Source: Sediminibacterium roseum (GTDB lineage: Bacteria > Bacteroidota > Bacteroidia > Chitinophagales > Chitinophagaceae). From it: DNA of 64,000 nucleotides. The DNA lies in assembly GCF_009939005.1 (NCBI RefSeq), contig NZ_JAACJS010000012.1, forward strand, positions 124,001 through 188,000, in the 5' to 3' direction. Of this stretch, positions 1-64,000 are shown in pieces (positions within the stretch are counted from its first letter, which is position 1; the number at the start of each line of letters is the position of its first letter). The notes beneath the pieces were generated by a model, which made no database searches, was not told the origin of the DNA, and was given only the letters and a program-made list of their open reading frames with translations. The position numbers were made by a program, and so were the translations under genes.

Positions 1-691
1 TTTTATTCCATGGCTCATCAGGCAATACCAGGGCGGGGCAGAAGTGGCCAGTTTCTGCACCGGGGCCTTCCTGCTTGGCGCTTCGAAATTGCTGGATGGA
101 AAAGTGGCCACCACACACGTTGACGCGGTGCGTGCATTTGCCAATGCTTTTCCAAACATTACTTTACGCGTTGATAAGACGGTTACCGAGGACCAGAAAA
201 TATATACCAGCGGCGGCTCAACATCATCGTTTCATTTACTCCTGCACCTGGTGCAGAAACACTGCGGGAAAGAGGTGGCCGTGCGTATTTCAAAAATATT
301 TGCGATCGATATGGACAGGCACAGCCAGTCGTATTTCAGCACATTCACCCCATCGCGCAGCCACAACGATGAGCTTGTTGCGCTGGTGCAGGAAAAGATC
401 GAGACCAATTTTCATTTGATCGAGAACCTCGAAGAGATCATCAAAGACATCCCTTCCAGCCGCCGAAACCTGCTGCGCCGTTTCAAATCGGTAACAGGTA
501 TTGCACCGATCGAATACCTGCAGCAGGTAAGGATCGAGGCCTCTAAAAAAATGCTGGAACAAAGCAACCGGCAAATGTCTGATGTGATCAATCACACCGG
601 CTACAACGATCCCAAAGCATTCCGCAAAGTGTTCAGGAAGATCGTGGGCATGACGCCGAGCGATTACAGGGAGAAATTCCAGATAAGGTGA
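1..691 (+). CDS. GlxA-family AraC-type transcriptional regulator, 5' truncated
   Basis: The reading frame is open from the first complete codon of the window (base 2), so the start lies outside; 229 residues are visible. The N-terminal part is the end of a DJ-1/PfpI (class I glutamine amidotransferase-like) domain with the nucleophile-elbow motif ASFCTGAFLLG. The last ~90 residues are an AraC/XylS double helix-turn-helix (VTGIAPIEYLQQVR, then GYNDPKAFRKVFRK and GMTPSDYR). This architecture is the GlxA family of DNA-binding regulators; in these the PfpI domain is normally a sensor, not an enzyme. The GTG at 44 is an internal Val codon, not the start. The ligand and target genes cannot be told. 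It converges on the next gene 12 bp away. Confidence 0.85.
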   Translation, partial: FIPWLIRQYQGGAEVASFCTGAFLLGASKLLDGKVATTHVDAVRAFANAFPNITLRVDKTVTEDQKIYTSGGSTSSFHLLLHLVQKHCGKEVAVRISKIFAIDMDRHSQSYFSTFTPSRSHNDELVALVQEKIETNFHLIENLEEIIKDIPSSRRNLLRRFKSVTGIAPIEYLQQVRIEASKKMLEQSNRQMSDVINHTGYNDPKAFRKVFRKIVGMTPSDYREKFQIR

Positions 692-703
692 TTGTCAACT
701 GCA

Positions 704-1831
704 TTACACCGTAAAAAAGATCTTTTTCCGGTACAGGAAATAACAGATGCCCCATTCCAGTCCGAAGATACATAGCGATGAAATGATGTTGCTGATCATT
801 ACCGGGGTGCCCGCAAAACCGAGCAACCCATTGCATATCGCGCTGATGTAGCCGTTGAACCAGCGGTGCCCCACTATCTCGAAGAACAGGTAGATGAACA
901 GCGAGTTCATGCCTATCACCGTAAAAAACATGAGGTGCTTTTTGTGCGACCTGGTATCGATCCACCAATAACAAAGACAAAGCGCAAGCAGGCACCATCC
1001 CAGTGAAACGATCGTAAAGGAGCTGGTGGCGATCCGTTTGATGACAGGGGTGATGCCGGCGAGATCGAGTCCATACCCGAGCACGATGCAGAGGGCTCCC
1101 CATACAAGCAGTATTTTCAGTTTACCCGGTTTGCGCTGCATCAATATTTTTCCCGTAAGTGCGCCTGCAATGGTATGTACGGCGGTTGGTATGCAATTGA
1201 TGGCAACCCATCCACCTTTGTTGATCTTGTTCATCAAAAGAAGATCAACATAGTTCCCGAAATTATGCTGGTCTGTAAAAGGCTGGTCAAACCCCGGCAC
1301 ATTTGTACAGCGGTACAACAGCTCGGTGAGCAAAAGAATACCCGCGCATGCTAAAACCTGCGCAGTGACGCTCCACCGGAATATCAGGAAAGCAACCAGT
1401 GTAGTGAACGAAAGCTGCGTCAACACATCCCACAGCTCGAACGATAACCCCGTTCGTCTTACTGCATAATCGAGAACGCCCCAGAAAAAAAGCCAGGCGC
1501 AGCGCTTGAGCGTTTTTTTGAACGACGCGTTCCACGATAGTCCTTGTGCCTGCTGCTTGTGCTGCGAATAGGCCATGGCAACGCCGGCCATGAACATGAA
1601 TGCGGGTTGCACCATGTCCCAGAAACGCAGGCCGTTCCATGGATGGTGTTCGAACTGGATGAAAAATGCATATAGCGCAGTGCCCTCCGACGCCTTCACC
1701 AGGTGATCGAACAAGCCTGCGCCCGCCAGGGCCAGTAACACCATTACGAGGCCGCGCATGAAATCGAGAGACAGCAGTCGTTGCAAGGTAAAAAACGGAT
1801 TTGTTTTTAATGGTTGATCATTGCATTGCAC
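704..1831 (-). CDS. DUF5009/HGSNAT-like acyltransferase family membrane protein
   Basis: Multi-pass inner-membrane protein of about 375 residues, with roughly ten hydrophobic segments. It opens with RLLSLDFMRGLVM followed by a loop containing HHPWNGLRFWDMVQPAF, the pattern of the COG4299/DUF5009 group related to heparan-alpha-glucosaminide N-acetyltransferase (NagX-like proteins). Members are thought to transfer acetyl groups to sugars across the membrane; activity here is inferred. The frame stays open to 2146, but that part overlaps the upstream gene and reads as non-protein-like sequence. I therefore place the start at the GTG at 1831, 31 bp after the upstream stop. It probably forms an operon with the sugar isomerase-like gene upstream. 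Confidence 0.75.
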   Translation of the reverse strand: MQCNDQPLKTNPFFTLQRLLSLDFMRGLVMVLLALAGAGLFDHLVKASEGTALYAFFIQFEHHPWNGLRFWDMVQPAFMFMAGVAMAYSQHKQQAQGLSWNASFKKTLKRCAWLFFWGVLDYAVRRTGLSFELWDVLTQLSFTTLVAFLIFRWSVTAQVLACAGILLLTELLYRCTNVPGFDQPFTDQHNFGNYVDLLLMNKINKGGWVAINCIPTAVHTIAGALTGKILMQRKPGKLKILLVWGALCIVLGYGLDLAGITPVIKRIATSSFTIVSLGWCLLALCLCYWWIDTRSHKKHLMFFTVIGMNSLFIYLFFEIVGHRWFNGYISAICNGLLGFAGTPVMISNIISSLCIFGLEWGICYFLYRKKIFFTV

Positions 1832-1862
1832 CTGCGCAATGCAACGCTGACGGAACGAAAAC

Positions 1863-2879
1863 TCAGGATTCCAACGCCTGTTTTGCAAACGCAACACATT
1901 TCTTTGTTTCTTCCACCGCATTTGAGCCGGCGGGAATCTCATATTCCAGCTCGATGGTTGCGGGTATCCGGTATTTTTTTTCCCTGAGCAACGTGAGTAT
2001 TTCTTTGAGGGGTGTATCGCCTTGTCCCCATACAACATTATTCCCCCCGTTGTCTTTTGTTTTCCTGTCTTTGATGTGCATGCTTGTAATGCGATCGTGT
2101 TTGGCCTGTATAAGTGCCAGCAGGCTCTCTTTGGTATTGTTGCCACCTGCAGCGATGTAATGACCGCAATCGAGGTTCATTGAATTGTATGGCGATTGTG
2201 CAAGGGCCGTATCCCAAGCCGTATCGGTGGCCTGTGTATGGGCATGGTAGCCGATGTAAACTTTGTGTTTTTCTCCCAGTGTGCCGAGACGTTTTGAGTG
2301 CGCAGGATCGGTTGGAAGCTCCAGGGTAACAGAAGCGGCGCCGAGCGCTTTGGCAGCTTTGAGTGCGTATTCGATTTCGCCATCGGTGTTGCCGGGATTG
2401 AGTGCATTGGGTTTGAAAGCATAGATGGTAATGCCCGCCTTGTTAAACATCTTTCGCACTTCTTCAAATTTTTCCATACCCGTATTTGTGCGCCAATCGG
2501 CAACGGATCTCTGGTAGGCGGCTATTTGGGCTTTCTGTTCGTCGGTGAGTTTCGGGGCCTGCCCGTTTACCCTTGGCGGCATTTTGAAAGTGTTTACGGG
2601 TTTGCCCGCGTAGTCTTCGATTGAATCGCCCATCAGTTCTACTGCGCTGATGTTTGAATCGATGCAGTATTGAAGCAACTGCTCCGGCTTGCCCGGCATG
2701 CTGCGGAACGAATAAGTGATCACGCCCACCTGTACCCCTTTGAATTTTGAATCGGGGCCGGCAACAGGAAAAGGATCTTTGGCCCAGCCGGTCTTACCGG
2801 CACAAAACAGGGCAAGCGATGCCAGTGAACCCTGTTGTAAAAATTTTCTTCGCGAATGTGAGTGGATGGTGTTGGACAT
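1863..2879 (-). CDS. Secreted sugar phosphate isomerase/epimerase-like TIM-barrel protein
   Basis: 338 residues. The N-terminus has a twin-arginine-like signal (SRRKFLQQGSLASLALF), so the protein is probably exported. The body is an AP-endonuclease-2/xylose-isomerase-like TIM barrel. Candidate metal ligands appear in the usual order: Glu in VTLELPTD, His in YIGYHAHTQ, Asp/His in NLDCGHY, His in SMHIKDRK and Glu in IELEYEIP. The family isomerises or epimerises sugars; the substrate is unknown. It is followed on the same strand by the acyltransferase-like gene, which suggests a small carbohydrate-related unit. Confidence 0.85.
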   Translation of the reverse strand: MSNTIHSHSRRKFLQQGSLASLALFCAGKTGWAKDPFPVAGPDSKFKGVQVGVITYSFRSMPGKPEQLLQYCIDSNISAVELMGDSIEDYAGKPVNTFKMPPRVNGQAPKLTDEQKAQIAAYQRSVADWRTNTGMEKFEEVRKMFNKAGITIYAFKPNALNPGNTDGEIEYALKAAKALGAASVTLELPTDPAHSKRLGTLGEKHKVYIGYHAHTQATDTAWDTALAQSPYNSMNLDCGHYIAAGGNNTKESLLALIQAKHDRITSMHIKDRKTKDNGGNNVVWGQGDTPLKEILTLLREKKYRIPATIELEYEIPAGSNAVEETKKCVAFAKQALES

Positions 2880-2972
2880 ACTCTGTTTTTTTTGTGCGTA
2901 TCGGAGCTTCTAAACTAAACATTTCTGCGGCTTTTCGGGTGGCGCTTTTTATTTTTCAGGAAAAGAAATGTG

Positions 2973-3000
2973 TTGGTTCCCTAAGTTTTAGATAAATTTA
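2973..3000 (+). promoter_or_regulatory. Possible Bacteroidota-type promoter for the small membrane protein
   Basis: TTG at 2973-2975, a 17-nt spacer, then TAAATTTA at 2993-3000, which matches TAnnTTTG except for the last base. It lies 8 bp before the ATG at 3009. Pattern match only. Confidence 0.35.
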
Positions 3001-3008
3001 GCCAGCCA

Positions 3009-3404
3009 ATGCAACGATTACGGACAATCTCGATCTGCTTATTATCCATAACCAGCCTGCTGGGATTGTTGCGTGGATACAGGATGAGCAATTACGGAGG
3101 CGACGATTCGTTGTTGTACCCTTATCCCCGTGATACCATCAAAGCCACCGTTTTTTCCAATTATGCCATACTGGGATGGATCGTTTTTTCCCTCATCGGC
3201 CTGTTCAGCGTGCTGGTTATTGTGTCCATCGTCAAGAACTTCCGCAATTACGGGTACCTGGTTATCGTAGAAGGGATCTTCCTTACCTTTCTTACGGCCA
3301 TACATATTTTGTTAACGGGGTTTGTGTTCGCTCATTTCTTTATCATTCCCGTGTGTTTCGCGGTGCTCATCCTGGGCGTTTTGCAGGTTCCGCGAGAGTT
3401 CTGA
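3009..3404 (+). CDS. Small multi-pass membrane protein, function unknown
   Basis: 131 residues with about four predicted membrane helices: residues ~5-22, ~50-75 (ILGWIVFSLIGLFSVLVIV), ~80-100 and ~103-125. A short Tyr/Asp-rich loop (YGGDDSLLYPYPRD) sits between the first two. I recognise no catalytic motif or family. It is divergent from the isomerase-like gene and is followed 59 bp later by a lipoprotein gene on the same strand, so the two may be cotranscribed. Confidence 0.65.
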   Translation: MQRLRTISICLLSITSLLGLLRGYRMSNYGGDDSLLYPYPRDTIKATVFSNYAILGWIVFSLIGLFSVLVIVSIVKNFRNYGYLVIVEGIFLTFLTAIHILLTGFVFAHFFIIPVCFAVLILGVLQVPREF

Positions 3405-3463
3405 TTCCCCGGTCGCCTGTACGGTTACGGTATGATTTTTTAGGGTATTTTGTAAAAACAATT

Positions 3464-3835
3464 ATGAAAACCGCGATCATACTGGTACTGGCCGCATGCA
3501 TGGCCTGTTCGCCCAAACTCCAGCAAACCTCGGCAACCTGTTTCAAGGGAAAACTCGTAAAACGCGGCATTTGCGGGCAGCGGGTGGTTCAGCTGCTCAG
3601 CGGGCCGGTGGATGCGGTGGTAATGGCCCGGCAATGGACAGACTCCTTATCCGGTAAACAATATGAAAACGTATTTACAGTTGGCAACCTGTGCGATTTT
3701 CCTGCAACGATACAGGAAGGACAGGAATTCAGCTTTTCCATCACTACAACACCCGGCAGCAACTGCGCAACCTGCTTCGCCTACACGCCAACACCCGTTG
3801 AGAAAAACAACATCGTAACGGGATGCAGTGAGTAG
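3464..3835 (+). CDS. Small Cys-rich lipoprotein, function unknown
   Basis: 123 residues from the ATG at 3464; the frame is open further upstream but that part overlaps the previous gene. MKTAIILVLAACMACS is a lipoprotein signal peptide with the lipid-carrying Cys in a CMAC context. The mature part has several cysteines (TCFKGK, RGICGQR, GNLCDF, NCATCF, TGCSE), probably disulfide-bonded in the periplasm. I recognise no family. Confidence 0.65.
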   Translation: MKTAIILVLAACMACSPKLQQTSATCFKGKLVKRGICGQRVVQLLSGPVDAVVMARQWTDSLSGKQYENVFTVGNLCDFPATIQEGQEFSFSITTTPGSNCATCFAYTPTPVEKNNIVTGCSE

Positions 3836-3964
3836 TGGAATAAGGGTAAACGTTTCTATCCGTTTCTCAAACGTTCCGGCACGGTTGTCATAATACAAGG
3901 GCGCAAATCCCCCGGTGACTGCCTGATCTTTAAACATTTTACCTGCCGTGGCGTTATACAATGC

Positions 3965-4975
3965 ATGGGTAAGAAATTAAACGCCATCCCCGTTTCGGTA
4001 CTGGACCTGGCTACGATCATACAGGGCGATGACTCTGCCGCGCCTGCTTTTCAGCGCAGCCTTTTGTTTGCGCAACATGCCGAACAGTTGGGATACAAGC
4101 GCTATTGGTTTGCAGAGCACCACAACATGGAAAGCGTTGCGTCTGCCGCCACGTCGGTATTGATCGGCTATGTTGCGGGAGGCACCCAAACGATCAGGGT
4201 AGGGTCGGGGGGCGTGATGCTGCCCAATCATTCGCCGCTGGTGATTGCTGAACAGTTTGGAACGCTGGCTTCTTTATACCCCAACCGCATCGACCTCGGT
4301 CTTGGCCGTGCGCCCGGAACGGATCCCGTTACATCGTATGCCCTGCGCAGGAACATGACCGGCGACGTTGACCAGTTTCCCAACGATGTAGTTGAACTGC
4401 TCGGTTACCTCGGCCCGCGGAAAGCCGACGCTAAAGTAAAAGCGGTTCCCGGACAAGACACCAATGTGCCCGTATGGCTGTTGGGCTCAAGCACGTTCAG
4501 CGCGCAACTGGCGGGCATGCTTGGGTTGCCCTTTGCATTTGCCTCGCACTTTGCGCCGGCACAGTTACACGATGCATTAAAGACCTATCGATCCCATTTC
4601 AAACCGTCTGAATTTTTACCGGCACCGTATGCAATGGCATGCGTAAACGTGATCGCCGCCGATACCGACGATGAAGCCAGGCACCTTGCCACATCATTCT
4701 ACCAGCTTGCGCTCGGCCTGTTCCGCAACGACCGGAAACCGCTGCCGCCACCGGTACACAATATGGACGAGATCTGGACCGAACGCGAAAAATTTGGTGT
4801 GGAACAAATGACCGCCTACTCATTTTTAGGAAGCAGGGAAACCATCAGCGCATCGCTGCAAAAGTTTGTGGATGATACGCAGGTAGACGAGATCATGGTT
4901 GCATCGCACTTGTATGATGCCGGGTTAAAGAAAAAATCGCTGGGTGTGATCGCTTCGTTGTTTGATACGAAATAA
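3965..4975 (+). CDS. LLM-class flavin-dependent oxidoreductase (luciferase-like)
   Basis: 336 residues, a full-length bacterial-luciferase-like TIM barrel. Recognisable blocks are [11 protein letters not shown] at the N-terminus, [49 protein letters not shown] and PVWLLGSS. These match the subgroup of FMN-dependent monooxygenase-like proteins with the conserved FAEHHN motif. The substrate is unknown; similar genes are widely scattered in bacteria. The gene stands alone, with a hairpin 20 bp after the stop. Confidence 0.9.
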
Positions 4976-4991
4976 GAACGCTTCCCAACAA

Positions 4992-5024
4992 AAAAAAGAA
5001 GAAACCAAAAAGGCTTCTTCTCTT
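4992..5024 (+). terminator. Weak hairpin between convergent genes
   Basis: AGAAGAAACC, an A-rich loop, then GGCTTCTTCT: an imperfect stem with one mismatch, with an A-tract before it and a T-rich stretch after. It lies between the oxidoreductase and the DUF4397 gene, so it could serve either strand. Confidence 0.4.
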
Positions 5025-5052
5025 CTGATCCTGACTTTTTATTTCTGGTTTT

Positions 5053-5778
5053 TCACGGGGTTAATTTTCCATTCTCTACATATTTTATCTGCACCGCCTT
5101 AGCCGCATCGGTGCTTCCCGGTATGCCGATCAGCAATACGGTATAAGCTTTTTGTGCCTCGAGCGTGATCGTCCTGTTTGACTGGATATTGCTGTCGTTG
5201 TTAACCGCAATGGTTACCTGACCGGGCGCCACCTGTGTAAATTGAGAAACCGCCTGGTAGCTGGCCGTGCTGTTCGCAACGATTGTGCCATTGGCGGCGG
5301 TGATGGTTACGCGGGGATCTGATGAATCGGGGATGGCATTGATGTACCGGATATAGGCCTGTCCGTTTGTGGAAGAGAGGCTGTCGTAATTATCCTCACT
5401 GAACACATTGCCGTAAACGCCGTTCGCGCCCGTTACATACAGCGAATAATATTTGTTGGGCATAAACCCGTTGCTGGTGCTGGTGATGGGCGACGGGTTA
5501 CCGTTTGCATCATAAGCCTGCACCGTATACGATCCCGGGTACACACTAAGGTATGCGCCCGAATACCCCGCATAGGAATAAGGAACATTGCTGATGCTGT
5601 TGCTGTTCAGCGTAACACCGATACCGGCGGCCTTATCGGCCACAAGGTTAAAGACCATCAAGCCGGATACCTGCTGCGTGGCATTATCATTATCGTTCTT
5701 ACGGCACGAAGAAAACAACAAGAGCGCCAGTCCTGCTGCAGCAAGACCCATGCGCATGGAAGAAAACATGTTTTTCAT
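5053..5778 (-). CDS. DUF4397 domain lipoprotein
   Basis: 241 residues from the ATG at 5778, chosen because a GAGG sequence lies six bases upstream and the protein then begins MKNMFSSMRMG. The frame is open to 5826. The signal peptide ends in LLLFSSC, a lipobox. The rest consists of beta-strand-rich repeats typical of DUF4397 (LMVFNLVADKAAGI, VYPGSYTVQAYD, AYIRYINAIPDS, APGQVTIAVNN, KAYTVLLIGIPG). DUF4397 proteins are surface or periplasmic lipoproteins of unknown role, common in Bacteroidota. It is divergent from the phosphoesterase operon. Confidence 0.85.
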   Translation of the reverse strand: MKNMFSSMRMGLAAAGLALLLFSSCRKNDNDNATQQVSGLMVFNLVADKAAGIGVTLNSNSISNVPYSYAGYSGAYLSVYPGSYTVQAYDANGNPSPITSTSNGFMPNKYYSLYVTGANGVYGNVFSEDNYDSLSSTNGQAYIRYINAIPDSSDPRVTITAANGTIVANSTASYQAVSQFTQVAPGQVTIAVNNDSNIQSNRTITLEAQKAYTVLLIGIPGSTDAAKAVQIKYVENGKLTP

Positions 5779-5870
5779 ACTCATCCTCACTTTCTTTTTT
5801 GCTTGATCAATGGTTAAGCAGGACAAAAAATGATGCCAGAAAGAAGAGGTAGTGTCAACTTAGGAACATA

Positions 5871-5897
5871 TTAACAGATACGTCAACAAACTGTTAA
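5871..5897. promoter_or_regulatory. Inverted repeat TTAACAG-N13-CTGTTAA in a divergent promoter region
   Basis: A 7-bp perfect inverted repeat with arms 20 bp apart centre to centre, between the divergent DUF4397 and phosphoesterase genes. Its size and position would suit a dimeric regulator. No regulator is identified. Confidence 0.3.
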
Positions 5898-5979
5898 GAC
5901 CACGCCTTCTTAACACTAGCATAATCTTCTCCTAACATTGAAGTAACATACCCGTGGCAACTTTGGAAAACCTTTCAAC

Positions 5980-6819
5980 ATGGAAAGAAGACCCATTGAA
6001 GTTGTTGTGATCAGCGATCTTCATCTTGGAACTTACGGTTGCCACGCAAAAGAGATCGTTCAATACCTGAAAAGCATCCAGCCCCGCCTGCTTGTACTGA
6101 ATGGCGATGTGATCGATGGCTGGCAGTTCTCCAAACGATACTTTCCCACTTCTCACATGCAGGTGATCAAGGAGATCATGAGCCTGATGGGCAAAGGAAC
6201 GCGTGTGATCTACATCACCGGCAACCACGATGAAATGCTGCGCCGGTACAGCGATATACAGCTTGGCAATTTTCAACTGGCAGATAAAGTGGTACTCGAG
6301 ATCAATGGTAAAAAAACATGGATCTTTCACGGGGATGTTTTCGATGCTACAACAAAAGGCAGCGCAAAAATTCTTGCGAAGCTGGGCGGGCATGGGTACG
6401 ATCTGCTCATCGTACTCAACAGGATGATCAACCACCTCCTGAAATTCTTTGGCCGCGAAAAAATGAGCCTCAGTAAAAAGATCAAGAACGGTGTGAAGCA
6501 GGCCGTTTCGTGGATCGGCAATTTTGAACAGACCGCCGCCGAACTCGCCATCGCGAAAGGTTATGATTACGTGATCTGCGGACATATTCACCAGCCACAA
6601 AAAAGAACAGTTGAAACAAAAGAGGGTTCGGTTACTTACCTGAACAGCGGCGACTGGATAGAAAACCTCACATCACTCGAATACAACGAAGGTGAATGGA
6701 ACATTTATCAATACGAAGCGCGCAATTTTGAAACCCAGGAAAAGTTTGATAAAAAACTGCCGCCGCTCGAAGTAGTAACGGATGAGATCGATATGTACAT
6801 CAATTCATTAATCGCCTGA
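5980..6819 (+). CDS. UDP-2,3-diacylglucosamine diphosphatase-like metallophosphoesterase
   Basis: 279 residues. It carries the calcineurin-like phosphoesterase motifs in order: VVVISDLHLGTYG (DLH), LVLNGDVIDGW (GDxxD), ITGNHDEML (GNHD), IFHGDVFD and CGHIHQPQ (GHxH). It resembles the COG2908/LpxH-like group, cytosolic peripheral phosphoesterases acting on nucleotide-sugar lipids or related diphosphates. Some COG2908 paralogues are not true LpxH, so the substrate is uncertain. It is first in a three-gene unit with a glycosyltransferase 12 bp downstream, which supports a role in a glycolipid or cell-envelope pathway. Confidence 0.85.
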   Translation: MERRPIEVVVISDLHLGTYGCHAKEIVQYLKSIQPRLLVLNGDVIDGWQFSKRYFPTSHMQVIKEIMSLMGKGTRVIYITGNHDEMLRRYSDIQLGNFQLADKVVLEINGKKTWIFHGDVFDATTKGSAKILAKLGGHGYDLLIVLNRMINHLLKFFGREKMSLSKKIKNGVKQAVSWIGNFEQTAAELAIAKGYDYVICGHIHQPQKRTVETKEGSVTYLNSGDWIENLTSLEYNEGEWNIYQYEARNFETQEKFDKKLPPLEVVTDEIDMYINSLIA

Positions 6820-6831
6820 TCATTCCTCGTT

Positions 6832-7872
6832 ATGAAAATACTATATTCAATACAGGCAACAGGAAACGGCCACATTGCAAGAGCTGCGGAGTTGATGCCC
6901 TTTCTTTCACGGTACGGCAAAGTAGATGTTTTCCTGAGCGGCAGCAACAGCAGCCTTGATACTTCACTCCCCGTACGATACAAAAGTAAGGGGCTCAGTC
7001 TTTTTTACGGGAACAGTGGCGGGCTCGATTACTGGAAAATGATCAAGGCATTTTCACCTGTCCGCATCCTGCGGGAAGCAAGGGATCTGCCTGTTGAGAG
7101 ATACGATGTTGTATTGAATGATTTTGAATCGATCACTTCACTCGCCTGTAAGTTGAAGAATGTGCCGTTCATCCATTTCGGCCACCAGGCAAGCTTTCAA
7201 TCACAGCACACCCCACGGCCAAAGAAAAAGGACCCGGCGGGTGAGTTTATTTTGAAACACTACGCTTCATCGAGGCACAATATCGGGCTGCATTTTAAAA
7301 AGTACGACGATTTTATTTTTTCGCCTGTGATCAAGGAAAAGATATTGCAGGCGGATGTTACGGATGAAGGGCACATCACCGTTTATCTCTCTCACTATGC
7401 TGATGCGGTGGTTGAAAAATATTTATCACAGGTGAAAGACGTGTTGTTTCATGTTTTCAGCAAAACGAAAAAAGAAGTGGAAAGAAAAAACAATATTCTT
7501 TTCATGCCTGTTAACAATGAGCGTTTTACACAAAGCATGATCAGCAGTTACGGTGTGATCACCGGCGCCGGTTTTGAAACCCCTGCTGAAACACTGTACC
7601 TCGGCAAGAAGCTGATCTGTGTTCCGATACAGGGCCAGTACGAACAGCTTTGCAATGCAGCCGCGATCAGCGATTTTAATGTGCCCGTTGTTGGCCATAT
7701 TGATGAAGGGTTTCCAGCGAAGATCTCTCAATGGTTAAGCGGCGCATGGCCGGAAACCCTGCAGTTACAGCATTCCACTGCCTGCATCGTGGAAGCGGTA
7801 ATGGAAAAGGCCGCGATGATGCGTGCCCAAAAACAACTCATTCACTCACCCGGGTATAATTTTTCCATGTAA
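6832..7872 (+). CDS. MurG/GT28-like glycosyltransferase
   Basis: 346 residues with the GT-B fold pattern. The N-terminal motif is ILYSIQATGNGHIARA (a glycine-rich acceptor-side loop with GHxxRA) and the C-terminal donor-binding block is GVITGAGFETPAETLYLGK followed by PIQGQYEQL, as in MurG-like enzymes. The family moves a sugar from a nucleotide donor to a lipid or other acceptor at the inner membrane; donor and acceptor are unknown here. The stop codon overlaps the start of the GH1 gene by one base (TAATG), indicating translational coupling. Confidence 0.85.
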   Translation: MKILYSIQATGNGHIARAAELMPFLSRYGKVDVFLSGSNSSLDTSLPVRYKSKGLSLFYGNSGGLDYWKMIKAFSPVRILREARDLPVERYDVVLNDFESITSLACKLKNVPFIHFGHQASFQSQHTPRPKKKDPAGEFILKHYASSRHNIGLHFKKYDDFIFSPVIKEKILQADVTDEGHITVYLSHYADAVVEKYLSQVKDVLFHVFSKTKKEVERKNNILFMPVNNERFTQSMISSYGVITGAGFETPAETLYLGKKLICVPIQGQYEQLCNAAAISDFNVPVVGHIDEGFPAKISQWLSGAWPETLQLQHSTACIVEAVMEKAAMMRAQKQLIHSPGYNFSM

Positions 7873-9257
7873 TGGATTTTGCGAGAAGTGATTTTGGGGA
7901 TGATTTTTACTGGGGCGTATCCATTGCTTCCGCTCAAAACGAAGGTGCAGTGGATGTTGACGGGAAGGGCCCGTCGATATGGGATGTGTTTGCAAACAAA
8001 AAAGGCGCCATCAGGTCGGGCCACACGCTTGCCGCTGCCTGCGATTTTTACAACCGTTACCGCGAAGACATCAATACCGCAAAAGCGCTGGGCTTTACCG
8101 CTTTCCGTTTTTCCCTTTCCTGGCCGCGCATCATGCCCGATGGAAAAGATACCGTCAACCCGCGCGGTATCCAGTTTTACCACGATGTGATCGATACCTG
8201 TCTTGCAGCAGGATTAACCCCTTTTGTTACACTCTACCACTGGGACCTTCCGCATGTGCTTGAAGAAAAAGGCGGCTGGACAACCTCGCTGGTGATCGAG
8301 TGGTTCTCGGCATTTGTAAAAGTATGCGCAAAGGCGTATGGCGACAAGGTGAAGAACTGGATCATCCTGAACGAGCCCATGAGCTTTACCGCATTGGGTT
8401 ATATGCTGGGAAAACATGCGCCGGGAAAAACGGGTCTGTACCATTTTCTGCCCGCGGTGCACCATGCGGCACTGGCGCAGGCCGAGGGTGGGAGGATCAT
8501 ACGTGCCTATGTGACCGATGCAAACATTGGCACCAGTTTTTCCTGTTCGGAAGTATTGCCCTACACTGCAAGCGAAGAAGACATGCTCGCCGCATCAAAG
8601 ATCGATCTGTTGATGAACAGGCTTTTTATAGAACCGCTGTTCACCGGCACTTATCCATCACACGATAAGTTCCCGATGATGGAAAAATTGTACTTCAGCA
8701 ACAAAACATGGCGTGTTCAGGACAGGCTACAGTTTGATTTTGATTTCATCGGCCTGCAAAGTTATTTCCCCGTGGTGGTTCGCCACAGCTCCATCATACC
8801 GCATATCCAGGCTGCGCAGGTAAAAGCAAAAACGAGAAAGGTGCCGGCAACAGCGATGGGGTGGGAGATTAACCCGGATAGTTTTTACCGCGTGCTGAAA
8901 CGTTTTGCAAAATACAAGAACATCAAACAGATCATTGTAACAGAGAACGGCGCGGCTTTTAACGATGTGGTTGAGGGCGACACAATCGACGATGTTCACC
9001 GGCAGGCTTACTTCGAAAAACATGTTGCCGCCATGCTCAGGGCAAAGAACGAAGGCGTTCCCGTGCAAGGCTATTTTGCATGGACGCTCACCGATAATTT
9101 TGAGTGGTCAGAAGGTTATCACCCGCGTTTCGGGCTGGTGCATGTAGACCATGCCACGCAGGAGAGAAGGTTGAAAAGATCAGGGTATTGGTGGCAGCAG
9201 TTCCTGGCCGCAGGCTGTGAGCTGCGGCGCCCGGGCTTTTCAGAATACATCTCTTAA
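7872..9257 (+). CDS. Glycoside hydrolase family 1 beta-glycosidase
   Basis: 461 residues, full length for GH1. The acid/base Glu is E168 in the NEP motif (NWIILNEPM) and the nucleophile is E358 in TENG (IIVTENGAAF). Substrate-site blocks FYWGVSIASAQNEG, LYHWDLPHVLEEKGGW and YFAWTLTDNFEWSEGY are all present, so it should be an active retaining beta-glycosidase. There is no signal peptide, so it acts in the cytoplasm. It is translationally coupled to the glycosyltransferase, an unusual partner; typical beta-glucosidases of this phylum sit with SusCD or sugar-uptake genes, and none are present here. Confidence 0.93.
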   Translation: MDFARSDFGDDFYWGVSIASAQNEGAVDVDGKGPSIWDVFANKKGAIRSGHTLAAACDFYNRYREDINTAKALGFTAFRFSLSWPRIMPDGKDTVNPRGIQFYHDVIDTCLAAGLTPFVTLYHWDLPHVLEEKGGWTTSLVIEWFSAFVKVCAKAYGDKVKNWIILNEPMSFTALGYMLGKHAPGKTGLYHFLPAVHHAALAQAEGGRIIRAYVTDANIGTSFSCSEVLPYTASEEDMLAASKIDLLMNRLFIEPLFTGTYPSHDKFPMMEKLYFSNKTWRVQDRLQFDFDFIGLQSYFPVVVRHSSIIPHIQAAQVKAKTRKVPATAMGWEINPDSFYRVLKRFAKYKNIKQIIVTENGAAFNDVVEGDTIDDVHRQAYFEKHVAAMLRAKNEGVPVQGYFAWTLTDNFEWSEGYHPRFGLVHVDHATQERRLKRSGYWWQQFLAAGCELRRPGFSEYIS

Positions 9258-9294
9258 AACACCGCGCAGCACACAGCTCATTGCCGCAACTGAA

Positions 9295-10650
9295 TCAATA
9301 CGCATCCGTTAACGCGAACTTCGGTTTCTTGTACATCCACTGCCCGCTGGTAAAATCAGGGACTTCAACCGTTTTGTTTCCCAGTTCAATGGAACGCTCG
9401 CTCAGCGGTGTGATGGAGCTCCATGCAGCTGCGTCGTACACATCCATGGGTGTGGTTGTTTTGTGTTTGATGGATTCGATGAAACCATGGATCACAAAGA
9501 AATCCATCCCGCCATGTCCGGCGCCTTCGGTTTCTTTGCTCCAGCGAACCCATAAGGGATGATCGTATTTGTCGAGCCATTGTTTCGCATCTTCCCACTG
9601 GTGCGCTTTGGCGGATTTATCCTGTATATAGATGCTTTTGTTTACATCCATCCACAAACCTTCTGTTCCCTGTACACGGAAGCCGAGTGAATAGGGGCGA
9701 GGCAGATTGGTGTCGTGCTGCAATAAGATCGTTTCACCATTTGCGCAGTTGATCGATGTGGTAACCACATCTCCCAATTTGAAATTCACTTTTGCATTGG
9801 GATGACTCTCGCCGCCTTGTTTTACAACGTGGTTGTGCAGTCCCCTTGCTTTTGATGAGAAGGAGCACAACGAAAGAAAACGGTTCCCGTGGTTGATGTT
9901 GATGTACTGTGCTACGGGGCCGATGCCATGTGTAGGATAGAGATCCCCGTTGCGGTGCACAGAATGTTCGGTTCTCCAGTGCGCCTCAGAAAAACCTTTC
10001 TCGCCAAACTCTACACCATGCCCATAAGCATTTACGCCATCGTTGAATTTAACCTCGCGAAGGTCGTGCTGGTACCCGCCCTGCAGGTGTATCATTTCGC
10101 CAAACAATCCCTGCCGAACCATATTCAATACAGCCATTACGTCGCGGCGGTAGCAAACGTTTTCGAGCATCATTACATGCGCCTTGTGTTTTTCTGCAGC
10201 TTTCACCACATCCCAATGGTCTTCGAGGGTGATGCCGATCATTACTTCGCTGCCAACATATTTTACACCGGCATCGAGCGAGCCGATGATCATTTCCTTG
10301 TGCCATTCCCATGGTGTTGCGATCACGATGCCGTCGAGCTGGTGTTTATCGAGCATTTTTTTCCATGCATAATCATCGCCGGTAAAAATTTCCGGCATTT
10401 TTTTACCGCTTTTTGTGATGATGTTTTTTGCTGATGTAAGCATGCGTTCACTGGTATCGCATACGGCAACCAGGTCAACATCGCTTCTGCGCAACAGCAG
10501 ATCGAGGTGGTTCTGCCCGCGCAGGCCAACGCCAATGATGCCTATTTTTACTTTGGCATCTGCTTTTTTTGCAAACAGGTTGGTGATGGGTAAAGCAGCA
10601 ATACCTGCTGCAGTAAGGCTGGTATTCTTAACAAAGTTTCTTCTGTTCAT
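9295..10650 (-). CDS. Gfo/Idh/MocA oxidoreductase, GH109-like
   Basis: 451 residues. A Tat-like leader (NRRNFVKNTSLTAAG) precedes a Rossmann dinucleotide fold (KIGIIGVGLRGQNHLDLLL). The motifs RGQNHL, GDLYPTHGIGPVAQ and VRWSKE are those of glycoside hydrolase family 109, NAD-dependent alpha-N-acetylgalactosaminidases that hydrolyse through a redox cycle. Its best-known member comes from a related phylum member, Elizabethkingia. Export through the Tat route with bound NAD fits the leader. The exact glycosidic substrate is not established. It is convergent with the GH1 gene, 37 bp apart. Confidence 0.85.
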   Translation of the reverse strand: MNRRNFVKNTSLTAAGIAALPITNLFAKKADAKVKIGIIGVGLRGQNHLDLLLRRSDVDLVAVCDTSERMLTSAKNIITKSGKKMPEIFTGDDYAWKKMLDKHQLDGIVIATPWEWHKEMIIGSLDAGVKYVGSEVMIGITLEDHWDVVKAAEKHKAHVMMLENVCYRRDVMAVLNMVRQGLFGEMIHLQGGYQHDLREVKFNDGVNAYGHGVEFGEKGFSEAHWRTEHSVHRNGDLYPTHGIGPVAQYININHGNRFLSLCSFSSKARGLHNHVVKQGGESHPNAKVNFKLGDVVTTSINCANGETILLQHDTNLPRPYSLGFRVQGTEGLWMDVNKSIYIQDKSAKAHQWEDAKQWLDKYDHPLWVRWSKETEGAGHGGMDFFVIHGFIESIKHKTTTPMDVYDAAAWSSITPLSERSIELGNKTVEVPDFTSGQWMYKKPKFALTDAY

Positions 10651-10745
10651 ATGCAGTTTTTGGTCTTGAAAGATAATATTAATCGAACGTTGTTGTAGCG
10701 GATGGCGCAGGTTTTACGAACCGGAGTTTGTACCGCGCCCGGCTG

Positions 10746-11855
10746 TTACACTTTTTTCACACACCTGAACCCGGTATGCTCCAGCCCTGTATCGGGCGAG
10801 CTTCTCATCCTGCGCGATACGCGGTAGCCGCTGCAATAGCTGTCGTTACACAGGAAACTACCTCCACGCAGGATCCGCTTCGGCATCATCGGCTCTGAGG
10901 GGTCATTGCTTTTGTCTGCCCCTTTGGGATCGATGCTGTGTCGGTTTGCCCGCTTGTAATAAGCTGCATCGTACCAATCGCTGCACCATTCCCATACATT
11001 GCCCGCCATATCATACAACCCATAGCCGTTTGCGGCGAATTTTTTTACCGGTGCGAGCGCCAGGTAACCGTCTTTCTTATCGTTGCTGTACGGAAACTTC
11101 CCTTCCCATGTATTGGCTTTTGGTTTACCGGCGTTTACATGTTCGTTTCCCCATGGATAAATGGTATTGATGAGCCCGCCGCGCGCAGCAAATTCCCACT
11201 GCGCTTCGGTGGGCAATTGTTTGCCTGCCCACTTGCAGTAAGCCATGGCATCAAACCAGCTTACCTGTACAACGGGATAGTCTTCCTTTCCTTTGATCGT
11301 GCTGCCCGGTCCTTCGGGATGGCGCCAGTCGGCTCCGGGCACCCATGCCCACCACTGCCCGTAATCATCCAGGTCTACTGCACCCTGGGTTTGTTTAAAA
11401 ACCAGCGAGGCTGCCACGAGCTGGTTGTCCGGCGGCCTTGGCGTTCCTGGTGGGAGCGTTTTTTTCATCTCTTCCCAGTCGGGCTTTCTTTCCGCGGTGG
11501 TGATGTATCCTGTGGCCCTTACAAATTTCTCAAACTCGGCATTCGTTACTTCTGTCCGGTCGATGTAAAATGCGCTTACCGTTACTTCGTGTTTCGGGTA
11601 TTCGTCTGCATTGGCCTGGTTGGTGTCTGCGCCCATGGCAAATGTACCGCCAGGTATCAATACCATGTTTGCGGTTGAAGTATCGCCCGAGGAAAGTACG
11701 GGTGTACTGCTGTCTTTCTGCGGAAAACGCGCAGGCACCTGCATACAGGCATGAACAGAGTCCGGATGCCTCGCAGCTTCTGCTCCTGCGTTTTCTTTGC
11801 AGGAAAACAGCAGGCTGCAAACCGGTAGCAACGAAAGATAAATAGACAGCCTCAC
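10746..11855 (-). CDS. Formylglycine-generating-enzyme (SUMF1/FGE) family lipoprotein
   Basis: 369 residues. LLPVCSLLFSC is a lipoprotein signal. The domain begins at about residue 65 (NMVLIPGGTFAMGAD, then DEYPKHEVTVSAFYIDRTEVTNAEF). The C-terminal block has LRGGSFLCNDSYCSGYR with Cys336 and Cys341 in the same C-x4-C arrangement as the copper-binding active-site pair of aerobic FGE, and ends in HTGFRCVKK. It could therefore be catalytically competent, converting a sulfatase Cys to formylglycine. Many Bacteroidota FGE-fold lipoproteins, such as GldK and GldJ, are structural and lack these cysteines. No sulfatase gene lies in the window. Confidence 0.85.
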   Translation of the reverse strand: MRLSIYLSLLPVCSLLFSCKENAGAEAARHPDSVHACMQVPARFPQKDSSTPVLSSGDTSTANMVLIPGGTFAMGADTNQANADEYPKHEVTVSAFYIDRTEVTNAEFEKFVRATGYITTAERKPDWEEMKKTLPPGTPRPPDNQLVAASLVFKQTQGAVDLDDYGQWWAWVPGADWRHPEGPGSTIKGKEDYPVVQVSWFDAMAYCKWAGKQLPTEAQWEFAARGGLINTIYPWGNEHVNAGKPKANTWEGKFPYSNDKKDGYLALAPVKKFAANGYGLYDMAGNVWEWCSDWYDAAYYKRANRHSIDPKGADKSNDPSEPMMPKRILRGGSFLCNDSYCSGYRVSRRMRSSPDTGLEHTGFRCVKKV

Positions 11856-11910
11856 TTCTCAAAGGTATTGGGAATGGTACAAAAAATCCGTGCATGCCAA
11901 TGTCCTTTTC

Positions 11911-11922
11911 ACAAACGTTTGT
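11911..11922. promoter_or_regulatory. 12-bp palindrome ACAAACGTTTGT
   Basis: A perfect palindrome in the 256-bp divergent gap between the FGE-like and NlpC/P60 genes. A related but imperfect stretch follows at once (GTAAACGGTT). It could be an operator, but nothing ties it to a regulator. The rest of the gap (11856-12111) shows no gene. Confidence 0.25.
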
Positions 11923-12111
11923 AAACGGTTAATAAACTTTTCACAAACAGGTATCCGGCACAAACGAGGGCGGGGCCAACCTCCCCACCATCCGGATCCC
12001 AGCCGGTATCCGGCGAACGGGAATTGCTGGTAGCAGGTTTTTTCGACTGATACAGTTGTTTCATCATCCAAATACGCAAGGTGGCATAACTTTTTATCCT
12101 TCTTTGAAAGA

Positions 12112-12723
12112 ATGAAAAAAAACACGCGATATCTCCTTTTGTTTTGTGCATACGGGTGTTGCTTCTCCTGCGAGATATCGCCGGCAACACAGGCGCCGGT
12201 AACCGATACACTTTTCAAAAATGCGGTTGCGATAGAAAACGATCCTGCTGCCGATACTGCATTGCATACAAACGTGGCGCAATTTAAAAAGCTGTCGTCC
12301 GATTCTGTCATACCCATCCATACCGGCAGCACAAGACCGGATGAGCTGGTGCGCTTTGCAGAAACGCTTATCGGGATACCGTATGTATGGGCGTCGAGCG
12401 ACCCGGCGGTTGGTTTTGATTGCTCGGGATTTATTACGTATGTATTCACCCATTTCAACATCAGCGTGCCGCGCTCTTCGATCGATTTTTTTAATGTAGG
12501 AAGAACGGTGCCGCTGGCAGATGCAAAACGTGGTGATCTTATCCTGTTCACCGGTACCAATCCCATGGAAACGGATATCGGCCACATGGGATTGGTGGTT
12601 TCCAACAATACATCCGGGTTATCGTTCATTCATTCTACCTCCGGGAAGGCAATGGGGGTAACCATCACCCCGTTGAACGAGCAGTACCGGAAAAGGTTTG
12701 TGAGGATCAGCAGGATCTTTTGA
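12112..12723 (+). CDS. NlpC/P60 (C40) cell-wall endopeptidase lipoprotein
   Basis: 203 residues. The leader contains CCFSC, compatible with lipoprotein processing at Cys20. The NlpC/P60 domain covers about residues 78-203, with catalytic Cys104 (GFDCSGFITYVF), His158 (DIGHMGLVV) and a third polar residue His174 (FIHSTSG). These enzymes cleave peptidoglycan stem peptides in the periplasm. A second member occurs in this window at 60377-61126. It is single, divergent from the FGE-like gene, and followed by a bidirectional terminator. Confidence 0.88.
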   Translation: MKKNTRYLLLFCAYGCCFSCEISPATQAPVTDTLFKNAVAIENDPAADTALHTNVAQFKKLSSDSVIPIHTGSTRPDELVRFAETLIGIPYVWASSDPAVGFDCSGFITYVFTHFNISVPRSSIDFFNVGRTVPLADAKRGDLILFTGTNPMETDIGHMGLVVSNNTSGLSFIHSTSGKAMGVTITPLNEQYRKRFVRISRIF

Positions 12724-12752
12724 TCAACTGTTGCCTGACGTTCACCCAAGAA

Positions 12753-12783
12753 AAAAGCGATCGTAAAAATTACGACCGCTTTT
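12753..12783. terminator. Bidirectional hairpin terminator
   Basis: AAAAGCGATCGTA, a 5-nt loop, TACGACCGCTTTT; one mismatch in a 13-bp stem with A and T tracts on either side. It lies between convergent NlpC/P60 and T9SS cargo genes and shares its core with terminators at 14757 and 36698. Confidence 0.75.
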
Positions 12784-12814
12784 AATATCATATCTGAACA
12801 ACTTGCAATGAACG

Positions 12815-14080
12815 TTATTCAACGATCAACTGCTGCGAATAAACGGTTCTGTTAAATACATCCGCCACCTGCACAAAATAAACGCCTTTCGCATGCTGCG
12901 CGGGGAATGTGAATGAGGTGGTGTTTGTTTTCAATCCAACACTTAGTTTTCCTTCAAGAATGGTTTTGCCGTTTGCATCGAGCAACAGCATTTTGTATTC
13001 TCCTTTTTCTTTCATGTTGGTTGTTTTTACCTGGAACCTTCCCCGGCGGTCGATCGGGTTAGGGAAGATGCTGATCTCCGGCACATTGTTCCCCTCTGCT
13101 TCCACGGTTTGTGTAAACGCTACCTGGTTTTTCGTCACCGTTGGTGTTTTCTGGAACAGCAGGTTGCTGCTGGCCATGTCTGATACATTGCCGAGGTTCT
13201 GTATATTGAAGTTCACCGGCACGGCTTCGAGCGTTGCCATTTTTACTTTATAGATCGGCGAAAACTTCTTTCCGTAAGATTGCCCGCAGCTCACCAGCAG
13301 GTCTCCATTCTCATCAACCGATGCGCCGTTTGAAGTGAATTCTTCGGGCAGGTTTTTGATCGCCCCGATGTAATCCACTTTCTTGCTGGGCAGGCTGATC
13401 CTGAATACATGGTTGTGCAAGGCAATAAGGTACAGGCTGCCATCTGCCGCCGCTACCATATCGCCTCCCCATGAGGTACAGCTGGAGCGTACCAATACCT
13501 GGTTTTTCGGGTTGTCTACCAATACGCCCAGGTCCTGTATCACCGGCGTACCCTGCGTTGTGAACTTGATGAGGTGTTCGCCATCGTTCGTCAATGCATA
13601 TCCAAATCCGTCCGCGCCGATCGCCATACGCGTTACCTGGTTGGCAACATCGTCTTTGCCGTGCAACAGGTTGATGGATTGGTTCTGCAGGCAGGTGAAG
13701 GATGGGCCCTGTTCATTCAGATCCATGTACCTCAGTTCCGATTGTTGCAGCGGGATGTAAAAAAGACGGTTGCTTCTGGCATCGTATGCTGCCGCGGCAA
13801 CGGATCCGCCGAGGGGCGACTGGCTCTGGTTGTCGCCGTCTTTCAGCTCGCTTTTGTCGTACGATTTGAAACCGTTGTTGCGGATGGAATATTTTTTAGG
13901 AGATGCGGCGTCGAACAGGTCATCAATGGTTTTACCGGTGCCCAGGTCTACCGAGGTAACGCGGTTGTACATCAATGGCGCGGCCGTGTTGGCGGTGATG
14001 ATAAATGTCTTTTTGGAAACAGGCTGTGCAAAAGCGGCACAGGCGGCAAAACACAAGGCAGCAGTAGTAAAAACTTTCAT
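12815..14080 (-). CDS. T9SS type A sorting-domain protein
   Basis: 421 residues. A Sec signal peptide (LCFAACAAFAQ) is followed by a body of beta-propeller-like repeats with segments such as LFYIPLQQSELRYMD and GSLYLIALHNHVFRI, and a C-terminal type IX sorting domain starting ISIFPNPIDRRGRFQV and ending in GVYFVQVADVF and the final strand. The protein should be exported by Sec, carried across the outer membrane by the type IX system, and have its C-terminal domain removed. The function of the propeller-like part is unknown. Confidence 0.85.
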   Translation of the reverse strand: MKVFTTAALCFAACAAFAQPVSKKTFIITANTAAPLMYNRVTSVDLGTGKTIDDLFDAASPKKYSIRNNGFKSYDKSELKDGDNQSQSPLGGSVAAAAYDARSNRLFYIPLQQSELRYMDLNEQGPSFTCLQNQSINLLHGKDDVANQVTRMAIGADGFGYALTNDGEHLIKFTTQGTPVIQDLGVLVDNPKNQVLVRSSCTSWGGDMVAAADGSLYLIALHNHVFRISLPSKKVDYIGAIKNLPEEFTSNGASVDENGDLLVSCGQSYGKKFSPIYKVKMATLEAVPVNFNIQNLGNVSDMASSNLLFQKTPTVTKNQVAFTQTVEAEGNNVPEISIFPNPIDRRGRFQVKTTNMKEKGEYKMLLLDANGKTILEGKLSVGLKTNTTSFTFPAQHAKGVYFVQVADVFNRTVYSQQLIVE

Positions 14081-14295
14081 AATTCGTATGGGTTTGAATA
14101 CAGTTTTGGTTTTTTTGGAATTCCGGAATAGGGGTTTCGGAATAAAGCGGAGATTGGTGGTATAAAATTATGGTTTCTGTGGTATTTTCAACAGAAAATA
14201 AATCCACAGATCTTTTACTAGTTTTACATTGGCTGCCGGTAGATAACACTGCTGTTTTGGTAGATGAAAGCCGGATCCGTTTCAAAATAAAATCT

Positions 14296-14724
14296 ATGCG
14301 TAAGCTTTTTGTTGTGCTCACCGCCTGTTTTTTTGCACTCTCTGCCCGGTCGCAGACCACGGTTGCACCGGTGAATGATATTGATAAGATCGCCGGTTTT
14401 ACCAACATCAATTACGATTTCGGCCGCATCCCGTCGCACAAACCGGTAGAGTACAACGTGACCATCAAAAACACCGGTAAAGACACCCTTGTTCTCAAAG
14501 AAGTAAAAGCAGGCTGCGGTTGCACCACTCCCAAATACCGCGCAAACGAAAAGATATTGCCTGGCAGGTCCACTTTTATCACCCTCGGATTTAACGGCGA
14601 TGCGGTGGGCCAGTTTGAACGAACGGTAGATATCCTGTTTAACGACGGCAGCCTGGTGAAACAGGCGAAATTTCATGGCGTTGCGGTGGCAGATTCCACA
14701 ACAACGAATATACAGCGGAGATAA
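14296..14724 (+). CDS. DUF1573 domain secreted protein
   Basis: 142 residues from the ATG at 14296, chosen because it starts a clean signal peptide (LFVVLTACFFALSARSQ); the frame is open from 14170. The mature part is a single DUF1573/ASH-like beta domain with INYDFGRIPSHKPVEYNV, IKNTGKDTLVLKEVKAGCGCT and FNGDAVGQFERTVDI. The KAGCGCT motif is shared with the second DUF1573 protein at 40164. Periplasmic or outer-membrane location is likely; the role is not established. Confidence 0.85.
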   Translation: MRKLFVVLTACFFALSARSQTTVAPVNDIDKIAGFTNINYDFGRIPSHKPVEYNVTIKNTGKDTLVLKEVKAGCGCTTPKYRANEKILPGRSTFITLGFNGDAVGQFERTVDILFNDGSLVKQAKFHGVAVADSTTTNIQRR

Positions 14725-14756
14725 GGAGCCCATCGTTTGCAGTCGCCTGACAAAAG

Positions 14757-14790
14757 AAAAGCGATCACAACACCGGTTGTGATCGCTTTT
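14757..14790. terminator. Strong bidirectional hairpin terminator
   Basis: A perfect 11-bp stem GCGATCACAAC / GTTGTGATCGC with a 4-nt loop (ACCG), extended by AAAA on the left and TTTT on the right. It serves convergent DUF1573 and ndk. Confidence 0.9.
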
Positions 14791-14814
14791 TATGTTGTGG
14801 GGCTGTGGCCCGGA

Positions 14815-15231
14815 TTAAAACCTTTCCAGTTTAGAGAAGAAGAAATCTCCTTCAATTGCTGCGTTCTCGTCGCTGTCGCTTCCGTGAACCGCGTTTTCGC
14901 CTACTGATGCTGCATATAATTTGCGGATGGTGCCTTCTTCTGCCTGGGCAGGATTGGTGGCGCCGATCAGTTTGCGGAAATCAGCTACTGCGTTTTCTTT
15001 TTCGAGGATCGCTGCCACGATAGGGCCGCTGCTCATGAATTCAACCAGTTCGCCGTAAAAAGGCCTTTCCTTGTGGATTTCGTAAAACAAACCAGCCTGC
15101 TCGGCGGTCAGTTTTGTCCATTTCATCGCTTTCACGGTAAATCCTGCCTTCACGATATGGTTCAGGATAGCGCCGGTATCGCCTTTCCTGGTAGCGTCCG
15201 GTTTGATCATGGTAAATGTTCTGTTGCTCAT
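14815..15231 (-). CDS. ndk: Nucleoside diphosphate kinase
   Basis: 138 residues, the usual length. Catalytic His116 lies in NAVHGSDS, and the N-terminal [10 protein letters not shown] and central [16 protein letters not shown] blocks are conserved. It transfers the gamma-phosphate from ATP to nucleoside diphosphates in the cytoplasm through a phospho-histidine. It is a single gene divergent from the NrnA-like gene. A perfect TAnnTTTG box (TACTTTTG, minus strand 15261-15254) lies about 25 bp upstream of the ATG. Confidence 0.98.
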
Positions 15232-15253
15232 AAAGTTTTATAAAATTTCGCGG

Positions 15254-15261
15254 CAAAAGTA
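15254..15261 (-). promoter_or_regulatory. Bacteroidota -7 box for ndk
   Basis: TACTTTTG on the minus strand matches TAnnTTTG exactly. No good TTTG -33 element lies at the usual 17-23 nt spacing, so support is from the -7 box and position only. Confidence 0.45.
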
Positions 15262-15323
15262 AGCATTCGGGGGCCGTTTCGGAGATTATCAACAGCGTTT
15301 TTTGTTAAACGGTTACAAATTGA

Positions 15324-15355
15324 TTTGATAGAATAGCGTGGAAACCGCAATTTTG
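15324..15355 (+). promoter_or_regulatory. Probable promoter for the NrnA-like gene
   Basis: TTTG at 15324-15327, a 20-nt spacer, then CAATTTTG at 15348-15355 (TAnnTTTG with one change). The ATG is at 15366, which predicts a 5' leader of only a few bases. Confidence 0.5.
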
Positions 15356-15365
15356 CCGCCACCGT

Positions 15366-16373
15366 ATGCAGCCAGTAGAACTTTTTTACCCCCAGCTCAA
15401 CACCCCCGCCAAAGCGGTCGTTACCATGCACCAGAAACCCGATGGCGATGCAATGGGGTCGGCGCTGGGCCTCTATCATTTCCTGGTGGCGCTGGGGCAT
15501 GAGGCAACCGTTATCTCACCCACCAACTGGGCCAATTTTCTCGACTGGATGCCCGGTGTGGACAAAGTGATCGATTTTGAACAGCAGAAAGAAAAATCGA
15601 TCGGCATCATCAATGCGGCGGATATGATCTTCTGCCTCGATTTCAATGTGCTCCACCGCACCAAACACATGGAGCAGCCCCTGCTGCAGGCGCAGTGTAC
15701 CAAGATCCTCATCGATCACCACGAACAGCCGCAGGAAGAAGCGTTTACCTATGGCGTAAGCAATACCGCCAAAAGTTCCACCTGCGAAATGGTGTACGAT
15801 TTTATTGTTGGATCGGGGCATGCCGACAAACTCAATCCAGACATTGCGGAGTGTTTGTATACCGGCGTTATGACGGATACCGGCTCTTTCCGTTTTCCTG
15901 CAACCACCGCATCGGTACACAGGATGATCGCCCACCTGAAAGACATTGGCCTTACACATACGCGGGTGCACGACCAGGTTTACGATAATTTTCTTGAGAA
16001 CCGCCTGCGTTTCATAGGCCATGCTTTGGTGAACAGGATGGAGGTGCTGTACGAATACAATACCGCATTGATGTATATTACACGGGCCGATCTCCAGCGC
16101 TTCAACATCAAAACGGGCGATACGGAGGGTTTGGTGAATTACCTGCTCACGATACAGGGCATCAAATTCGGGGCACTGGTGATCGACAGGGATGGCGAAC
16201 GCAAATGGAGCTTCCGCAGCAAGGGCTCGTTTGATGTGAATACGTTTGCACGCAAACATTTCAATGGCGGCGGGCATGTGAACGCAGCCGGCGGCGGCAG
16301 TTACGACAGCCTGGAAGAAAATGTGAAACAATTCAAAGAAATAATCAAAGGGTACCAGAGTCAATTACAATAA
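15366..16373 (+). CDS. DHH-family phosphoesterase, NrnA-like nanoRNase/pAp phosphatase
   Basis: 335 residues. The DHH domain shows HQKPDGDAMGSALGLY, FCLDFNV, LIDHHEQP (about residue 116) and TGVMTDTGSF; the DHHA1 domain ends in GGGHVNAAGGG (about residue 301). This arrangement is that of NrnA, which degrades 2-5 nt RNAs and dephosphorylates 3'-phosphoadenosine 5'-phosphate. Bacteroidota have other oligoribonuclease-type enzymes, so the main substrate is an inference. It is 9 bp upstream of an FKBP lipoprotein gene, and they are probably cotranscribed. Confidence 0.92.
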   Translation: MQPVELFYPQLNTPAKAVVTMHQKPDGDAMGSALGLYHFLVALGHEATVISPTNWANFLDWMPGVDKVIDFEQQKEKSIGIINAADMIFCLDFNVLHRTKHMEQPLLQAQCTKILIDHHEQPQEEAFTYGVSNTAKSSTCEMVYDFIVGSGHADKLNPDIAECLYTGVMTDTGSFRFPATTASVHRMIAHLKDIGLTHTRVHDQVYDNFLENRLRFIGHALVNRMEVLYEYNTALMYITRADLQRFNIKTGDTEGLVNYLLTIQGIKFGALVIDRDGERKWSFRSKGSFDVNTFARKHFNGGGHVNAAGGGSYDSLEENVKQFKEIIKGYQSQLQ

Positions 16374-16382
16374 AATCAAACG

Positions 16383-17312
16383 ATGAGAACAATTGTCACG
16401 CTTTTTTTAGCGATCGTACTGTTTACAAGCTGTAACCAGTATAAAAAAACACCGTCCGGTCTTGCGTATAAGATCACGAAGGGCGATGGTAAAGTGAAGA
16501 TGAAGAATGGTATGTTTATCAAATACCATATCGAGTACAAGGTGCCGCCAAAAGATTCTGTGTTCAGTTCTTCTTTCGCGCACGTGCCTGCGTTCATGCT
16601 GATCGATACCTCGCGCCCGTCGAAACACAACTTTACGGAACTGATCCTGCAATGCGCCATCGGCGACAAGATCGATTTTACCATGAGCGTGGATACACTG
16701 CAGAAACTGGGCATGCTCCAGTACAATGAAATATTCCACCCGAGAGATATGATCAAGGGCCGTGTTGAGTTCCTCAAAGCTTACAATACACAGGAAGAAG
16801 CCATTGCCGACCGCAACAAGGAGATCGAAACCGAACTCGCAAGGGAAAAGAAAGATGTGGCCGCTTACACAGCTTCCAAAAACATCAAAACACAGTCTAC
16901 CGAATCAGGCGCCCTGGTAGAAGTACAAAATGCGGGTGATGTTACCAGCAAGGCCGATACCGGCAAATGGGTAAGCGTCCGTTACAAGGGAACTTTGATG
17001 AAAGGAAACGGTTTGCCATTCGACACGAACATGGATCCTGCCACCCCGGGCAAGCCATTGCTGGTGGTGCATGTTGGTTCTGTGAACACGCCCAACAGCG
17101 TAATTCCTGGCCTCGACCAGGCGCTCCGCTTTTTTGGCAAAGGCGGTAAGGGTCGCGTATTCATTCCTGCGATGGCAGGTTATGGCGATATGGGCAGCCC
17201 GCCTGTGATCCCGCAATACGCAAACCTCATCTTCGATTTTGAAGTGGTAGACGTAGCCAGCGCAAACCCACAGGCCGCCCCGGTAATGCCGCAGGGTGCT
17301 CCCAATAGATAA
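16383..17312 (+). CDS. FKBP-type peptidyl-prolyl isomerase lipoprotein
   Basis: 309 residues. The signal peptide has lipobox LFTSC. An N-terminal FKBP-like half (residues ~25-140) and a C-terminal FKBP half (~175-300; GKWVSVRYKGTLMKG, VIPGLDQALRFFGKGGKG, FIPAMAGYGD) are joined by a charged helix rich in Glu and Lys. The C-terminal half has the family's usual Y-GY-D pattern. It would assist folding of exported proteins in the periplasm. It resembles the GldI-type FKBP lipoproteins of gliding bacteria, but I do not claim that identity. Confidence 0.88.
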   Translation: MRTIVTLFLAIVLFTSCNQYKKTPSGLAYKITKGDGKVKMKNGMFIKYHIEYKVPPKDSVFSSSFAHVPAFMLIDTSRPSKHNFTELILQCAIGDKIDFTMSVDTLQKLGMLQYNEIFHPRDMIKGRVEFLKAYNTQEEAIADRNKEIETELAREKKDVAAYTASKNIKTQSTESGALVEVQNAGDVTSKADTGKWVSVRYKGTLMKGNGLPFDTNMDPATPGKPLLVVHVGSVNTPNSVIPGLDQALRFFGKGGKGRVFIPAMAGYGDMGSPPVIPQYANLIFDFEVVDVASANPQAAPVMPQGAPNR

Positions 17313-17348
17313 TCAGACAGGCAAATAAAAAGAGCAAGGACTAATTTC

Positions 17349-17380
17349 AAAAAAGGCACCGGTTTTCCCGGTGCCTTTTT
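17349..17380. terminator. Strong bidirectional hairpin terminator
   Basis: AAAAGGCACCGG, a 5-6 nt T-rich loop, CCGGTGCCTTTTT. It lies between the convergent FKBP and folP genes. Confidence 0.9.
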
Positions 17381-17423
17381 GTATGTCAATCATTTCCTGC
17401 AAAGGAATTGAGCGCTTTCTGCT

Positions 17424-18248
17424 TTACTTTAAAAAGTTCGTAAGCCGCACCGCTTCCATTGCTTCCTTTACATCATGCACGCGAAGGATGTTTGCGCCTT
17501 TGAGCAGGCCGGCGGTATTGAGAACGGTGGTTCCGTTGAGCGCCTCCTCCGGGGTGATGCCCAGTGTTCTGTAAATGGTCGATTTTCTTGAAATGCCCAG
17601 CAGCAAAGGCTTCCGGAGAATGGCGAATGCATCGAGCTCTTTGAGGAGCTGAAAATTATGTGTGCTGTTCTTGCTGAAACCGAAGCCCGGGTCGATGATC
17701 ACGTCGTGTATACCGGCTTTGGTACAGGCATCGATCCTTTCGATGAAATAATCAAGGACCTCGGCGGTCACATCCCGGTACGATGGATCGCTGTGCATCG
17801 TTTGCGGCGTTCCCTTCAGGTGCATGCAAACATAAGGCACGCGCAACTGCGCCACCGTGGCGAGCATCTGGTCATCGAAACGGCCTCCGCTGACGTCGTT
17901 CACAAGATCGGCGCCTGCTTCTACTGCCTGCATCGCTACAGCTGCATGGTAGGTATCTATCGAAACAAAACTTTCCGGGAACTCTTTTTTGATGGCGCTG
18001 ATGGCGCCCGTTACGCGCGTGGCTTCCTCCTGGGGCGGTAACTGCACGGCGCCGGGGCGGGTACTCTGTCCGCCGATATCAAGAATAGCAGCGCCCTGGC
18101 GCAGCATCCGTTCTGCCGTTTGCAGCACATTGCCCGTCGTTTCTGCACGGCTGTTGCCGTAGAACGAATCCGGTGTCGTATTGATGATGCCCATCACCAC
18201 GGGCGCATCTATTGTCAATAATCTTCCTTTACAATTAAGTGTGAACAT
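17424..18248 (-). CDS. folP: Dihydropteroate synthase
   Basis: 274 residues with the two family signatures, VMGIINTTPDSFYGNSR at the N-terminus and AILDIGGQSTRPGA, plus DLVNDVSGGRFD, DVIIDPGFGFSKN and GISRKSTI. It condenses para-aminobenzoate with dihydropterin pyrophosphate in folate synthesis and is the sulfonamide target. It is a single gene divergent from the DUF1599 gene. Confidence 0.97.
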   Translation of the reverse strand: MFTLNCKGRLLTIDAPVVMGIINTTPDSFYGNSRAETTGNVLQTAERMLRQGAAILDIGGQSTRPGAVQLPPQEEATRVTGAISAIKKEFPESFVSIDTYHAAVAMQAVEAGADLVNDVSGGRFDDQMLATVAQLRVPYVCMHLKGTPQTMHSDPSYRDVTAEVLDYFIERIDACTKAGIHDVIIDPGFGFSKNSTHNFQLLKELDAFAILRKPLLLGISRKSTIYRTLGITPEEALNGTTVLNTAGLLKGANILRVHDVKEAMEAVRLTNFLK

Positions 18249-18317
18249 ACACGGATTCAGTTATCTTGCATTCGCTTCAAAGATATTACCAAACGGATTA
18301 AAGCACGGTGTTTTAAA

Positions 18318-18863
18318 ATGGCTGAAACAAACGTACAATACGACCAGGCAGTGGCACAGGGCCGCGATATCTTCCTCAAAAAAACAAAAGATTACGGAAC
18401 GGCCTGGCGCGTATTGCGCACCATATCGGTGGTAGACCAGATCTTCATCAAAGCGTTGCGCATCCGTACCATCCAGGACCTGCAGGCGCAGAAAGTGGGC
18501 GACGATATTCCTTCCGAATTCAAAGGCATCCTGAACTACGCTGTGATCGGGCTGATGCAACTGGAACTCGGGCAGGCCATGGTGGAAGAGATCCCCGTAG
18601 AAAAAGTAAATGAGCTCTACGGCAGGGCGGTTAACCTGGCGAAAAACACCATGCTCGACAAAAACCACGACTACGGCGAGGCCTGGCGCGAGATGAGCCA
18701 GGAAAGCTTTGCAGACCTGATACTGATGAAGCTGATGCGCATCAAACAGATCCTCAGCAACGACGGGAAAACACTCATCAGCGAAGGCATCGATGCGAAT
18801 TATGTAGACATCATCAACTACGCGGTTTTTGCACTCATATTAATTGAAGAAGGAAAACACTGA
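18318..18863 (+). CDS. DUF1599 protein with two internal repeats
   Basis: 181 residues made of two tandem copies of one module: residues ~18-85 (KKTKDYGTAWRVLR ... ILNYAVIGLMQLELG) and ~113-180 (DKNHDYGEAWREMS ... IINYAVFALILIEEG). DUF1599 is found almost only in Bacteroidota and is distantly linked to nucleotide-modification-associated proteins; no activity is established to my knowledge. It is 7 bp upstream of the DoxX-like gene and probably cotranscribed. Confidence 0.85.
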   Translation: MAETNVQYDQAVAQGRDIFLKKTKDYGTAWRVLRTISVVDQIFIKALRIRTIQDLQAQKVGDDIPSEFKGILNYAVIGLMQLELGQAMVEEIPVEKVNELYGRAVNLAKNTMLDKNHDYGEAWREMSQESFADLILMKLMRIKQILSNDGKTLISEGIDANYVDIINYAVFALILIEEGKH

Positions 18864-18870
18864 CACGCTT

Positions 18871-19977
18871 ATGAAAACAGTATTGCTTATTATCAGATGG
18901 GTGGTAGGACTGCTTTTTATTTTCTCGGGGCTGATCAAAGCCAACGATCCGCTCGGGTTGAGTTACAAGATGCAGGAATTCTTTGAAGTGTGGGGCCTGC
19001 ATGGTTTCGACGATTACACATTGGCATTGTCTATGATCATGAATGTGTTTGAAGTAGTGGCGGGTGTGGCAGTGATCATCGGCTGGAGAATGCGTTTGTT
19101 CAGCTGGCTGCTGTTGCTGCTCATCATTTTCTTTACTTTCTTAACCGGCTATGCGCTGTTCTCAGGTAAAATAAAAACATGTGGCTGCTTTGGCGATTGC
19201 CTCCCGCTGACACCCGCACAATCCTTTGCAAAAGATATTTTCCTGCTGGTTTTGATATTGGTGCTTTTCGCGTACAGCAAAAAAATAAAATCTGCATTAC
19301 GGCCCGCTGTAGCATCGGTTATCCTGGTGGTTGTTACGGCCGCAACCGTATTCGGGCAGGCGCATGTATTGAAGCACCTGCCATTTGTGGATTGCCTCCC
19401 TTATAAAAAAGGCAACAACCTCATCGAACAGATGAAAACGCCTGCGGATGCGGTTCCCGATAGCCTATCCATCGTTTTCATTTACAAAAAGAACGGGAGA
19501 CAAATGGAGTTTGACCAGGCCAATTTCCCCGCAGATTTTGATTCCACTTACGAATACGTAGACCGCAAAGACAAAGTGGTTAAGAAAGGGAACGGACGCG
19601 TGGCAAAGATCCTTGATTTCTCTTTACAGACTTTTTCCGGGAACGATACTACGCAGGCCGTGTTTGCGCAACCTGGCAAATACATTATGGTGCTTGCAAA
19701 AGACATGAACAATACGGGCGATTGGTCTGCCGGTTTTGCAAGGATAAGCAAGGCCGCGCAACAGAAGAACATCCCGGTGATGCTGGTAACCGCCGCGGGA
19801 GAAAAGGCGCAGGCCATTTTTCCAACGGCAACGATCGTGAAATGTGATGCAACAGTTATCAAAACAGCGGCGCGTGTAGTGCCCACCTATTTTATCATGC
19901 AGGGCGCAACGGTGCTGGAGAAAACCAGTTATGTGGATGAAGAGAAGATCACCAGCCAGATCAATGCGTTGAAATAA
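18871..19977 (+). CDS. BT_3928-type MauE/DoxX membrane protein with thioredoxin-like C-terminus
   Basis: 368 residues from the ATG at 18871 (the frame is open from a TTG at 18844 inside the previous gene). The N-terminal half has four membrane helices of MauE/DoxX type (VLLIIRWVVGLLFIFSGLIKA, then VFEVVAGVAVIIGW) and a conserved cysteine cluster CGCFGDCLPL, which suggests a redox role like that of MauE or VKOR-type proteins. The C-terminal part (from ~residue 190) is an extracytoplasmic thioredoxin-like domain without a CxxC. The function is unknown, but disulfide metabolism is plausible. Confidence 0.8.
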   Translation: MKTVLLIIRWVVGLLFIFSGLIKANDPLGLSYKMQEFFEVWGLHGFDDYTLALSMIMNVFEVVAGVAVIIGWRMRLFSWLLLLLIIFFTFLTGYALFSGKIKTCGCFGDCLPLTPAQSFAKDIFLLVLILVLFAYSKKIKSALRPAVASVILVVVTAATVFGQAHVLKHLPFVDCLPYKKGNNLIEQMKTPADAVPDSLSIVFIYKKNGRQMEFDQANFPADFDSTYEYVDRKDKVVKKGNGRVAKILDFSLQTFSGNDTTQAVFAQPGKYIMVLAKDMNNTGDWSAGFARISKAAQQKNIPVMLVTAAGEKAQAIFPTATIVKCDATVIKTAARVVPTYFIMQGATVLEKTSYVDEEKITSQINALK

Positions 19978-20029
19978 TAAGTCCAGATTCAAAACCAGTA
20001 TCGTTCACCATCACCAATAACCAGGCCCC

Positions 20030-21076
20030 GTGCTAAAATTCATCACCCGAAAGATCTTCTACGGCATCCTTGTTCTGGCCGGGGTAGTGGTGGTGGTGTT
20101 TTTTCTTTTCCAGGGCTTTGGCGATCCGGCGCGGTTGGTGCTGGGGCAGGCGGGCGACAGCACCACCATCAAAAACATACGGAAAGAACTGGCGCTGGAC
20201 CAGCCGAAATGGAAACAGTTTGCCTTGTACCTGAATGATGTTTCTCCCGTTGCCATACATTCAAAAGAAGACATTCAGAAAAAACAACTGAAAGGCATCT
20301 TTATCGGTGGCGACCAGAAGTTTGCCATCAAGGTGCCGTACCTGCGCCGTTCCTATCAAACCAAAAAAGATGTGGGTGATGTGTTGATGGAGGCCTTGCC
20401 CGGCACCATCATACTTGCATTGGCGGCCATGTTGATCGCAACGGTACTGGGTGTGCTGCTTGGTATTCTTGCCGCGGTGAAACAAAATACCTGGATGGAC
20501 ACTTCATCCATATTCGCCAGTGTGCTTGGGATCTCTGCGCCCTCTTTTTTTATGGGCATCGTGCTCGCGTATCTTTTCGGTTTTGTGTTAACGGATTATA
20601 CGGGGCTTCACATGACCGGCAGTTTATTCGACATCGATCCATTCAACGGCAAAGACCTTCAACTGAAAAACCTGGTGCTGCCGGCGATCACACTCGGCAT
20701 CCGCCCGCTGGCCATCATTACGCAACTGACGCGTAGTTCTATGCTGGATGTGCTCGACCAGGATTACATAAGAACGGCCTACGCAAAGGGGCTGCGCAAA
20801 AGAACGGTGGTGTTCAGGCATGCGTTGCGCAACGCGCTTAACCCGGTAATCACTGCGATCACGGGCTGGTTTGCAGAACTGCTTGCCGGCGCTTTTTTTG
20901 TTGAATATATTTTTGGATGGAAAGGCATCGGGAAAGTTACCGTAGACGCCCTGGAAAAACTGGATTTCCCCGTAGTAATGGGCAGCGTACTGGTAACCGC
21001 CACATTTTTTATCGTAGTAAACATCCTGGCCGATGTGCTGTATGGTGTAGTTGACCCACGCGTGAGTTTGAAATGA
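20030..21076 (+). CDS. Dipeptide/oligopeptide-type ABC transporter permease (DppB-like), orphan
   Basis: 348 residues from a GTG start, which places the family's usual first helix (ITRKIFYGILVLAGVVVVVFFLF) at the N-terminus. The permease domain has DVLMEALPGTIILALAAML, the EAA loop around DYIRTAYAKGLRKRTV FRHALRNAL, and FFVEYIFGWKGIGK. It has six helices and a long periplasmic insert after helix 1. It should import or export peptides together with a second permease, an ATPase and a binding protein, but none of those partners is adjacent. Confidence 0.9.
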   Translation: MLKFITRKIFYGILVLAGVVVVVFFLFQGFGDPARLVLGQAGDSTTIKNIRKELALDQPKWKQFALYLNDVSPVAIHSKEDIQKKQLKGIFIGGDQKFAIKVPYLRRSYQTKKDVGDVLMEALPGTIILALAAMLIATVLGVLLGILAAVKQNTWMDTSSIFASVLGISAPSFFMGIVLAYLFGFVLTDYTGLHMTGSLFDIDPFNGKDLQLKNLVLPAITLGIRPLAIITQLTRSSMLDVLDQDYIRTAYAKGLRKRTVVFRHALRNALNPVITAITGWFAELLAGAFFVEYIFGWKGIGKVTVDALEKLDFPVVMGSVLVTATFFIVVNILADVLYGVVDPRVSLK

Positions 21077-21109
21077 TCGTCTTCCTATCACTGAATGACT
21101 ATTGAATGA

Positions 21110-21391
21110 TCACTGGATGATCACTTCACTGATCACCTTCTCCCCAAATGCCTCGTTCACCCTGTCGATGATCTGTTGTTTTTGAAACATCAACTCGTTC
21201 TTCAACGGCCCAACGGCAGTGGTGATGAATAATTTCTGGTTGATGATCTGTATTTTATCCGTGTACTTCGCAATTGTTTTGCCCATCAGTTCTTCCCAGA
21301 TCTGTTCTATCTGCACGGCACGTATCCCGTTGCGCAGGTGGCTTTTGTTGAGAAAGCCTTTGATCGCATCGCCAAGGTGTTTTTCTGACAT
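21110..21391 (-). CDS. DUF721 (DciA-like) protein
   Basis: 93 residues, typical for the short Bacteroidota DUF721 proteins. Core motifs are IEQIWEELMGKTIAKYTDKI and LFITTAVGPLKNELMFQKQQII. DUF721 includes DciA, a replicative-helicase loader or helper; the short form's function is inferred only. In many Bacteroidota this gene follows recF directly, and here it is separated from recF by a lone lipoprotein gene and repeats. A TAATTTCG box formed by the edge of a heptamer repeat lies just upstream of the ATG. Confidence 0.85.
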   Translation of the reverse strand: MSEKHLGDAIKGFLNKSHLRNGIRAVQIEQIWEELMGKTIAKYTDKIQIINQKLFITTAVGPLKNELMFQKQQIIDRVNEAFGEKVISEVIIQ

Positions 21392-21396
21392 AGAAC

Positions 21397-21434
21397 GAAA
21401 TTAATTAGTAATTAGGAATTAGTAATTAGGAATT
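21397..21434 (+). repeat. AATTAGK heptamer array, locus 1
   Basis: After CGAAATTA come tandem AATTAGT and AATTAGG units with a 7-bp period. The first 27 bases of the array (from 21396) are identical to a second array at 53726-53752. A single further unit lies near 21483. It is intergenic, at the 5' end of DUF721. Confidence 0.85.
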
Positions 21435-21578
21435 TGTATGGAATAGAAATACTAGGTTTTTTCAGAAGGTAAGCCTTTTTTTTAATTAGGAATGTTAATA
21501 CAGTTTAGAGTTACTAATTTCTTATTACTGATTATTAATTAATTGGGTGTTGGTAATTTAAGAATGTAAGCCATTTAG

Positions 21579-21613
21579 CAATTCCTAATTCCTAATTCCT
21601 AATTCCTAATTTT
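21579..21613 (-). repeat. AATTCCT heptamer array (inverse orientation), locus 2
   Basis: Four to five tandem AATTCCT units, the reverse complement of AGGAATT, so this array is inverted relative to locus 1. Both are in the divergent gap before the lipoprotein gene at 21648. Confidence 0.85.
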
Positions 21614-21647
21614 TCCTGCTTGGCACGTTTTTTTAAAAGTTCTTACC

Positions 21648-22226
21648 ATGAGGATATTCATTCTAATAATGGCCATTTGCTGTGTTGGCTGCGGGCAACA
21701 ATATGCCGGAACCGCTTCAACGGGGAATGTTGAGGATTCTGCACGGTATGTTGCCAATGCAGTGGACTTTATCAAAACCATAAAAGCAAAACAACTCTCA
21801 GATACTTCGTTCATTTTGTCGGACCAGGTTTTTGCTTTCGACCGGTTCGATTGCCTAGCCAGTGTTGCGCGTGATACAGTTAATTTTTCAAAAGAGGAAA
21901 TCGCATGGATTACGCAGCAAAAATATCCACACCTTTCGAGATGGAACAATGAACATTTTCCGGGCACACGTTTCGTAAACGGAGACACGATCACCGCCAT
22001 CTTCAAACGCGGCGGCCCCCTTCGCGGATGGAACGAATTTTACCAACGCTTCGGAAGAGGCTTCCAGCGGTTTTCCCTGCCGATCTTTTTAAAAAGCAAT
22101 ACCGAAGTATTGTTCTACGAAGAATCAAGCTGCGGCGGCCTCTGCGGCATGGGCCGGCTGTCTCTCTACAGGAAGGAAAACGATAAATGGGTGGAGGTGA
22201 GGAAGTATTGTAACTGGATAAGCTGA
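21648..22226 (+). CDS. Lone lipoprotein of unknown function between DUF721 and recF
   Basis: 192 residues. MRIFILIMAICCVGCGQ is a lipoprotein signal with lipobox VGC. The mature part shows no family I recognise; the C-terminal third contains a cysteine cluster (SSCGGLCGMGRLSLYR) and ends in VRKYCNWIS. The gene is surrounded on both sides by heptamer repeats and interrupts the usual recF-DUF721 neighbourhood, and it is on the opposite strand to both neighbours. Those facts suggest later insertion, though no transposase or clean target duplication is visible. Confidence 0.7.
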   Translation: MRIFILIMAICCVGCGQQYAGTASTGNVEDSARYVANAVDFIKTIKAKQLSDTSFILSDQVFAFDRFDCLASVARDTVNFSKEEIAWITQQKYPHLSRWNNEHFPGTRFVNGDTITAIFKRGGPLRGWNEFYQRFGRGFQRFSLPIFLKSNTEVLFYEESSCGGLCGMGRLSLYRKENDKWVEVRKYCNWIS

Positions 22227-22231
22227 GGAAA

Positions 22232-22258
22232 TAATTAGGAATTAGTAATTAGGAATTA
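22232..22258 (+). repeat. AATTAGK heptamer array, locus 3
   Basis: Units AATTAGG, AATTAGT, AATTAGG in plus orientation directly after the lipoprotein gene. Confidence 0.8.
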
Positions 22259-22260
22259 AG

Positions 22261-22439
22261 AATTATTAACTGCTTTCTGCTTTGTATTTTGTTATGATGA
22301 TTTGACGAGAAAAATAATACTAATTACTAATTCCTAATTATTAACCGCTTTCTGCTTTGTATTGTGTTATGATGATTTGAAGAGAAATATAATACCAATT
22401 CCTAATTCCTAATTACTAATTCCTAATTATTAACTGCTC
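22261..22439. repeat. Tandem ~75-bp repeats built on the recF 3' end plus heptamers
   Basis: Copy 1 starts at 22261 and copy 2 at 22336 (75-bp period; each has AATTATTAAC, GCTTTCTGCTTTGTATT and GTTATGATGATTTGA). A third start AATTATTAACTGCT at 22425 is the 3' end of recF itself. Each copy ends in AATTCCT/AATTACT heptamers; copy 2 has two more heptamers than copy 1. It looks like tandem amplification anchored on the last bases of recF. Confidence 0.8.
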
Positions 22440-23523
22440 TTCCCAGCCGTATCAACTGAAACGCTCCCGTAATATTTTCCAGCTGTGTCTTCAGTCGCTC
22501 TTCGTGTGTATCGGTAATAAACACCTGGCCGTCGCTTTCCGTGCAAACCCATTGCAATAGCTGGAACATGCGCTGTTCATCCAGTTTTTCGAAAACATCG
22601 TCGAGGAGTAGAATAGGGGTGAAGCCTTTTTTTTCTTTGAGTACCTGCCATTCGGCAAGTTTGAGGGCAAAGAGCAGGCTTTTTCTCTGTCCCTGCGAGG
22701 CCTCGGTTTTAAAAGCAGCGTCGCCCATGTAAAGACCAAGATCATCGCGGTGGATACCGGTGGTGGTTCGTTGAAGTACCAGGTCCTTTTGCCGGGAGGA
22801 ACGCAGCAACTCCTCGAAACCGGCCGTAAGCAACTGGCTTTCGTAGTGCAATGCGAGGTTGTCGTTTTTCCCTGCAATGCGCTGGTAGATGGATGAGGCC
22901 AGCGGTAAAAAATCAACCAGGAATTGCTTACGGCATTCAAAAAGAAAGGTTCCTTTTTTGCTGAGCTGCATGTTCAGAACTTCAAACAAACCTTCATCTA
23001 CCGTGCCCGTTTCGGAGGATTGTTTCAGCAGGCTGTTGCGTTGCTGCAGCAATTTTGTATAATCGATCAGCTGAACCAGGTATTCTTTGTTGATCTGTGA
23101 CAACAATGTATCTAGGAAGGTCCTGCGTTCTGCGCTGCTGCCCGTGATCAGTACCACATCATCCGGTGCGATCATCACGCAGGGGATCTTCCCGATGTGA
23201 TCCGAAAATTTCTTGTAAGGCTCATCGTTCATCACGAGTTCCTTGCGGTTGGTTTCGCGGAGGATACAGATGAGTTTCTGCGGTTCATCGTTCAACTCAT
23301 AGTTCCCTTCAATGCGCATACCGGCGAGGCCATGGTGCACATTCTGCGCATCCGGGCGCGCAAAATAACTTTTGGAAAAACTAAGGTAGTACACCGCATC
23401 CAGGAGGTTGGTCTTGCCGGTGCCGTTGATGCCATGAATGCCAACGATCCGCTCCGTAAAAGCGAATTGCTGCTGAACATAGTTGCGGAACTGGGTGAGC
23501 GATATGGAGCCGAGCCTGAGCAT
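22423..23523 (-). CDS. recF: DNA replication and repair protein RecF
   Basis: 366 residues. Walker A GINGTGKT at residues 31-38, the ABC-type signature SQGQRKSLLFALKLAEW and Walker B ILLLDDVFEKLDEQR are intact. RecF is an SMC-like ATPase that loads RecA at gapped DNA together with RecO and RecR. The last codons (Asn-Asn-stop) are formed by the edge of a heptamer repeat, so the extreme C-terminus has been shaped by the repeat. It is divergent from pyrR. Confidence 0.97.
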   Translation of the reverse strand: MLRLGSISLTQFRNYVQQQFAFTERIVGIHGINGTGKTNLLDAVYYLSFSKSYFARPDAQNVHHGLAGMRIEGNYELNDEPQKLICILRETNRKELVMNDEPYKKFSDHIGKIPCVMIAPDDVVLITGSSAERRTFLDTLLSQINKEYLVQLIDYTKLLQQRNSLLKQSSETGTVDEGLFEVLNMQLSKKGTFLFECRKQFLVDFLPLASSIYQRIAGKNDNLALHYESQLLTAGFEELLRSSRQKDLVLQRTTTGIHRDDLGLYMGDAAFKTEASQGQRKSLLFALKLAEWQVLKEKKGFTPILLLDDVFEKLDEQRMFQLLQWVCTESDGQVFITDTHEERLKTQLENITGAFQLIRLGRAVNN

Positions 23524-23604
23524 AGAGCGGGCAAATTACTCAGAACCGCTTTAATTTCATGTGGCGTATCGCCGAAAGCGTTTATTTTTATTAAAAATTA
23601 GGTT

Positions 23605-24126
23605 TTGAAGACGATCTTATCCGAACAGCAGCTCGCGCTCACCGTAAAAAGACTGGCCCACCAGATACTCGAAAACAACCTCGACCTCACCAATACGGTG
23701 ATCATCGGTCTGCAGCCGCGCGGCGTTTTTCTCAGCGACCGTATCGTGAACGAGTTGAAAAAGATCACGGCGGCGGGAGAGATCCAGTACGGCAGGCTCG
23801 ACATCACCTTTTACAGGGATGATGTGCGCAAAAGCCTTCACATCGCAAACCAGACAGACATCCCGTTCAGTATCACCGATAAAAAAGTGGTGCTGATAGA
23901 CGATGTTCTCTACACCGGCCGAACCATCCGCGCCGCCCTGGATGCGCTGCTGGATTTTGGGCGGCCTTCAAAAGTATCTCTTTGTGTGTTGATCGACCGC
24001 AGGTTCAGTCGCGAGTTGCCCATACAACCCGACTATGCCGGGAAAGTGATCGATACCATCATTTCACAAAAGGTGAAGGTTCAGTGGACAGAGAACGACG
24101 GGCTTGACCAGGTTGTGCTGATCTGA
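23605..24126 (+). CDS. pyrR: PyrR bifunctional pyrimidine regulator / uracil phosphoribosyltransferase
   Basis: 173 residues. A TTG start at 23605 is chosen because the encoded N-terminus (KTILSEQQLALTVKRLAHQI) matches the family's beginning and no ATG fits. It shows GLQPRGVFLSDRI, ITFYRDDV and the PRPP-binding loop VVLIDDVLYTGRTIRAALD. PyrR binds UMP and regulates pyr mRNAs in Gram-positives; in Bacteroidota the RNA target is less clear and I see no standard PyrR-binding antiterminator before pyrB. Uracil phosphoribosyltransferase activity is possible. It is 104 bp upstream of pyrB. Confidence 0.95.
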   Translation: MKTILSEQQLALTVKRLAHQILENNLDLTNTVIIGLQPRGVFLSDRIVNELKKITAAGEIQYGRLDITFYRDDVRKSLHIANQTDIPFSITDKKVVLIDDVLYTGRTIRAALDALLDFGRPSKVSLCVLIDRRFSRELPIQPDYAGKVIDTIISQKVKVQWTENDGLDQVVLI

Positions 24127-24191
24127 CGGGTTAGAATGGATGCTGTGTAATCTTCAAAACATCCTCAAATACGCACTTGTTGCCTGAAATC

Positions 24192-24223
24192 TTGTGGCTT
24201 GAATTCTTTTTTCCCTAATTTTG
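24192..24223 (+). promoter_or_regulatory. Probable promoter for pyrB
   Basis: TTG at 24192-24194, a 21-nt spacer, then TAATTTTG at 24216-24223, an exact TAnnTTTG match. The ATG at 24231 follows after 7 bases, so the transcript would be leaderless or nearly so. Confidence 0.55.
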
Positions 24224-24230
24224 TTTTTTA

Positions 24231-25157
24231 ATGAAACTATCTACCAAACACCTCCTTGGTATCAAAGATCTCAACAGGGAAGATATTCAGTTAATTCTCT
24301 CTACTGCGGAACAATTCAAAGAAGTTTTACAAAGGCCGGTCAAGAAAGTTCCATCGTTGCGCGACGTAACGATCGTAAATCTTTTCTATGAGAACTCGAC
24401 CCGTACGCGGATGTCGTTTGAGCTGGCGGAAAGAAGGCTCTCTGCGGATGTGTTGAATTTTGCGGCAAGCAGTTCTTCTTCGGCAAAAGGCGAGACCCTG
24501 CTGGATACCGTAAACAATATCCTCAGCATGAAAGTGGATATGGTGGTGATGCGGCACAGCGCGTCCGGCGCACCGCATTTCCTGGCCAAACACATTCCTG
24601 CCGCGATCGTAAATGCGGGTGATGGTATCAACGAGCACCCTACACAGGCTTTGCTCGATGCGTATTCGATGCAGGAGAAAATGGGGAAGCTGGAGGGGTT
24701 GAAAGTTGCCATCATCGGCGATATCATGCACAGCAGGGTAGCGCTGAGCAATATGTATCTTTTGAAAAAGATGGGAGCGGAGATCATGGTGGCCGGGCCG
24801 CCAACGCTTATTCCCAAATATATCAGCGAAGCGCTGGGCGTTCGCGTAGAATACAACCTCAAGAAAGCGCTGCAATGGTGTGATGTGGCCAATGTGCTCC
24901 GCATACAGCTGGAGCGCCAGAACCAGCCGCTGTTCTCATCGCTGCGCGAATACAACCTCGCATACGGCATCAAGAGAAAAATGCTCGAGGACCTGGGCAA
25001 AGAGATCGTGATCATGCACCCGGGGCCGATCAACCGCGGCGTGGAGCTCGACAGCGATGTGGCCGATGGGCCTTATTCCATTATCCTGAACCAGGTAGAG
25101 AACGGCGTGGCGGTGCGGATGGCCGTATTGTATTTATTGGTTGACCGGGAGAATTGA
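24231..25157 (+). CDS. pyrB: Aspartate carbamoyltransferase catalytic subunit
   Basis: 308 residues. The carbamoyl-phosphate motif FYENSTRTRMSFELAERR (STRTR at 56-60), GDGINEHPTQALLDAYS and IMHPGPINRGVELDSDVAD are all present. It makes N-carbamoyl-aspartate, the committed step of pyrimidine synthesis. No regulatory subunit gene (pyrI) is adjacent, so it is probably unregulated by CTP in that way. Downstream of pyrR. Confidence 0.98.
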   Translation: MKLSTKHLLGIKDLNREDIQLILSTAEQFKEVLQRPVKKVPSLRDVTIVNLFYENSTRTRMSFELAERRLSADVLNFAASSSSSAKGETLLDTVNNILSMKVDMVVMRHSASGAPHFLAKHIPAAIVNAGDGINEHPTQALLDAYSMQEKMGKLEGLKVAIIGDIMHSRVALSNMYLLKKMGAEIMVAGPPTLIPKYISEALGVRVEYNLKKALQWCDVANVLRIQLERQNQPLFSSLREYNLAYGIKRKMLEDLGKEIVIMHPGPINRGVELDSDVADGPYSIILNQVENGVAVRMAVLYLLVDREN

Positions 25158-25212
25158 TTTGAAATCCAAGAAAATAACTCGTACTTCGTAATCCTAACCC
25201 GTATCTAACGCG

Positions 25213-25692
25213 ATGCCACGAATCTGCCTTTTCCCCGGAACATTTGATCCTGTTACATTGGGACACATCGACATCATCAACCGCGCACTTCCCTTGTTCG
25301 ACAAGATCTATGTAGGCATCGGCATCAATGCCGCCAAGAGCCCGATGTTCAGCCCGGAGCAGAGAATGGAGTGGTTCAGGGAGATTTACAAGGAAGAACC
25401 GAAAGTAGAGAGTGTGGTATACGAGGGGCTAACCGTCAATTATTGCAAAACGATCGAAGCCAACTTTATCCTGCGCGGGATCCGCTATGTGAGCGATTTC
25501 GAATACGAGAAAACGATCGCAGATGCCAACAGGACGCTTGACCCGAATATTGAAACGATATTTTTAACGGGTGAGCCGAAATATACTTCCGTAGCCTCTA
25601 CCATTGTACGCGATATCATCCGCAACGGCGGAAACGCTTCGCAGTTTTTGCCGGATGCGGTAAATCTTTCGTTGCTGAATCACAAAGAATAA
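25213..25692 (+). CDS. coaD: Phosphopantetheine adenylyltransferase
   Basis: 159 residues, full length. The nucleotidyltransferase motif FPGTFDPVTLGHIDII has the catalytic His18, and FILRGIRYVSDFEYE and SVASTIVRDI follow. It adenylates 4'-phosphopantetheine in coenzyme A synthesis. It lies 55 bp after pyrB; the other CoA gene in the window, coaE, is elsewhere. Confidence 0.97.
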   Translation: MPRICLFPGTFDPVTLGHIDIINRALPLFDKIYVGIGINAAKSPMFSPEQRMEWFREIYKEEPKVESVVYEGLTVNYCKTIEANFILRGIRYVSDFEYEKTIADANRTLDPNIETIFLTGEPKYTSVASTIVRDIIRNGGNASQFLPDAVNLSLLNHKE

Positions 25693-25742
25693 ACAGCAAC
25701 CCAATCAGCTGGTGTAACTGCAGCGCCCGATTCCTAAAACCA

Positions 25743-26336
25743 TTAGAGTTCCTGGATCGATATATTCTTCCACTTCACCCTGATCCCTCCGCCATCGTGG
25801 ATCTGTAAAGCGATGAACCCGTTTCCCTGCCCGATCTTTTCATCTTTGAATTGAACCATTTCATGACCATTGAGCCATGTTTTTACTTCATCACCGTTCA
25901 CGTATAATCTGAGCGTGTTCCATTCGTTCATTCTGAGCCATTGCTCGTCTTCGGGTTTGGGTTTGATGAGCCAGCCGCGGCCATAAGACTCGTATAAACC
26001 ACCCGTAAATTTACCCGGGGGCGCCACCTCGCATTGCCAGCCGCTGATCTTTACGCCCTCGATGGAAGACCGAAAAAATACGCCGGAATTGCCGTCTGCC
26101 TGCTGTTTGAATTCGAGGGTCAGGATGAAATTTTTATAGGATCTGTTGGTAGACAGGTAACCATATTTTTTATCCGGGCCGCTTTCGCAAACCAACTCGC
26201 CGTTTTCAACAAACCATTTTTCGGTGCCGTGGATGGTCCAGCCGCTGAGGTCCTTGCCATTGAAAATGGAAGCTGCCTGTTGTGCTTTCGCAGAAAGGAG
26301 TGAGCAGGCGAGCAGGAACGTAAAAATGTATTTCAT
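25743..26336 (-). CDS. DUF1080 (3-keto-disaccharide hydrolase-like) secreted protein
   Basis: 197 residues from the ATG at 26336, which begins a signal peptide (YIFTFLLACSLLSAKAQ); the frame is open to 26390. The jelly-roll domain shows FNGKDLSGWTIHG, GYLSTNRSYKNFILTLEFK, GNSGVFFRS, WNTLRLYVNGDEVKTWLNG and GNGFIALQIHDGGGI. DUF1080 proteins are lectin-like; some cleave 3-keto-sugar intermediates in glycan breakdown. No partner oxidoreductase is adjacent. It is convergent with coaD. Confidence 0.9.
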   Translation of the reverse strand: MKYIFTFLLACSLLSAKAQQAASIFNGKDLSGWTIHGTEKWFVENGELVCESGPDKKYGYLSTNRSYKNFILTLEFKQQADGNSGVFFRSSIEGVKISGWQCEVAPPGKFTGGLYESYGRGWLIKPKPEDEQWLRMNEWNTLRLYVNGDEVKTWLNGHEMVQFKDEKIGQGNGFIALQIHDGGGIRVKWKNISIQEL

Positions 26337-26400
26337 AAGTTTTGATTGATCGTCCGGCGGATGTTCTACTGTTTCATAGAAGAACAGCAAATTGAATATT

Positions 26401-26814
26401 TTACAGGTCAGCTTTTTTTATGATCTCGACAACGTTGGGATAACTGTTTTCTAAACAAGCCTCCAGCTCCTCGCCGCTTACCCATTTGATCTCAGTGATA
26501 TCTTCTTCGGTCTGGGGCAGCAATTGTTGTTCACCACGCGCCCGCATGGCGTACCAATGCGATTCTTTGATCACCTCTTCCTTGAGGTAAGGATCGAAGT
26601 ATTCATGGTAAGTGATGCCGATCAGTTCGCCGTGTTCAACATCTTTCAGCCCCGTTTCTTCTTTCACCTCCCTAACCGCGCATGCCAGTATGGTTTCACC
26701 GGCATCGAGCTTTCCTTTGGGAAGATCCCATTTGCCGCGGCGGAAGATCATCAGCAGCGCGCCGGCATCGTTCAGAACCAACCCACCGCCGGCTATTATT
26801 TTTGTTTTCTCCAT
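26401..26814 (-). CDS. NUDIX hydrolase
   Basis: 137 residues. The Nudix box is intact: GKLDAGETILACAVREVKEETGL, matching Gx5Ex7REUxEExGU, with an N-terminal strand IIAGGGLVLNDAGALLMIFR. It hydrolyses a nucleoside-diphosphate-linked compound; the Ap4A/diphosphoinositol or 8-oxo-dGTP type cannot be told apart here. It is divergent from pyrE. Confidence 0.9.
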   Translation of the reverse strand: MEKTKIIAGGGLVLNDAGALLMIFRRGKWDLPKGKLDAGETILACAVREVKEETGLKDVEHGELIGITYHEYFDPYLKEEVIKESHWYAMRARGEQQLLPQTEEDITEIKWVSGEELEACLENSYPNVVEIIKKADL

Positions 26815-26881
26815 GGTTCATCAAATGTGAATACTATTTTCCGCCCCTGCAAAAAATGTAGGCAAAAATTCAAAATCGGTT

Positions 26882-26889
26882 TACATTCG
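26882..26889 (+). promoter_or_regulatory. -7-like box before pyrE
   Basis: TACATTCG, one base from TAnnTTTG, ending 4 bp before the pyrE ATG. No TTTG at the expected -33 distance, so low confidence. Confidence 0.3.
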
Positions 26890-26893
26890 CCCC

Positions 26894-27526
26894 ATGACAA
26901 ACGAGAAAGCCGTTGCTGAAAAACTGCTGCAGGTTGGTGCAGTAAAATTGAGTCCAAAACAACCTTTTACCTGGGCCAGTGGCTGGAAAAGCCCGATCTA
27001 TTGCGATAACCGGAAAGTGTTGTCGTTCCCCTTTGTTCGTGATTTTATAAAAAGCGAAATGTGCAACGTGGCCTTCGAACAATTTCCACAGGCAGAAATA
27101 CTGGCGGGCGTGGCCACGGCAGGTATTCCGTGGGGGGCGATGGCGGCGGACCAGCTGAAATTGCCTTACATCTATGTCAGGCCCAAACCGAAGGAACATG
27201 GCCTTGGCAACCAGATTGAGGGCGCATACCAGCCCGGACAACGCGTACTGGTAATAGAGGATCTTATATCAACCGGCAAAAGCAGTCTCCAGGTAGTTGA
27301 CGTGCTGCGCAATGCAGGCGTAGAAGTGATCGGGATGGTTTCGATTTTTACGTATGGCTTTTCAGTGGCTGAAAAGGCGTTTGAGGCCGCGGGCGTACCT
27401 TACCGTTCGCTCACCAATTATGCGCAGTTGATCAGCCTTGCGGTAGAAAAAGGCCAGGTGTCAGCAGATACAGAGCAGTTGCTGCTACAATGGAGGAACG
27501 ACCCGGCCAATTGGCAGGGAATTTGA
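26894..27526 (+). CDS. pyrE: Orotate phosphoribosyltransferase
   Basis: 210 residues. Motifs are FTWASGWKSPIYCDNRK, ILAGVATAGIPWGAMAAD, IYVRPKPKEHGLGNQIEG and the PRPP loop VLVIEDLISTGKSSLQVV. It converts orotate to OMP. It lies about 2 kb from pyrB, separated by coaD and two minus-strand genes, so the pyr genes are clustered but not one operon. Confidence 0.97.
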   Translation: MTNEKAVAEKLLQVGAVKLSPKQPFTWASGWKSPIYCDNRKVLSFPFVRDFIKSEMCNVAFEQFPQAEILAGVATAGIPWGAMAADQLKLPYIYVRPKPKEHGLGNQIEGAYQPGQRVLVIEDLISTGKSSLQVVDVLRNAGVEVIGMVSIFTYGFSVAEKAFEAAGVPYRSLTNYAQLISLAVEKGQVSADTEQLLLQWRNDPANWQGI

Positions 27527-27548
27527 GTATAACGATCAAACAAAACAT

Positions 27549-27950
27549 ATGAAACGAATCATTTCAGCGTTACTGCTCACTGCCGCGATGTATTGTACCG
27601 CGGGTGCGCAGCAGCAAAAACCGGAGTGGGTTACCATCAAATCAGCGAACCTGAAATGCTGGGAGTGTAAAGACCGTTTGGAAAAATTTCTCCTGAAGGA
27701 GAAGGGCCTGACCAACAGTGGTATCGCGGGCTGGAAGATCAACTTATTGCAGGGAGAGATCAGGGTGCAGTACCTGCCCAACCTCATTACACCGGAAGCG
27801 GTGCGCATTACCCTGAACAATGCCGGCTTTGATGCAGACGAAGAGAAAGCCGAGCCGGATGCCTATAAAAAGCTCCCGCCGGCCTGCAAACGTGCGGAGG
27901 ACGGGGGTGGTCCGCAAAAAGGAAAATCCTGTCACGTGCCGCCGCTTTAA
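27549..27950 (+). CDS. Secreted HMA-like (CxxC) small protein
   Basis: 133 residues. A signal peptide (ISALLLTAAMYCTAGAQ) is followed by a heavy-metal-associated fold: a first strand WVTIKSANLKCWECK with the CxxC metal site, a helix, and a last strand ending in ALNNAGFDADE-like spacing (ITLNNAGFDADEEKAE). The tail carries additional Cys (PPACKRA, KSCHVPP). It may bind copper or another soft metal in the periplasm; the metal is not determined. It starts 22 bp after pyrE and ends before a strong terminator. Confidence 0.75.
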   Translation: MKRIISALLLTAAMYCTAGAQQQKPEWVTIKSANLKCWECKDRLEKFLLKEKGLTNSGIAGWKINLLQGEIRVQYLPNLITPEAVRITLNNAGFDADEEKAEPDAYKKLPPACKRAEDGGGPQKGKSCHVPPL

Positions 27951-27971
27951 TGGCCGTATTATTGATAACTG

Positions 27972-28004
27972 AAAGGGCGCATAATTACTATGCGCCCTTT
28001 TTTA
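27972..28004. terminator. Strong hairpin terminator
   Basis: AAAGGGCGCATA, a 5-nt loop (ATTAC), TATGCGCCCTTT followed by a T tract. A 12-bp perfect stem between convergent genes. Confidence 0.93.
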
Positions 28005-28054
28005 TTGCCGGATTATATCAATAAACACGATTACAGCCAACCGTTCGTTTCTGA

Positions 28055-28501
28055 TCAAAACAAACTCAGTTTGTGCCTTGCTTCATAATTGAACGGAACC
28101 GTTGCGAAGATCCCCGCTTTGCCAACCCTCGTGGTGCCTTTTACATTGATCAGTACTTCTTTGCTGAAAAGGAGGTTGAGCCCGTTTTTCAGCACAGACT
28201 GCATATCCACCATGATCCTCGACGGCAGGCTGAATTCCGCCCGGCGGGGGATGTGCATGAGGGTGTCGAGCTGGAATTTGCCGAGGTAGCTGTTGTCTAC
28301 ATACACATCACAATCCACTTTCTTCAGATCCACCCCGAAACTGTTTGGGTTGTAGTACACCAGGTCCATTGCCAGGACGGTCTGGTTAAAACCCATGGTC
28401 TCAACCCTTACGTTTTTCACATCGCGGTAATCGAATCCCTGGGGTTTGGAACAGGCGAAAAGGAATAGGGTCAGGGAGCCAAATAAGAGGACTTTTTTCA
28501 A
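28055..28501 (-). CDS. LEA type 2-like lipoprotein
   Basis: 148 residues. LFGSLTLFLFACSK is a lipoprotein signal. The LEA14-like WHy beta domain shows YYNPNSFGVDLKKVDCDVYVDN and LPSRIMVDM with a final LINVKGTTRVGKAG. Such proteins bind nothing known for certain and are common periplasmic lipoproteins in Bacteroidota. Single gene. Confidence 0.85.
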   Translation of the reverse strand: MKKVLLFGSLTLFLFACSKPQGFDYRDVKNVRVETMGFNQTVLAMDLVYYNPNSFGVDLKKVDCDVYVDNSYLGKFQLDTLMHIPRRAEFSLPSRIMVDMQSVLKNGLNLLFSKEVLINVKGTTRVGKAGIFATVPFNYEARHKLSLF

Positions 28502-28552
28502 AATGGACTATTTGCCTGCAAAATAGGAGAGACTGGCGGAATTCCAATTTCT

Positions 28553-28560
28553 TATATTTG
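28553..28560 (+). promoter_or_regulatory. -7 box upstream of the WbqC-like gene
   Basis: TATATTTG, an exact TAnnTTTG match, with no convincing -33 element. A very AT-rich 190-base stretch with no gene (28561-28749) separates it from the start codon. Confidence 0.4.
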
Positions 28561-28749
28561 TAACAGCCGGTTTTGACTTGCTAAAAATGTTGGAAAAAAG
28601 ATTATGCAACGAGATATTTCTGAAGTCTAAGTTAATTAGTTGAATAAAATAATAATAAATAGTTTATAAACAATTAGTTGTAATTATTATTTAAACTTAA
28701 AAAAGATAAATAAAGACCTATTCAAAGTCAAATAATAAACAATTTATCA

Positions 28750-29379
28750 GTGCCGGAAATAAATTTAAATATAATCGATCTATTAATTGATATTCAATAT
28801 TTTGGAACAATCAATTACAATAAAATTTTGTTTCAAAATTCAAATATAAAAATTGAACAATACGAAAGCTATCAGAAAATGAGTTTTCGCAACAGATGCA
28901 TGCTTGCGGGGAGCAACGGGGTGGTTAATTTGTCGGTTCCGCTGGAGAAAGGGCGCGGGCAAAAAGAGCTGATGAAGGATGTCAGGATCAGCGATTCGGA
29001 GAACTGGCGGGTGCAGCATTGGCGCACCATCGAATCCTGTTACAGCCGCGCGCCTTTTTTCGAATTTTACCGGGATGGGGTTTTCAGCCTGCTCCAAAAC
29101 AAACAGACCTTCGTGCTCGACCTGAACCTGTCCATCCTCGAATGGCTGGCAAAAGTTTTCAAATACAGAGGATCGGTTTCGCTGACCGAAGCATATCACA
29201 AAGAATACCCAACCGACGTTAACGACCTCCGCGGAGCTTTCCTTCCCAAAAATTACGCGGCGGAGGATTTTGATCTGAAGTATGTGCAGGTGTTCGAGGA
29301 CAGGATCGGGTTCAAACCCAACCTGTGCATCCTCGACCTGTTGTTCTGCAACGGTCCGTCGCTTTCCATTGGTCGGTAA
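28750..29379 (+). CDS. WbqC-like family protein
   Basis: 209 residues from a GTG start. Conserved WbqC blocks are LLIDIQYFGTINYNKIL, ENWRVQHWRTIESCYSRAPFFEFY and SILEWLAKVFKYRGS, with a C-terminal LCILDLLFCNGPSLS. The family occurs near O-antigen and other envelope genes but its reaction is unknown. The first ~40 codons are far more AT-rich than the rest (Asn/Ile-rich), though they still match the family. Confidence 0.85.
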   Translation: MPEINLNIIDLLIDIQYFGTINYNKILFQNSNIKIEQYESYQKMSFRNRCMLAGSNGVVNLSVPLEKGRGQKELMKDVRISDSENWRVQHWRTIESCYSRAPFFEFYRDGVFSLLQNKQTFVLDLNLSILEWLAKVFKYRGSVSLTEAYHKEYPTDVNDLRGAFLPKNYAAEDFDLKYVQVFEDRIGFKPNLCILDLLFCNGPSLSIGR

Positions 29380-29547
29380 AAATTACGTCTCTGCCGGGTT
29401 GATCGCAAGCGAGGCAACATTTTAACTTTTCTATTGCTCTATCCCCATCTATTTAATAACCATTTAAAGCGCTCAATGGAGGAAGAAACCGTATTTTGCG
29501 GCAATCCTGTGGCGAAGCCAATTAACCCCGAATGGTATTGAGATGCT

Positions 29548-32500
29548 ATGAATAGAGCCGTGCTTTCGCTTTTGATTGTTTTGGGACATCTGGTTGTGTC
29601 CGCGCAGGATTTTTCCAACAAGGGAAAGGAATTCTGGATCGCGTACCCCGCCCACGTAGATGGTGCTTCTTCGGTGATGGGTCTGTACATCACTTCTTCT
29701 GTCAATACATCCGGCACGGTCACTTTAGGAAACGGCGCCCCGATCAATTTTACCGTAAACGCGAATGTGGTAACCCGCGTGTTTCTTACCAACGGCACAA
29801 ACAACAATGCCACTGCAGGATCGAGCCCTCTTTTTTACGGTTCCAATTCTGCGGTTTATCTCGATATGAGCGATGGTATTAAAACAGGGGCGGCGATCAA
29901 GATCACTTCGCAGGACCCTGTGGTGGTATATGCTCACATTATCAAGTCCGCAAGAAGCGCGGCCACCCTTGTACTGCCAACGGCGGTATTAGGCAGCGAA
30001 TACATCGCGCCGAGCATCGGGTCGGTCAGCCTGCAGCAGGCGGGTGGCGGTATCGGTGAGATCGCTGTAGTGGCAACACAGGCCAATACGGTTCTTGAGA
30101 TCACCCCTTCGGTTGCCGGCCGGGCCGGAAAACCTGCGGGTGTAAAGTTCCAGGTAACACTGGCGAATGCGGGCGACTGTTACCAGTTCCAGACGCAGGA
30201 TCTTGGCGATATTTCAGGTACGAAGATCAGCGCACAGGGATGTAAACCGATCGCTGTGTTTTCGGCAACCACCTGGAGTGCGTTCGACTGCCCGGGTTCA
30301 AGCGGGGGAGATAATCTTTACCAGCAAATGTTCCCCACACGCGCCTGGGGCAAAACGTTTGTAACAGCGCCTTTTTACAACCGCACCGACGATATTTTCC
30401 GAATTTATGTTCAGAACGCTTCTACCACGGTCAGTATCATGGAAGGTGGTGTTACCACAACCCTCGGAACGGCCAATTACAACAGCAACGGTAAATTCTA
30501 TTTTTACAGGTCGAACAAACCATTGATGATCACCGGGAGCCAGGCGATTTCTGTTGCGCAGTTCATCACATCGGCTACCTGCAAAACAGGATGTTCAACC
30601 AACAGTGGTTCCGTTGGCTGTTATGGAGATCCGGAAATGGTTTTGCTAAACCCGGTGGAGCAGACCTTGCAAAACGTCACTTTCTTTTCGGCATTGCAGT
30701 CTTACCTGCCATCCGGGCAATCGAACGTGGTGCAGCACTACGTAAACCTGATCATCAGTAAGAAGTTCATCAGCACGGTTAAGATAGACAATGCCCCGCC
30801 GAAAGGAATGTTCATAGATATCCCGGGAAGCATTTATTCTTATCTCCAGGAAGATCTTACCGCATCTACACAATCCAACCCGATACACAACATTTCTGCT
30901 GATTCCAATTTTGTTGCCATCGTATACGGTTATGGTAATGTTGAGTCGTATGGATACAACGGAGGAACCAATGTGAAAGATTTTTCAGCGGGCACCACGT
31001 TTCAGAATCCCTACAACCGCATCGATTCTGCGGTTACGTGTGTAAATACGCCACTGCAGTTTTCCGTTCCATTGGGCTTTATGCCCGCCACACTTCGCTG
31101 GGATTTTTCCGCTGCGCCCAATATTGCCCCAAGTGCCGGCATTGGCCCTATATCCAATCCCACAGCCGATAGCTCAAAAACGGTGAACGGGCAAACGGTC
31201 AATTATTTCAGTACCGGCAAAACATTCAGTTTTGCGAACGCAAATACGGCTTCGCTCCGCGATACGATCAAACTTTTCACCACCACGGCTGCGGCAGACG
31301 GTTGCGGAACAACCAACCAGACCTTTTCCATTCCCGTAACCGTGAAGGGGGATCTTCCGGTGGCGAAATTTGCGGTAACACCGGGCCTTTGCCTTCCGGA
31401 TGGCGTAAAGTTCACCGATCAAAGTAGCTATGGTTCCGGCAACATCATCCGGTGGTTCTGGGATTTTGGCGACGGAACCACGGCCGACCTTCGTACCGCC
31501 ACCGTTCCCGATAAAGTATATGCTGCCTCGGCGAATTACACCATCAAATTGAAGGTCGTTTCCGATATCGGTTGTTTGTCGGGCGAAGCCACACAATCTG
31601 TTTTGCAGAATGAAAAACCAACAGCCAACTTCTCTGCCGGCACGATCAGGTGTGCGGAACAGGATATCGTACTTACGGATGCATCGGTTTCTACATCGGG
31701 GCCCATCACGCAGTGGAAATGGGATCTTGGTACCGGTACGGTTGTAAACACATCCAATGCCCCGGTAACTGCAAAATATGCAACTGATGGCCCACAAACA
31801 CTCACGTTGCAGGTAACGACCGCAAGTGGCTGCAAAAGCGATGTGTTTACACAGACAATAGACGTAAAACCATTGCCGGCTCCTGGTTTTGTTTTGCCCG
31901 AAGTTTGCCTGAGCGATGCGTATGCGCAGTTCAGGGATACGACCAAGATCAAGGACGGCTCCGAGGCGCAATTCAAATGGTCGTGGAACTTCAACGTAAC
32001 CGGGGTAACACCCGGCCCATCGGTGCTCACCAGCACGGCGCAAAACCCGCAGGTGAAATACAATCGATCGGACAATTACAAAGTATCGCTGACGGTTACT
32101 TCGAAAGACGGTTGTGTGGCCACTGGCACAAAAGATTTTACCGTAAACGGATCTATACCCAAAGCCGCATTCGATTTTGCCAATACTGCGCCTTACTGCG
32201 GAACAAAACCGGTCAGGATACAGAACAACTCAACCGTGGATTTTGGAAACGTAACCAGGCTGGAGATCCACTGGGACTACGCGAACAATCCCACGGTAAA
32301 AGAGACCGACGAGGATCCGGCGCCGGGCAAATTGTATACACATTCCTATACAGACCCCGCTTCGCCAAAAACATATATTGTACGTATGGTTGCTTATTCG
32401 GGTGGTACGGCCTGTGCGGATTTTACTTCGAAAACATTCACGCTTTATCCGCAGCCCAAAGCGGCGTTTACAAGCTCCGCCAGCCAGTTGTGTACAGGGG

Positions 32501-33210
32501 AAGCGGTAACTTTTACCGATAAGAGCAGCACCGGTTCAAGCGCGGCGAAAACATGGTACTGGAACCTTGGAAAGAACAGTTTGTCTAACCTGCAGAATCC
32601 TTCGAAACAATACAATGATTCCGGGCGGGCAGATGTGAGCATGTATTTTTACAATGCAGATGGCTGTATAAGCGATACGGCTTCAACCAGCTTAACCATT
32701 TATCCGAACCCGGTGGTATCGTTGAAGCATACAGACCGGGTACTGGCGGGCGGAACGATCACCATTACGCCGTTGTTTATATATGGCAACCAGCTCAGTT
32801 ACAAATGGACGCCTCCAACGTACCTGAGCAGCGATACGGCCATCGCGCCAAAATCGATCCCTTCAGATGACATCACTTACAAACTTACCCTTACCGCGGA
32901 GGGCGGTTGTACGGCAAGTGATACTATCTTTATAAGTGTATTGAAGGGTCCGGAAGTACCCAATGCCTTCTCGCCCAACGGCGACGGCATCAACGATACC
33001 TGGAAGATCAGATACCTGGAAAGCTACCCGGATGCATCGATAGATGTTTACAACCGCGCCGGGCAGATCGTGTTCAGGTCGATAGGGTATGGAACGGAGT
33101 GGGATGGAAGTTACAAAGGACAGCCATTGCCGGTTGGAACTTATTATTATGTGATCAATCCAAGAAATTCCCGTCCTTTGATAACAGGTTCGGTAACGAT
33201 CATAAAGTAG
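29548..33210 (+). CDS. Large secreted IgGFc-binding/PKD-repeat protein with T9SS type B sorting domain
   Basis: 1220 residues. A signal peptide (SLLIVLGHLVVSAQ) precedes an IgGFc-binding-like region (~residues 20-490: GKEFWIAYPAHVDG, PVVVYAHIIKSARSAATLVLP). From about residue 600 come five PKD-like beta domains (first: FWDFGDGTT; others WKWDLGTGT, WSWNFNVTG, IHWDYANNP, WYWNLGKNS), then an Ig-like segment and the gliding-motility-type CTD (PNAFSPNGDGINDTWKI, IDVYNRAGQIVF, PVGTYYYVI). The CTD directs type IX secretion and surface attachment. The SprF-type partner gene follows 4 bp later. Confidence 0.92.
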   Translation: MNRAVLSLLIVLGHLVVSAQDFSNKGKEFWIAYPAHVDGASSVMGLYITSSVNTSGTVTLGNGAPINFTVNANVVTRVFLTNGTNNNATAGSSPLFYGSNSAVYLDMSDGIKTGAAIKITSQDPVVVYAHIIKSARSAATLVLPTAVLGSEYIAPSIGSVSLQQAGGGIGEIAVVATQANTVLEITPSVAGRAGKPAGVKFQVTLANAGDCYQFQTQDLGDISGTKISAQGCKPIAVFSATTWSAFDCPGSSGGDNLYQQMFPTRAWGKTFVTAPFYNRTDDIFRIYVQNASTTVSIMEGGVTTTLGTANYNSNGKFYFYRSNKPLMITGSQAISVAQFITSATCKTGCSTNSGSVGCYGDPEMVLLNPVEQTLQNVTFFSALQSYLPSGQSNVVQHYVNLIISKKFISTVKIDNAPPKGMFIDIPGSIYSYLQEDLTASTQSNPIHNISADSNFVAIVYGYGNVESYGYNGGTNVKDFSAGTTFQNPYNRIDSAVTCVNTPLQFSVPLGFMPATLRWDFSAAPNIAPSAGIGPISNPTADSSKTVNGQTVNYFSTGKTFSFANANTASLRDTIKLFTTTAAADGCGTTNQTFSIPVTVKGDLPVAKFAVTPGLCLPDGVKFTDQSSYGSGNIIRWFWDFGDGTTADLRTATVPDKVYAASANYTIKLKVVSDIGCLSGEATQSVLQNEKPTANFSAGTIRCAEQDIVLTDASVSTSGPITQWKWDLGTGTVVNTSNAPVTAKYATDGPQTLTLQVTTASGCKSDVFTQTIDVKPLPAPGFVLPEVCLSDAYAQFRDTTKIKDGSEAQFKWSWNFNVTGVTPGPSVLTSTAQNPQVKYNRSDNYKVSLTVTSKDGCVATGTKDFTVNGSIPKAAFDFANTAPYCGTKPVRIQNNSTVDFGNVTRLEIHWDYANNPTVKETDEDPAPGKLYTHSYTDPASPKTYIVRMVAYSGGTACADFTSKTFTLYPQPKAAFTSSASQLCTGEAVTFTDKSSTGSSAAKTWYWNLGKNSLSNLQNPSKQYNDSGRADVSMYFYNADGCISDTASTSLTIYPNPVVSLKHTDRVLAGGTITITPLFIYGNQLSYKWTPPTYLSSDTAIAPKSIPSDDITYKLTLTAEGGCTASDTIFISVLKGPEVPNAFSPNGDGINDTWKIRYLESYPDASIDVYNRAGQIVFRSIGYGTEWDGSYKGQPLPVGTYYYVINPRNSRPLITGSVTIIK

Positions 33211-33214
33211 ACGT

Positions 33215-34240
33215 ATGCGTGTAAAAACATTGTTGCTGGTGATGGGTGTGTTTGCGGTTGGTGCGTTGTGGGCGCAACAACGTCCGTACTATACGCAGTA
33301 CATCATGAACAACTACATCATCAACCCCGCCGTTGCCGGCATTGAAAATTACTGGGATGTAAAGGCCAGCCACCGCATGCAGTGGGTAGGACTCCAGGAT
33401 GCACCCGTAACCACTTACATCACCGTTCATGGCCCGCTCAAACGCGATGATTATGGCCGCGAGACCGCAACCAGCTTTCATGCGGGCGGCTCCAACCCGC
33501 GGGGGGAGGCCTATTGGCAAGACTACAGTTCTGCCGAGCCGCACCACGGTGTTGGTTTTACCATGCTGAACGATAAGACGGGCCCGCTCAGCCGTTTCGC
33601 GGCGTATGGAACCTATGCGTACCATGTTGGGTTAACCAGCCGCACGAGCCTTTCGCTCGGGGTATCAGCAGGCATTACCAATATGAGCCTCGACGCGAGT
33701 AAACTCAATTTCGGTTCCATCACGGTAGACCCGGCGGTGGCGAACAGCAATATCATCAGCAGGATCAAGCCTGATATCAGTGCGGGTCTCTGGTTGTATT
33801 CGAAAGATTATTTTCTTGGCGTAGCCGCGCAACAGATCATTCCGCAGAACATCACATTTTCCGACAATACCGTTTCTGTGCAGAACGGTAAACTGCTGCC
33901 ACACCTGTTCGTGAGCGCCGGTTACCGCATGCAGTTAACGGATGACATCAGTTTCCTTCCATCCACCTTGCTGCGCTACATCAGTCCGCTGCCACTCGGT
34001 ATCGACCTGAATGCAAAGTTCCAGTACCAGGACCTGCTTTGGGCGGGCGCCTCTTACCGTTACCAGGATGGCTTTGCCGCAATGGTAGGCGTAAACCTCA
34101 ACCGAAGCATCAACATCGGTTATTCTTACGATGTACAAACCTCAACGCTCAATACCGTGAGCAAAGGAACGCACGAGATCCTGATCGGCTTCTTATTGGG
34201 TAATCGTTTTGGGGATTGGTGCCCGAGGAACCTTTGGTAA
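33215..34240 (+). CDS. PorP/SprF-family type IX secretion membrane protein
   Basis: 341 residues. A signal peptide ends in GALWAQQ, then the family's opening RPYYTQYIMNNYIINPAVAGI and WVGLQDAPVTTY. The rest is an outer-membrane beta-barrel with alternating strands and ends in GLNL-type repeats and LGNRFGDWCPRNLW. SprF-type proteins are needed for export of specific type B CTD cargo encoded next to them, and the gene follows the 1220-residue cargo by 4 bp, so they are almost surely a pair. Confidence 0.93.
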   Translation: MRVKTLLLVMGVFAVGALWAQQRPYYTQYIMNNYIINPAVAGIENYWDVKASHRMQWVGLQDAPVTTYITVHGPLKRDDYGRETATSFHAGGSNPRGEAYWQDYSSAEPHHGVGFTMLNDKTGPLSRFAAYGTYAYHVGLTSRTSLSLGVSAGITNMSLDASKLNFGSITVDPAVANSNIISRIKPDISAGLWLYSKDYFLGVAAQQIIPQNITFSDNTVSVQNGKLLPHLFVSAGYRMQLTDDISFLPSTLLRYISPLPLGIDLNAKFQYQDLLWAGASYRYQDGFAAMVGVNLNRSINIGYSYDVQTSTLNTVSKGTHEILIGFLLGNRFGDWCPRNLW

Positions 34241-34274
34241 GGGCGCGGTTTTTAAAAAGATAACGGCAGTTCGC

Positions 34275-36206
34275 CTACTGTTCCCATACCACGATCTTCT
34301 TTCCGGCTTCCACCTTCTCCCTGTTCAACAAGGGAACGATCTTTGCCTCGTTTTGATGGGCAAGCTTGAGGAGAACGGTCCTGATCTTAGCGATGGTGGC
34401 CTCATCCATTTTCACCTGCGCCATCTGTTCGAGAACGGCAAGGTCCGGGAACGCGGGGAACATAAGGGAGGTATGGTCGTTTAACTCTATCCCGGTTTTG
34501 TGGTCTTCTTCTTTTTCAGGTTGCGCCTCTTCCTCTTCAGCCTGGTCTTCTGCCGCCTGCTGTTGTTTGCGGAGCCTGGCTTTGGTGTTCTCTTTTTGTT
34601 GCGGTTTAACACGTGTATTTCCCTTCGGGGCTGCAAGGGCTTTGAGCACTTCACTTGATAAGTTCAATGAATTGATCACCATTTTATCTACACCTGTTTT
34701 ACCAAGCACAGACAATTCGTTCACCACATTCATCAGGTCGGTTCCGAGCCTGGTGCTTTCGAGGTTGAGGTCGGCGCTCATTTTAAAATTGCGTGCGATC
34801 TCTGCTTTGGCCTGTTTCAGTCCATCTTCCATTTCCTTCACCGATCTGCCCATATCTGCATGCCATTGTTTTTTGAAACCCGGTACAAAGAAAACAGAAT
34901 CGCTGGCCTCTTTGTCCATCGTTGCATGATCGATCGCAAAAGATGCTTCCTGCATCGCATTGGCCACAAGCGGTGAAACGGACGCGATGGTGCTCATCGG
35001 CTCGCGCAGGTCGTACAATGATTCGCCCAGTTCTTTCTGCGCTGAAGCGATGTTCTTTTCCATCTCTTCTTTCAATGGTTTTGATAAAAAGAACACCGGG
35101 TTGAAAAGGGGATTGTCTACCGTTACCGCCATCGGCTCAACGGCATAAGCGGCGTTCTTTGTTTTTGCATTGCCCGCAACGGGTTTGTTGTTCTGCTGAG
35201 AATGTGGGTTGAGCCATGCGATCGAACTCAATATTCCCGTAACGATGAGGAAAGCAAGCAATTGTTTTTTGTAGTTGAAACGGTTTTCTTTTTCACCGAT
35301 CATCCTTTTTACGCGGGTGAGCAGTTCTCCTTTTTTCCCGGTGGCCGCCATCGCAAATGCGGGCGCCGACTGTAAACAGGCGATGCGCAGCAATGCTTGC
35401 GCATATACAGAGGCATCGTATTGAAACTGCAGCACCCAGTCGTCGCAACTGTTCTCTCTTTCTTTCCGTATGCTTTTGCTGAGCAGTTGGGTGAAAGGGT
35501 TGAAGAAGAGACTGATCTCCACTACCGATAAAACGATGTTCACGAGGTAATCGTACCGTTTGATGTGTGCCAGCTCATGGAGCAATACGGCCTCGAGCTG
35601 GTCGGTGGTAAGATGGTTGATACTGGCAACCGGGATCAGGATCACCGGTTTGAGAAAACCGATGGTGAGGGGCGACTGAACCGTTGCTGATAAAAATATT
35701 TCGACTTTCTTTTTGATGTTCAGCTGCTGCGCGATCCTGGTAACAAACAACCGCCATTCTGCCGGCATTTTCTGTAAACCGTTGCTGCGCAGAAGTTGCG
35801 TTTGTCGGTAACCCAGCATCCATCGTACGCAAAGAAAGGCCATCAGGAGCAGGTATGCCATCGATACATAAGGCAAAAGCTGTTCGCCTTTTACCATCCA
35901 GTTGATCACGCGCGAGGAAATGTCTGTGTTGCTCGATAAGATCGCCTGTACGTTTTGCTGCGGCACGGTAGGCACCACTTTCAGCGCATGGCTGTATTGT
36001 GTATAATAAAACTGGAATGTTACCAGGAACCACCCGAAACCAATTACCTGCGCGGCAACGGCCAGCCGGTATTTCAAAGCGGCGCTGAGCAAACGGATGT
36101 TCGAAATACTCATATATACCAACCACAAAAGGGCGGCCTGCCACAAACTGTTGGCAATGGCGTAGCCCAGCGACTGTAGAAAAGCGGATTGGAAGAACGA
36201 TTGCAT
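34275..36206 (-). CDS. M56-family (BlaR1-like) membrane metalloprotease
   Basis: 643 residues. Three N-terminal membrane helices, then the zinc site LLHELAHIKRYDY (HELAH, residues ~212-216 by position), then a fourth helix (LLAFLIVTGILSSIAWL) and a long C-terminal extracytoplasmic region of about 300 residues. That region has no penicillin-binding sensor; it ends in a Lys/Glu-rich stretch (AEDQAEEEEAQPEKEEDHK). BlaR1-type proteases inactivate BlaI-type repressors upon a signal; here the signal must be something other than classical beta-lactam acylation, or is undefined. It is 3 bp after the BlaI-type gene. Confidence 0.9.
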   Translation of the reverse strand: MQSFFQSAFLQSLGYAIANSLWQAALLWLVYMSISNIRLLSAALKYRLAVAAQVIGFGWFLVTFQFYYTQYSHALKVVPTVPQQNVQAILSSNTDISSRVINWMVKGEQLLPYVSMAYLLLMAFLCVRWMLGYRQTQLLRSNGLQKMPAEWRLFVTRIAQQLNIKKKVEIFLSATVQSPLTIGFLKPVILIPVASINHLTTDQLEAVLLHELAHIKRYDYLVNIVLSVVEISLFFNPFTQLLSKSIRKERENSCDDWVLQFQYDASVYAQALLRIACLQSAPAFAMAATGKKGELLTRVKRMIGEKENRFNYKKQLLAFLIVTGILSSIAWLNPHSQQNNKPVAGNAKTKNAAYAVEPMAVTVDNPLFNPVFFLSKPLKEEMEKNIASAQKELGESLYDLREPMSTIASVSPLVANAMQEASFAIDHATMDKEASDSVFFVPGFKKQWHADMGRSVKEMEDGLKQAKAEIARNFKMSADLNLESTRLGTDLMNVVNELSVLGKTGVDKMVINSLNLSSEVLKALAAPKGNTRVKPQQKENTKARLRKQQQAAEDQAEEEEAQPEKEEDHKTGIELNDHTSLMFPAFPDLAVLEQMAQVKMDEATIAKIRTVLLKLAHQNEAKIVPLLNREKVEAGKKIVVWEQ

Positions 36207-36209
36207 GGC

Positions 36210-36593
36210 TTACTGTTTTTTCAGGTTGTCCAATAAACGCTGGATCTCTTCGAGCTCGTCTTTGTTTGGCGTCTGGTTGCCAAGCGCCTGCATCACCAAT
36301 TGGGTGGATGACCCGCCGAACAACGAATTGATCATCTTTCCAACGATCTGCTGCTGCGTATTTTCACGCGTAATATTCGCACGGTAAATATGGGTTTTGC
36401 TGCTGTCGTCTCGCTTTACGATCCCTTTCTCAAACATGATCTGCATGAGCTTGAGGGTGGTGGTATAACCTGCTTCTTTGTGCTCGGCCAATATTTCATG
36501 CACCTCCCTTACGGTTGCCGTTTGTTTGTCCCACAACACCCGTAAGATCTCCAGTTCACTCTCGGTGGGTTTTACATTTTTCGCTGATGCCAT
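36210..36593 (-). CDS. BlaI/MecI/CopY-family transcriptional repressor
   Basis: 127 residues. The winged helix spans residues ~8-75 (PTESELEILRVLWDKQTATVREVHEIL, YTTTLKLMQIMFEKGIVKRD), followed by a dimerisation and cleavage-prone tail. It represses its own operon and target genes until its M56 partner signals cleavage. The two genes form an operon with a 3-bp gap. A target beta-lactamase is not in the window. Confidence 0.93.
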   Translation of the reverse strand: MASAKNVKPTESELEILRVLWDKQTATVREVHEILAEHKEAGYTTTLKLMQIMFEKGIVKRDDSSKTHIYRANITRENTQQQIVGKMINSLFGGSSTQLVMQALGNQTPNKDELEEIQRLLDNLKKQ

Positions 36594-36697
36594 TCTGCTA
36601 CGATTTTGTTCGTAAGCAATTTACGATCCTGTTCGTATAGATCAAAATAAAATTTTGTTAAGCTGGAGAGAAGAGGGATGGGAGGCCAGCGCAATAA

Positions 36698-36724
36698 AAA
36701 AGCGATCACCGAGGTGACCGCTTT
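36698..36724 (-). terminator. Hairpin terminator of the groSL operon
   Basis: AAAAGCGATCAC, loop, GTGACCGCTTTT; the T tract lies on the minus strand, so it terminates groL. Its core matches the terminators at 12753 and 14757. Confidence 0.8.
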
Positions 36725-36758
36725 TCCTATTTTGATTCCTTGATGAAGGGGGAGTCGA

Positions 36759-38399
<1,641 letters not shown>

Positions 38400-38442
38400 T
38401 CAATTTTGAAATTTTGGAATAGGGAGATTGGGTTGTGATGGA

Positions 38443-38724
38443 TCAGATGATCGCGAGGATATCGCTTTCGCGCATGATCAGCAATTCCTGCCCGTCGATC
38501 GTGATCTCTGTACCGGAATATTTTCCATACAATACGGTATCGCCTGCTTTCACAGTTACGGGCTCGTCTTTCTTACCGGCGCCCACGGCTACAACAGTGC
38601 CACGTTGCGGTTTCTCTTTTGCGGTGTCGGGGATAATGATTCCGCCTGCGGTTTTTTCCTCAGCAGCGTCAGCCTTAACAATTACTCTGTCGTGCAGAGG
38701 AGTAACGTTGAGTTTTTTTGCCAT
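38443..38724 (-). CDS. groS: Co-chaperonin GroES
   Basis: 93 residues, typical length. Conserved blocks are [33 protein letters not shown] and [15 protein letters not shown], with the mobile loop intact. It caps the GroEL ring. First gene of the operon. Confidence 0.99.
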
Positions 38725-39026
38725 CGTTATAGGTTTTTAAATTGGTTGTTGAAATATTGTTAGACAGTTCTCGATTATTGTGCCATTCCGGGTTTCAGGT
38801 CAAATTTTCAGAAAATCTGCCCTTTCTATCCCGTAAGCCAGGCCCCCGACTGTCGAACGGTCGCAAAGATGCAGGAAGTTTTCCATACCGGAACGTCAAA
38901 ATTTCATTCAATGGCGGGGGAGTGGCCGGGCGTTTCGGAACGGGTGCCCGGCTGTTTTAACCGCGCATGGGGTGCCGTGGCAAAAAATCGCCTGCCGGCC
39001 AAACCTTTTCCCAAATCAACTCGTAG

Positions 39027-39142
39027 TTGGTTATAAATAAAGTATATACGCTTCGGTTCAGCAGCGTATTTCCTATAAAAACGCTTTTTAAGCAAGGTTG
39101 TATCAAGGTTGAGACCCGCCTGTTCACAGGCGGGTATTTTTT
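39027..39142 (+). ncRNA. Candidate small RNA or leader between groS and nusB
   Basis: A loose promoter (TTG at 39027, 17-nt spacer, TACGCTTCG at 39047) is followed by about 60-90 bases without a reading frame, with a short hairpin (AGCGT...ACGCT) and a direct repeat AAGGTTG-N4-AAGGTTG, and then a terminator. The combination fits a small RNA of ~85 nt, but the promoter match is imperfect and no known RNA family is recognised. Confidence 0.3.
39114..39142 (+). terminator. Intrinsic terminator upstream of nusB
   Basis: ACCCGCCTG, loop TTCA, CAGGCGGGT, followed by ATTTTTT. A 9-bp GC-rich stem in the middle of a region with no gene immediately upstream on this strand, so the RNA it ends is unknown. 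Confidence 0.75.
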
Positions 39143-39174
39143 GGGTGCACGGGGGCGGCGGGCGCCAGCTTTAT

Positions 39175-39205
39175 TTTGAATCCCGCCCCCAAACCAATAC
39201 CTTTG
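39175..39205 (+). promoter_or_regulatory. Bacteroidota promoter for nusB
   Basis: TTTG at 39175-39178, exactly 19 nt, then TACCTTTG at 39198-39205, a full match to the TTTG-N19-TAnnTTTG consensus. It predicts a transcript starting about 20 nt before the ATG at 39231. The best promoter match in the window. Confidence 0.8.
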
Positions 39206-39230
39206 CCGCTCCCAAATAAGTTCTTACCAG

Positions 39231-40160
39231 ATGATCAGTAGAAGAAATATCCGTGTGAAAGTGATGCAGTTGCTTTACATGATTGAAGCGGCCGACAGCC
39301 CGGTGGCATTTAAAAAACCGGTGGAGGAATTACAGAAACAACTCGACAAAAGCCGCGAACTGTTTGTTTACCTGCTTTATTTTATCACGGAAGTGGCGCG
39401 TTATGCAGAAACCAGCGCGCAGAAAAGGGCCTCGCGCAACCTGCCTACAGAAGATGACCTCAATGTAAACATCAAGATCGCCGGTAACGAGTTTCTCTGG
39501 CAGATCCTTGAAAACCCTTCTTTCAAAAAAGCACTGGAGACCGACCTGCCAGGCAAGCTTCTCGATAAAGACCTGGTCAAGAAATTATACGTAGAACTTA
39601 CCGAAACCGATAAATACAAAGAATACATCGCCCACCAGGGCCGCGAAAAAGCCAAGGAAAAAGAGATCATCAAGCTGATCTTTACGCAGTTGATGCTTCC
39701 GAACGAATCTTTTATCACACATATAGAAGAGCATTTCAGCAATTGGGACGATGATGCGGATATGATGGACCAGTTGATGATGAACTACATCCAGAAACCG
39801 GGCAGCTACAACCTGCAGGAGATGGTAGGTCCGGAAAAATGGCAGTTTGCCAGGTCGCTGCTGAGTACCACCATCGAGAAAAAGGAATATTGCATGGAGC
39901 TCATCAAGCCGAAATTAAAGAACTGGGACTCCGATCGTATCGCCGTGCTGGATATGGTGCTGATGCGTATGGGCGTATGTGAGCTGCTGTATTTCGAAAC
40001 CATTCCCACGAAAGTTACCATCAACGAATACATTGATCTTGCCAAAGACTACAGTACACCGCAGAGCGGCCAGTTTGTGAACGGGATCCTCGATAATATC
40101 CACAAGGAGATGATGGATGCTGGCAAGATCCAGAAGGTCAATTTCAAGAACAAAGCATAA
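39231..40160 (+). CDS. nusB: Transcription antitermination factor NusB, long form
   Basis: 309 residues, over twice the length of the E. coli protein. The N-terminal ~170 residues are the Bacteroidota-type extension, which begins with a copy of the NusB start (SRRNIRVKVMQLLY). The C-terminal ~140 residues are the conserved NusB core (AVLDMVLMRMGVCELLYF, TKVTINEYIDLAKDYSTPQSGQFVNGILD). It binds boxA RNA with NusE in rRNA antitermination. First of a nusB-DUF1573-yajC-coaE run. Confidence 0.95.
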   Translation: MISRRNIRVKVMQLLYMIEAADSPVAFKKPVEELQKQLDKSRELFVYLLYFITEVARYAETSAQKRASRNLPTEDDLNVNIKIAGNEFLWQILENPSFKKALETDLPGKLLDKDLVKKLYVELTETDKYKEYIAHQGREKAKEKEIIKLIFTQLMLPNESFITHIEEHFSNWDDDADMMDQLMMNYIQKPGSYNLQEMVGPEKWQFARSLLSTTIEKKEYCMELIKPKLKNWDSDRIAVLDMVLMRMGVCELLYFETIPTKVTINEYIDLAKDYSTPQSGQFVNGILDNIHKEMMDAGKIQKVNFKNKA

Positions 40161-40163
40161 AAT

Positions 40164-40607
40164 ATGAAGCGAACAATCATTGCAGCCGCACTGGGCAGCA
40201 TCTTTTGGATGAGCTGCGACATGGGCGGTACCTATGAAAAAGAAGAGAAAGCCGCACAGGTTGTGCTGGCAGACACCTCGCATTACACAACAATGGAATG
40301 GAAAGACACCGTGGTAAACTTCAAACCGATCCAGATGGGTGAGAAGGCGACCGTGGTATTCAAGTTCAAGAACACCGGTAAATACCCGTTGTTCTTAACC
40401 AATGTAAAGGCCGGTTGTGGCTGTACCGTTCCGGGTTACACCAAGGGAGCGATACCACCGGGTGGCGAAGGAGAAGTAACGGGTGAGTTCGACAGTAACA
40501 AATCACATCCCGGCGAAGTCCGTAAAAATATATACGTAACCACAAATACGCTCGGCAAGAGCAGCCATACGCTTATCTTCGCGGGATATGTGGGAAACGG
40601 GAAATAG
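40164..40607 (+). CDS. DUF1573 lipoprotein
   Basis: 147 residues. IIAAALGSIFWMSC is a lipoprotein signal with lipobox MSC. The domain is the same as in the protein at 14296: NFKPIQMGEKATVVFKFKNTG, VKAGCGCT and GEVTGEFDSNKSHPGEVRK. It starts 3 bp after nusB, as in many Bacteroidota, but its role is unknown. Confidence 0.9.
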   Translation: MKRTIIAAALGSIFWMSCDMGGTYEKEEKAAQVVLADTSHYTTMEWKDTVVNFKPIQMGEKATVVFKFKNTGKYPLFLTNVKAGCGCTVPGYTKGAIPPGGEGEVTGEFDSNKSHPGEVRKNIYVTTNTLGKSSHTLIFAGYVGNGK

Positions 40608-40610
40608 ATA

Positions 40611-40646
40611 GAAATTAGTGATTAGCAATTAGTAATTAGTAATTTT
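40611..40646 (+). repeat. AATTAGK heptamer array, between DUF1573 and yajC
   Basis: Units AATTAGT, GATTAGC, AATTAGT, AATTAGT, AATT in a 7-bp period directly after the DUF1573 stop. Confidence 0.8.
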
Positions 40647-40695
40647 TCCGTTGGGTTAACAAAAACATTTATACAATCAAATAAAATCAATCGCA

Positions 40696-41031
40696 ATGAC
40701 TAATCTGAATTTCGTTTTATTACAGGCATCCGGAAGCGGTGGTGGAATGGTACAGTTGGTGCTGATGGGTGGTATCATCCTCGTGTTCTGGCTGTTTATG
40801 ATCCGCCCGCAGGCGAAAAAAGCAAAAGAGCAGAAAAAATTTGTTGAGAATATGCAGAAAGGCGACAAAGTAGTAACCATCGCCGGTATTCACGGAACCG
40901 TGAACAAGATCAACGAAGACAATACCCTCCAGCTCGAAGTGAGCCCGGGTTCTTATATCAAGATCGAAAGATCTTCCATCAGCATGGAATGGACGGCCCA
41001 ACTGAACAAGGCTGCTGCCCCTGCCAAATAA
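40696..41031 (+). CDS. yajC: Preprotein translocase subunit YajC
   Basis: 111 residues. One membrane helix (MVQLVLMGGIILVFWLFMIRPQAKKAKEQ) followed by the small YajC beta domain (GDKVVTIAGIHGTVNKINED, SPGSYIKIERSSI). YajC joins the SecDF complex. It lies between DUF1573 and coaE; the YbbR-type gene often found here is absent. Confidence 0.95.
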   Translation: MTNLNFVLLQASGSGGGMVQLVLMGGIILVFWLFMIRPQAKKAKEQKKFVENMQKGDKVVTIAGIHGTVNKINEDNTLQLEVSPGSYIKIERSSISMEWTAQLNKAAAPAK

Positions 41032-41050
41032 TTCCCTTTACCATTTTTGA

Positions 41051-41083
41051 ACGCCGGGTGATCTTTCATCCGGCGTTTTTTTT
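41051..41083 (+). terminator. Terminator after yajC
   Basis: ACGCCGGGTG, loop, CATCCGGCGT followed by a run of eight T; one G-T pair in the stem. Confidence 0.85.
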
Positions 41084-41156
41084 GCCATTACCATTCAACG
41101 CGCTTTCCCCCGCAAATTCCTCCATAATCAATACCTTTCCCTTTTAATCCAGACAA

Positions 41157-41750
41157 ATGTCACTCAGAATCGGCATCACAGGCGGTATTGGCAGCGGCAA
41201 GAGCATGGTAGCGGGTATTTTCAAAACACTCGGTATTCCTGTGTTTGATGCGGATACTGCAGCCAAGGAAGTGATGGAATCAAACAACGGCCTGCGCGCT
41301 GCGATCACGGAAAAATTCGGCGAAGCCGCTTATATAAACGGGAAGCTTGACCGAAAATTCCTGGCTTCGATCGTGTTTACCGATCCTTTTCAACTTGAAA
41401 CATTGAATGCACTTGTTCATCCCTATGCAATTGCTGCGGCAGAGGAGTGGGCCGACAGGCAGGATGCGCCGTATACGATCAAGGAAGCGGCGATCTTTTT
41501 TGAAGTAGGGTCGGCCGTTGGTTTCGATTACATGATCGGCGTATACGCACCACAGCACCTCCGCATCCAACGCGCCATGCAGCGCGACAATCTTTCACGC
41601 GAAGAAGTGCTGAACCGGATGAACAAACAGATCAACGAAGAAATAAAAATGCGCCTCTGCGATTTTGTGGTGGTGAACGATGAACAGCAGCTGGTTATTC
41701 CACAGGTTTTAAAACTGCACGAACGATTTATAGAAGAATCAAAACAGTAA
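41157..41750 (+). CDS. coaE: Dephospho-CoA kinase
   Basis: 197 residues. The P-loop GITGGIGSGKSMVAGIF is at the N-terminus, with FDADTAAKEVM, LVHPYAIAAAEEW and QRAMQRDNLSREEVLNRMNKQ following. It makes coenzyme A from dephospho-CoA. The cupin gene starts 1 bp after its stop. Confidence 0.96.
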   Translation: MSLRIGITGGIGSGKSMVAGIFKTLGIPVFDADTAAKEVMESNNGLRAAITEKFGEAAYINGKLDRKFLASIVFTDPFQLETLNALVHPYAIAAAEEWADRQDAPYTIKEAAIFFEVGSAVGFDYMIGVYAPQHLRIQRAMQRDNLSREEVLNRMNKQINEEIKMRLCDFVVVNDEQQLVIPQVLKLHERFIEESKQ

Positions 41751-41751
41751 C

Positions 41752-42111
41752 ATGGAAAAAATAAATGTGCTCGATAAATTCAATGCGGTCGACGGCTACT
41801 GGAACCCGGCCATTGCGGGGGAACTGAACAACCAGCACGTAAAGCTTGTCAAGTTCAGGGGCCCGTTTACCTGGCACCACCACGATCACGAAGATGAATT
41901 GTTCTACGTGGTAAAAGGGTCTTTTGTGATGGAGCTGCGCGATAAGAACATCGAGCTGAACGAAGGTGATTTCCTGATCGTTCCCAAAGGCGTGGAGCAC
42001 AGGCCCAATGCGGAGAACGAGGTATGGGTAATGTTGTTTGAACCCGCCACAACCCTGAATACCGGCAATACCGAAAACGAATTCACGAAAAAAGAACTGA
42101 AAACAATATGA
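41752..42111 (+). CDS. Cupin domain protein
   Basis: 119 residues. A small double-stranded beta-helix with metal ligands in the first cupin motif WHHHDHEDELFYVVKGSF (His/His/Glu) and the second motif GDFLIVPKGVEHRP (His). Single-domain cupins of this kind have mixed roles; substrate unknown. Between coaE and an ABM-domain gene it overlaps by 4 bp. Confidence 0.9.
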   Translation: MEKINVLDKFNAVDGYWNPAIAGELNNQHVKLVKFRGPFTWHHHDHEDELFYVVKGSFVMELRDKNIELNEGDFLIVPKGVEHRPNAENEVWVMLFEPATTLNTGNTENEFTKKELKTI

Positions 42112-42425
42112 TCGCGCCAACACCGCAGCCGCCTTATTATGCCGTGATTTTTACCTCCGAACGTACGGAAATGGAAGACGGCTACGGCGATATGGCCCAC
42201 CGGATGGTTGAACTCGCGTCGCAGCAGGCGGGTTATCTTGGGCACGAGTCTGCCAGGGACGGCATCGGCATCACCGTTTCGTACTGGGAAAGCCTGGAAG
42301 CGATCCGCAGCTGGAAACAAAATTCCGAGCACCTGTTTGCACAGAAAAAGGGCAGGGAAGAATGGTACAGCCGTTACAAAACAAGGATCTGCAAAGTGGA
42401 AAGAGATTACGGTTTTGAAAAATGA
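42108..42425 (+). CDS. Antibiotic biosynthesis monooxygenase (ABM)-fold protein
   Basis: 105 residues. The dimeric ferredoxin-like fold shows PYYAVIFTSERTEMED, GYLGHESARDGIGITVSYWESLEAI and HLFAQKKGREEWYSRY. Its start overlaps the cupin stop (ATGA), so the two are translationally coupled. ABM proteins are cofactorless oxygenases or degrade heme; the substrate is unknown. Confidence 0.9.
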   Translation: MIAPTPQPPYYAVIFTSERTEMEDGYGDMAHRMVELASQQAGYLGHESARDGIGITVSYWESLEAIRSWKQNSEHLFAQKKGREEWYSRYKTRICKVERDYGFEK

Positions 42426-42508
42426 TCTTCGTTGAAATGGGAAAACGACAGCAACATTTCATCAATAGAAAAGTTCAACGCTGTTGGCAATAAGATAAAT
42501 TCTATTTA

Positions 42509-42910
42509 ATGGCCGTTCCTTTTAACATACTGAAGACCCACCTCGCAAATGCAGGCAAGCGAAAGATCACCTGGATCCTGCTTATTGTTTTCGCCACAAT
42601 GGTGGGCCTTCATTTTTTCATCTTCGATTTTATGGTTCCGAAAACGGCGCCGTTGGCCATGCCCTTCAAATGGCGCCGTGTGCCGCTGCGCGAAAACAGG
42701 GAAACCGTTCGCGGTTATTACGGCGTACCCGAACCTTCGCACGCTTCTGTAGCAGCCGACGAATGGCTGCGCGGCGAAAAGGGTAAATTGTACATCCTGA
42801 AAGTCTATTATATAAATGATACCGTGGCCGCTTCGTACAGCGTACGCTATCGCTACGACCGGTGGTTCGGCGCCCGGGAATACGTGATCGACTCAGGAGC
42901 GATCAGGTAA
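42509..42910 (+). CDS. Single-helix membrane protein, function unknown
   Basis: 133 residues. One membrane helix near residues 18-40 (KITWILLIVFATMVGLHFFIF), the rest extracytoplasmic with the sequence RRVPLRENRETVRGYYGVP and a Tyr-rich end (YSVRYRYDRWFGAREYV). No family recognised. It follows the ABM gene by 83 bp. Confidence 0.6.
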   Translation: MAVPFNILKTHLANAGKRKITWILLIVFATMVGLHFFIFDFMVPKTAPLAMPFKWRRVPLRENRETVRGYYGVPEPSHASVAADEWLRGEKGKLYILKVYYINDTVAASYSVRYRYDRWFGAREYVIDSGAIR

Positions 42911-42940
42911 TTAATAATTAATAATTAGTAATTAGTAATT
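42907..42940 (+). repeat. AATTAGK heptamer array between convergent genes
   Basis: TAATTAATAATTAATAATTAGTAATTAG-type units with a 7-8 bp period between the unknown membrane protein and the methyltransferase gene. Confidence 0.75.
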
Positions 42941-42946
42941 GCCTTT

Positions 42947-43897
42947 TCACCTTGTGATCTTATAACACCATCTTTTTAGTTTTCCTTCAAAATCAAAGGG
43001 CGTTGTTGCTTTGGTGATGTCTTTGATCTGTGATGCGTGGATCAATTTGCCTTCCATTATAAATTTTGAAAAATTGGTGCTGAAATAGATCACGCCTTCA
43101 TCGCTCAATGCCGCGAGCGCATCGTTGATCAGCTCAACATGATCGCGCTGGATGTCGAGGAAATCTTTCATGCGTTTGCTGTTGCTGAACGTGGGCGGGT
43201 CTAGCACGATGAGGTCGAAACTTTTTGGCGGAATGGTTTTCATGTATTGCAGCACATCTGCATGCACAAACTGGTATTTCTGTTTGTCTTTGAGATGGTT
43301 GATCACAAAATTATCCTCCGCCCAGTTGAGATAGGTTTTCGAAAGGTCGACCGATGTGACCGATGCCGCGCCACCCATTGCCGCGTAAACCGAGAAGGAG
43401 CCTGTGTAACAGAAAAGATTCAGCACGCGTTTGCCCGCCGCCGCTTCTTTCACCATTCCACGCGTGATGCGGTGGTCGAGAAAAAGGCCGGTATCGAGGT
43501 AATCGGAGAGGTTGACCTGGAATTTTATCCCGCTTTCAAGCACGGTGAAGAACTCCTGCCGGGTATCCATCTTTTCGTACTGGTCCTCCCGGTGCGACAT
43601 CCGCTTGCGTTGCCTAACATACATCAGTTCCGGTGCAACGCCGGTTACGTCGCCAATCACCTCGAGGCATTGGTTGAGCCAGTCGTTGTGTTCCTCATCT
43701 TCCATCCCGTGCCTGCGCAGGTATTCGGCGATGTAGATCTTGTCTTCGTATAATTCGATGCACAAAGGAAATTCCGTCAGGTCATGATCGTACACCCTGT
43801 AACACGAAACCTGCTGGCGCTTTGCCAGTTTGCTCCGGTGTTTGTACACTTTTACAAGCCGGTTGCGGAACATTTCGAGCTTCTGGGGATCGTTCAT
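42947..43897 (-). CDS. Stand-alone RlmK-like class I rRNA methyltransferase
   Basis: 316 residues from the ATG at 43897, which begins MNDPQKLEMFRNRLVKV; the frame is open to 43957. It matches the C-terminal (RlmK) half of E. coli RlmKL: RNRLVKVYKHRSKLAKRQ, VNLSDYLDTGLFLDHRITR, then the SAM fold VLNLFCYTGSFSVYAAMGGA and DLIVLDPPTFSNSKRM. In RlmKL this half makes m7G2069 in 23S rRNA. The N-terminal RlmL half is absent from this gene. Single gene. Confidence 0.88.
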   Translation of the reverse strand: MNDPQKLEMFRNRLVKVYKHRSKLAKRQQVSCYRVYDHDLTEFPLCIELYEDKIYIAEYLRRHGMEDEEHNDWLNQCLEVIGDVTGVAPELMYVRQRKRMSHREDQYEKMDTRQEFFTVLESGIKFQVNLSDYLDTGLFLDHRITRGMVKEAAAGKRVLNLFCYTGSFSVYAAMGGAASVTSVDLSKTYLNWAEDNFVINHLKDKQKYQFVHADVLQYMKTIPPKSFDLIVLDPPTFSNSKRMKDFLDIQRDHVELINDALAALSDEGVIYFSTNFSKFIMEGKLIHASQIKDITKATTPFDFEGKLKRWCYKITR

Positions 43898-44081
43898 TAC
43901 GCAAAGATGTTGTTTTTGTTCGTGGTTTTGTCGTTTATGGGTTGATTCGTAAGACAAAATACAACAAGCAAATGCAAACCGATGCCCGGCCGGTGATTAA
44001 CAGGTACCGGTCGTCAAAAAACAACAACGCATTCAACAACTGATCCAATAAACCAATATATTTAAGACCTAAAAACTGCTC

Positions 44082-45710
44082 ATGAGAAGAACTCTATTCA
44101 CCACTGTGTTGCTATGTCTTGCTGCCGCGGTTTCGGCGCAGGAGTATAGCAATTTTGCCGGGCAAACAAGCCGGCTCGAAGCGCTCAGCAAATCTTATCC
44201 CGACCTGGCCAGGCTCAGTTCGCTTGGTAAAACCAATGGCGGCAAAGAGATCTGGCTCCTCACCATCGGTACTGGTAAAACGGAAACCAAACCCGCGATC
44301 GCCGTGGTTGGCGGTACCGAAGGAAGCCATCTGCTTGGTACAGAAATGGCGATCGGTTTTGCGGAAAACCTATTGAAAGGAAGCGCAACCGACAGCATCA
44401 AGAACCGCCTTTCCAAAACAACCTACTATGTTTTCCCGAACATGAGCCCTGATGCGATGGAACAGTATTTCGCAAAGCTGAAATACGAACGCAATGGCAA
44501 TGCAACGGAAACCGACGACGACCGCGATGGCAAACTGAACGAGGATGGCTTCGATGATCTTGATGGAAACGGGAAGATCACCATGATGCGCATCGAATCG
44601 CCCATCGGCGAGTATAAGATCAATCCCGATGACGCGAGAACGCTGGTAAAAGCCGATGCATCAAAAGGAGAGAAAGGCAAATACATGTTGCTTACCGAAG
44701 GGTTCGACAACGATAAAGACGGCAACCTCAACGAAGATGGCGAGGGTGGCATAGCGTTGAACAGGAACTTTACCTACCGCCACAACACCTTCGGCGCGGG
44801 GGCGGGCGATTTTCCGGCCAGCGAAAAAGAAACAAGGGCGTTGCTCGATTTCTTATACGATGCATTCAATGTATACGCCGTTGTAAGTTTCGGCAGCAAC
44901 AACAATTTGTCTGTACCCGTGAGCTACAACCCCGTTGCCGCAAGGGAAAGGATCCTCGCAGGATACCTGGAGCCGGATGCAAAAGTAAATGGCATGGTGA
45001 GCGAGCTGTACAACAAAGTAACAGGCGCCAAAGACGCGCCACGCAGCAGTTCTCCAGGTGGCGATATCCTTTCATGGGGTTATTTCCACTATGCGCGTTA
45101 CAGCTTCAGCACACCGGGATGGTGGGTGCCAAAGGCCAAACCGGATACAGCAAAAAAAGAAAAAGCATTTACCTCCGAAGATGCGGCCGCCAATTACCTG
45201 CGCTGGGCACAGCAGCAGGGTATTTCTAATACGTTTACAGAATGGAAAGAAGTAAAACATCCCGATTATCCAAATACAAAAGTGGAAGTAGGTGGACTGG
45301 ATCCATTCGTGCTCATCAATCCCCCTTATAAAATGGTGGGTGATATCGTGAAGAAACATACCGACTTCCTGCTCAAACTTGCGAACCAACAGGCTGATCT
45401 CGAGATCGTAAATCTCAAAACAGAAAAACTGGGCAATGGCTTAACAAGGGTGAGCCTGGATGTGATCAACAAAGGCGGATTGTCTACCCACAGCAAACTC
45501 GGCGAACGCAGTTATTTCCTGAAGAAACTGAAAGTAGCGGTGAATACCGATAAGCAGCAGATCGTTGGCGGTAAGAAGATCAACCTGCTGAATTCGCTGG
45601 AGGCATCGTCAACACAGTCTTTCAGCTGGCTGATCAAAGGCACCGGAAAAGTATCGATAGAGGTGGGTTGCCCAACAGCAGGGGTAAAAAACATCGACGT
45701 AACGCTCTAA
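44082..45710 (+). CDS. M14-like carboxypeptidase homologue, catalytic residues lost
   Basis: 542 residues. Signal peptide LLCLAAAVSAQ, M14-like fold, and a C-terminal beta domain (LEIVNLKTEKLGNGLTRVSLDV). By alignment with the neighbour at 45731, the zinc motif HxxE (HSNE) is EGSH here (residues 80-83), the second zinc His is Gly271 (SFGSNN), and the catalytic Glu of NELW is replaced by Pro345. It should be catalytically dead unless ligands are swapped. It keeps two Asp-rich EF-hand-like loops (DDDRDGKLNED, DNDKDGNLNED). A secreted pseudo-peptidase with a binding role is the best reading. Confidence 0.85.
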   Translation: MRRTLFTTVLLCLAAAVSAQEYSNFAGQTSRLEALSKSYPDLARLSSLGKTNGGKEIWLLTIGTGKTETKPAIAVVGGTEGSHLLGTEMAIGFAENLLKGSATDSIKNRLSKTTYYVFPNMSPDAMEQYFAKLKYERNGNATETDDDRDGKLNEDGFDDLDGNGKITMMRIESPIGEYKINPDDARTLVKADASKGEKGKYMLLTEGFDNDKDGNLNEDGEGGIALNRNFTYRHNTFGAGAGDFPASEKETRALLDFLYDAFNVYAVVSFGSNNNLSVPVSYNPVAARERILAGYLEPDAKVNGMVSELYNKVTGAKDAPRSSSPGGDILSWGYFHYARYSFSTPGWWVPKAKPDTAKKEKAFTSEDAAANYLRWAQQQGISNTFTEWKEVKHPDYPNTKVEVGGLDPFVLINPPYKMVGDIVKKHTDFLLKLANQQADLEIVNLKTEKLGNGLTRVSLDVINKGGLSTHSKLGERSYFLKKLKVAVNTDKQQIVGGKKINLLNSLEASSTQSFSWLIKGTGKVSIEVGCPTAGVKNIDVTL

Positions 45711-45730
45711 CCATTCTAAAAAAAGAAATT

Positions 45731-47470
45731 ATGAAACGAAATATATTGATCGCCTTCGCTGCCTTAGCGTTTACTACAGCAGCCGTTGCGCAATCGCCCA
45801 GTCAATTGTTCAAGGCCGCGGGTTCGCCGGTAAACCCGAAAGTAGCTGTGGTATGGAACCGGTATTACGACCATGCCGGGCTGGGAGAGATCTGCAAAAA
45901 AATTGCAGCGGCCTATCCTGATCTTGCCAAATTTGAAACGATCGGGAAATCGTACGAAGGGCGTGACCTCTGGTTGCTGACCATCACCGATTTCAAGAAA
46001 GGCGGCGATCCGAACCGGAAGCCGGGCATGTACATCGATGGCAACATCCACTCAAATGAAATACAGGGGGCGGAGTTTGCGCTGTATACGGCCTGGTATT
46101 TAACGGAATCGTTTGCCGACACGAAGTTCATACAGGAGCTGCTGGAGGACAAGGTTTTTTACGTGGTGCCAACGATCAACCCCGATGGCCGCGACAGTTA
46201 CATCCACAAACCAAACAACGCAAGTTCGCCGCGCTCGGGGTTAAAGCCGGTAGACAATGATGGAGATGGGTTGGTGAACGAGGATACGTATGATGATCTT
46301 GATGGCGATGGCAACATTACGCTGATGCGCAGAAAGAATCCGAATGGCCGGTACAAGATCGATCCGAAGGATCCGCGCAATATGATACAGGTGGGACCCG
46401 ATGAAAAAGGCGATTACGAACTGCTTGGCATTGAAGGAATAGACAACGACGGCGACGGCCGTGTAAACGAGGACGGGTACACATTTGAATACGATCCCAA
46501 CCGCGACTGGGGATGGGGATGGCAGCCGAATTACATCCAGAACGGCGCGTACAAATACCCGTTCTCTTTCCCGGAAAACAGGGCGGTGATGGAATTCGTT
46601 TTCAAACACCCGAACATCGCGGCCGCACAATCATTTCACAATGCAGGGGGAATGATCCTTCGCGGGCCGGGCGGAATTGAAGACGTGGGAACCTACAATG
46701 CACAGGACGTAGCCGTGTACGACGCGATCGGTAAAAAAGGAGAAGAGTTCTTACCGGGTTACAAATACCTGGTGGTTTACAAGGACCTGTATTCCGCGTA
46801 TGGCGGAGAGCTCGACTGGTTCTATGCAGGAAGGGGGATCTATACTTATTCGAATGAATTGTGGACGCCCTACCTGATGTTTATGAAAGACGGCTCGCGC
46901 GACCAGTTTGACAACCCCACTTACAGCTTCGACCGTTACCTGTTGTTCCAGGATGCGTTTGTGCCCTGGAAAGAATACAACCACCCGCAATATGGTAAAA
47001 TAGAGATCGGCGGTTTCAAGAAAAACTTCACGCGTGCGCACCCAGGGTTTTTACTTGAGTCGGATGCACACCGCAACATGGCTTTCAGCGTGTACCACTG
47101 TTATTCAACACCAAAACTGGAAGTGCAGGAGATCAGCGAAAAAGACCTCGGCGATGGCCTGAAGGAAGTAACGGCCGTGATCGCCAACCAGCGCCTGATG
47201 CCCACACACAGCAGCCAGGACACAAAGAACAAAATAGAGCGCCCCGATTACATTACCCTTTCAACGGGCGGAAAAGTATTGGCGGGAATGCGTGTAGAGA
47301 ACCGCGACCTGAACCTTACTACCGAACAGCAAACCAATCCGCAAACCATCGAAGTTCCGAACATACCGGGTCTTGGAGCGGTTACAGTGAAATGGATCGT
47401 GCAGGGTGGAGGAAAGTATACGGTGAGTGTGGATAGTAAGAAAGGTGGAGTGGCAACGCTTACAAAATAG
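45731..47470 (+). CDS. M14-family zinc carboxypeptidase, secreted
   Basis: 579 residues from the ATG at 45731. Signal peptide AALAFTTAAVAQ. The zinc motif is GNIHSNEIQ (His107, Glu110), the third ligand is His303 in SFHNAGG, and the catalytic Glu is E376 in TYSNELWTP; NPDGRDSYIHK and DPNRDWGW are the substrate-site blocks. Two Asp-rich loops (DNDGDGLVNED and DNDGDGRVNED) are inserted and look like calcium-binding repeats. It should release C-terminal residues from peptides in the periplasm or outside. It is a tandem paralogue of the preceding gene, 20 bp apart. Confidence 0.92.
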   Translation: MKRNILIAFAALAFTTAAVAQSPSQLFKAAGSPVNPKVAVVWNRYYDHAGLGEICKKIAAAYPDLAKFETIGKSYEGRDLWLLTITDFKKGGDPNRKPGMYIDGNIHSNEIQGAEFALYTAWYLTESFADTKFIQELLEDKVFYVVPTINPDGRDSYIHKPNNASSPRSGLKPVDNDGDGLVNEDTYDDLDGDGNITLMRRKNPNGRYKIDPKDPRNMIQVGPDEKGDYELLGIEGIDNDGDGRVNEDGYTFEYDPNRDWGWGWQPNYIQNGAYKYPFSFPENRAVMEFVFKHPNIAAAQSFHNAGGMILRGPGGIEDVGTYNAQDVAVYDAIGKKGEEFLPGYKYLVVYKDLYSAYGGELDWFYAGRGIYTYSNELWTPYLMFMKDGSRDQFDNPTYSFDRYLLFQDAFVPWKEYNHPQYGKIEIGGFKKNFTRAHPGFLLESDAHRNMAFSVYHCYSTPKLEVQEISEKDLGDGLKEVTAVIANQRLMPTHSSQDTKNKIERPDYITLSTGGKVLAGMRVENRDLNLTTEQQTNPQTIEVPNIPGLGAVTVKWIVQGGGKYTVSVDSKKGGVATLTK

Positions 47471-47485
47471 TTGCTCAATAGTAAC

Positions 47486-47560
47486 AAGGCACAAGCATAC
47501 AGGGAAACAGGATCTTTTGAACTACGATTCCGGAACACCTGCAGGCTTGTGCCTTTTTTT
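47486..47560. terminator. Long-loop inverted repeat with T tract
   Basis: AAGGCACAAGC at 47486-47496 and GCTTGTGCCTT at 47545-47555, an 11-bp perfect stem with a 48-nt loop, ending in a T run. It lies between the convergent M14 and aminotransferase genes. Confidence 0.65.
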
Positions 47561-47561
47561 A

Positions 47562-48758
47562 TCATTTCAGTTTGGCCAACGCTTCTTTGATCCTTTTCCA
47601 CGCAAGTTCAATATTATCCATGCTTGCGGCAAAAGAAAAACGAACACAGTTTGGTTCGCCGAATGCATCGCCCATTACGCAGGAAACGTGTGCATTGTTG
47701 AGGATGTACATACTGAGGTCGCCTGAATTTTGAATGGTTTCTTTTCCGTCGGATTTACCATAGTACGCACTCACGTCGGGGAACGCATAGAATGCGCCTT
47801 CGGGTGCGAAACATTTGAATCCGGGTATGTCGTTGATCAGTTCGAGCGTCCTGATCTTTCTTCTTGTAAACTCATCGGCCATCTCTTTTGAAGGGCGCAG
47901 GTCGCCGGTTAACGCAACCACTGCCGCTTTCTGTGTGATGGAGCAGGTGCCGCTGGTGAATTGTCCCTGCAGTTTTTCCATCGCTTTTGCGAGTGTTGTG
48001 TTTGATGCGGTATAACCCAGGCGCCAGCCTGTCATCGCAAAGCCTTTACTCAACCCGTTGATCACAACCACGCGGTCTTTCAGGTCTGCGAACTGCGCAA
48101 TGCTTTCGTGTTTGCCTACGAAGTTGATGTATTCGTAAATTTCATCAGCGAGTATGGTGATGTTGGGATGTTTCCTGAATACTTCCGCCAGACCTTCCAG
48201 CTCCGCTTTGCTGTATACCGCGCCGGATGGATTACAGGGTGAAGAGAACATGAACACTTTTGTTTTACCGGTGATCGCCGCTTCAACCTGTGCGGGTGTG
48301 GCTTTGAAACCGCTTTCGGCACTGGTCCTGATCTCAACCACTTTTCCACGCGCGATCTTTACCAGTTCGGAGTAGGTTACCCAGTACGGGGTGGGGATCA
48401 CCACTTCATCGCCTTCATCCACCAATGCAAGTATAGCGTTTGCAAGGCTTTGTTTGGCGCCGGTTGACGTAACAATATGTTCAGGTTTGTATTCGAGGTT
48501 GTTATCGCGCAGCAACTTTGTGCAAACGGCCTCGCGCAGGTCCATATAACCCGCAACCGGCGAATAATGGCTCCAGTTGTCGTTGATGGCTTTAATGGCC
48601 GCATCCTTGATGTGTTGCGGGGTATCAAAGTCTGGCTCGCCCAAACTTAAATTGATCACATTGTGGCCCTGTGCCGCCAATTCACGGCCAAGTTTGGCCA
48701 TTTTGAGGGTTTCGGGTTCATTAAACCTGTCGAGAAGCGAAGAAAGTTGCATGTTCAA
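47562..48758 (-). CDS. Aspartate/aromatic-type PLP aminotransferase
   Basis: 398 residues, fold type I. It shows VINLSLGEPDFDTPQHIKDAA, SPVAGYMDLREAV, TPYWVTYSEL, ILADEIYEYINF and the PLP lysine motif INGLSKGFAMTGWRLGY. It is of the AspC/class I type that transfers amino groups between aspartate (or another amino acid) and 2-oxoglutarate. Single gene. Confidence 0.95.
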   Translation of the reverse strand: MNMQLSSLLDRFNEPETLKMAKLGRELAAQGHNVINLSLGEPDFDTPQHIKDAAIKAINDNWSHYSPVAGYMDLREAVCTKLLRDNNLEYKPEHIVTSTGAKQSLANAILALVDEGDEVVIPTPYWVTYSELVKIARGKVVEIRTSAESGFKATPAQVEAAITGKTKVFMFSSPCNPSGAVYSKAELEGLAEVFRKHPNITILADEIYEYINFVGKHESIAQFADLKDRVVVINGLSKGFAMTGWRLGYTASNTTLAKAMEKLQGQFTSGTCSITQKAAVVALTGDLRPSKEMADEFTRRKIRTLELINDIPGFKCFAPEGAFYAFPDVSAYYGKSDGKETIQNSGDLSMYILNNAHVSCVMGDAFGEPNCVRFSFAASMDNIELAWKRIKEALAKLK

Positions 48759-48966
48759 TTACATTAAAAAAATGGGTTATTTAACTGTTTTACGGGTGAA
48801 AGTTCGTTAAAACTATCCAAACGGTTGTAAGTTTTGATTGGGCTCCATTGCAAATTGGATGAATCGGTAATAGTTCGAGATAAAGAAAGGAGCTGGTAAC
48901 ACTTCATTGGAAGTATGCACCTGCACAATAACTACAGCCAATCATCCAAACAACTTCAAACCATCG

Positions 48967-48974
48967 TAAATTTG
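48967..48974 (+). promoter_or_regulatory. -7 box of sdaA immediately before the start codon
   Basis: TAAATTTG, exact TAnnTTTG, ends 4 bp before the ATG at 48979, so a transcript would be leaderless. No -33 element at the normal spacing is seen. The 220-bp gap from 48759 contains nothing else I recognise. Confidence 0.4.
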
Positions 48975-48978
48975 TTGC

Positions 48979-50403
48979 ATGCCACATGAAGCGATCTCGG
49001 TTTTCGATATGTTCAAAATAGGAGTCGGCCCATCCAGTTCCCATACACTGGGCCCCTGGCGCGCGGCTTTGCGTTGTGTGGATACGATCCGGAGAAAAAC
49101 CGCGCTCCACCAGGTGGATTCCATTACTGTTCTGTTGTATGGATCGCTGGCGAAAACAGGCCGGGGGCACGGCACCGACATCGCCGTGTTATTGGGTTTG
49201 TGCGGTGAGGATCCCGTTACCATCGACGTCGGCTCCATCACACCAAAAATAAACGCGATCGCAGGCGATCAAAAGTTTCGTTTGGGCGGTGAAGAATGGA
49301 TACCATTCGACATCAACAAACAACTCCTGTTTTTATACAATGAAACGCTGCCCTTTCATCCCAACGGGCTTTCCTTCCTCGTGGCACTGAAAAACGGGGA
49401 AAGCTGGAGCGAAACTTTCTTTTCCATTGGCGGTGGTTTTGTGGTGAAGGAAGGTGAAAATGACGGCGGCAAATCGCCGGTAGATCTTCCTTTCCCCATC
49501 AATACGGCAAATGACCTGCTGCATTGGTGCATGAATGGCATGTCCATCCACGAAGTGGTAATGGAAAACGAGAACGCGTGGCGGCCCGAAGCGGAGACCA
49601 GGCAGGGTGTGCTGAAGATCTGGAACGCGATGAAAGAATGCACTTATCGTGGCTGTCATGCGCAGGGCGAATTACCCGGCGGCTTACAGGTTCGCCGCCG
49701 TGCTTTCGATCTCAACAGGCGGCTGGTCAAAGACAATGTGTACCACGATTATGAGAGCTGGATAGAAGCGATCAGGGCAGGCGGACAGGATTTCAAATAC
49801 ATCCTCGATTGGGTAAGTTGTTTTGCCCTTGCAGTGAACGAAGAGAATGCGTCGTTTGGCCGCGTGGTTACCGCACCTACCAACGGGGCGGCAGGTGTGA
49901 TACCGGCGGTGCTTCAATATTTTATTGCGTTTTGTGATGGCAACGATGAGGATAGGATCATCAACTTTTTACTAACGGCCTCAGAGATCGGCAGCATCTT
50001 TAAAAAAGGTGCCACTATTTCTGCGGCGATGGGTGGGTGCCAGGCAGAGATCGGCGTATCGTCTGCGATGGCGGCCGCTGCGCTCACAGAATCGTTGGGA
50101 GGTACGCAGAGACAGGCATTGATGGCGGCCGAGATCGCCATGGAGCATCACCTGGGCCTGACCTGCGATCCCATTGGTGGCCTGGTGCAGATCCCCTGCA
50201 TCGAAAGAAATACGATGGGAGCGATCAAGGCCATTACCGCATCGCAGCTGGCGCTGCAGAGTTCGCCCGATTATGCGATCGTGAGCCTCGATAAAGTGAT
50301 CAGGACAATGTGGGATACGGCGCTCGATATGAACAGCAAATACAAGGAAACGGCAGATGGCGGCCTTGCCATCCATATCCCCATCAGCCTGCCCGAATGT
50401 TGA
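48979..50403 (+). CDS. sdaA: L-serine ammonia-lyase, iron-sulfur type
   Basis: 474 residues, single-chain. N-terminal beta domain begins [26 protein letters not shown]. The three cysteines that hold the 4Fe-4S cluster are in [36 protein letters not shown]. It deaminates L-serine to pyruvate. Single gene divergent from the aminotransferase gene. Confidence 0.97.
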
Positions 50404-50514
50404 TAAGCCCGGAGGTGGAACAGTTTTTTAAAGTTATACAGGGATCAAAGATCCACACGAATGCTCCGCCAATTCAGCTACAGCAGATTCATTTCTATTT
50501 TTAAAAGAAGAGCC

Positions 50515-51813
50515 ATGAACAGACAACAGGTTGTGATCATAGGCGCAGGCTTCGCAGGACTGCAGCTCGCGCGGCGACTGAAGAACAGCGAGCTCGATAT
50601 TACGGTTATCGATCAATACAATTTCCACCAGTTTCAACCCCTGATGTACCAGGTGGCCACGGGCAGGCTCGAGCCGAGTTCCATTTCATTTCCGCTGCGC
50701 AAGGTGTTCCAGAAAAAAACGAATGTGCATGTGCGCCTCGCCAAAGTAACGGGCATCGATCCTGTTTTGCGAAAGGTAGAGACCGACCAGGCAGGCACTT
50801 TTTCTTACGATTACCTGGTGATCGCAACGGGGTGCACCACCAATTATTTCGGTAACAAAAACATAGAGCGTTATTCGTTCCCCATGAAATCTACCGGGGA
50901 GGCGGTTACGCTGCGCAACCGTATTCTCTTGAATTTTGAGGATGCGCTCTCTGCAACAGAGGATCAACTGCCCGGCATCATGAACATTGTTGTGGTAGGC
51001 GGCGGGCCAACGGGCGTAGAGCTTTCGGGCTCGCTGGCGGAGCTGAAGAAAAACATTCTGCCGAAAGATTATCCCGATATGGATTTTTCGAGACTGAATG
51101 TTTACCTCATCGAAGCAGGCTCCGCCACACTCGGCCCGATGAGCAAGGCATCGCAGCAGAAATCTCAACAATATTTAGAATCGATGGGTGTGCATGTGAT
51201 GTTGAACGCACATGTTGAAGATTACGACGGAAAAACGGTGGTGTTGAAAGACGGTACCACTATCCCCACGCACACTTTGATATGGGCCGCGGGTGTTACC
51301 GGTAATGTTCCGCCGGGAATTCCGCAGAATAAGCTCGTGCGAGGCAACCGCATCAGGGTAGACGAGTTCAACAGGGTAGAGGGCCTTACGAATGTTTTCG
51401 CCATGGGCGATATCGCATACATGGAAACCAAAGAATTTCCAAAGGGCCATCCGCAACTGGCCAATGTTGCCATTGCGCAGGCCAAGAACCTGGTAAAGAA
51501 TATTGAAAACCTGGTGGAGCGCCAACCGCTTCTTCCATTCAGATACAAAAACCCCGGCACCATGGCCACTGTGGGAAAACGCAAGGCGGTTGTTGACCTT
51601 CCCTTTGTGAGTTTCCAGGGAAGATTTGCCTGGTTTGTATGGATGTTCCTTCACCTGATGCTCATCGTTAGCGTGAAGAACCGGTTGATCATTTTTATTA
51701 ACTGGGCCATCAGTTATTTTACAAACGATACAACCTTGCGGTTGATCCTCTTGCCCAATAAAAAAGCAAAACTGGAAAAAGTAAGAGAACCAGGCTTTGA
51801 AATGACGCACTAG
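50515..51813 (+). CDS. Type II NADH:quinone oxidoreductase-like protein
   Basis: 432 residues from the ATG at 50515 (AGAAGAG eight bases upstream), although the frame is open from 50461. The FAD loop is VVIIGAGFAGLQLARRL, the NADH loop is NIVVVGGGPTGVELSGSLAEL, and VFAMGDIAYM binds FAD. A C-terminal membrane segment (FAWFVWMFLHLMLIVSV) anchors it. It passes electrons from NADH to quinone without pumping protons; Bacteroidota use it alongside Nqr or complex I. It lies 111 bp after sdaA. Confidence 0.93.
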   Translation: MNRQQVVIIGAGFAGLQLARRLKNSELDITVIDQYNFHQFQPLMYQVATGRLEPSSISFPLRKVFQKKTNVHVRLAKVTGIDPVLRKVETDQAGTFSYDYLVIATGCTTNYFGNKNIERYSFPMKSTGEAVTLRNRILLNFEDALSATEDQLPGIMNIVVVGGGPTGVELSGSLAELKKNILPKDYPDMDFSRLNVYLIEAGSATLGPMSKASQQKSQQYLESMGVHVMLNAHVEDYDGKTVVLKDGTTIPTHTLIWAAGVTGNVPPGIPQNKLVRGNRIRVDEFNRVEGLTNVFAMGDIAYMETKEFPKGHPQLANVAIAQAKNLVKNIENLVERQPLLPFRYKNPGTMATVGKRKAVVDLPFVSFQGRFAWFVWMFLHLMLIVSVKNRLIIFINWAISYFTNDTTLRLILLPNKKAKLEKVREPGFEMTH

Positions 51814-51937
51814 GAAACCAGCTTTTTAAAGTCGATGTCGTTCCAGTAATGCTTGAAATCGTAGTATTAAAATGTCTCTACCTTAATAGCGATGCAGTAT
51901 TGTATTCTATAAATGGCAATCGCCTATTGAAACAGCA

Positions 51938-51964
51938 TAAAAAAAGGGGGGAGAACCTTTTTTG
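51938..51964. terminator. Possible weak terminator
   Basis: AAAAAAAGG, a G-rich loop, CCTTTTTTT between convergent genes. The stem is A-T rich. Confidence 0.35.
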
Positions 51965-51970
51965 TCGTAA

Positions 51971-52489
51971 TTATTTCTTTGAATCTCCAGGGATGGTACT
52001 CAATGTTGCTATTTCTTTGGCTAAATACATTAGGTCTCTTTTTTTCACAACACTGTCAGCGATATAGATTCTGGGCACTGTGCCTTTTCTTCTGTTTGGG
52101 TCGGGTATTTTGGTCACTTCAAAATAACAGCTGTCGGGAAGCCCGTTTTTATCTGTCACAACGGTTACCGTCAATCGCTTTGCAACAGTAGCGATGGAGG
52201 TCATTACTTTTTCGACATACGCATTCATATCCGTGTTCTTGGTGATCTGGCTGCCATACCGCAGTGCAGCCCGCTGTGATTCGTTCGAAAAGAGTTGCTG
52301 CATCTGGCCCACCGTTATCACGTTAATACCCTTCGGCGCCAGGTTTTCCCGTAACATTAATTCAAATTCTGTTGCCTCGGGAAAATCATTGAGCCTGATA
52401 ACAACAGGTAATTGCCTGGACAACAAGTCAGGAGTTTGCGTGAAACAAGCAATAAATATCGTCGCGAAAAGCGTAAATACCTTCAACAT
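51971..52489 (-). CDS. Small secreted protein, function unknown
   Basis: 172 residues from the ATG at 52489 (a TTG three codons earlier is less likely). Signal peptide LKVFTLFATIFIACFTQ. No family recognised. The C-terminal part has a TonB-CTD-like strand pattern (LTVTVVTDKNGLPDSCYFEVTKIPDP), but it is too weak to name. Followed 48 bp upstream by mqnE on the same strand, which may be chance. Confidence 0.65.
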   Translation of the reverse strand: MLKVFTLFATIFIACFTQTPDLLSRQLPVVIRLNDFPEATEFELMLRENLAPKGINVITVGQMQQLFSNESQRAALRYGSQITKNTDMNAYVEKVMTSIATVAKRLTVTVVTDKNGLPDSCYFEVTKIPDPNRRKGTVPRIYIADSVVKKRDLMYLAKEIATLSTIPGDSKK

Positions 52490-52537
52490 AATTATCAATT
52501 ATTCCCACTGCAAGCGTACATGAATACTGCTGCGCCG

Positions 52538-53707
52538 TCAGTTCATCCGGGGATCAACTTCAAGCTCTTCCAGCGGGATCTCCGAATAATCACGGATCTC
52601 ATTGTACAATGTGCCGCGTTCTACCGGTTGTCTTTTTACCTGCCTGATCAGCATAACCAGGTCGGCCGTACTCATGGTCGGAACCTGTTCCTCGCTGCCG
52701 GCCATTGCATAGATCTTAGTCGAGTCATCGATCGTACCGTCGATATCGTTCACGCCAAACGACAAGGTAAGCTGCGCGTTCTGCCTGCCCAGCATTGGCC
52801 AATAGGCTTTGATGTGGGGAAAGTTGTCCATATACAATCTTGAAACGGCATACATGCGCATGTCTTCGATCACCGAAGATTCTTTGATATGACTCATGTC
52901 GTTGTCCTTGTTACGGAACTTGAGCGGTATGAACGTATTGAATCCCCCGGTCTCATCCTGCAGCGTACGTAGCCTGTCCATGTGGTCGATGCGGTGTTTG
53001 TACGCTTCTATGTGTCCGTACAGCAAGGTTGCGTTGCTGTGCATGCCCAGCTGGTGGGCAGCTTTGTGAATGTGCAGCCAGCCTTCCGCATCTACTTTGT
53101 CTTCGCAGATCTGTTTCCTGATATCCGGGTGGAAGATCTCGGCGCCGCCACCGGGGAGGGAGTCAAGCCCCGCCTCGTGTGCCATCCGCATGCCTTCTTC
53201 AACACTCACTTTTGCTTTTTTGAACATGTAGTCGAGTTCAACGGGTGTAAAGGCTTTGATGTGCAGATCGGGCCTGTGGGCCTTGATCGTTTGCAACAAT
53301 TCGATGAAAAACGCGAGGTTCATTTTGGGGTGAACGCCACCTACAATATGCACTTCCGTAACGGGTTTGCCATCGTAGCTTTTAACGATGTGCATCATTT
53401 GTTCAATGCTCAGTTCCCAGCCCTCTTCGCGGTTGGCATAGAGGCGCGAGTAGGAGCAGAACTTGCAGGAGAATACACAAACATTGGTGGGCTCTATGTG
53501 AAAATTGCGGTTGAAATAGGTTTTGTCGCCATGCTTTTCCTCCCTTACCCAGTTGGCCAGAGCGCCAAGAAAGGAAAGTGATCCTTTTTCGAAAAGAGCA
53601 ACGCCATCGTCGAAACTGATGCGTTCTTTACGGAGTATTTTTTCGCCTATCTGTTTGAGTTGGGTATCTGCGGTATTGGCTACGATTGCGGAAACTGATT
53701 CGGTCAT
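52538..53707 (-). CDS. mqnE: Aminodeoxyfutalosine synthase MqnE
   Basis: 389 residues from ATG 53707 (a GTG two codons earlier is possible). A radical-SAM enzyme: the cluster cysteines are C77, C81 and C84 in TNVCVFSCKFCSYS. SPGGGAEI-like block LPGGGAEIFHPDIR and YGHIEAYKHRIDHM are conserved. It joins chorismate-derived 3-enolpyruvylbenzoate to SAM in the futalosine pathway to menaquinone. The partner mqn genes are not in the window. A heptamer repeat abuts its 5' end. Confidence 0.95.
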   Translation of the reverse strand: MTESVSAIVANTADTQLKQIGEKILRKERISFDDGVALFEKGSLSFLGALANWVREEKHGDKTYFNRNFHIEPTNVCVFSCKFCSYSRLYANREEGWELSIEQMMHIVKSYDGKPVTEVHIVGGVHPKMNLAFFIELLQTIKAHRPDLHIKAFTPVELDYMFKKAKVSVEEGMRMAHEAGLDSLPGGGAEIFHPDIRKQICEDKVDAEGWLHIHKAAHQLGMHSNATLLYGHIEAYKHRIDHMDRLRTLQDETGGFNTFIPLKFRNKDNDMSHIKESSVIEDMRMYAVSRLYMDNFPHIKAYWPMLGRQNAQLTLSFGVNDIDGTIDDSTKIYAMAGSEEQVPTMSTADLVMLIRQVKRQPVERGTLYNEIRDYSEIPLEELEVDPRMN

Positions 53708-53725
53708 CTTCACGTGTTTGAAAAG

Positions 53726-53768
53726 CGAAATTAATTAGTAATTAGGAATTAGGAATTAATAATTAAAT
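53726..53768 (+). repeat. AATTAGK heptamer array upstream of mqnE
   Basis: CGAAATTA followed by AATTAGT, AATTAGG, AATTAGG, AATTAAT units. The first 27 bases match the array at 21396 exactly. The edge reads TAATTTCG on the minus strand, a -7-like box facing mqnE. Confidence 0.85.
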
Positions 53769-53876
53769 AGAACACGGATTTGACCTTATGGCAAGGAATA
53801 AACGGATTTATCCGTCCATACCTGTATCATAAGTCAAATCCGTATTCTCTATTTCAAGCCAGGAAATAAATGCAGA

Positions 53877-55118
53877 TCAATGTTTTACCGCCATCGCTTC
53901 TTCGGGGTTGTGTTTGTACCTGAAAAACAGCGGGAACAAAATGCCCAGTATCAATGCGTAGCCTGCAAAAGCGATCCAGATGCTTTGCCAGTTTTTGATG
54001 CCGTCTACCGTATAATGATCGATCACCATCCCGCTGATGTAATTGCCGAGGAAGGCGCCGATGCCATTGGTCATTAACATGAACAAGCCCTGCGCACTGG
54101 CCCTGATCTTGATATCGGCCTCTTTTTCCACGAACAACGACCCGGAGATATTAAAGAAATCGAATGCCATTCCATAAATGATCATCGAGAGGATCAGCAT
54201 CCACAAACCCGGCCCGGGATCGCCGAAGGCAAACAACCCGAAGCGGAACACCCATGCGAAAATGCTCATGATCATCACCTGTTTGATGCCGAATTTTCTA
54301 AGGAAAAACGGAATGGTGAGGATGAACAGGGTTTCCGAGATCTGCGAAATAGAGATCAGTACATTGGAATGTTTTACACCAAATGCATCGGGGAATGTTT
54401 TACCGAAATCATCAAGGAAGGTAGAACCGTAGGTATTGGTGATCTGCAAAGCTGCGCCGAGCAATAAGGCAAACAAAAAGAAAATGATCATTTTTTTCCT
54501 GCGGAACAACACAAACGCATCAAGTCCCAGCGAAGACGCAAAACTCCTTTTCTCCTTTGTTGGAACGGGCGAACAGGCGGGCATGGTAAAAGAATAAATA
54601 CCCAGTATTATTCCCGCCGTGGCGCTGACATACAGTTGAAAAGGGCTTTTGTTCCAGCCTAGGAGGTCTACCATCCACATGGCACAGATAAAGCCGATGG
54701 TTCCCCAGACACGGATGGGCGGGAAGTCCTTTACGATGTTGAACCCTTTTTTCTCGAGCACGATATATGACACCGTATTGTTCAACCCGATGGTTGGCAT
54801 AAAGAAAAAAGAGTTGAAGAGCATGATCAGGTAGAGCCCCTGGTAATCGGTGATCCTGGACGCGACCAGCAACAGCACTGCACCTACGATGTGGCAGATG
54901 CCCAATACGCGTTCTGCGTTGATCCACCTGTCTGCAACAATGCCGAACAATGCCGGCGTAACGATCGCGGCGATACCCATCGTGCCATAAATACTGCCCA
55001 CCTGCGCGCCATCAAAACCCAGTACATTGAACATATAGGCGCCCATGGAAATGAGCCAGGCACCCCATACAAAAAACTCCAGAAAATTCATCACGATAAG
55101 GCGCGACTTGATATTCAT
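53877..55118 (-). CDS. MFS nucleoside:H+ symporter-like permease
   Basis: 413 residues from the ATG at 55118 (MNIKSRLIVMNFLEFFVWG), with the frame open to 55226. Twelve membrane helices, with family motifs GAYMFNVLGFDGAQVGSIYGTMGIAAI, LFGIVADRW and ISISQISETLFILTIPF. It resembles NupG/XapB nucleoside permeases. The substrate is inferred from the family only. Single gene. Confidence 0.9.
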   Translation of the reverse strand: MNIKSRLIVMNFLEFFVWGAWLISMGAYMFNVLGFDGAQVGSIYGTMGIAAIVTPALFGIVADRWINAERVLGICHIVGAVLLLVASRITDYQGLYLIMLFNSFFFMPTIGLNNTVSYIVLEKKGFNIVKDFPPIRVWGTIGFICAMWMVDLLGWNKSPFQLYVSATAGIILGIYSFTMPACSPVPTKEKRSFASSLGLDAFVLFRRKKMIIFFLFALLLGAALQITNTYGSTFLDDFGKTFPDAFGVKHSNVLISISQISETLFILTIPFFLRKFGIKQVMIMSIFAWVFRFGLFAFGDPGPGLWMLILSMIIYGMAFDFFNISGSLFVEKEADIKIRASAQGLFMLMTNGIGAFLGNYISGMVIDHYTVDGIKNWQSIWIAFAGYALILGILFPLFFRYKHNPEEAMAVKH

Positions 55119-55224
55119 ATGCAGAACGTTTAGCTTAACAATGATTCGACCTTGGAAGATAATGAGAAGCGTTGAGCTACGCGCTATAGTGGGTTGGTTT
55201 TTTTTGCGCCCGGCAGGTTGGGCC

Positions 55225-55262
55225 AAATAAAACGGCCATTCCAGGGAATGGCCGTTTTATTT
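55225..55262. terminator. Long symmetric terminator downstream of trxA
   Basis: AAATAAAACGGCCATTC, a 4-nt loop (CAGG), GAATGGCCGTTTTATTT: a 17-bp perfect stem with A and T tracts at both ends, so it works on either strand. Here it ends the trxA transcript. Confidence 0.93.
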
Positions 55263-55277
55263 AAACAAGGTGTAAAA

Positions 55278-55595
55278 TCAGATATGAGACTGGATCTTTT
55301 TATCCAGAACAGACTTAGGCACGGCGCCGATCTGTTTGTCTACGATCTGCCCGCCTTTGATGAACAGGATCGCAGGAATGGAAGTGATGCCGTAGTTCAC
55401 ACTCAGGTTCGGGTTGTGGTCAACGTTTACTTTGCCCACGTTCACTTTGCCATCGTATTCTTTTGCAAGTTCTTCGATAACCGGCCCGATCGCGCGGCAA
55501 GGTCCGCACCATTCTGCCCAGAAATCAACTAATGTTAATTTATCGCTGTCCAGTACGGTAGCCTGGAAGTTTGCGTCTGTAAGTTCTAAAGCCAT
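55278..55595 (-). CDS. trxA: Thioredoxin
   Basis: 105 residues, standard length. The redox pair is C30/C33 in FWAEWCGPCRAI, with the cis-Pro in ITSIPAILFIKGG. It reduces disulfides in the cytoplasm. Single gene with a long, possibly structured upstream region (55638-55731). Confidence 0.98.
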   Translation of the reverse strand: MALELTDANFQATVLDSDKLTLVDFWAEWCGPCRAIGPVIEELAKEYDGKVNVGKVNVDHNPNLSVNYGITSIPAILFIKGGQIVDKQIGAVPKSVLDKKIQSHI

Positions 55596-55637
55596 TTTTT
55601 TAGTATTTAATTGTTAAGTTTTAATCGTTACTAAGGA

Positions 55638-55731
55638 AGGATGTCAAATATAAACCCAAACCCATATTCCTGCTCTTTTGACTTTTCCACCGATGTGATT
55701 AATGACGGTGGGGCAGCAAGCCTGACATCCT
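55638..55731. repeat. Nested inverted repeats upstream of trxA
   Basis: Outer arms AGGATGTCA (55638-55646) and TGACATCCT (55723-55731), 9 bp perfect. Inside is CTGCTC/GGGCAG (55670-55675 with 55711-55716) and innermost CCACCG/CGGTGG (55687-55692 with 55706-55711; one base shared between the two). The right-most outer arm on the minus strand overlaps a TATATTTG box (55652-55645). The remaining sequence of the 307-bp gap to 55902 shows no gene. Confidence 0.45.
55645..55652 (-). promoter_or_regulatory. -7 box for trxA within the inverted repeat
   Basis: TATATTTG (minus strand) matches TAnnTTTG exactly, about 50 bp before the ATG. No -33 element is clear. Confidence 0.4.
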
Positions 55732-55902
55732 AGCATAACGCCTGCGTTTAAAAATTGTTCGGCTGGCCTGGCTGTGTGCGGCAGGTTATTCTGGACGTCG
55801 ATGGGCTTAAGCAAAGGCCCTGGTCCGGGCCAGTACTGAAAAACCGAGGCGAAACGCTGGCACGCTTATTTAATTTTTCACCCTGAAGCAAAGCACCTGA
55901 CG

Positions 55903-56439
55903 ATGAAAACGATTCTACTTTTCAGCCTGTTATCGATAGCAGCCATTTCCTGCACCAAGAGCGTACAATTGAGAGAAAATGTTACCGGAGATATGGCCAT
56001 ATCGCCTGGTAAGGAAACCACAACACGATGGGCGTCGCTGCCGGAACTATCGGCCTTTTTTAGCCCGGCCAATGTACAGGTAACTGTGAAACCGGAGCCG
56101 TATGTGATCTGCGAAAGCTACCAGGACGGAGCGTCAGCTAAACCTTGTAATATATTCATCAACTTCAACCTGGTTCTGTCACAACCGGTAAATGATTATT
56201 TACGGGTGGAAATAGAACGGAGCAATGTTGTAACAGCAGACAAACCCGATCCTGCTGAAGGCGACACCTCAGTGGTAAATCCGCCGGTGGCGTACCCGGG
56301 GGCAAAGATCTGGATCGTGGTTCCTCCTAATAAAACCACTTTAACGTTCAGGACTGCTTTGTCAAACCAAAGCAATACCAGCATCAGGGAAAATGAATTC
56401 AGGATCGCCCGGGTTGGGTTTTATACACCGGTGAACTGA
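55903..56439 (+). CDS. Small lipoprotein, function unknown
   Basis: 178 residues. KTILLFSLLSIAAISCTK is a lipoprotein signal. The mature part is predicted to be beta-rich, with FINFNLVLSQPVNDYLRVEIE and KTTLTFRTALSNQSNTSIREN; it resembles an Ig-like or cadherin-like surface domain, but no family is assigned. It is convergent with dnaE. Confidence 0.65.
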   Translation: MKTILLFSLLSIAAISCTKSVQLRENVTGDMAISPGKETTTRWASLPELSAFFSPANVQVTVKPEPYVICESYQDGASAKPCNIFINFNLVLSQPVNDYLRVEIERSNVVTADKPDPAEGDTSVVNPPVAYPGAKIWIVVPPNKTTLTFRTALSNQSNTSIRENEFRIARVGFYTPVN

Positions 56440-56447
56440 TCATCCTG

Positions 56448-59400
56448 CTATTCCCTGTAGCCCACCTGCACTTCCACATCCGGGTTGTTCATTAGAAAAT
56501 CCGCCATTTCTTCGTTCATCTGGAACCCTTTTTCGAAAGAGTAGAGACTCACTTTCAGGTTGTCTTTCGGCTCGTAAATGTTGAACCTGATGGACGATTT
56601 GCCCGGGAAGCTGCGTACATTTTTGTCTACAAAATTGACGAAGTCCGGCGTTACCGATGCCGGGTGCAAATTGATCTCGATGCTTCTCGTGAGGTTCTGT
56701 TTTACCGTTTCCAGCAGCGATATGGTGTTGATCTTGAAGTCGTATTCGTTGGGCCTGTTGTAACGGGGCCGGAAAAAACCGTTGAGCAACACATTCTGCC
56801 CTTTTTCGAGGTAGTTCTGGAACTTGATGTAGTCTTCGCTCCACAAGAGGAATTCCGTTTTTCCCGTAAAATCCTCGATCACAAAAGATCCGAAGTTCTT
56901 CCCGGTTTTTGTTACGCGGTGCTGCACATCAATGATCAAACCCGCCACACGCAGGCTCTTACCCGGGTTTGCAACCAGGTGCAACGATTCTTTGATCTCG
57001 TTGAAATCATTGATCTTGGTGATGCCATAATACTTCAATTCGAACTTAAAGTGATCCAGCGGGTGGCCGCTCATGAACATGCCCGTAACATCTTTTTCAT
57101 GATCGAGCAGTTCGGTCAGTGTCCATGGCTCACAGTTTGGAATTTTCGGGATCTGCACCTGCATGGCATCGGAGAGGTCGCCAAACAATGTATTCGTGTT
57201 CCCGGTTGCCGTTTGGTTTGCCTGCCCGTAACCGATGATTTTCTCGAGCCCCGTTGTCCTGTCGCCATCCGCAATGTGAAAGTATTGTGCACGGTGGTAG
57301 GTGGTAAAACAATCGAATGCGCCGGAATAGGCAAGGCTCTCCAGCGATTTTTTATTTACGTTTTTCTGCAGCACGCGTTTGATAAAATCGAACATGTCTG
57401 CATACGGCCCGTTCTTTTCCCTTTCAGCAATGATGTTGTCTACGGCCGCGTCGCCCACACCCTTCAACCCGCCCAGCCCAAAACGGATCTCGCCTTTCTG
57501 GTTCACCGCAAATCCTTTCAACGATTCATTGATGTCTGGCCCGAGTACCTTGATGCCCATCCGTTTGCATTCTTCCATAAAGAAGGTGATCTTTTCTATG
57601 GCTCCGGCGTGGTTGAGTACGGCCGACATATATTCTCCCGGGTAATGCGCCTTGAGGTAGGCCGTTTGGTAGGCCACAAATGCATAACAGGTAGAGTGTG
57701 ATTTGTTGAACGCATATTGTGCGAAGGCCTCCCAGTCTGTCCAGATCTTTTCGAGTGTTTCTTTCGCATGCCCTTTGGCCATTGCGCCGTCGATGAACTG
57801 CGATTTCATTTTATCCAGAACGGCTTTCTGTTTCTTACCCATCGCCTTGCGCAACACATCCGCATCTCCCTTGGAGAAACCGCCGATGCTCTGGCTCAGC
57901 AACATCACCTGTTCCTGGTAAACGGTAATGCCGTAAGTGTCTTCGAGATATTCTTTCATATCATCGAGATCGTAAGTGATCGGCTCACGCCCATGCTTAC
58001 GGTCGATGAATTTAGGGATGTAGGCAATCGGGCCCGGGCGGTACAGGGCGTTCATGGCAATGAGGTCGTCAAACTTGTCGGGCTTCAGTTCACGCAGGTA
58101 TTTCTGCATGCCCACGCTCTCGAACTGGAACGTTGCGTTTGTTTCTCCTTTCTGGTACAACTGGAACGTGAGCTCATCGTCGAGCGGAATATTGTCGAGG
58201 TCGATCGTTACATTGTGGTTTTGTTTGATCAGCATCAACGCCGTTTTCAGGATGGAAAGGGTTTTCAATCCCAGGAAGTCCATCTTGATAACGCCCGCAT
58301 CCTCGATCACACTTCCTTCGATCTGCGTAACCCAGAGATCCGAGTCTTTTGCTGTGGCAACCGGCAGCAGCTCTGTAAGATCGCGCGGCGCGATGATGAT
58401 GCCCGCGGCGTGGATGCCGGTATTGCGCACCGATCCCTCCAGTCTTTCCGCTTCTTTCAATACCTGCGCGCGGATGTCGTTGCCGTTGTAGATCTCGCGG
58501 ATCTTTTTTACGTTCTCGATGTCGTCCTGCTGGTAAGCTTCTTTCTCTTCGAGCGATTTCTCGCCGTCTTTGGCGGTAAGCGGTGCATGCAGCACACGGC
58601 GCAGTTCGGTACCCGGTTTATCCGGTACCAGCTTCGCCAGCATGTTGCTTTCGGCCAGCGGCAGATCCAGCACGCGCGCCACATCTTTGATGCTCATCTT
58701 AGCGGCCATCGTGCCGTATGTGATGATCTGCGCCACCTGCGCCTTGCCGTATTTATCAACCACGTAATCGATCACGCGCTGTCTTCCCTCATCATCAAAA
58801 TCCGTATCGATATCGGGCATGCTCTTACGGTCCGGGTTGAGAAAACGCTCGAACAGCAAATTGTATTTGATCGGGTCTATGTTGGTGATGCCGATGCAAT
58901 ATGCCACCACGCTTCCCGCCGCTGAACCACGGCCCGGCCCTACGAATACGCCCATGTCGCGGCCGGCCTTGATGAAATCACTAACGATCAGGAAGTAGCC
59001 TGCAAAACCCATCGTTCGGATGGTGAACAGCTCAAAGTCGATGCGCTCCTGTGTTTCAGGTGTAATATCAACATACCGTTCCTTCGCACCCAGGTAGGTT
59101 ATGTGTTTCAGGTATTCCCACTGGTTCAGGTTAGCGTCGTTGTGCACCTGGAACTCTTTCGCGATGGGGAAGGCGGGGAGGAGAATGTCTTTTTTAAGGT
59201 TGAGGATCTCTATCTTGTCAACCACCGCCTGCGTATTGTCCAGCGATTCAGGGATATCGCTGAACAGCCTGGCCATCTCGTCTTTTGTTTTGAAATAGAA
59301 CTGGTCGTTCGGAAATTTGAACCGCCTGTTCTTGATCTGCGTATCATCGTTCACAAAATCATCGAAGCCCGGCGTACTTTGCTTTTCGCCCGTGTTGATG

Positions 59401-60116
59401 CAAAGGAGGATGTCGTGTGCATTGGAATCTTCCTGGTCTACGTAATGGCTGTCGTTCGTAGCGATCACCGGCACATTGTATTTCTTCGAAAACTTCAGCA
59501 ATGCCTGGTTGATGATTTCCTGTTCCTTTATGTTGTGCCGCTGTATCTCGATGTAATAATCCTCTCCAAAAAGATCCAGCCACCATTTGAATTCTGCCTC
59601 GGCCTTTTCTTCTCCATCGTGTAATATGGTTTGCGGAACATAAGCGCCGATGCAGCAGGTTGTGGCGATGAGCCCCTCATGGTATTTTTCGATCAGTTCT
59701 TTGTCGATGCGCGGGTATTTGCTATACATACCCTCGATAAAGCCCAGCGAGGTCAGTTTAACAAGGTTCTGGTAACCCGTTGCGTTTTTGGCAAGCAGTA
59801 CCTGGTGGTAGCGTTCGTCTTTCGCTTCCTTGGTAAAGGATTTCAGGTGCCTGTCTTTCACCACGTAGAATTCGCAGCCCACAATGGGCTTTACCACCGG
59901 TTCCAGGATGTCTTTTCCTTTCTCGTCTTTGCCTACCACCTTGGTATTCTTCCATGCCTGGCTCACAAAATTGAAGGCCCCGAACATGTTTCCGTGGTCG
60001 GTGATGGCAAGCGCGGGCATGCCGTCTTTCGCCGCTTTCTTGTACAGGCTGTCGATCGGCGCGGCGCCGTCGAGCAGGGAATACTGGGTATGAACGTGTA
60101 GATGAGAAAATTGCAT
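56448..60116 (-). CDS. dnaE: DNA polymerase III alpha subunit
   Basis: 1222 residues from the ATG at 60116, which gives the family start QFSHLHVHTQYSLLDGAAPI; the frame is open to 60335. An N-terminal PHP domain (HLHVHTQYS, ITDHGNMFGA) covers about residues 1-280. The catalytic aspartates are in PDIDTDFDDEG (~residue 435), and an HhH segment (GLGGLKGVGDAAVDNII) lies near residue 890 and an OB fold near 1050-1110. It is the replicative polymerase. The PHP metal residues look intact. Confidence 0.98.
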   Translation of the reverse strand: MQFSHLHVHTQYSLLDGAAPIDSLYKKAAKDGMPALAITDHGNMFGAFNFVSQAWKNTKVVGKDEKGKDILEPVVKPIVGCEFYVVKDRHLKSFTKEAKDERYHQVLLAKNATGYQNLVKLTSLGFIEGMYSKYPRIDKELIEKYHEGLIATTCCIGAYVPQTILHDGEEKAEAEFKWWLDLFGEDYYIEIQRHNIKEQEIINQALLKFSKKYNVPVIATNDSHYVDQEDSNAHDILLCINTGEKQSTPGFDDFVNDDTQIKNRRFKFPNDQFYFKTKDEMARLFSDIPESLDNTQAVVDKIEILNLKKDILLPAFPIAKEFQVHNDANLNQWEYLKHITYLGAKERYVDITPETQERIDFELFTIRTMGFAGYFLIVSDFIKAGRDMGVFVGPGRGSAAGSVVAYCIGITNIDPIKYNLLFERFLNPDRKSMPDIDTDFDDEGRQRVIDYVVDKYGKAQVAQIITYGTMAAKMSIKDVARVLDLPLAESNMLAKLVPDKPGTELRRVLHAPLTAKDGEKSLEEKEAYQQDDIENVKKIREIYNGNDIRAQVLKEAERLEGSVRNTGIHAAGIIIAPRDLTELLPVATAKDSDLWVTQIEGSVIEDAGVIKMDFLGLKTLSILKTALMLIKQNHNVTIDLDNIPLDDELTFQLYQKGETNATFQFESVGMQKYLRELKPDKFDDLIAMNALYRPGPIAYIPKFIDRKHGREPITYDLDDMKEYLEDTYGITVYQEQVMLLSQSIGGFSKGDADVLRKAMGKKQKAVLDKMKSQFIDGAMAKGHAKETLEKIWTDWEAFAQYAFNKSHSTCYAFVAYQTAYLKAHYPGEYMSAVLNHAGAIEKITFFMEECKRMGIKVLGPDINESLKGFAVNQKGEIRFGLGGLKGVGDAAVDNIIAEREKNGPYADMFDFIKRVLQKNVNKKSLESLAYSGAFDCFTTYHRAQYFHIADGDRTTGLEKIIGYGQANQTATGNTNTLFGDLSDAMQVQIPKIPNCEPWTLTELLDHEKDVTGMFMSGHPLDHFKFELKYYGITKINDFNEIKESLHLVANPGKSLRVAGLIIDVQHRVTKTGKNFGSFVIEDFTGKTEFLLWSEDYIKFQNYLEKGQNVLLNGFFRPRYNRPNEYDFKINTISLLETVKQNLTRSIEINLHPASVTPDFVNFVDKNVRSFPGKSSIRFNIYEPKDNLKVSLYSFEKGFQMNEEMADFLMNNPDVEVQVGYRE

Positions 60117-60376
60117 GATACTATTGGATATTAAGGTTTGGCGCAAGGCGGTTGGGTCAATCCCATACGACTTAACAAACCACCTGCAAATATCGTTTAA
60201 TGCGCCATTCTTTTCCTTGGGCAATTTTCCACATCCCGGTTGGCACGATCCGAAATGCGGAAGGCGGGTGCAGTTCCGCCTCATGGTTATCCACATTTTG
60301 GATTTTAACATTCCCGATCTGTAAAAGTTATTCAACCTGCTTCGGTATATTATTACAGGAACTTATCTTGCGAAAG

Positions 60377-61126
60377 ATGAAACTTCAGAACCTGGCCATA
60401 GCGATCTGTGCAGTTTGGGTATTTTCCAGCTGTAGTTCACTCCGTAATATTTCATCGAAAGACAATTCCGGCACCACGGCCGCGAAAAAACCGAAGCCTG
60501 CGGTAAAACGCGAGTTTTTGAACGGGATAGAGGTAACACCCGGCGGTGTAACGGCCGCCACGAAATACGTGACGCCGGTTAAGAAAAACGATGTCGGTTC
60601 CAAAAGATCCGCCGCGGAAAAGACCGATCCGGCCGCGCTGGCAACGATCGGGCTGGGATTGGGTATCGAGAACGCCAATATGCTCCAGATCAAATACGCG
60701 ATCGCAACAGATGCTTCGGTAGAAAAAATGACGAACATCCCGTTGTTACAAACCATCGATAAATGGTGGGGCACCAAATATTGCATGGGCGGGGCAACGG
60801 GCGACTGTATCGACTGTTCCGCATTTACCCAGGTGGTGTTGCGGGATGTGTACCAGCTTTCGCTGCCGAGAACCTCCCAGGAACAATATGCGGTTGCAGA
60901 AAAAGTGGAGCTCGAAGACCTCCGCGAGGGTGATCTTGTTTTTTTCAATACTTCGGGAAGGGATATTTCGCATGTGGGCATTTATTTACTGAACAATAAG
61001 TTCGTGCATGCGGCCACAAGCGGCGGGGTAATGATCAGCGACCTGAATGAGAAATACTGGCAACCCAAATTCAGGGGTGCGGGAAGGGTAAGAAGAGAGG
61101 ATGAAGTGAAAGGTGGCGTTAAATAG
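60377..61126 (+). CDS. NlpC/P60 (C40) peptidase lipoprotein
   Basis: 249 residues from the ATG at 60377; the frame is open from 60200. Lipobox VFSSC at residue 19. A low-complexity linker (~25-95) precedes the peptidase domain with catalytic Cys147 (DCIDCSAFTQVV), His199 (DISHVGIYL) and His211 (FVHAATSGG). It cleaves peptidoglycan stem peptides. It differs from the other copy at 12112 by this linker. Single gene. Confidence 0.9.
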   Translation: MKLQNLAIAICAVWVFSSCSSLRNISSKDNSGTTAAKKPKPAVKREFLNGIEVTPGGVTAATKYVTPVKKNDVGSKRSAAEKTDPAALATIGLGLGIENANMLQIKYAIATDASVEKMTNIPLLQTIDKWWGTKYCMGGATGDCIDCSAFTQVVLRDVYQLSLPRTSQEQYAVAEKVELEDLREGDLVFFNTSGRDISHVGIYLLNNKFVHAATSGGVMISDLNEKYWQPKFRGAGRVRREDEVKGGVK

Positions 61127-61189
61127 TGCCCCACCCATGAAGCACAAAAACGCTTAAGTTTTCTTTTATACACGCATAGTTACCTCTAA

Positions 61190-62725
61190 TTATATTTTTT
61201 TCTTACGCAGCTGACTGATCCTTCCCATCAAAACCCCATACAACTGTGCCGCATCGGGTGTTAATTTGAAATAGAAAATGCCGGCGATCATCAAAGAAGA
61301 AAAACCGATGCTCCTGACCAGGATCCCAAAGAACCCGGGTACATCTCTCAATAAAAAATAACAAACGCAATACGCCGCCCCTGCAAACAGCAACGAATAC
61401 AAGGTTTTCATGGAGAACGGCTGCATATTGAATTTCCTGCGCAAAAACTCGCAGCGTACGATGTTGTAAACGGTGTATGCGCAGAGTTCTGCCAGCGCTG
61501 AACCGGTAATGCCGTATTTTTTGATCAGGAAATAAGTGAGCGGCAAACGGAACGCAAGCAATACCACGCCACTGTACAACTCGAAGCGCCAGAAATTGGA
61601 TGTGTTGATGATCATCTGGTTCAATCCCGTGCCAGCATCGATGATGCGGACAAGCCCCAGGATCAACACTACGTTCAGTCCCGAAGCAAATACCTCCTGT
61701 GTTTTAAACACTTTCATAGCGGGAACCAGGTTCAGCCACAGGTTGCCGAAGATGATCAGCGCCATCAGCAAAAGATTGATACACGAACGCGAGTAAATCC
61801 GTTCTATTTCCTTGTAGTTTTTGTCTTTCCACGCGCGCGACAACACACCCGCCGAAACAGACTGGATGCTTCTTTGCGGTACCTGTAAAAGATTGGCAGC
61901 ATATTGTGCAAAAGAGAATACGCCGGCCATCGCCAGACCTTTTACGCTTGCAATGATCAGGGTATCGATTGATGCGGCAACGGATGCGATCACGTTCACT
62001 CCAAAGATGAGCATTTGCATCGTAACCATTTTCTTCCAGAACTTACGGGTAACGCGGCTGATCTTTAACGTGAGGTGAAGGTGCCCCTCGCGTTTGAGGT
62101 AAAAAAGCAGGATGCCGAATACAGCGAGGTACTGCATGGCAAACAACTGAACAAATACATGAAAGGAGATCAGTTTGAAGATGTACAGCAAGATCAACAC
62201 GGTTGTGATGATGCGGAGCCCGGTCTCTTTCCAGAAATTGGAATGCACCGATTTGTGCAGCGCCCAGCAAAACCCTTCTATCACCGAGAAAAAAAGCATT
62301 CCCATGGTAAAAGGGAAAAGCCAGAAATAGTAGTGGGTGATGAGTTTTGAATTCTGTGAAAATTTGCGGATGAACACCGGTTCAAAATACCATCCGCAAA
62401 CACACAACAGCAAAAAACCTGCGAAGGAGATCACAAGCGCCCAGGAAACAAGGTCGATCCTGTTTTCGGGCAGGTTATCCTTATAATAGGGATAAAATTT
62501 ATAGATCACCGGTATCACACCAATAGACGCAAAAGTGAACATGATCGCGCCGGAATCAAAAAAAACACGCGTCAGCGCAAACTGCTCCGGTGTAAAAATA
62601 TTGCCGGCCTTGTAAAAAAAGAACGGCGTGGATGTTGAATAAAAATAAACATTCAACGCCCCCACGAGAAACCCGATGTAGACCAGTAAACTTGAAATGA
62701 TGGTTTGTTTGCGGAGGCTACCCAT
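61190..62725 (-). CDS. Wzx-type polysaccharide flippase (MOP superfamily)
   Basis: 511 residues with about 12-14 membrane helices, the pattern of the MOP/Wzx family. The N-terminus GSLRKQTIISSLLVYIGFLVGALNVYFY and the middle segment FSFAQYAANLLQVPQRSIQSVSAGVLS are typical. It flips lipid-linked saccharides across the inner membrane, but the substrate is unknown. No glycan-synthesis genes are adjacent. Confidence 0.88.
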   Translation of the reverse strand: MGSLRKQTIISSLLVYIGFLVGALNVYFYSTSTPFFFYKAGNIFTPEQFALTRVFFDSGAIMFTFASIGVIPVIYKFYPYYKDNLPENRIDLVSWALVISFAGFLLLCVCGWYFEPVFIRKFSQNSKLITHYYFWLFPFTMGMLFFSVIEGFCWALHKSVHSNFWKETGLRIITTVLILLYIFKLISFHVFVQLFAMQYLAVFGILLFYLKREGHLHLTLKISRVTRKFWKKMVTMQMLIFGVNVIASVAASIDTLIIASVKGLAMAGVFSFAQYAANLLQVPQRSIQSVSAGVLSRAWKDKNYKEIERIYSRSCINLLLMALIIFGNLWLNLVPAMKVFKTQEVFASGLNVVLILGLVRIIDAGTGLNQMIINTSNFWRFELYSGVVLLAFRLPLTYFLIKKYGITGSALAELCAYTVYNIVRCEFLRRKFNMQPFSMKTLYSLLFAGAAYCVCYFLLRDVPGFFGILVRSIGFSSLMIAGIFYFKLTPDAAQLYGVLMGRISQLRKKKI

Positions 62726-62728
62726 ATT

Positions 62729-62763
62729 ATAATTAGCAATTAGAAATTAGTTATTAGTAATTG
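62729..62763 (-). repeat. AATTAGK heptamer array at the 3' end of the M1 gene
   Basis: AATTAGC, AATTAGA, AATTAGT, TATTAGT, AATT units (plus strand reading). It runs into the last codons of the aminopeptidase, encoding its final Thr-Asn-Asn and stop, and lies right before the flippase start. Confidence 0.8.
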
Positions 62764-64000
62764 GTTTTAGGGTGAGGTAAAAGTTCTTTTCGATGGATGC
62801 GATATCGTAGCCGGAGGGGTCGCCTTTGAGTTCTTTTTCGTTCCATTTGTTTGATTCCGGTGCGAGCAATACGGTGCCGGTTGCGCTTGGGAGCCATACG
62901 GGGAGATTAAACCCTTCTACGCAATTGGTGTAACGGTAGAACAATTTCTTTTTGTCGGCCGAAAAATAATATTCCAGCACCGGTACTTTGGTAGTCCGGA
63001 GGTATTGGTCGAATATTTTTTCAACACTGCTTCCGAAATAATCGCTGACCACTTTTTGTATGTCTTCCGTTGTTACGGTTGCGTGGTAGAATTTTTTATT
63101 GAGATAACGAAGCATCTCCCTGAACTTCTGGTCGTTGTTCATTGCATGGCGGATGCTGTGGATCATGTTGCCCGATTTCGGGTACATATCCCCGCTGCCT
63201 TCCTTGTTTACACCATAGGGGCCAATGATGGGCCTGTCGTTGGAGATGCCCTTGCGTGAGCTGTAATTGTACTCGTTCCCCGCCTGAATGCCATATACGT
63301 ATTCGGTGAAAAGTGTTTCCGAATAATTGGTGAATCCCTCGTGGATCCACATATCGCCGAGGTCCTTGCTGGTGATGTTGTTGGCAAACCACTCGTGGCC
63401 GCTTTCGTGCACGATGATAAAATCCCATTTCAATCCCCAGTCTGAGTTGCTTCTGCCCAGGTATCCGTTGAGGTATTTGTTACCATAGGCAACCGCGCTC
63501 TGGTGCTCCATGCCGAGGTGTGGGGCGTCTACGAGTTTGTAACTGTCTTCGTAAAAAGGATAGGGGCCCATCCAGTATTCAAACGCATGGATCATCGTTT
63601 TTGCCTGTTTGAATTGTTCCTTTGCTTTTTCAAGGTTGTAATCGAGCACCCAGAAACTCATATCCAGTTTCCCTTTCTCGCCCATCGCCGTGTCTGCGAA
63701 GTTTACGTATTTGCCTATGTACGGAACGATGTTGTAATTGTTGATCGGGTTCTTCACTTCCCAACGGTAGGTCATGGTGCCCGGCGAGAAACTTTGCTTT
63801 TGTATCAGCCGGCCATTGCCCACGCCTATCAATGTATCCGGAACCGTGATCAGCAGGGCCGCGCCATTGTCGGGCTCATCGCTCTGGTGGTCTTTGCAGG
63901 GGTACCATACACTCGCTCCCAATCCCTGGCAGGCAACCGTCATCCAGGGCCTTCCTTTTTCGTCTTTCTTAAAGATCCAGCCGCCGTCCCACGGCGCATT
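62747..64000 (-). CDS. M1-family zinc aminopeptidase, 5' truncated
   Basis: The frame is open to the window edge, so the N-terminus is missing; 417 residues are visible. The zinc motif HESGHEW followed by the distal Glu in HEGFTNYSETLF gives HExxH-x18-E. The exopeptidase-site motif is GMEHQSAVAYGN instead of the canonical GAMEN. It releases N-terminal amino acids from peptides. The ATG at 63941-63943 is internal, since the codons upstream (WDGGWIFKKDEKGRPW) also belong to the protein. The last codons are made by a heptamer repeat. Confidence 0.92.
   Translation of the reverse strand, partial: NAPWDGGWIFKKDEKGRPWMTVACQGLGASVWYPCKDHQSDEPDNGAALLITVPDTLIGVGNGRLIQKQSFSPGTMTYRWEVKNPINNYNIVPYIGKYVNFADTAMGEKGKLDMSFWVLDYNLEKAKEQFKQAKTMIHAFEYWMGPYPFYEDSYKLVDAPHLGMEHQSAVAYGNKYLNGYLGRSNSDWGLKWDFIIVHESGHEWFANNITSKDLGDMWIHEGFTNYSETLFTEYVYGIQAGNEYNYSSRKGISNDRPIIGPYGVNKEGSGDMYPKSGNMIHSIRHAMNNDQKFREMLRYLNKKFYHATVTTEDIQKVVSDYFGSSVEKIFDQYLRTTKVPVLEYYFSADKKKLFYRYTNCVEGFNLPVWLPSATGTVLLAPESNKWNEKELKGDPSGYDIASIEKNFYLTLKPITNN

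Follow-up and report, generated by a model that had tools for sequence, protein, structure and literature searches.

The M14 metallopeptidases comprise carboxypeptidases T and A as well as a number of eukaryotic pseudopeptidases, namely AEBP1/ACLP, CPXM1, CPXM2, domain III of CPD, and Ecm14, in which the M14 fold is likewise present and catalytic residues have been lost. None of these eukaryotic proteins is known to be made from a two-gene operon together with an active partner. Their losses are partial, with H69 present in all five and E72 in four, according to Table 2 in the available part of a review (PMC11266112). In the same part of that review, the M14 pseudopeptidases described are all eukaryotic (PMC11266112).

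Pairs of an active and an inactive metallopeptidase subunit are described for a different family, M16. The bacterial M16B pairs TTHA1264/TTHA1265, SPH2681/SPH2682, and AlbF/AlbE each consist of homologous subunits encoded in a two-gene operon, as stated in the accessible text of PMC11266112. TTHA1264 was inactive on its own, and the adjoining gene was the basis for predicting its partner (PMC12731061). The available sections of the source (PMC12731061) state that M16B pairs require the inert or incomplete subunit, and that the alpha subunit of MPP, which lacks the zinc motif, is needed nevertheless.

The locus described here lies in the window, i.e. the whole stretch of 64,000 nucleotides of Sediminibacterium roseum DNA that was analysed, and encodes two M14 homologues in tandem. 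They share the Pfam family of carboxypeptidases T and A, as well as the fold, as judged from the upstream protein. All catalytic residues are present in the downstream protein, whereas the upstream protein, referred to as the dead protein, lacks the three zinc ligands and the general base. Both proteins differ from carboxypeptidases T and A by an additional Asp-rich insert, which separates R127 from N144, and by a C-terminal beta-rich region. In contrast to the eukaryotic pseudopeptidases, the dead protein keeps none of H69, E72, H196, and E270. In combining homologous live and inert metallopeptidase subunits, the pair resembles the M16B pairs and the alpha and beta subunits of MPP, but the M16 fold is unrelated to M14, and contact between those subunits is known from structures, whereas the present pair is known from its genes. 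Among the matches listed, no bacterial M14 active/inactive pair was found in the open-licence PMC literature. Eukaryotic M14 pseudopeptidases and bacterial M16 active/inactive pairs are known.

Locus and protein architecture

The features of the locus are compiled in Table 1. The original prediction of a tandem M14 pair holds, as both open reading frames are complete and both proteins match Peptidase_M14 (PF00246), the dead protein with 76.5 bits and the active-type protein with 135.3 bits (cut-off 21.6). With the dead protein scoring so far above the cut-off, an automatic pipeline would be likely to label both as peptidases. The two are 28% identical over 571 aligned columns (E 3e-53). Since this similarity covers almost the full length, insert and C-terminal region included, their sequences identify them as paralogues of a common architecture, consisting of an M14 fold, the Asp-rich insert, and the C-terminal region. 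In the dead protein, this region is beta-rich in the model and was not assigned to a named fold. Calcium binding by the insert is probable, judging from its motifs.

Table 1. Features of the M14 gene pair, with positions in the window.
Feature	Position	Strand	Remarks
Dead M14 homologue gene	44082..45710	+	542 aa plus stop; ATG start; complete ORF
Probable Sec signal peptide, dead protein	44082..44138	+	aa 1-19, before Gln20; read from sequence
Glu80-Gly-Ser-His83, replacing zinc ligands H69/E72	44319..44330	+	alignments
Asp-rich insert with two DxDxDGxxxED-type motifs	44514..44738	+	probable Ca2+ loops; found in active partner too
Asn227-Arg228, N144/R145 equivalents (carboxylate clamp), kept	44760..44765	+	alignments; model pLDDT < 50
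Gly271, replacing zinc ligand H196	44892..44894	+	alignments
Pro345, replacing general base E270	45114..45116	+	alignments
C-terminal beta-rich region, dead protein	45387..45707	+	aa 436-542; model secondary structure
Active-type M14 carboxypeptidase gene	45731..47470	+	579 aa plus stop; ATG start; complete ORF
His107-Ser-Asn-Glu110, zinc ligands	46049..46060	+	H/E in 59/59 near relatives, 48/48 phylum-wide
Arg168, R127 equivalent	46232..46234	+	R in 48/48
Asn257-Arg258, N144/R145 equivalents	46499..46504	+	48/48
His303, zinc ligand (H196)	46637..46639	+	47/48
Glu376, general base (E270)	46856..46858	+	48/48
Hairpin, then T run (likely the pair's terminator)	47486..47555	+	z -5.5

The dead protein was modelled using AlphaFold2 (pLDDT 80.3, pTM 0.81), with the insert region at residues 132-144 and 219-244 falling below a pLDDT of 50. 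Because the model matches the structures of carboxypeptidases T and A (CPT and CPA4 chains) at a Z of ~26, with an rmsd of 2.9-3.4 over 259-284 residues, the dead protein is predicted to have the M14 alpha/beta fold, the retention of which had already been proposed. The model of the active-type protein was poor, its pLDDT of 58 being too low for use.

A spacer of 20 nt separates the two genes in the window. This applies to the ATG at 45731, which was used in place of the TTG at 45668 where the mechanical ORF list begins the active gene. Both flanks of the pair are opposite-strand genes, encoding a methyltransferase and an aminotransferase, and the second gene is followed by a strong hairpin and T run. 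Given these flanks and the hairpin, the pair looks like a single transcription unit, in agreement with the proposed common operon. A consensus terminator scan, which covers loops of 3-8 only, did not report this hairpin.

By eye, the N-termini of both proteins resemble signal peptides, and both proteins are probably exported; Gln20 of the dead protein is retained in 52 of 58 sequences. In the active-type protein, little sequence precedes the M14 domain, the Pfam match beginning at residue 55. Type IX secretion tails are modelled in NCBIfam; the NCBIfam scan assigned a family to neither protein and hence gave no sign of such a tail.

Catalytic residues

The dead protein has the sequence similarity and the predicted fold of an M14 member without the zinc ligands and Glu270. 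As originally predicted, alignment places Glu80, His83, Gly271, and Pro345 opposite His107, Glu110, His303, and Glu376 of the active-type protein, the corresponding motifs (active/dead) being HSNE/EGSH, SFH/SFG, and NELW/TPGW. The same four positions were surveyed in 94 distinct dead-type proteins, obtained from 135 rows by deduplication on the last 400 residues and limited to ORFs of at least 300 aa. Each of H69, E72, H196, and E270 is kept in none of them. The H69 position is occupied by Glu in 71, Lys in 12, Asp in 9, and Ser and Ala in one each, and the E72 position by His in 70, with ten other residues in the rest. Gly (65) and Ser (25) predominate at the H196 position, with others in 4, and Pro (85) at the E270 position, with others in 9. 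Separate alignments of 58 and 94 dead sequences concur, so that the four columns can be attributed neither to chance nor to misalignment. The alignments thus indicate a loss that is ancient and not local decay.

An exact reversal of HxxE to ExxH, as it had been described, is present in the window protein but does not extend across the clade, and the residues ExxH/G/P are not fixed as had been supposed. What is fixed is the loss, whereas the replacing residues vary, and by its distribution in the alignment the reversed motif is a frequent, non-essential lineage state of the dead clade. A fixed new metal site formed by the reversed motif is ruled out, as both positions vary and Glu is exchanged even for Lys.

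All four catalytic positions are intact in 59 of 59 near relatives of the active-type protein. The sole departure at H196 in the active clade is a Leu in L157, one of the two active copies of genome G700. From the full residue set we infer that the second protein is a catalytically active zinc carboxypeptidase. At position 255, the 48 active-clade proteins have Leu (29), Ile (9), Thr (8), Asn (1), or Val (1), the window protein having Leu, which by the rules for carboxypeptidase A (CPA) suggests that C-terminal residues of a hydrophobic or neutral kind are preferred.

Distribution and gene order

A search for the pair in other Bacteroidota was successful. In a phylum sample of 395 genomes, the active gene is present in 37, the dead gene in 36 of these 37, and the dead gene alone in none. 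One genome, G700, was counted as positive for the dead gene although it has only a fragment of 165 aa, located where a contig begins. In G517, the sole genome with only the active gene, that gene is truncated by the start of its contig, on the side on which the dead gene would be expected. Active hits in the phylum sample all reach at least 495 bits, the next match of another kind scoring 197 bits; three first-look candidates were scored per genome, and copy counts are accordingly lower bounds. Kinship beyond the class follows the sample labels. The order sample (298 genomes) contains the dead gene in 20 genomes and the active gene in all 20, the pair of G162 being distributed over two short contigs. 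In the family sample (147 genomes), the full pair occurs in 10, the window's genome included, and G120 has no dead match but a fragment of the active type, at the start of a contig. Named carriers include Sediminibacterium and Lacibacter strains.

Among close relatives, the dead gene is indeed absent from six of the 11 same-genus genomes listed, but the partner is gone from these six as well, as the A1 profile, which also detects the partner, finds no match there; the remaining five have both genes. The pair is therefore patchy even inside the genus, with both genes absent together. The reference profiles were built from 51 of 57 (A1) and 50 of 58 (A2) references, each with the window added.

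The active gene lies immediately downstream of the dead gene and on the same strand in all 49 named loci, with a gap of 4-188 nt (median 18; 48 of the 49 loci, omitting L073 with its split dead gene; active starts placed by alignment). All 29 further stretches holding both genes also have them on the same strand with the dead gene first. The commonest neighbours are the two genes flanking the pair in the window, each found in 22 of 89 loci. As other neighbours are this scarce, the pair itself is the unit. This two-gene unit shows near-total co-occurrence, with one unlinked exception: in G570, the two genes lie deep inside different contigs and both are retained.

Further variants were observed. 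In G476 and G650 (family f44), a divergent pair of the same order occurs, which in G476 is additional to an ordinary pair. In two genomes of family f37, a single dead gene, frame-split in G499 (L149) and a fragment in G700, is followed by two copies of the active gene. A second frame-split dead gene is found in L073, and the active gene of L060 is likewise split; the splits in the dead genes arose through error or decay. Searches of plasmids yielded one full-length homologue, from Halomontanus rarus, which is of the active type and has no adjoining dead copy; five other records gave partial matches, all of them to the active protein. The co-retention and co-loss in the sampled genomes suggest that the enzyme has a functional partner in the inert copy.

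Phylogeny and selection

A tree of 97 proteins places 43 dead proteins in one clade (SH-aLRT 99) and 48 active proteins in another (SH-aLRT 100), with the order of subgroups broadly matching between the two. This tree was made using a quick method and has several long branches, among them those of the outgroup, leaving the rooting unsure. A second tree, which includes an archaeal homologue and drops four long-branch dead rows (L145, L147, L154, and L165) as well as all but one of the six rows of the third group, agrees with the first, its root being unsure as well. The fragments in L149 and L157 were omitted from the 43-row dead-clade alignment, and the split dead gene of L073 from the near-relative residue alignment and the reference set. 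A single-copy haloarchaeal homologue of similar architecture has live zinc ligands and base, which fits a loss within the dead clade; the direction of the loss is based on this homologue and on the other M14 rows.

The median dN/dS is 0.071 for the dead and 0.029 for the active gene, as calculated for 33 shared, non-independent pairs of close relatives with a dS of 0.1-1.6 in both genes, none of them including the window, from a selection of 37 dead and 36 active sequences. The dead gene, correctly predicted to be under selection, evolves faster than the active one yet is clearly constrained by purifying selection. With its catalytic residues lost under such selection, the dead protein is, judging by its sequence, a pseudoenzyme. 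A relic gene decaying without function, which the two frame-split dead genes might recall, has a practically negligible chance of being the explanation, as the low dN/dS, full-length ORFs within and beyond the window's class, and the single old clade all stand against it; a neutral pseudogene is ruled out by dN/dS and phylum-wide conservation.

Dead and active distances are correlated with an r of 0.89, a value reached in 0 of 2000 permutations. This congruence was discounted as proof of contact, since any co-inherited pair gives a similar r. Linked genes co-occur with correlated distances even absent contact.

Cleft residues and possible functions

An old duplication, total catalytic loss in one copy, constant gene order, and near-total co-retention together form the pattern that a non-catalytic partner subunit and its enzyme would be expected to show, as in the M16B pairs. 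A direct action of the dead protein on the live enzyme, as its non-catalytic partner, appears somewhat more likely than not. The mechanism that we infer begins with one transcript, from which two exported proteins of common architecture would be produced. The second would act as a zinc carboxypeptidase, and the first, its ancient dead paralogue, would be a subunit or a periplasmic or extracellular companion in contact with it that uses its rebuilt cleft. With its Asn-Lys/Arg pair, the cleft may dock the C-termini of substrates, or the dead protein may stabilise or activate the live subunit.

In carboxypeptidase A, N144 and R145 hold the terminal carboxylate of the substrate. Among the 94 dead-type proteins, the N144 position is Asn in 89 and the R145 position Lys or Arg in 85. 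R127 appears to be lost in the dead clade, where the loop aligns inconsistently (Arg in 3 of 43 proteins in one alignment and 0 of 94 in another). Conservation of the dead-type cleft exceeds that of the remaining M14 domain only a little, with an entropy of 1.45 versus 1.71 (Mann-Whitney p 0.053, falling to 0.017 once the insert is removed from the remaining domain), and this level is reached by 581 of 5000 sets of random segments. Cleft conservation was accordingly set aside as proof of binding, and a binding role leans mainly on the N144/R145 pair, which may instead be structural and lies in a part of the model with a pLDDT below 50.

The retention of this pair would also suit an independent exported binding protein of the same pathway, which captures peptides or carboxylate ligands, or anchors to the surface or matrix, without direct contact with the enzyme. 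Both proteins are probably exported, and five Daejeonella-kind loci share a further exported neighbour, which looks like a peptidase. Eukaryotic M14 pseudopeptidases interact with collagens, as described in the available part of PMC11266112. The strict joint presence and absence and the constant order, however, exceed the usual loose link within a pathway, and this explanation seems fairly unlikely.

A folding or export chaperone, which acts in biogenesis only and substitutes for the pro-domain of other M14 enzymes, would account for the dead gene being first in all linked pairs examined and for the short stretch preceding the M14 domain of the active protein. The common architecture and the kept carboxylate-binding pair would be unexpected for a pure chaperone, and nothing found supports a transient-only action, so that such a role is improbable. 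Slightly less credit still is given to a different reaction catalysed in the rebuilt cleft (Glu80, Asn140, Asn275, His336, and Pro345-Gly-Trp). Close to the lost residues, N140 (42 of 43), N275 (41 of 43), and H336 (40 of 43) hardly vary among dead-clade proteins and differ in the active clade, but no conserved alternative set of metal ligands is apparent by eye, with Glu80 replaced by Lys in 12 and by Asp in 9 of 94 proteins and His83 replaced in 24 of 94.

Implications

Beyond a non-catalytic partner in direct contact with its enzyme, a wider proposal is put forward tentatively, namely that two-subunit M14 carboxypeptidases occur throughout the phylum, derived from one ancient duplication, in which a dead docking subunit with a carboxylate clamp feeds substrate ends to the live partner. 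If true, this would be an M14 counterpart to the active/inactive heterodimers of M16, hidden by the annotation of both proteins as ordinary peptidases. Dead enzyme copies are often hard to distinguish from decaying genes. The dead M14 protein described here is coupled to a live counterpart within and beyond the window's class, which leads to a testable prediction: the two proteins would form a complex, or one would depend on the other.

Homologues beyond the dead/active pair

An active-type M14 homologue, with live zinc ligands and base, is encoded on a plasmid of the haloarchaeon Halomontanus rarus. It shows approximately 27% identity, with an alignment covering 94% of either protein.

Within family f44, a second, divergent dead/active pair is present at locus L151 of genome G650 and at L152 of G476, the latter genome containing both the ordinary and the divergent kind. 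The ORFs of the divergent pair measure 691–734 aa and 602–606 aa, and their gene order is that of the ordinary pair.

M14 ORFs of about 640–690 aa at L158, L161, L162, L163 and L164 form a third group, which carries the same Asp-rich insert as the dead and active proteins. In five of the six aligned rows of this group, H69, E72 and E270 are retained, while the zinc ligand H196 is replaced by Asp and N144 by His (carboxypeptidase A numbering). Judged from these residues, the third group perhaps possesses an altered zinc site.

Terminator downstream of the pair

The hairpin and T run following the M14 pair likely constitute a terminator. This hairpin is missing from the output of the consensus terminator scan of the window, which considers loops of 3–8 only.

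Positions of the hairpin and of the haloarchaeal homologue
Feature	Sequence	Position	Context
Long-loop hairpin, then T run	Window	47486-47555	Between M14 pair and convergent aminotransferase gene
Active-type M14 homologue	L182, Halomontanus rarus plasmid	4995-6656	

Duplicated active copies

At L149 (G499) and L157 (G700), two active-type copies lie in tandem downstream of a single dead gene. In L149 this dead gene is frame-split; in L157, where the contig begins, only a fragment of it is present. The H196 position is occupied by Leu in the first of the two active copies of L157, as though zinc-site loss were setting in for a further copy.
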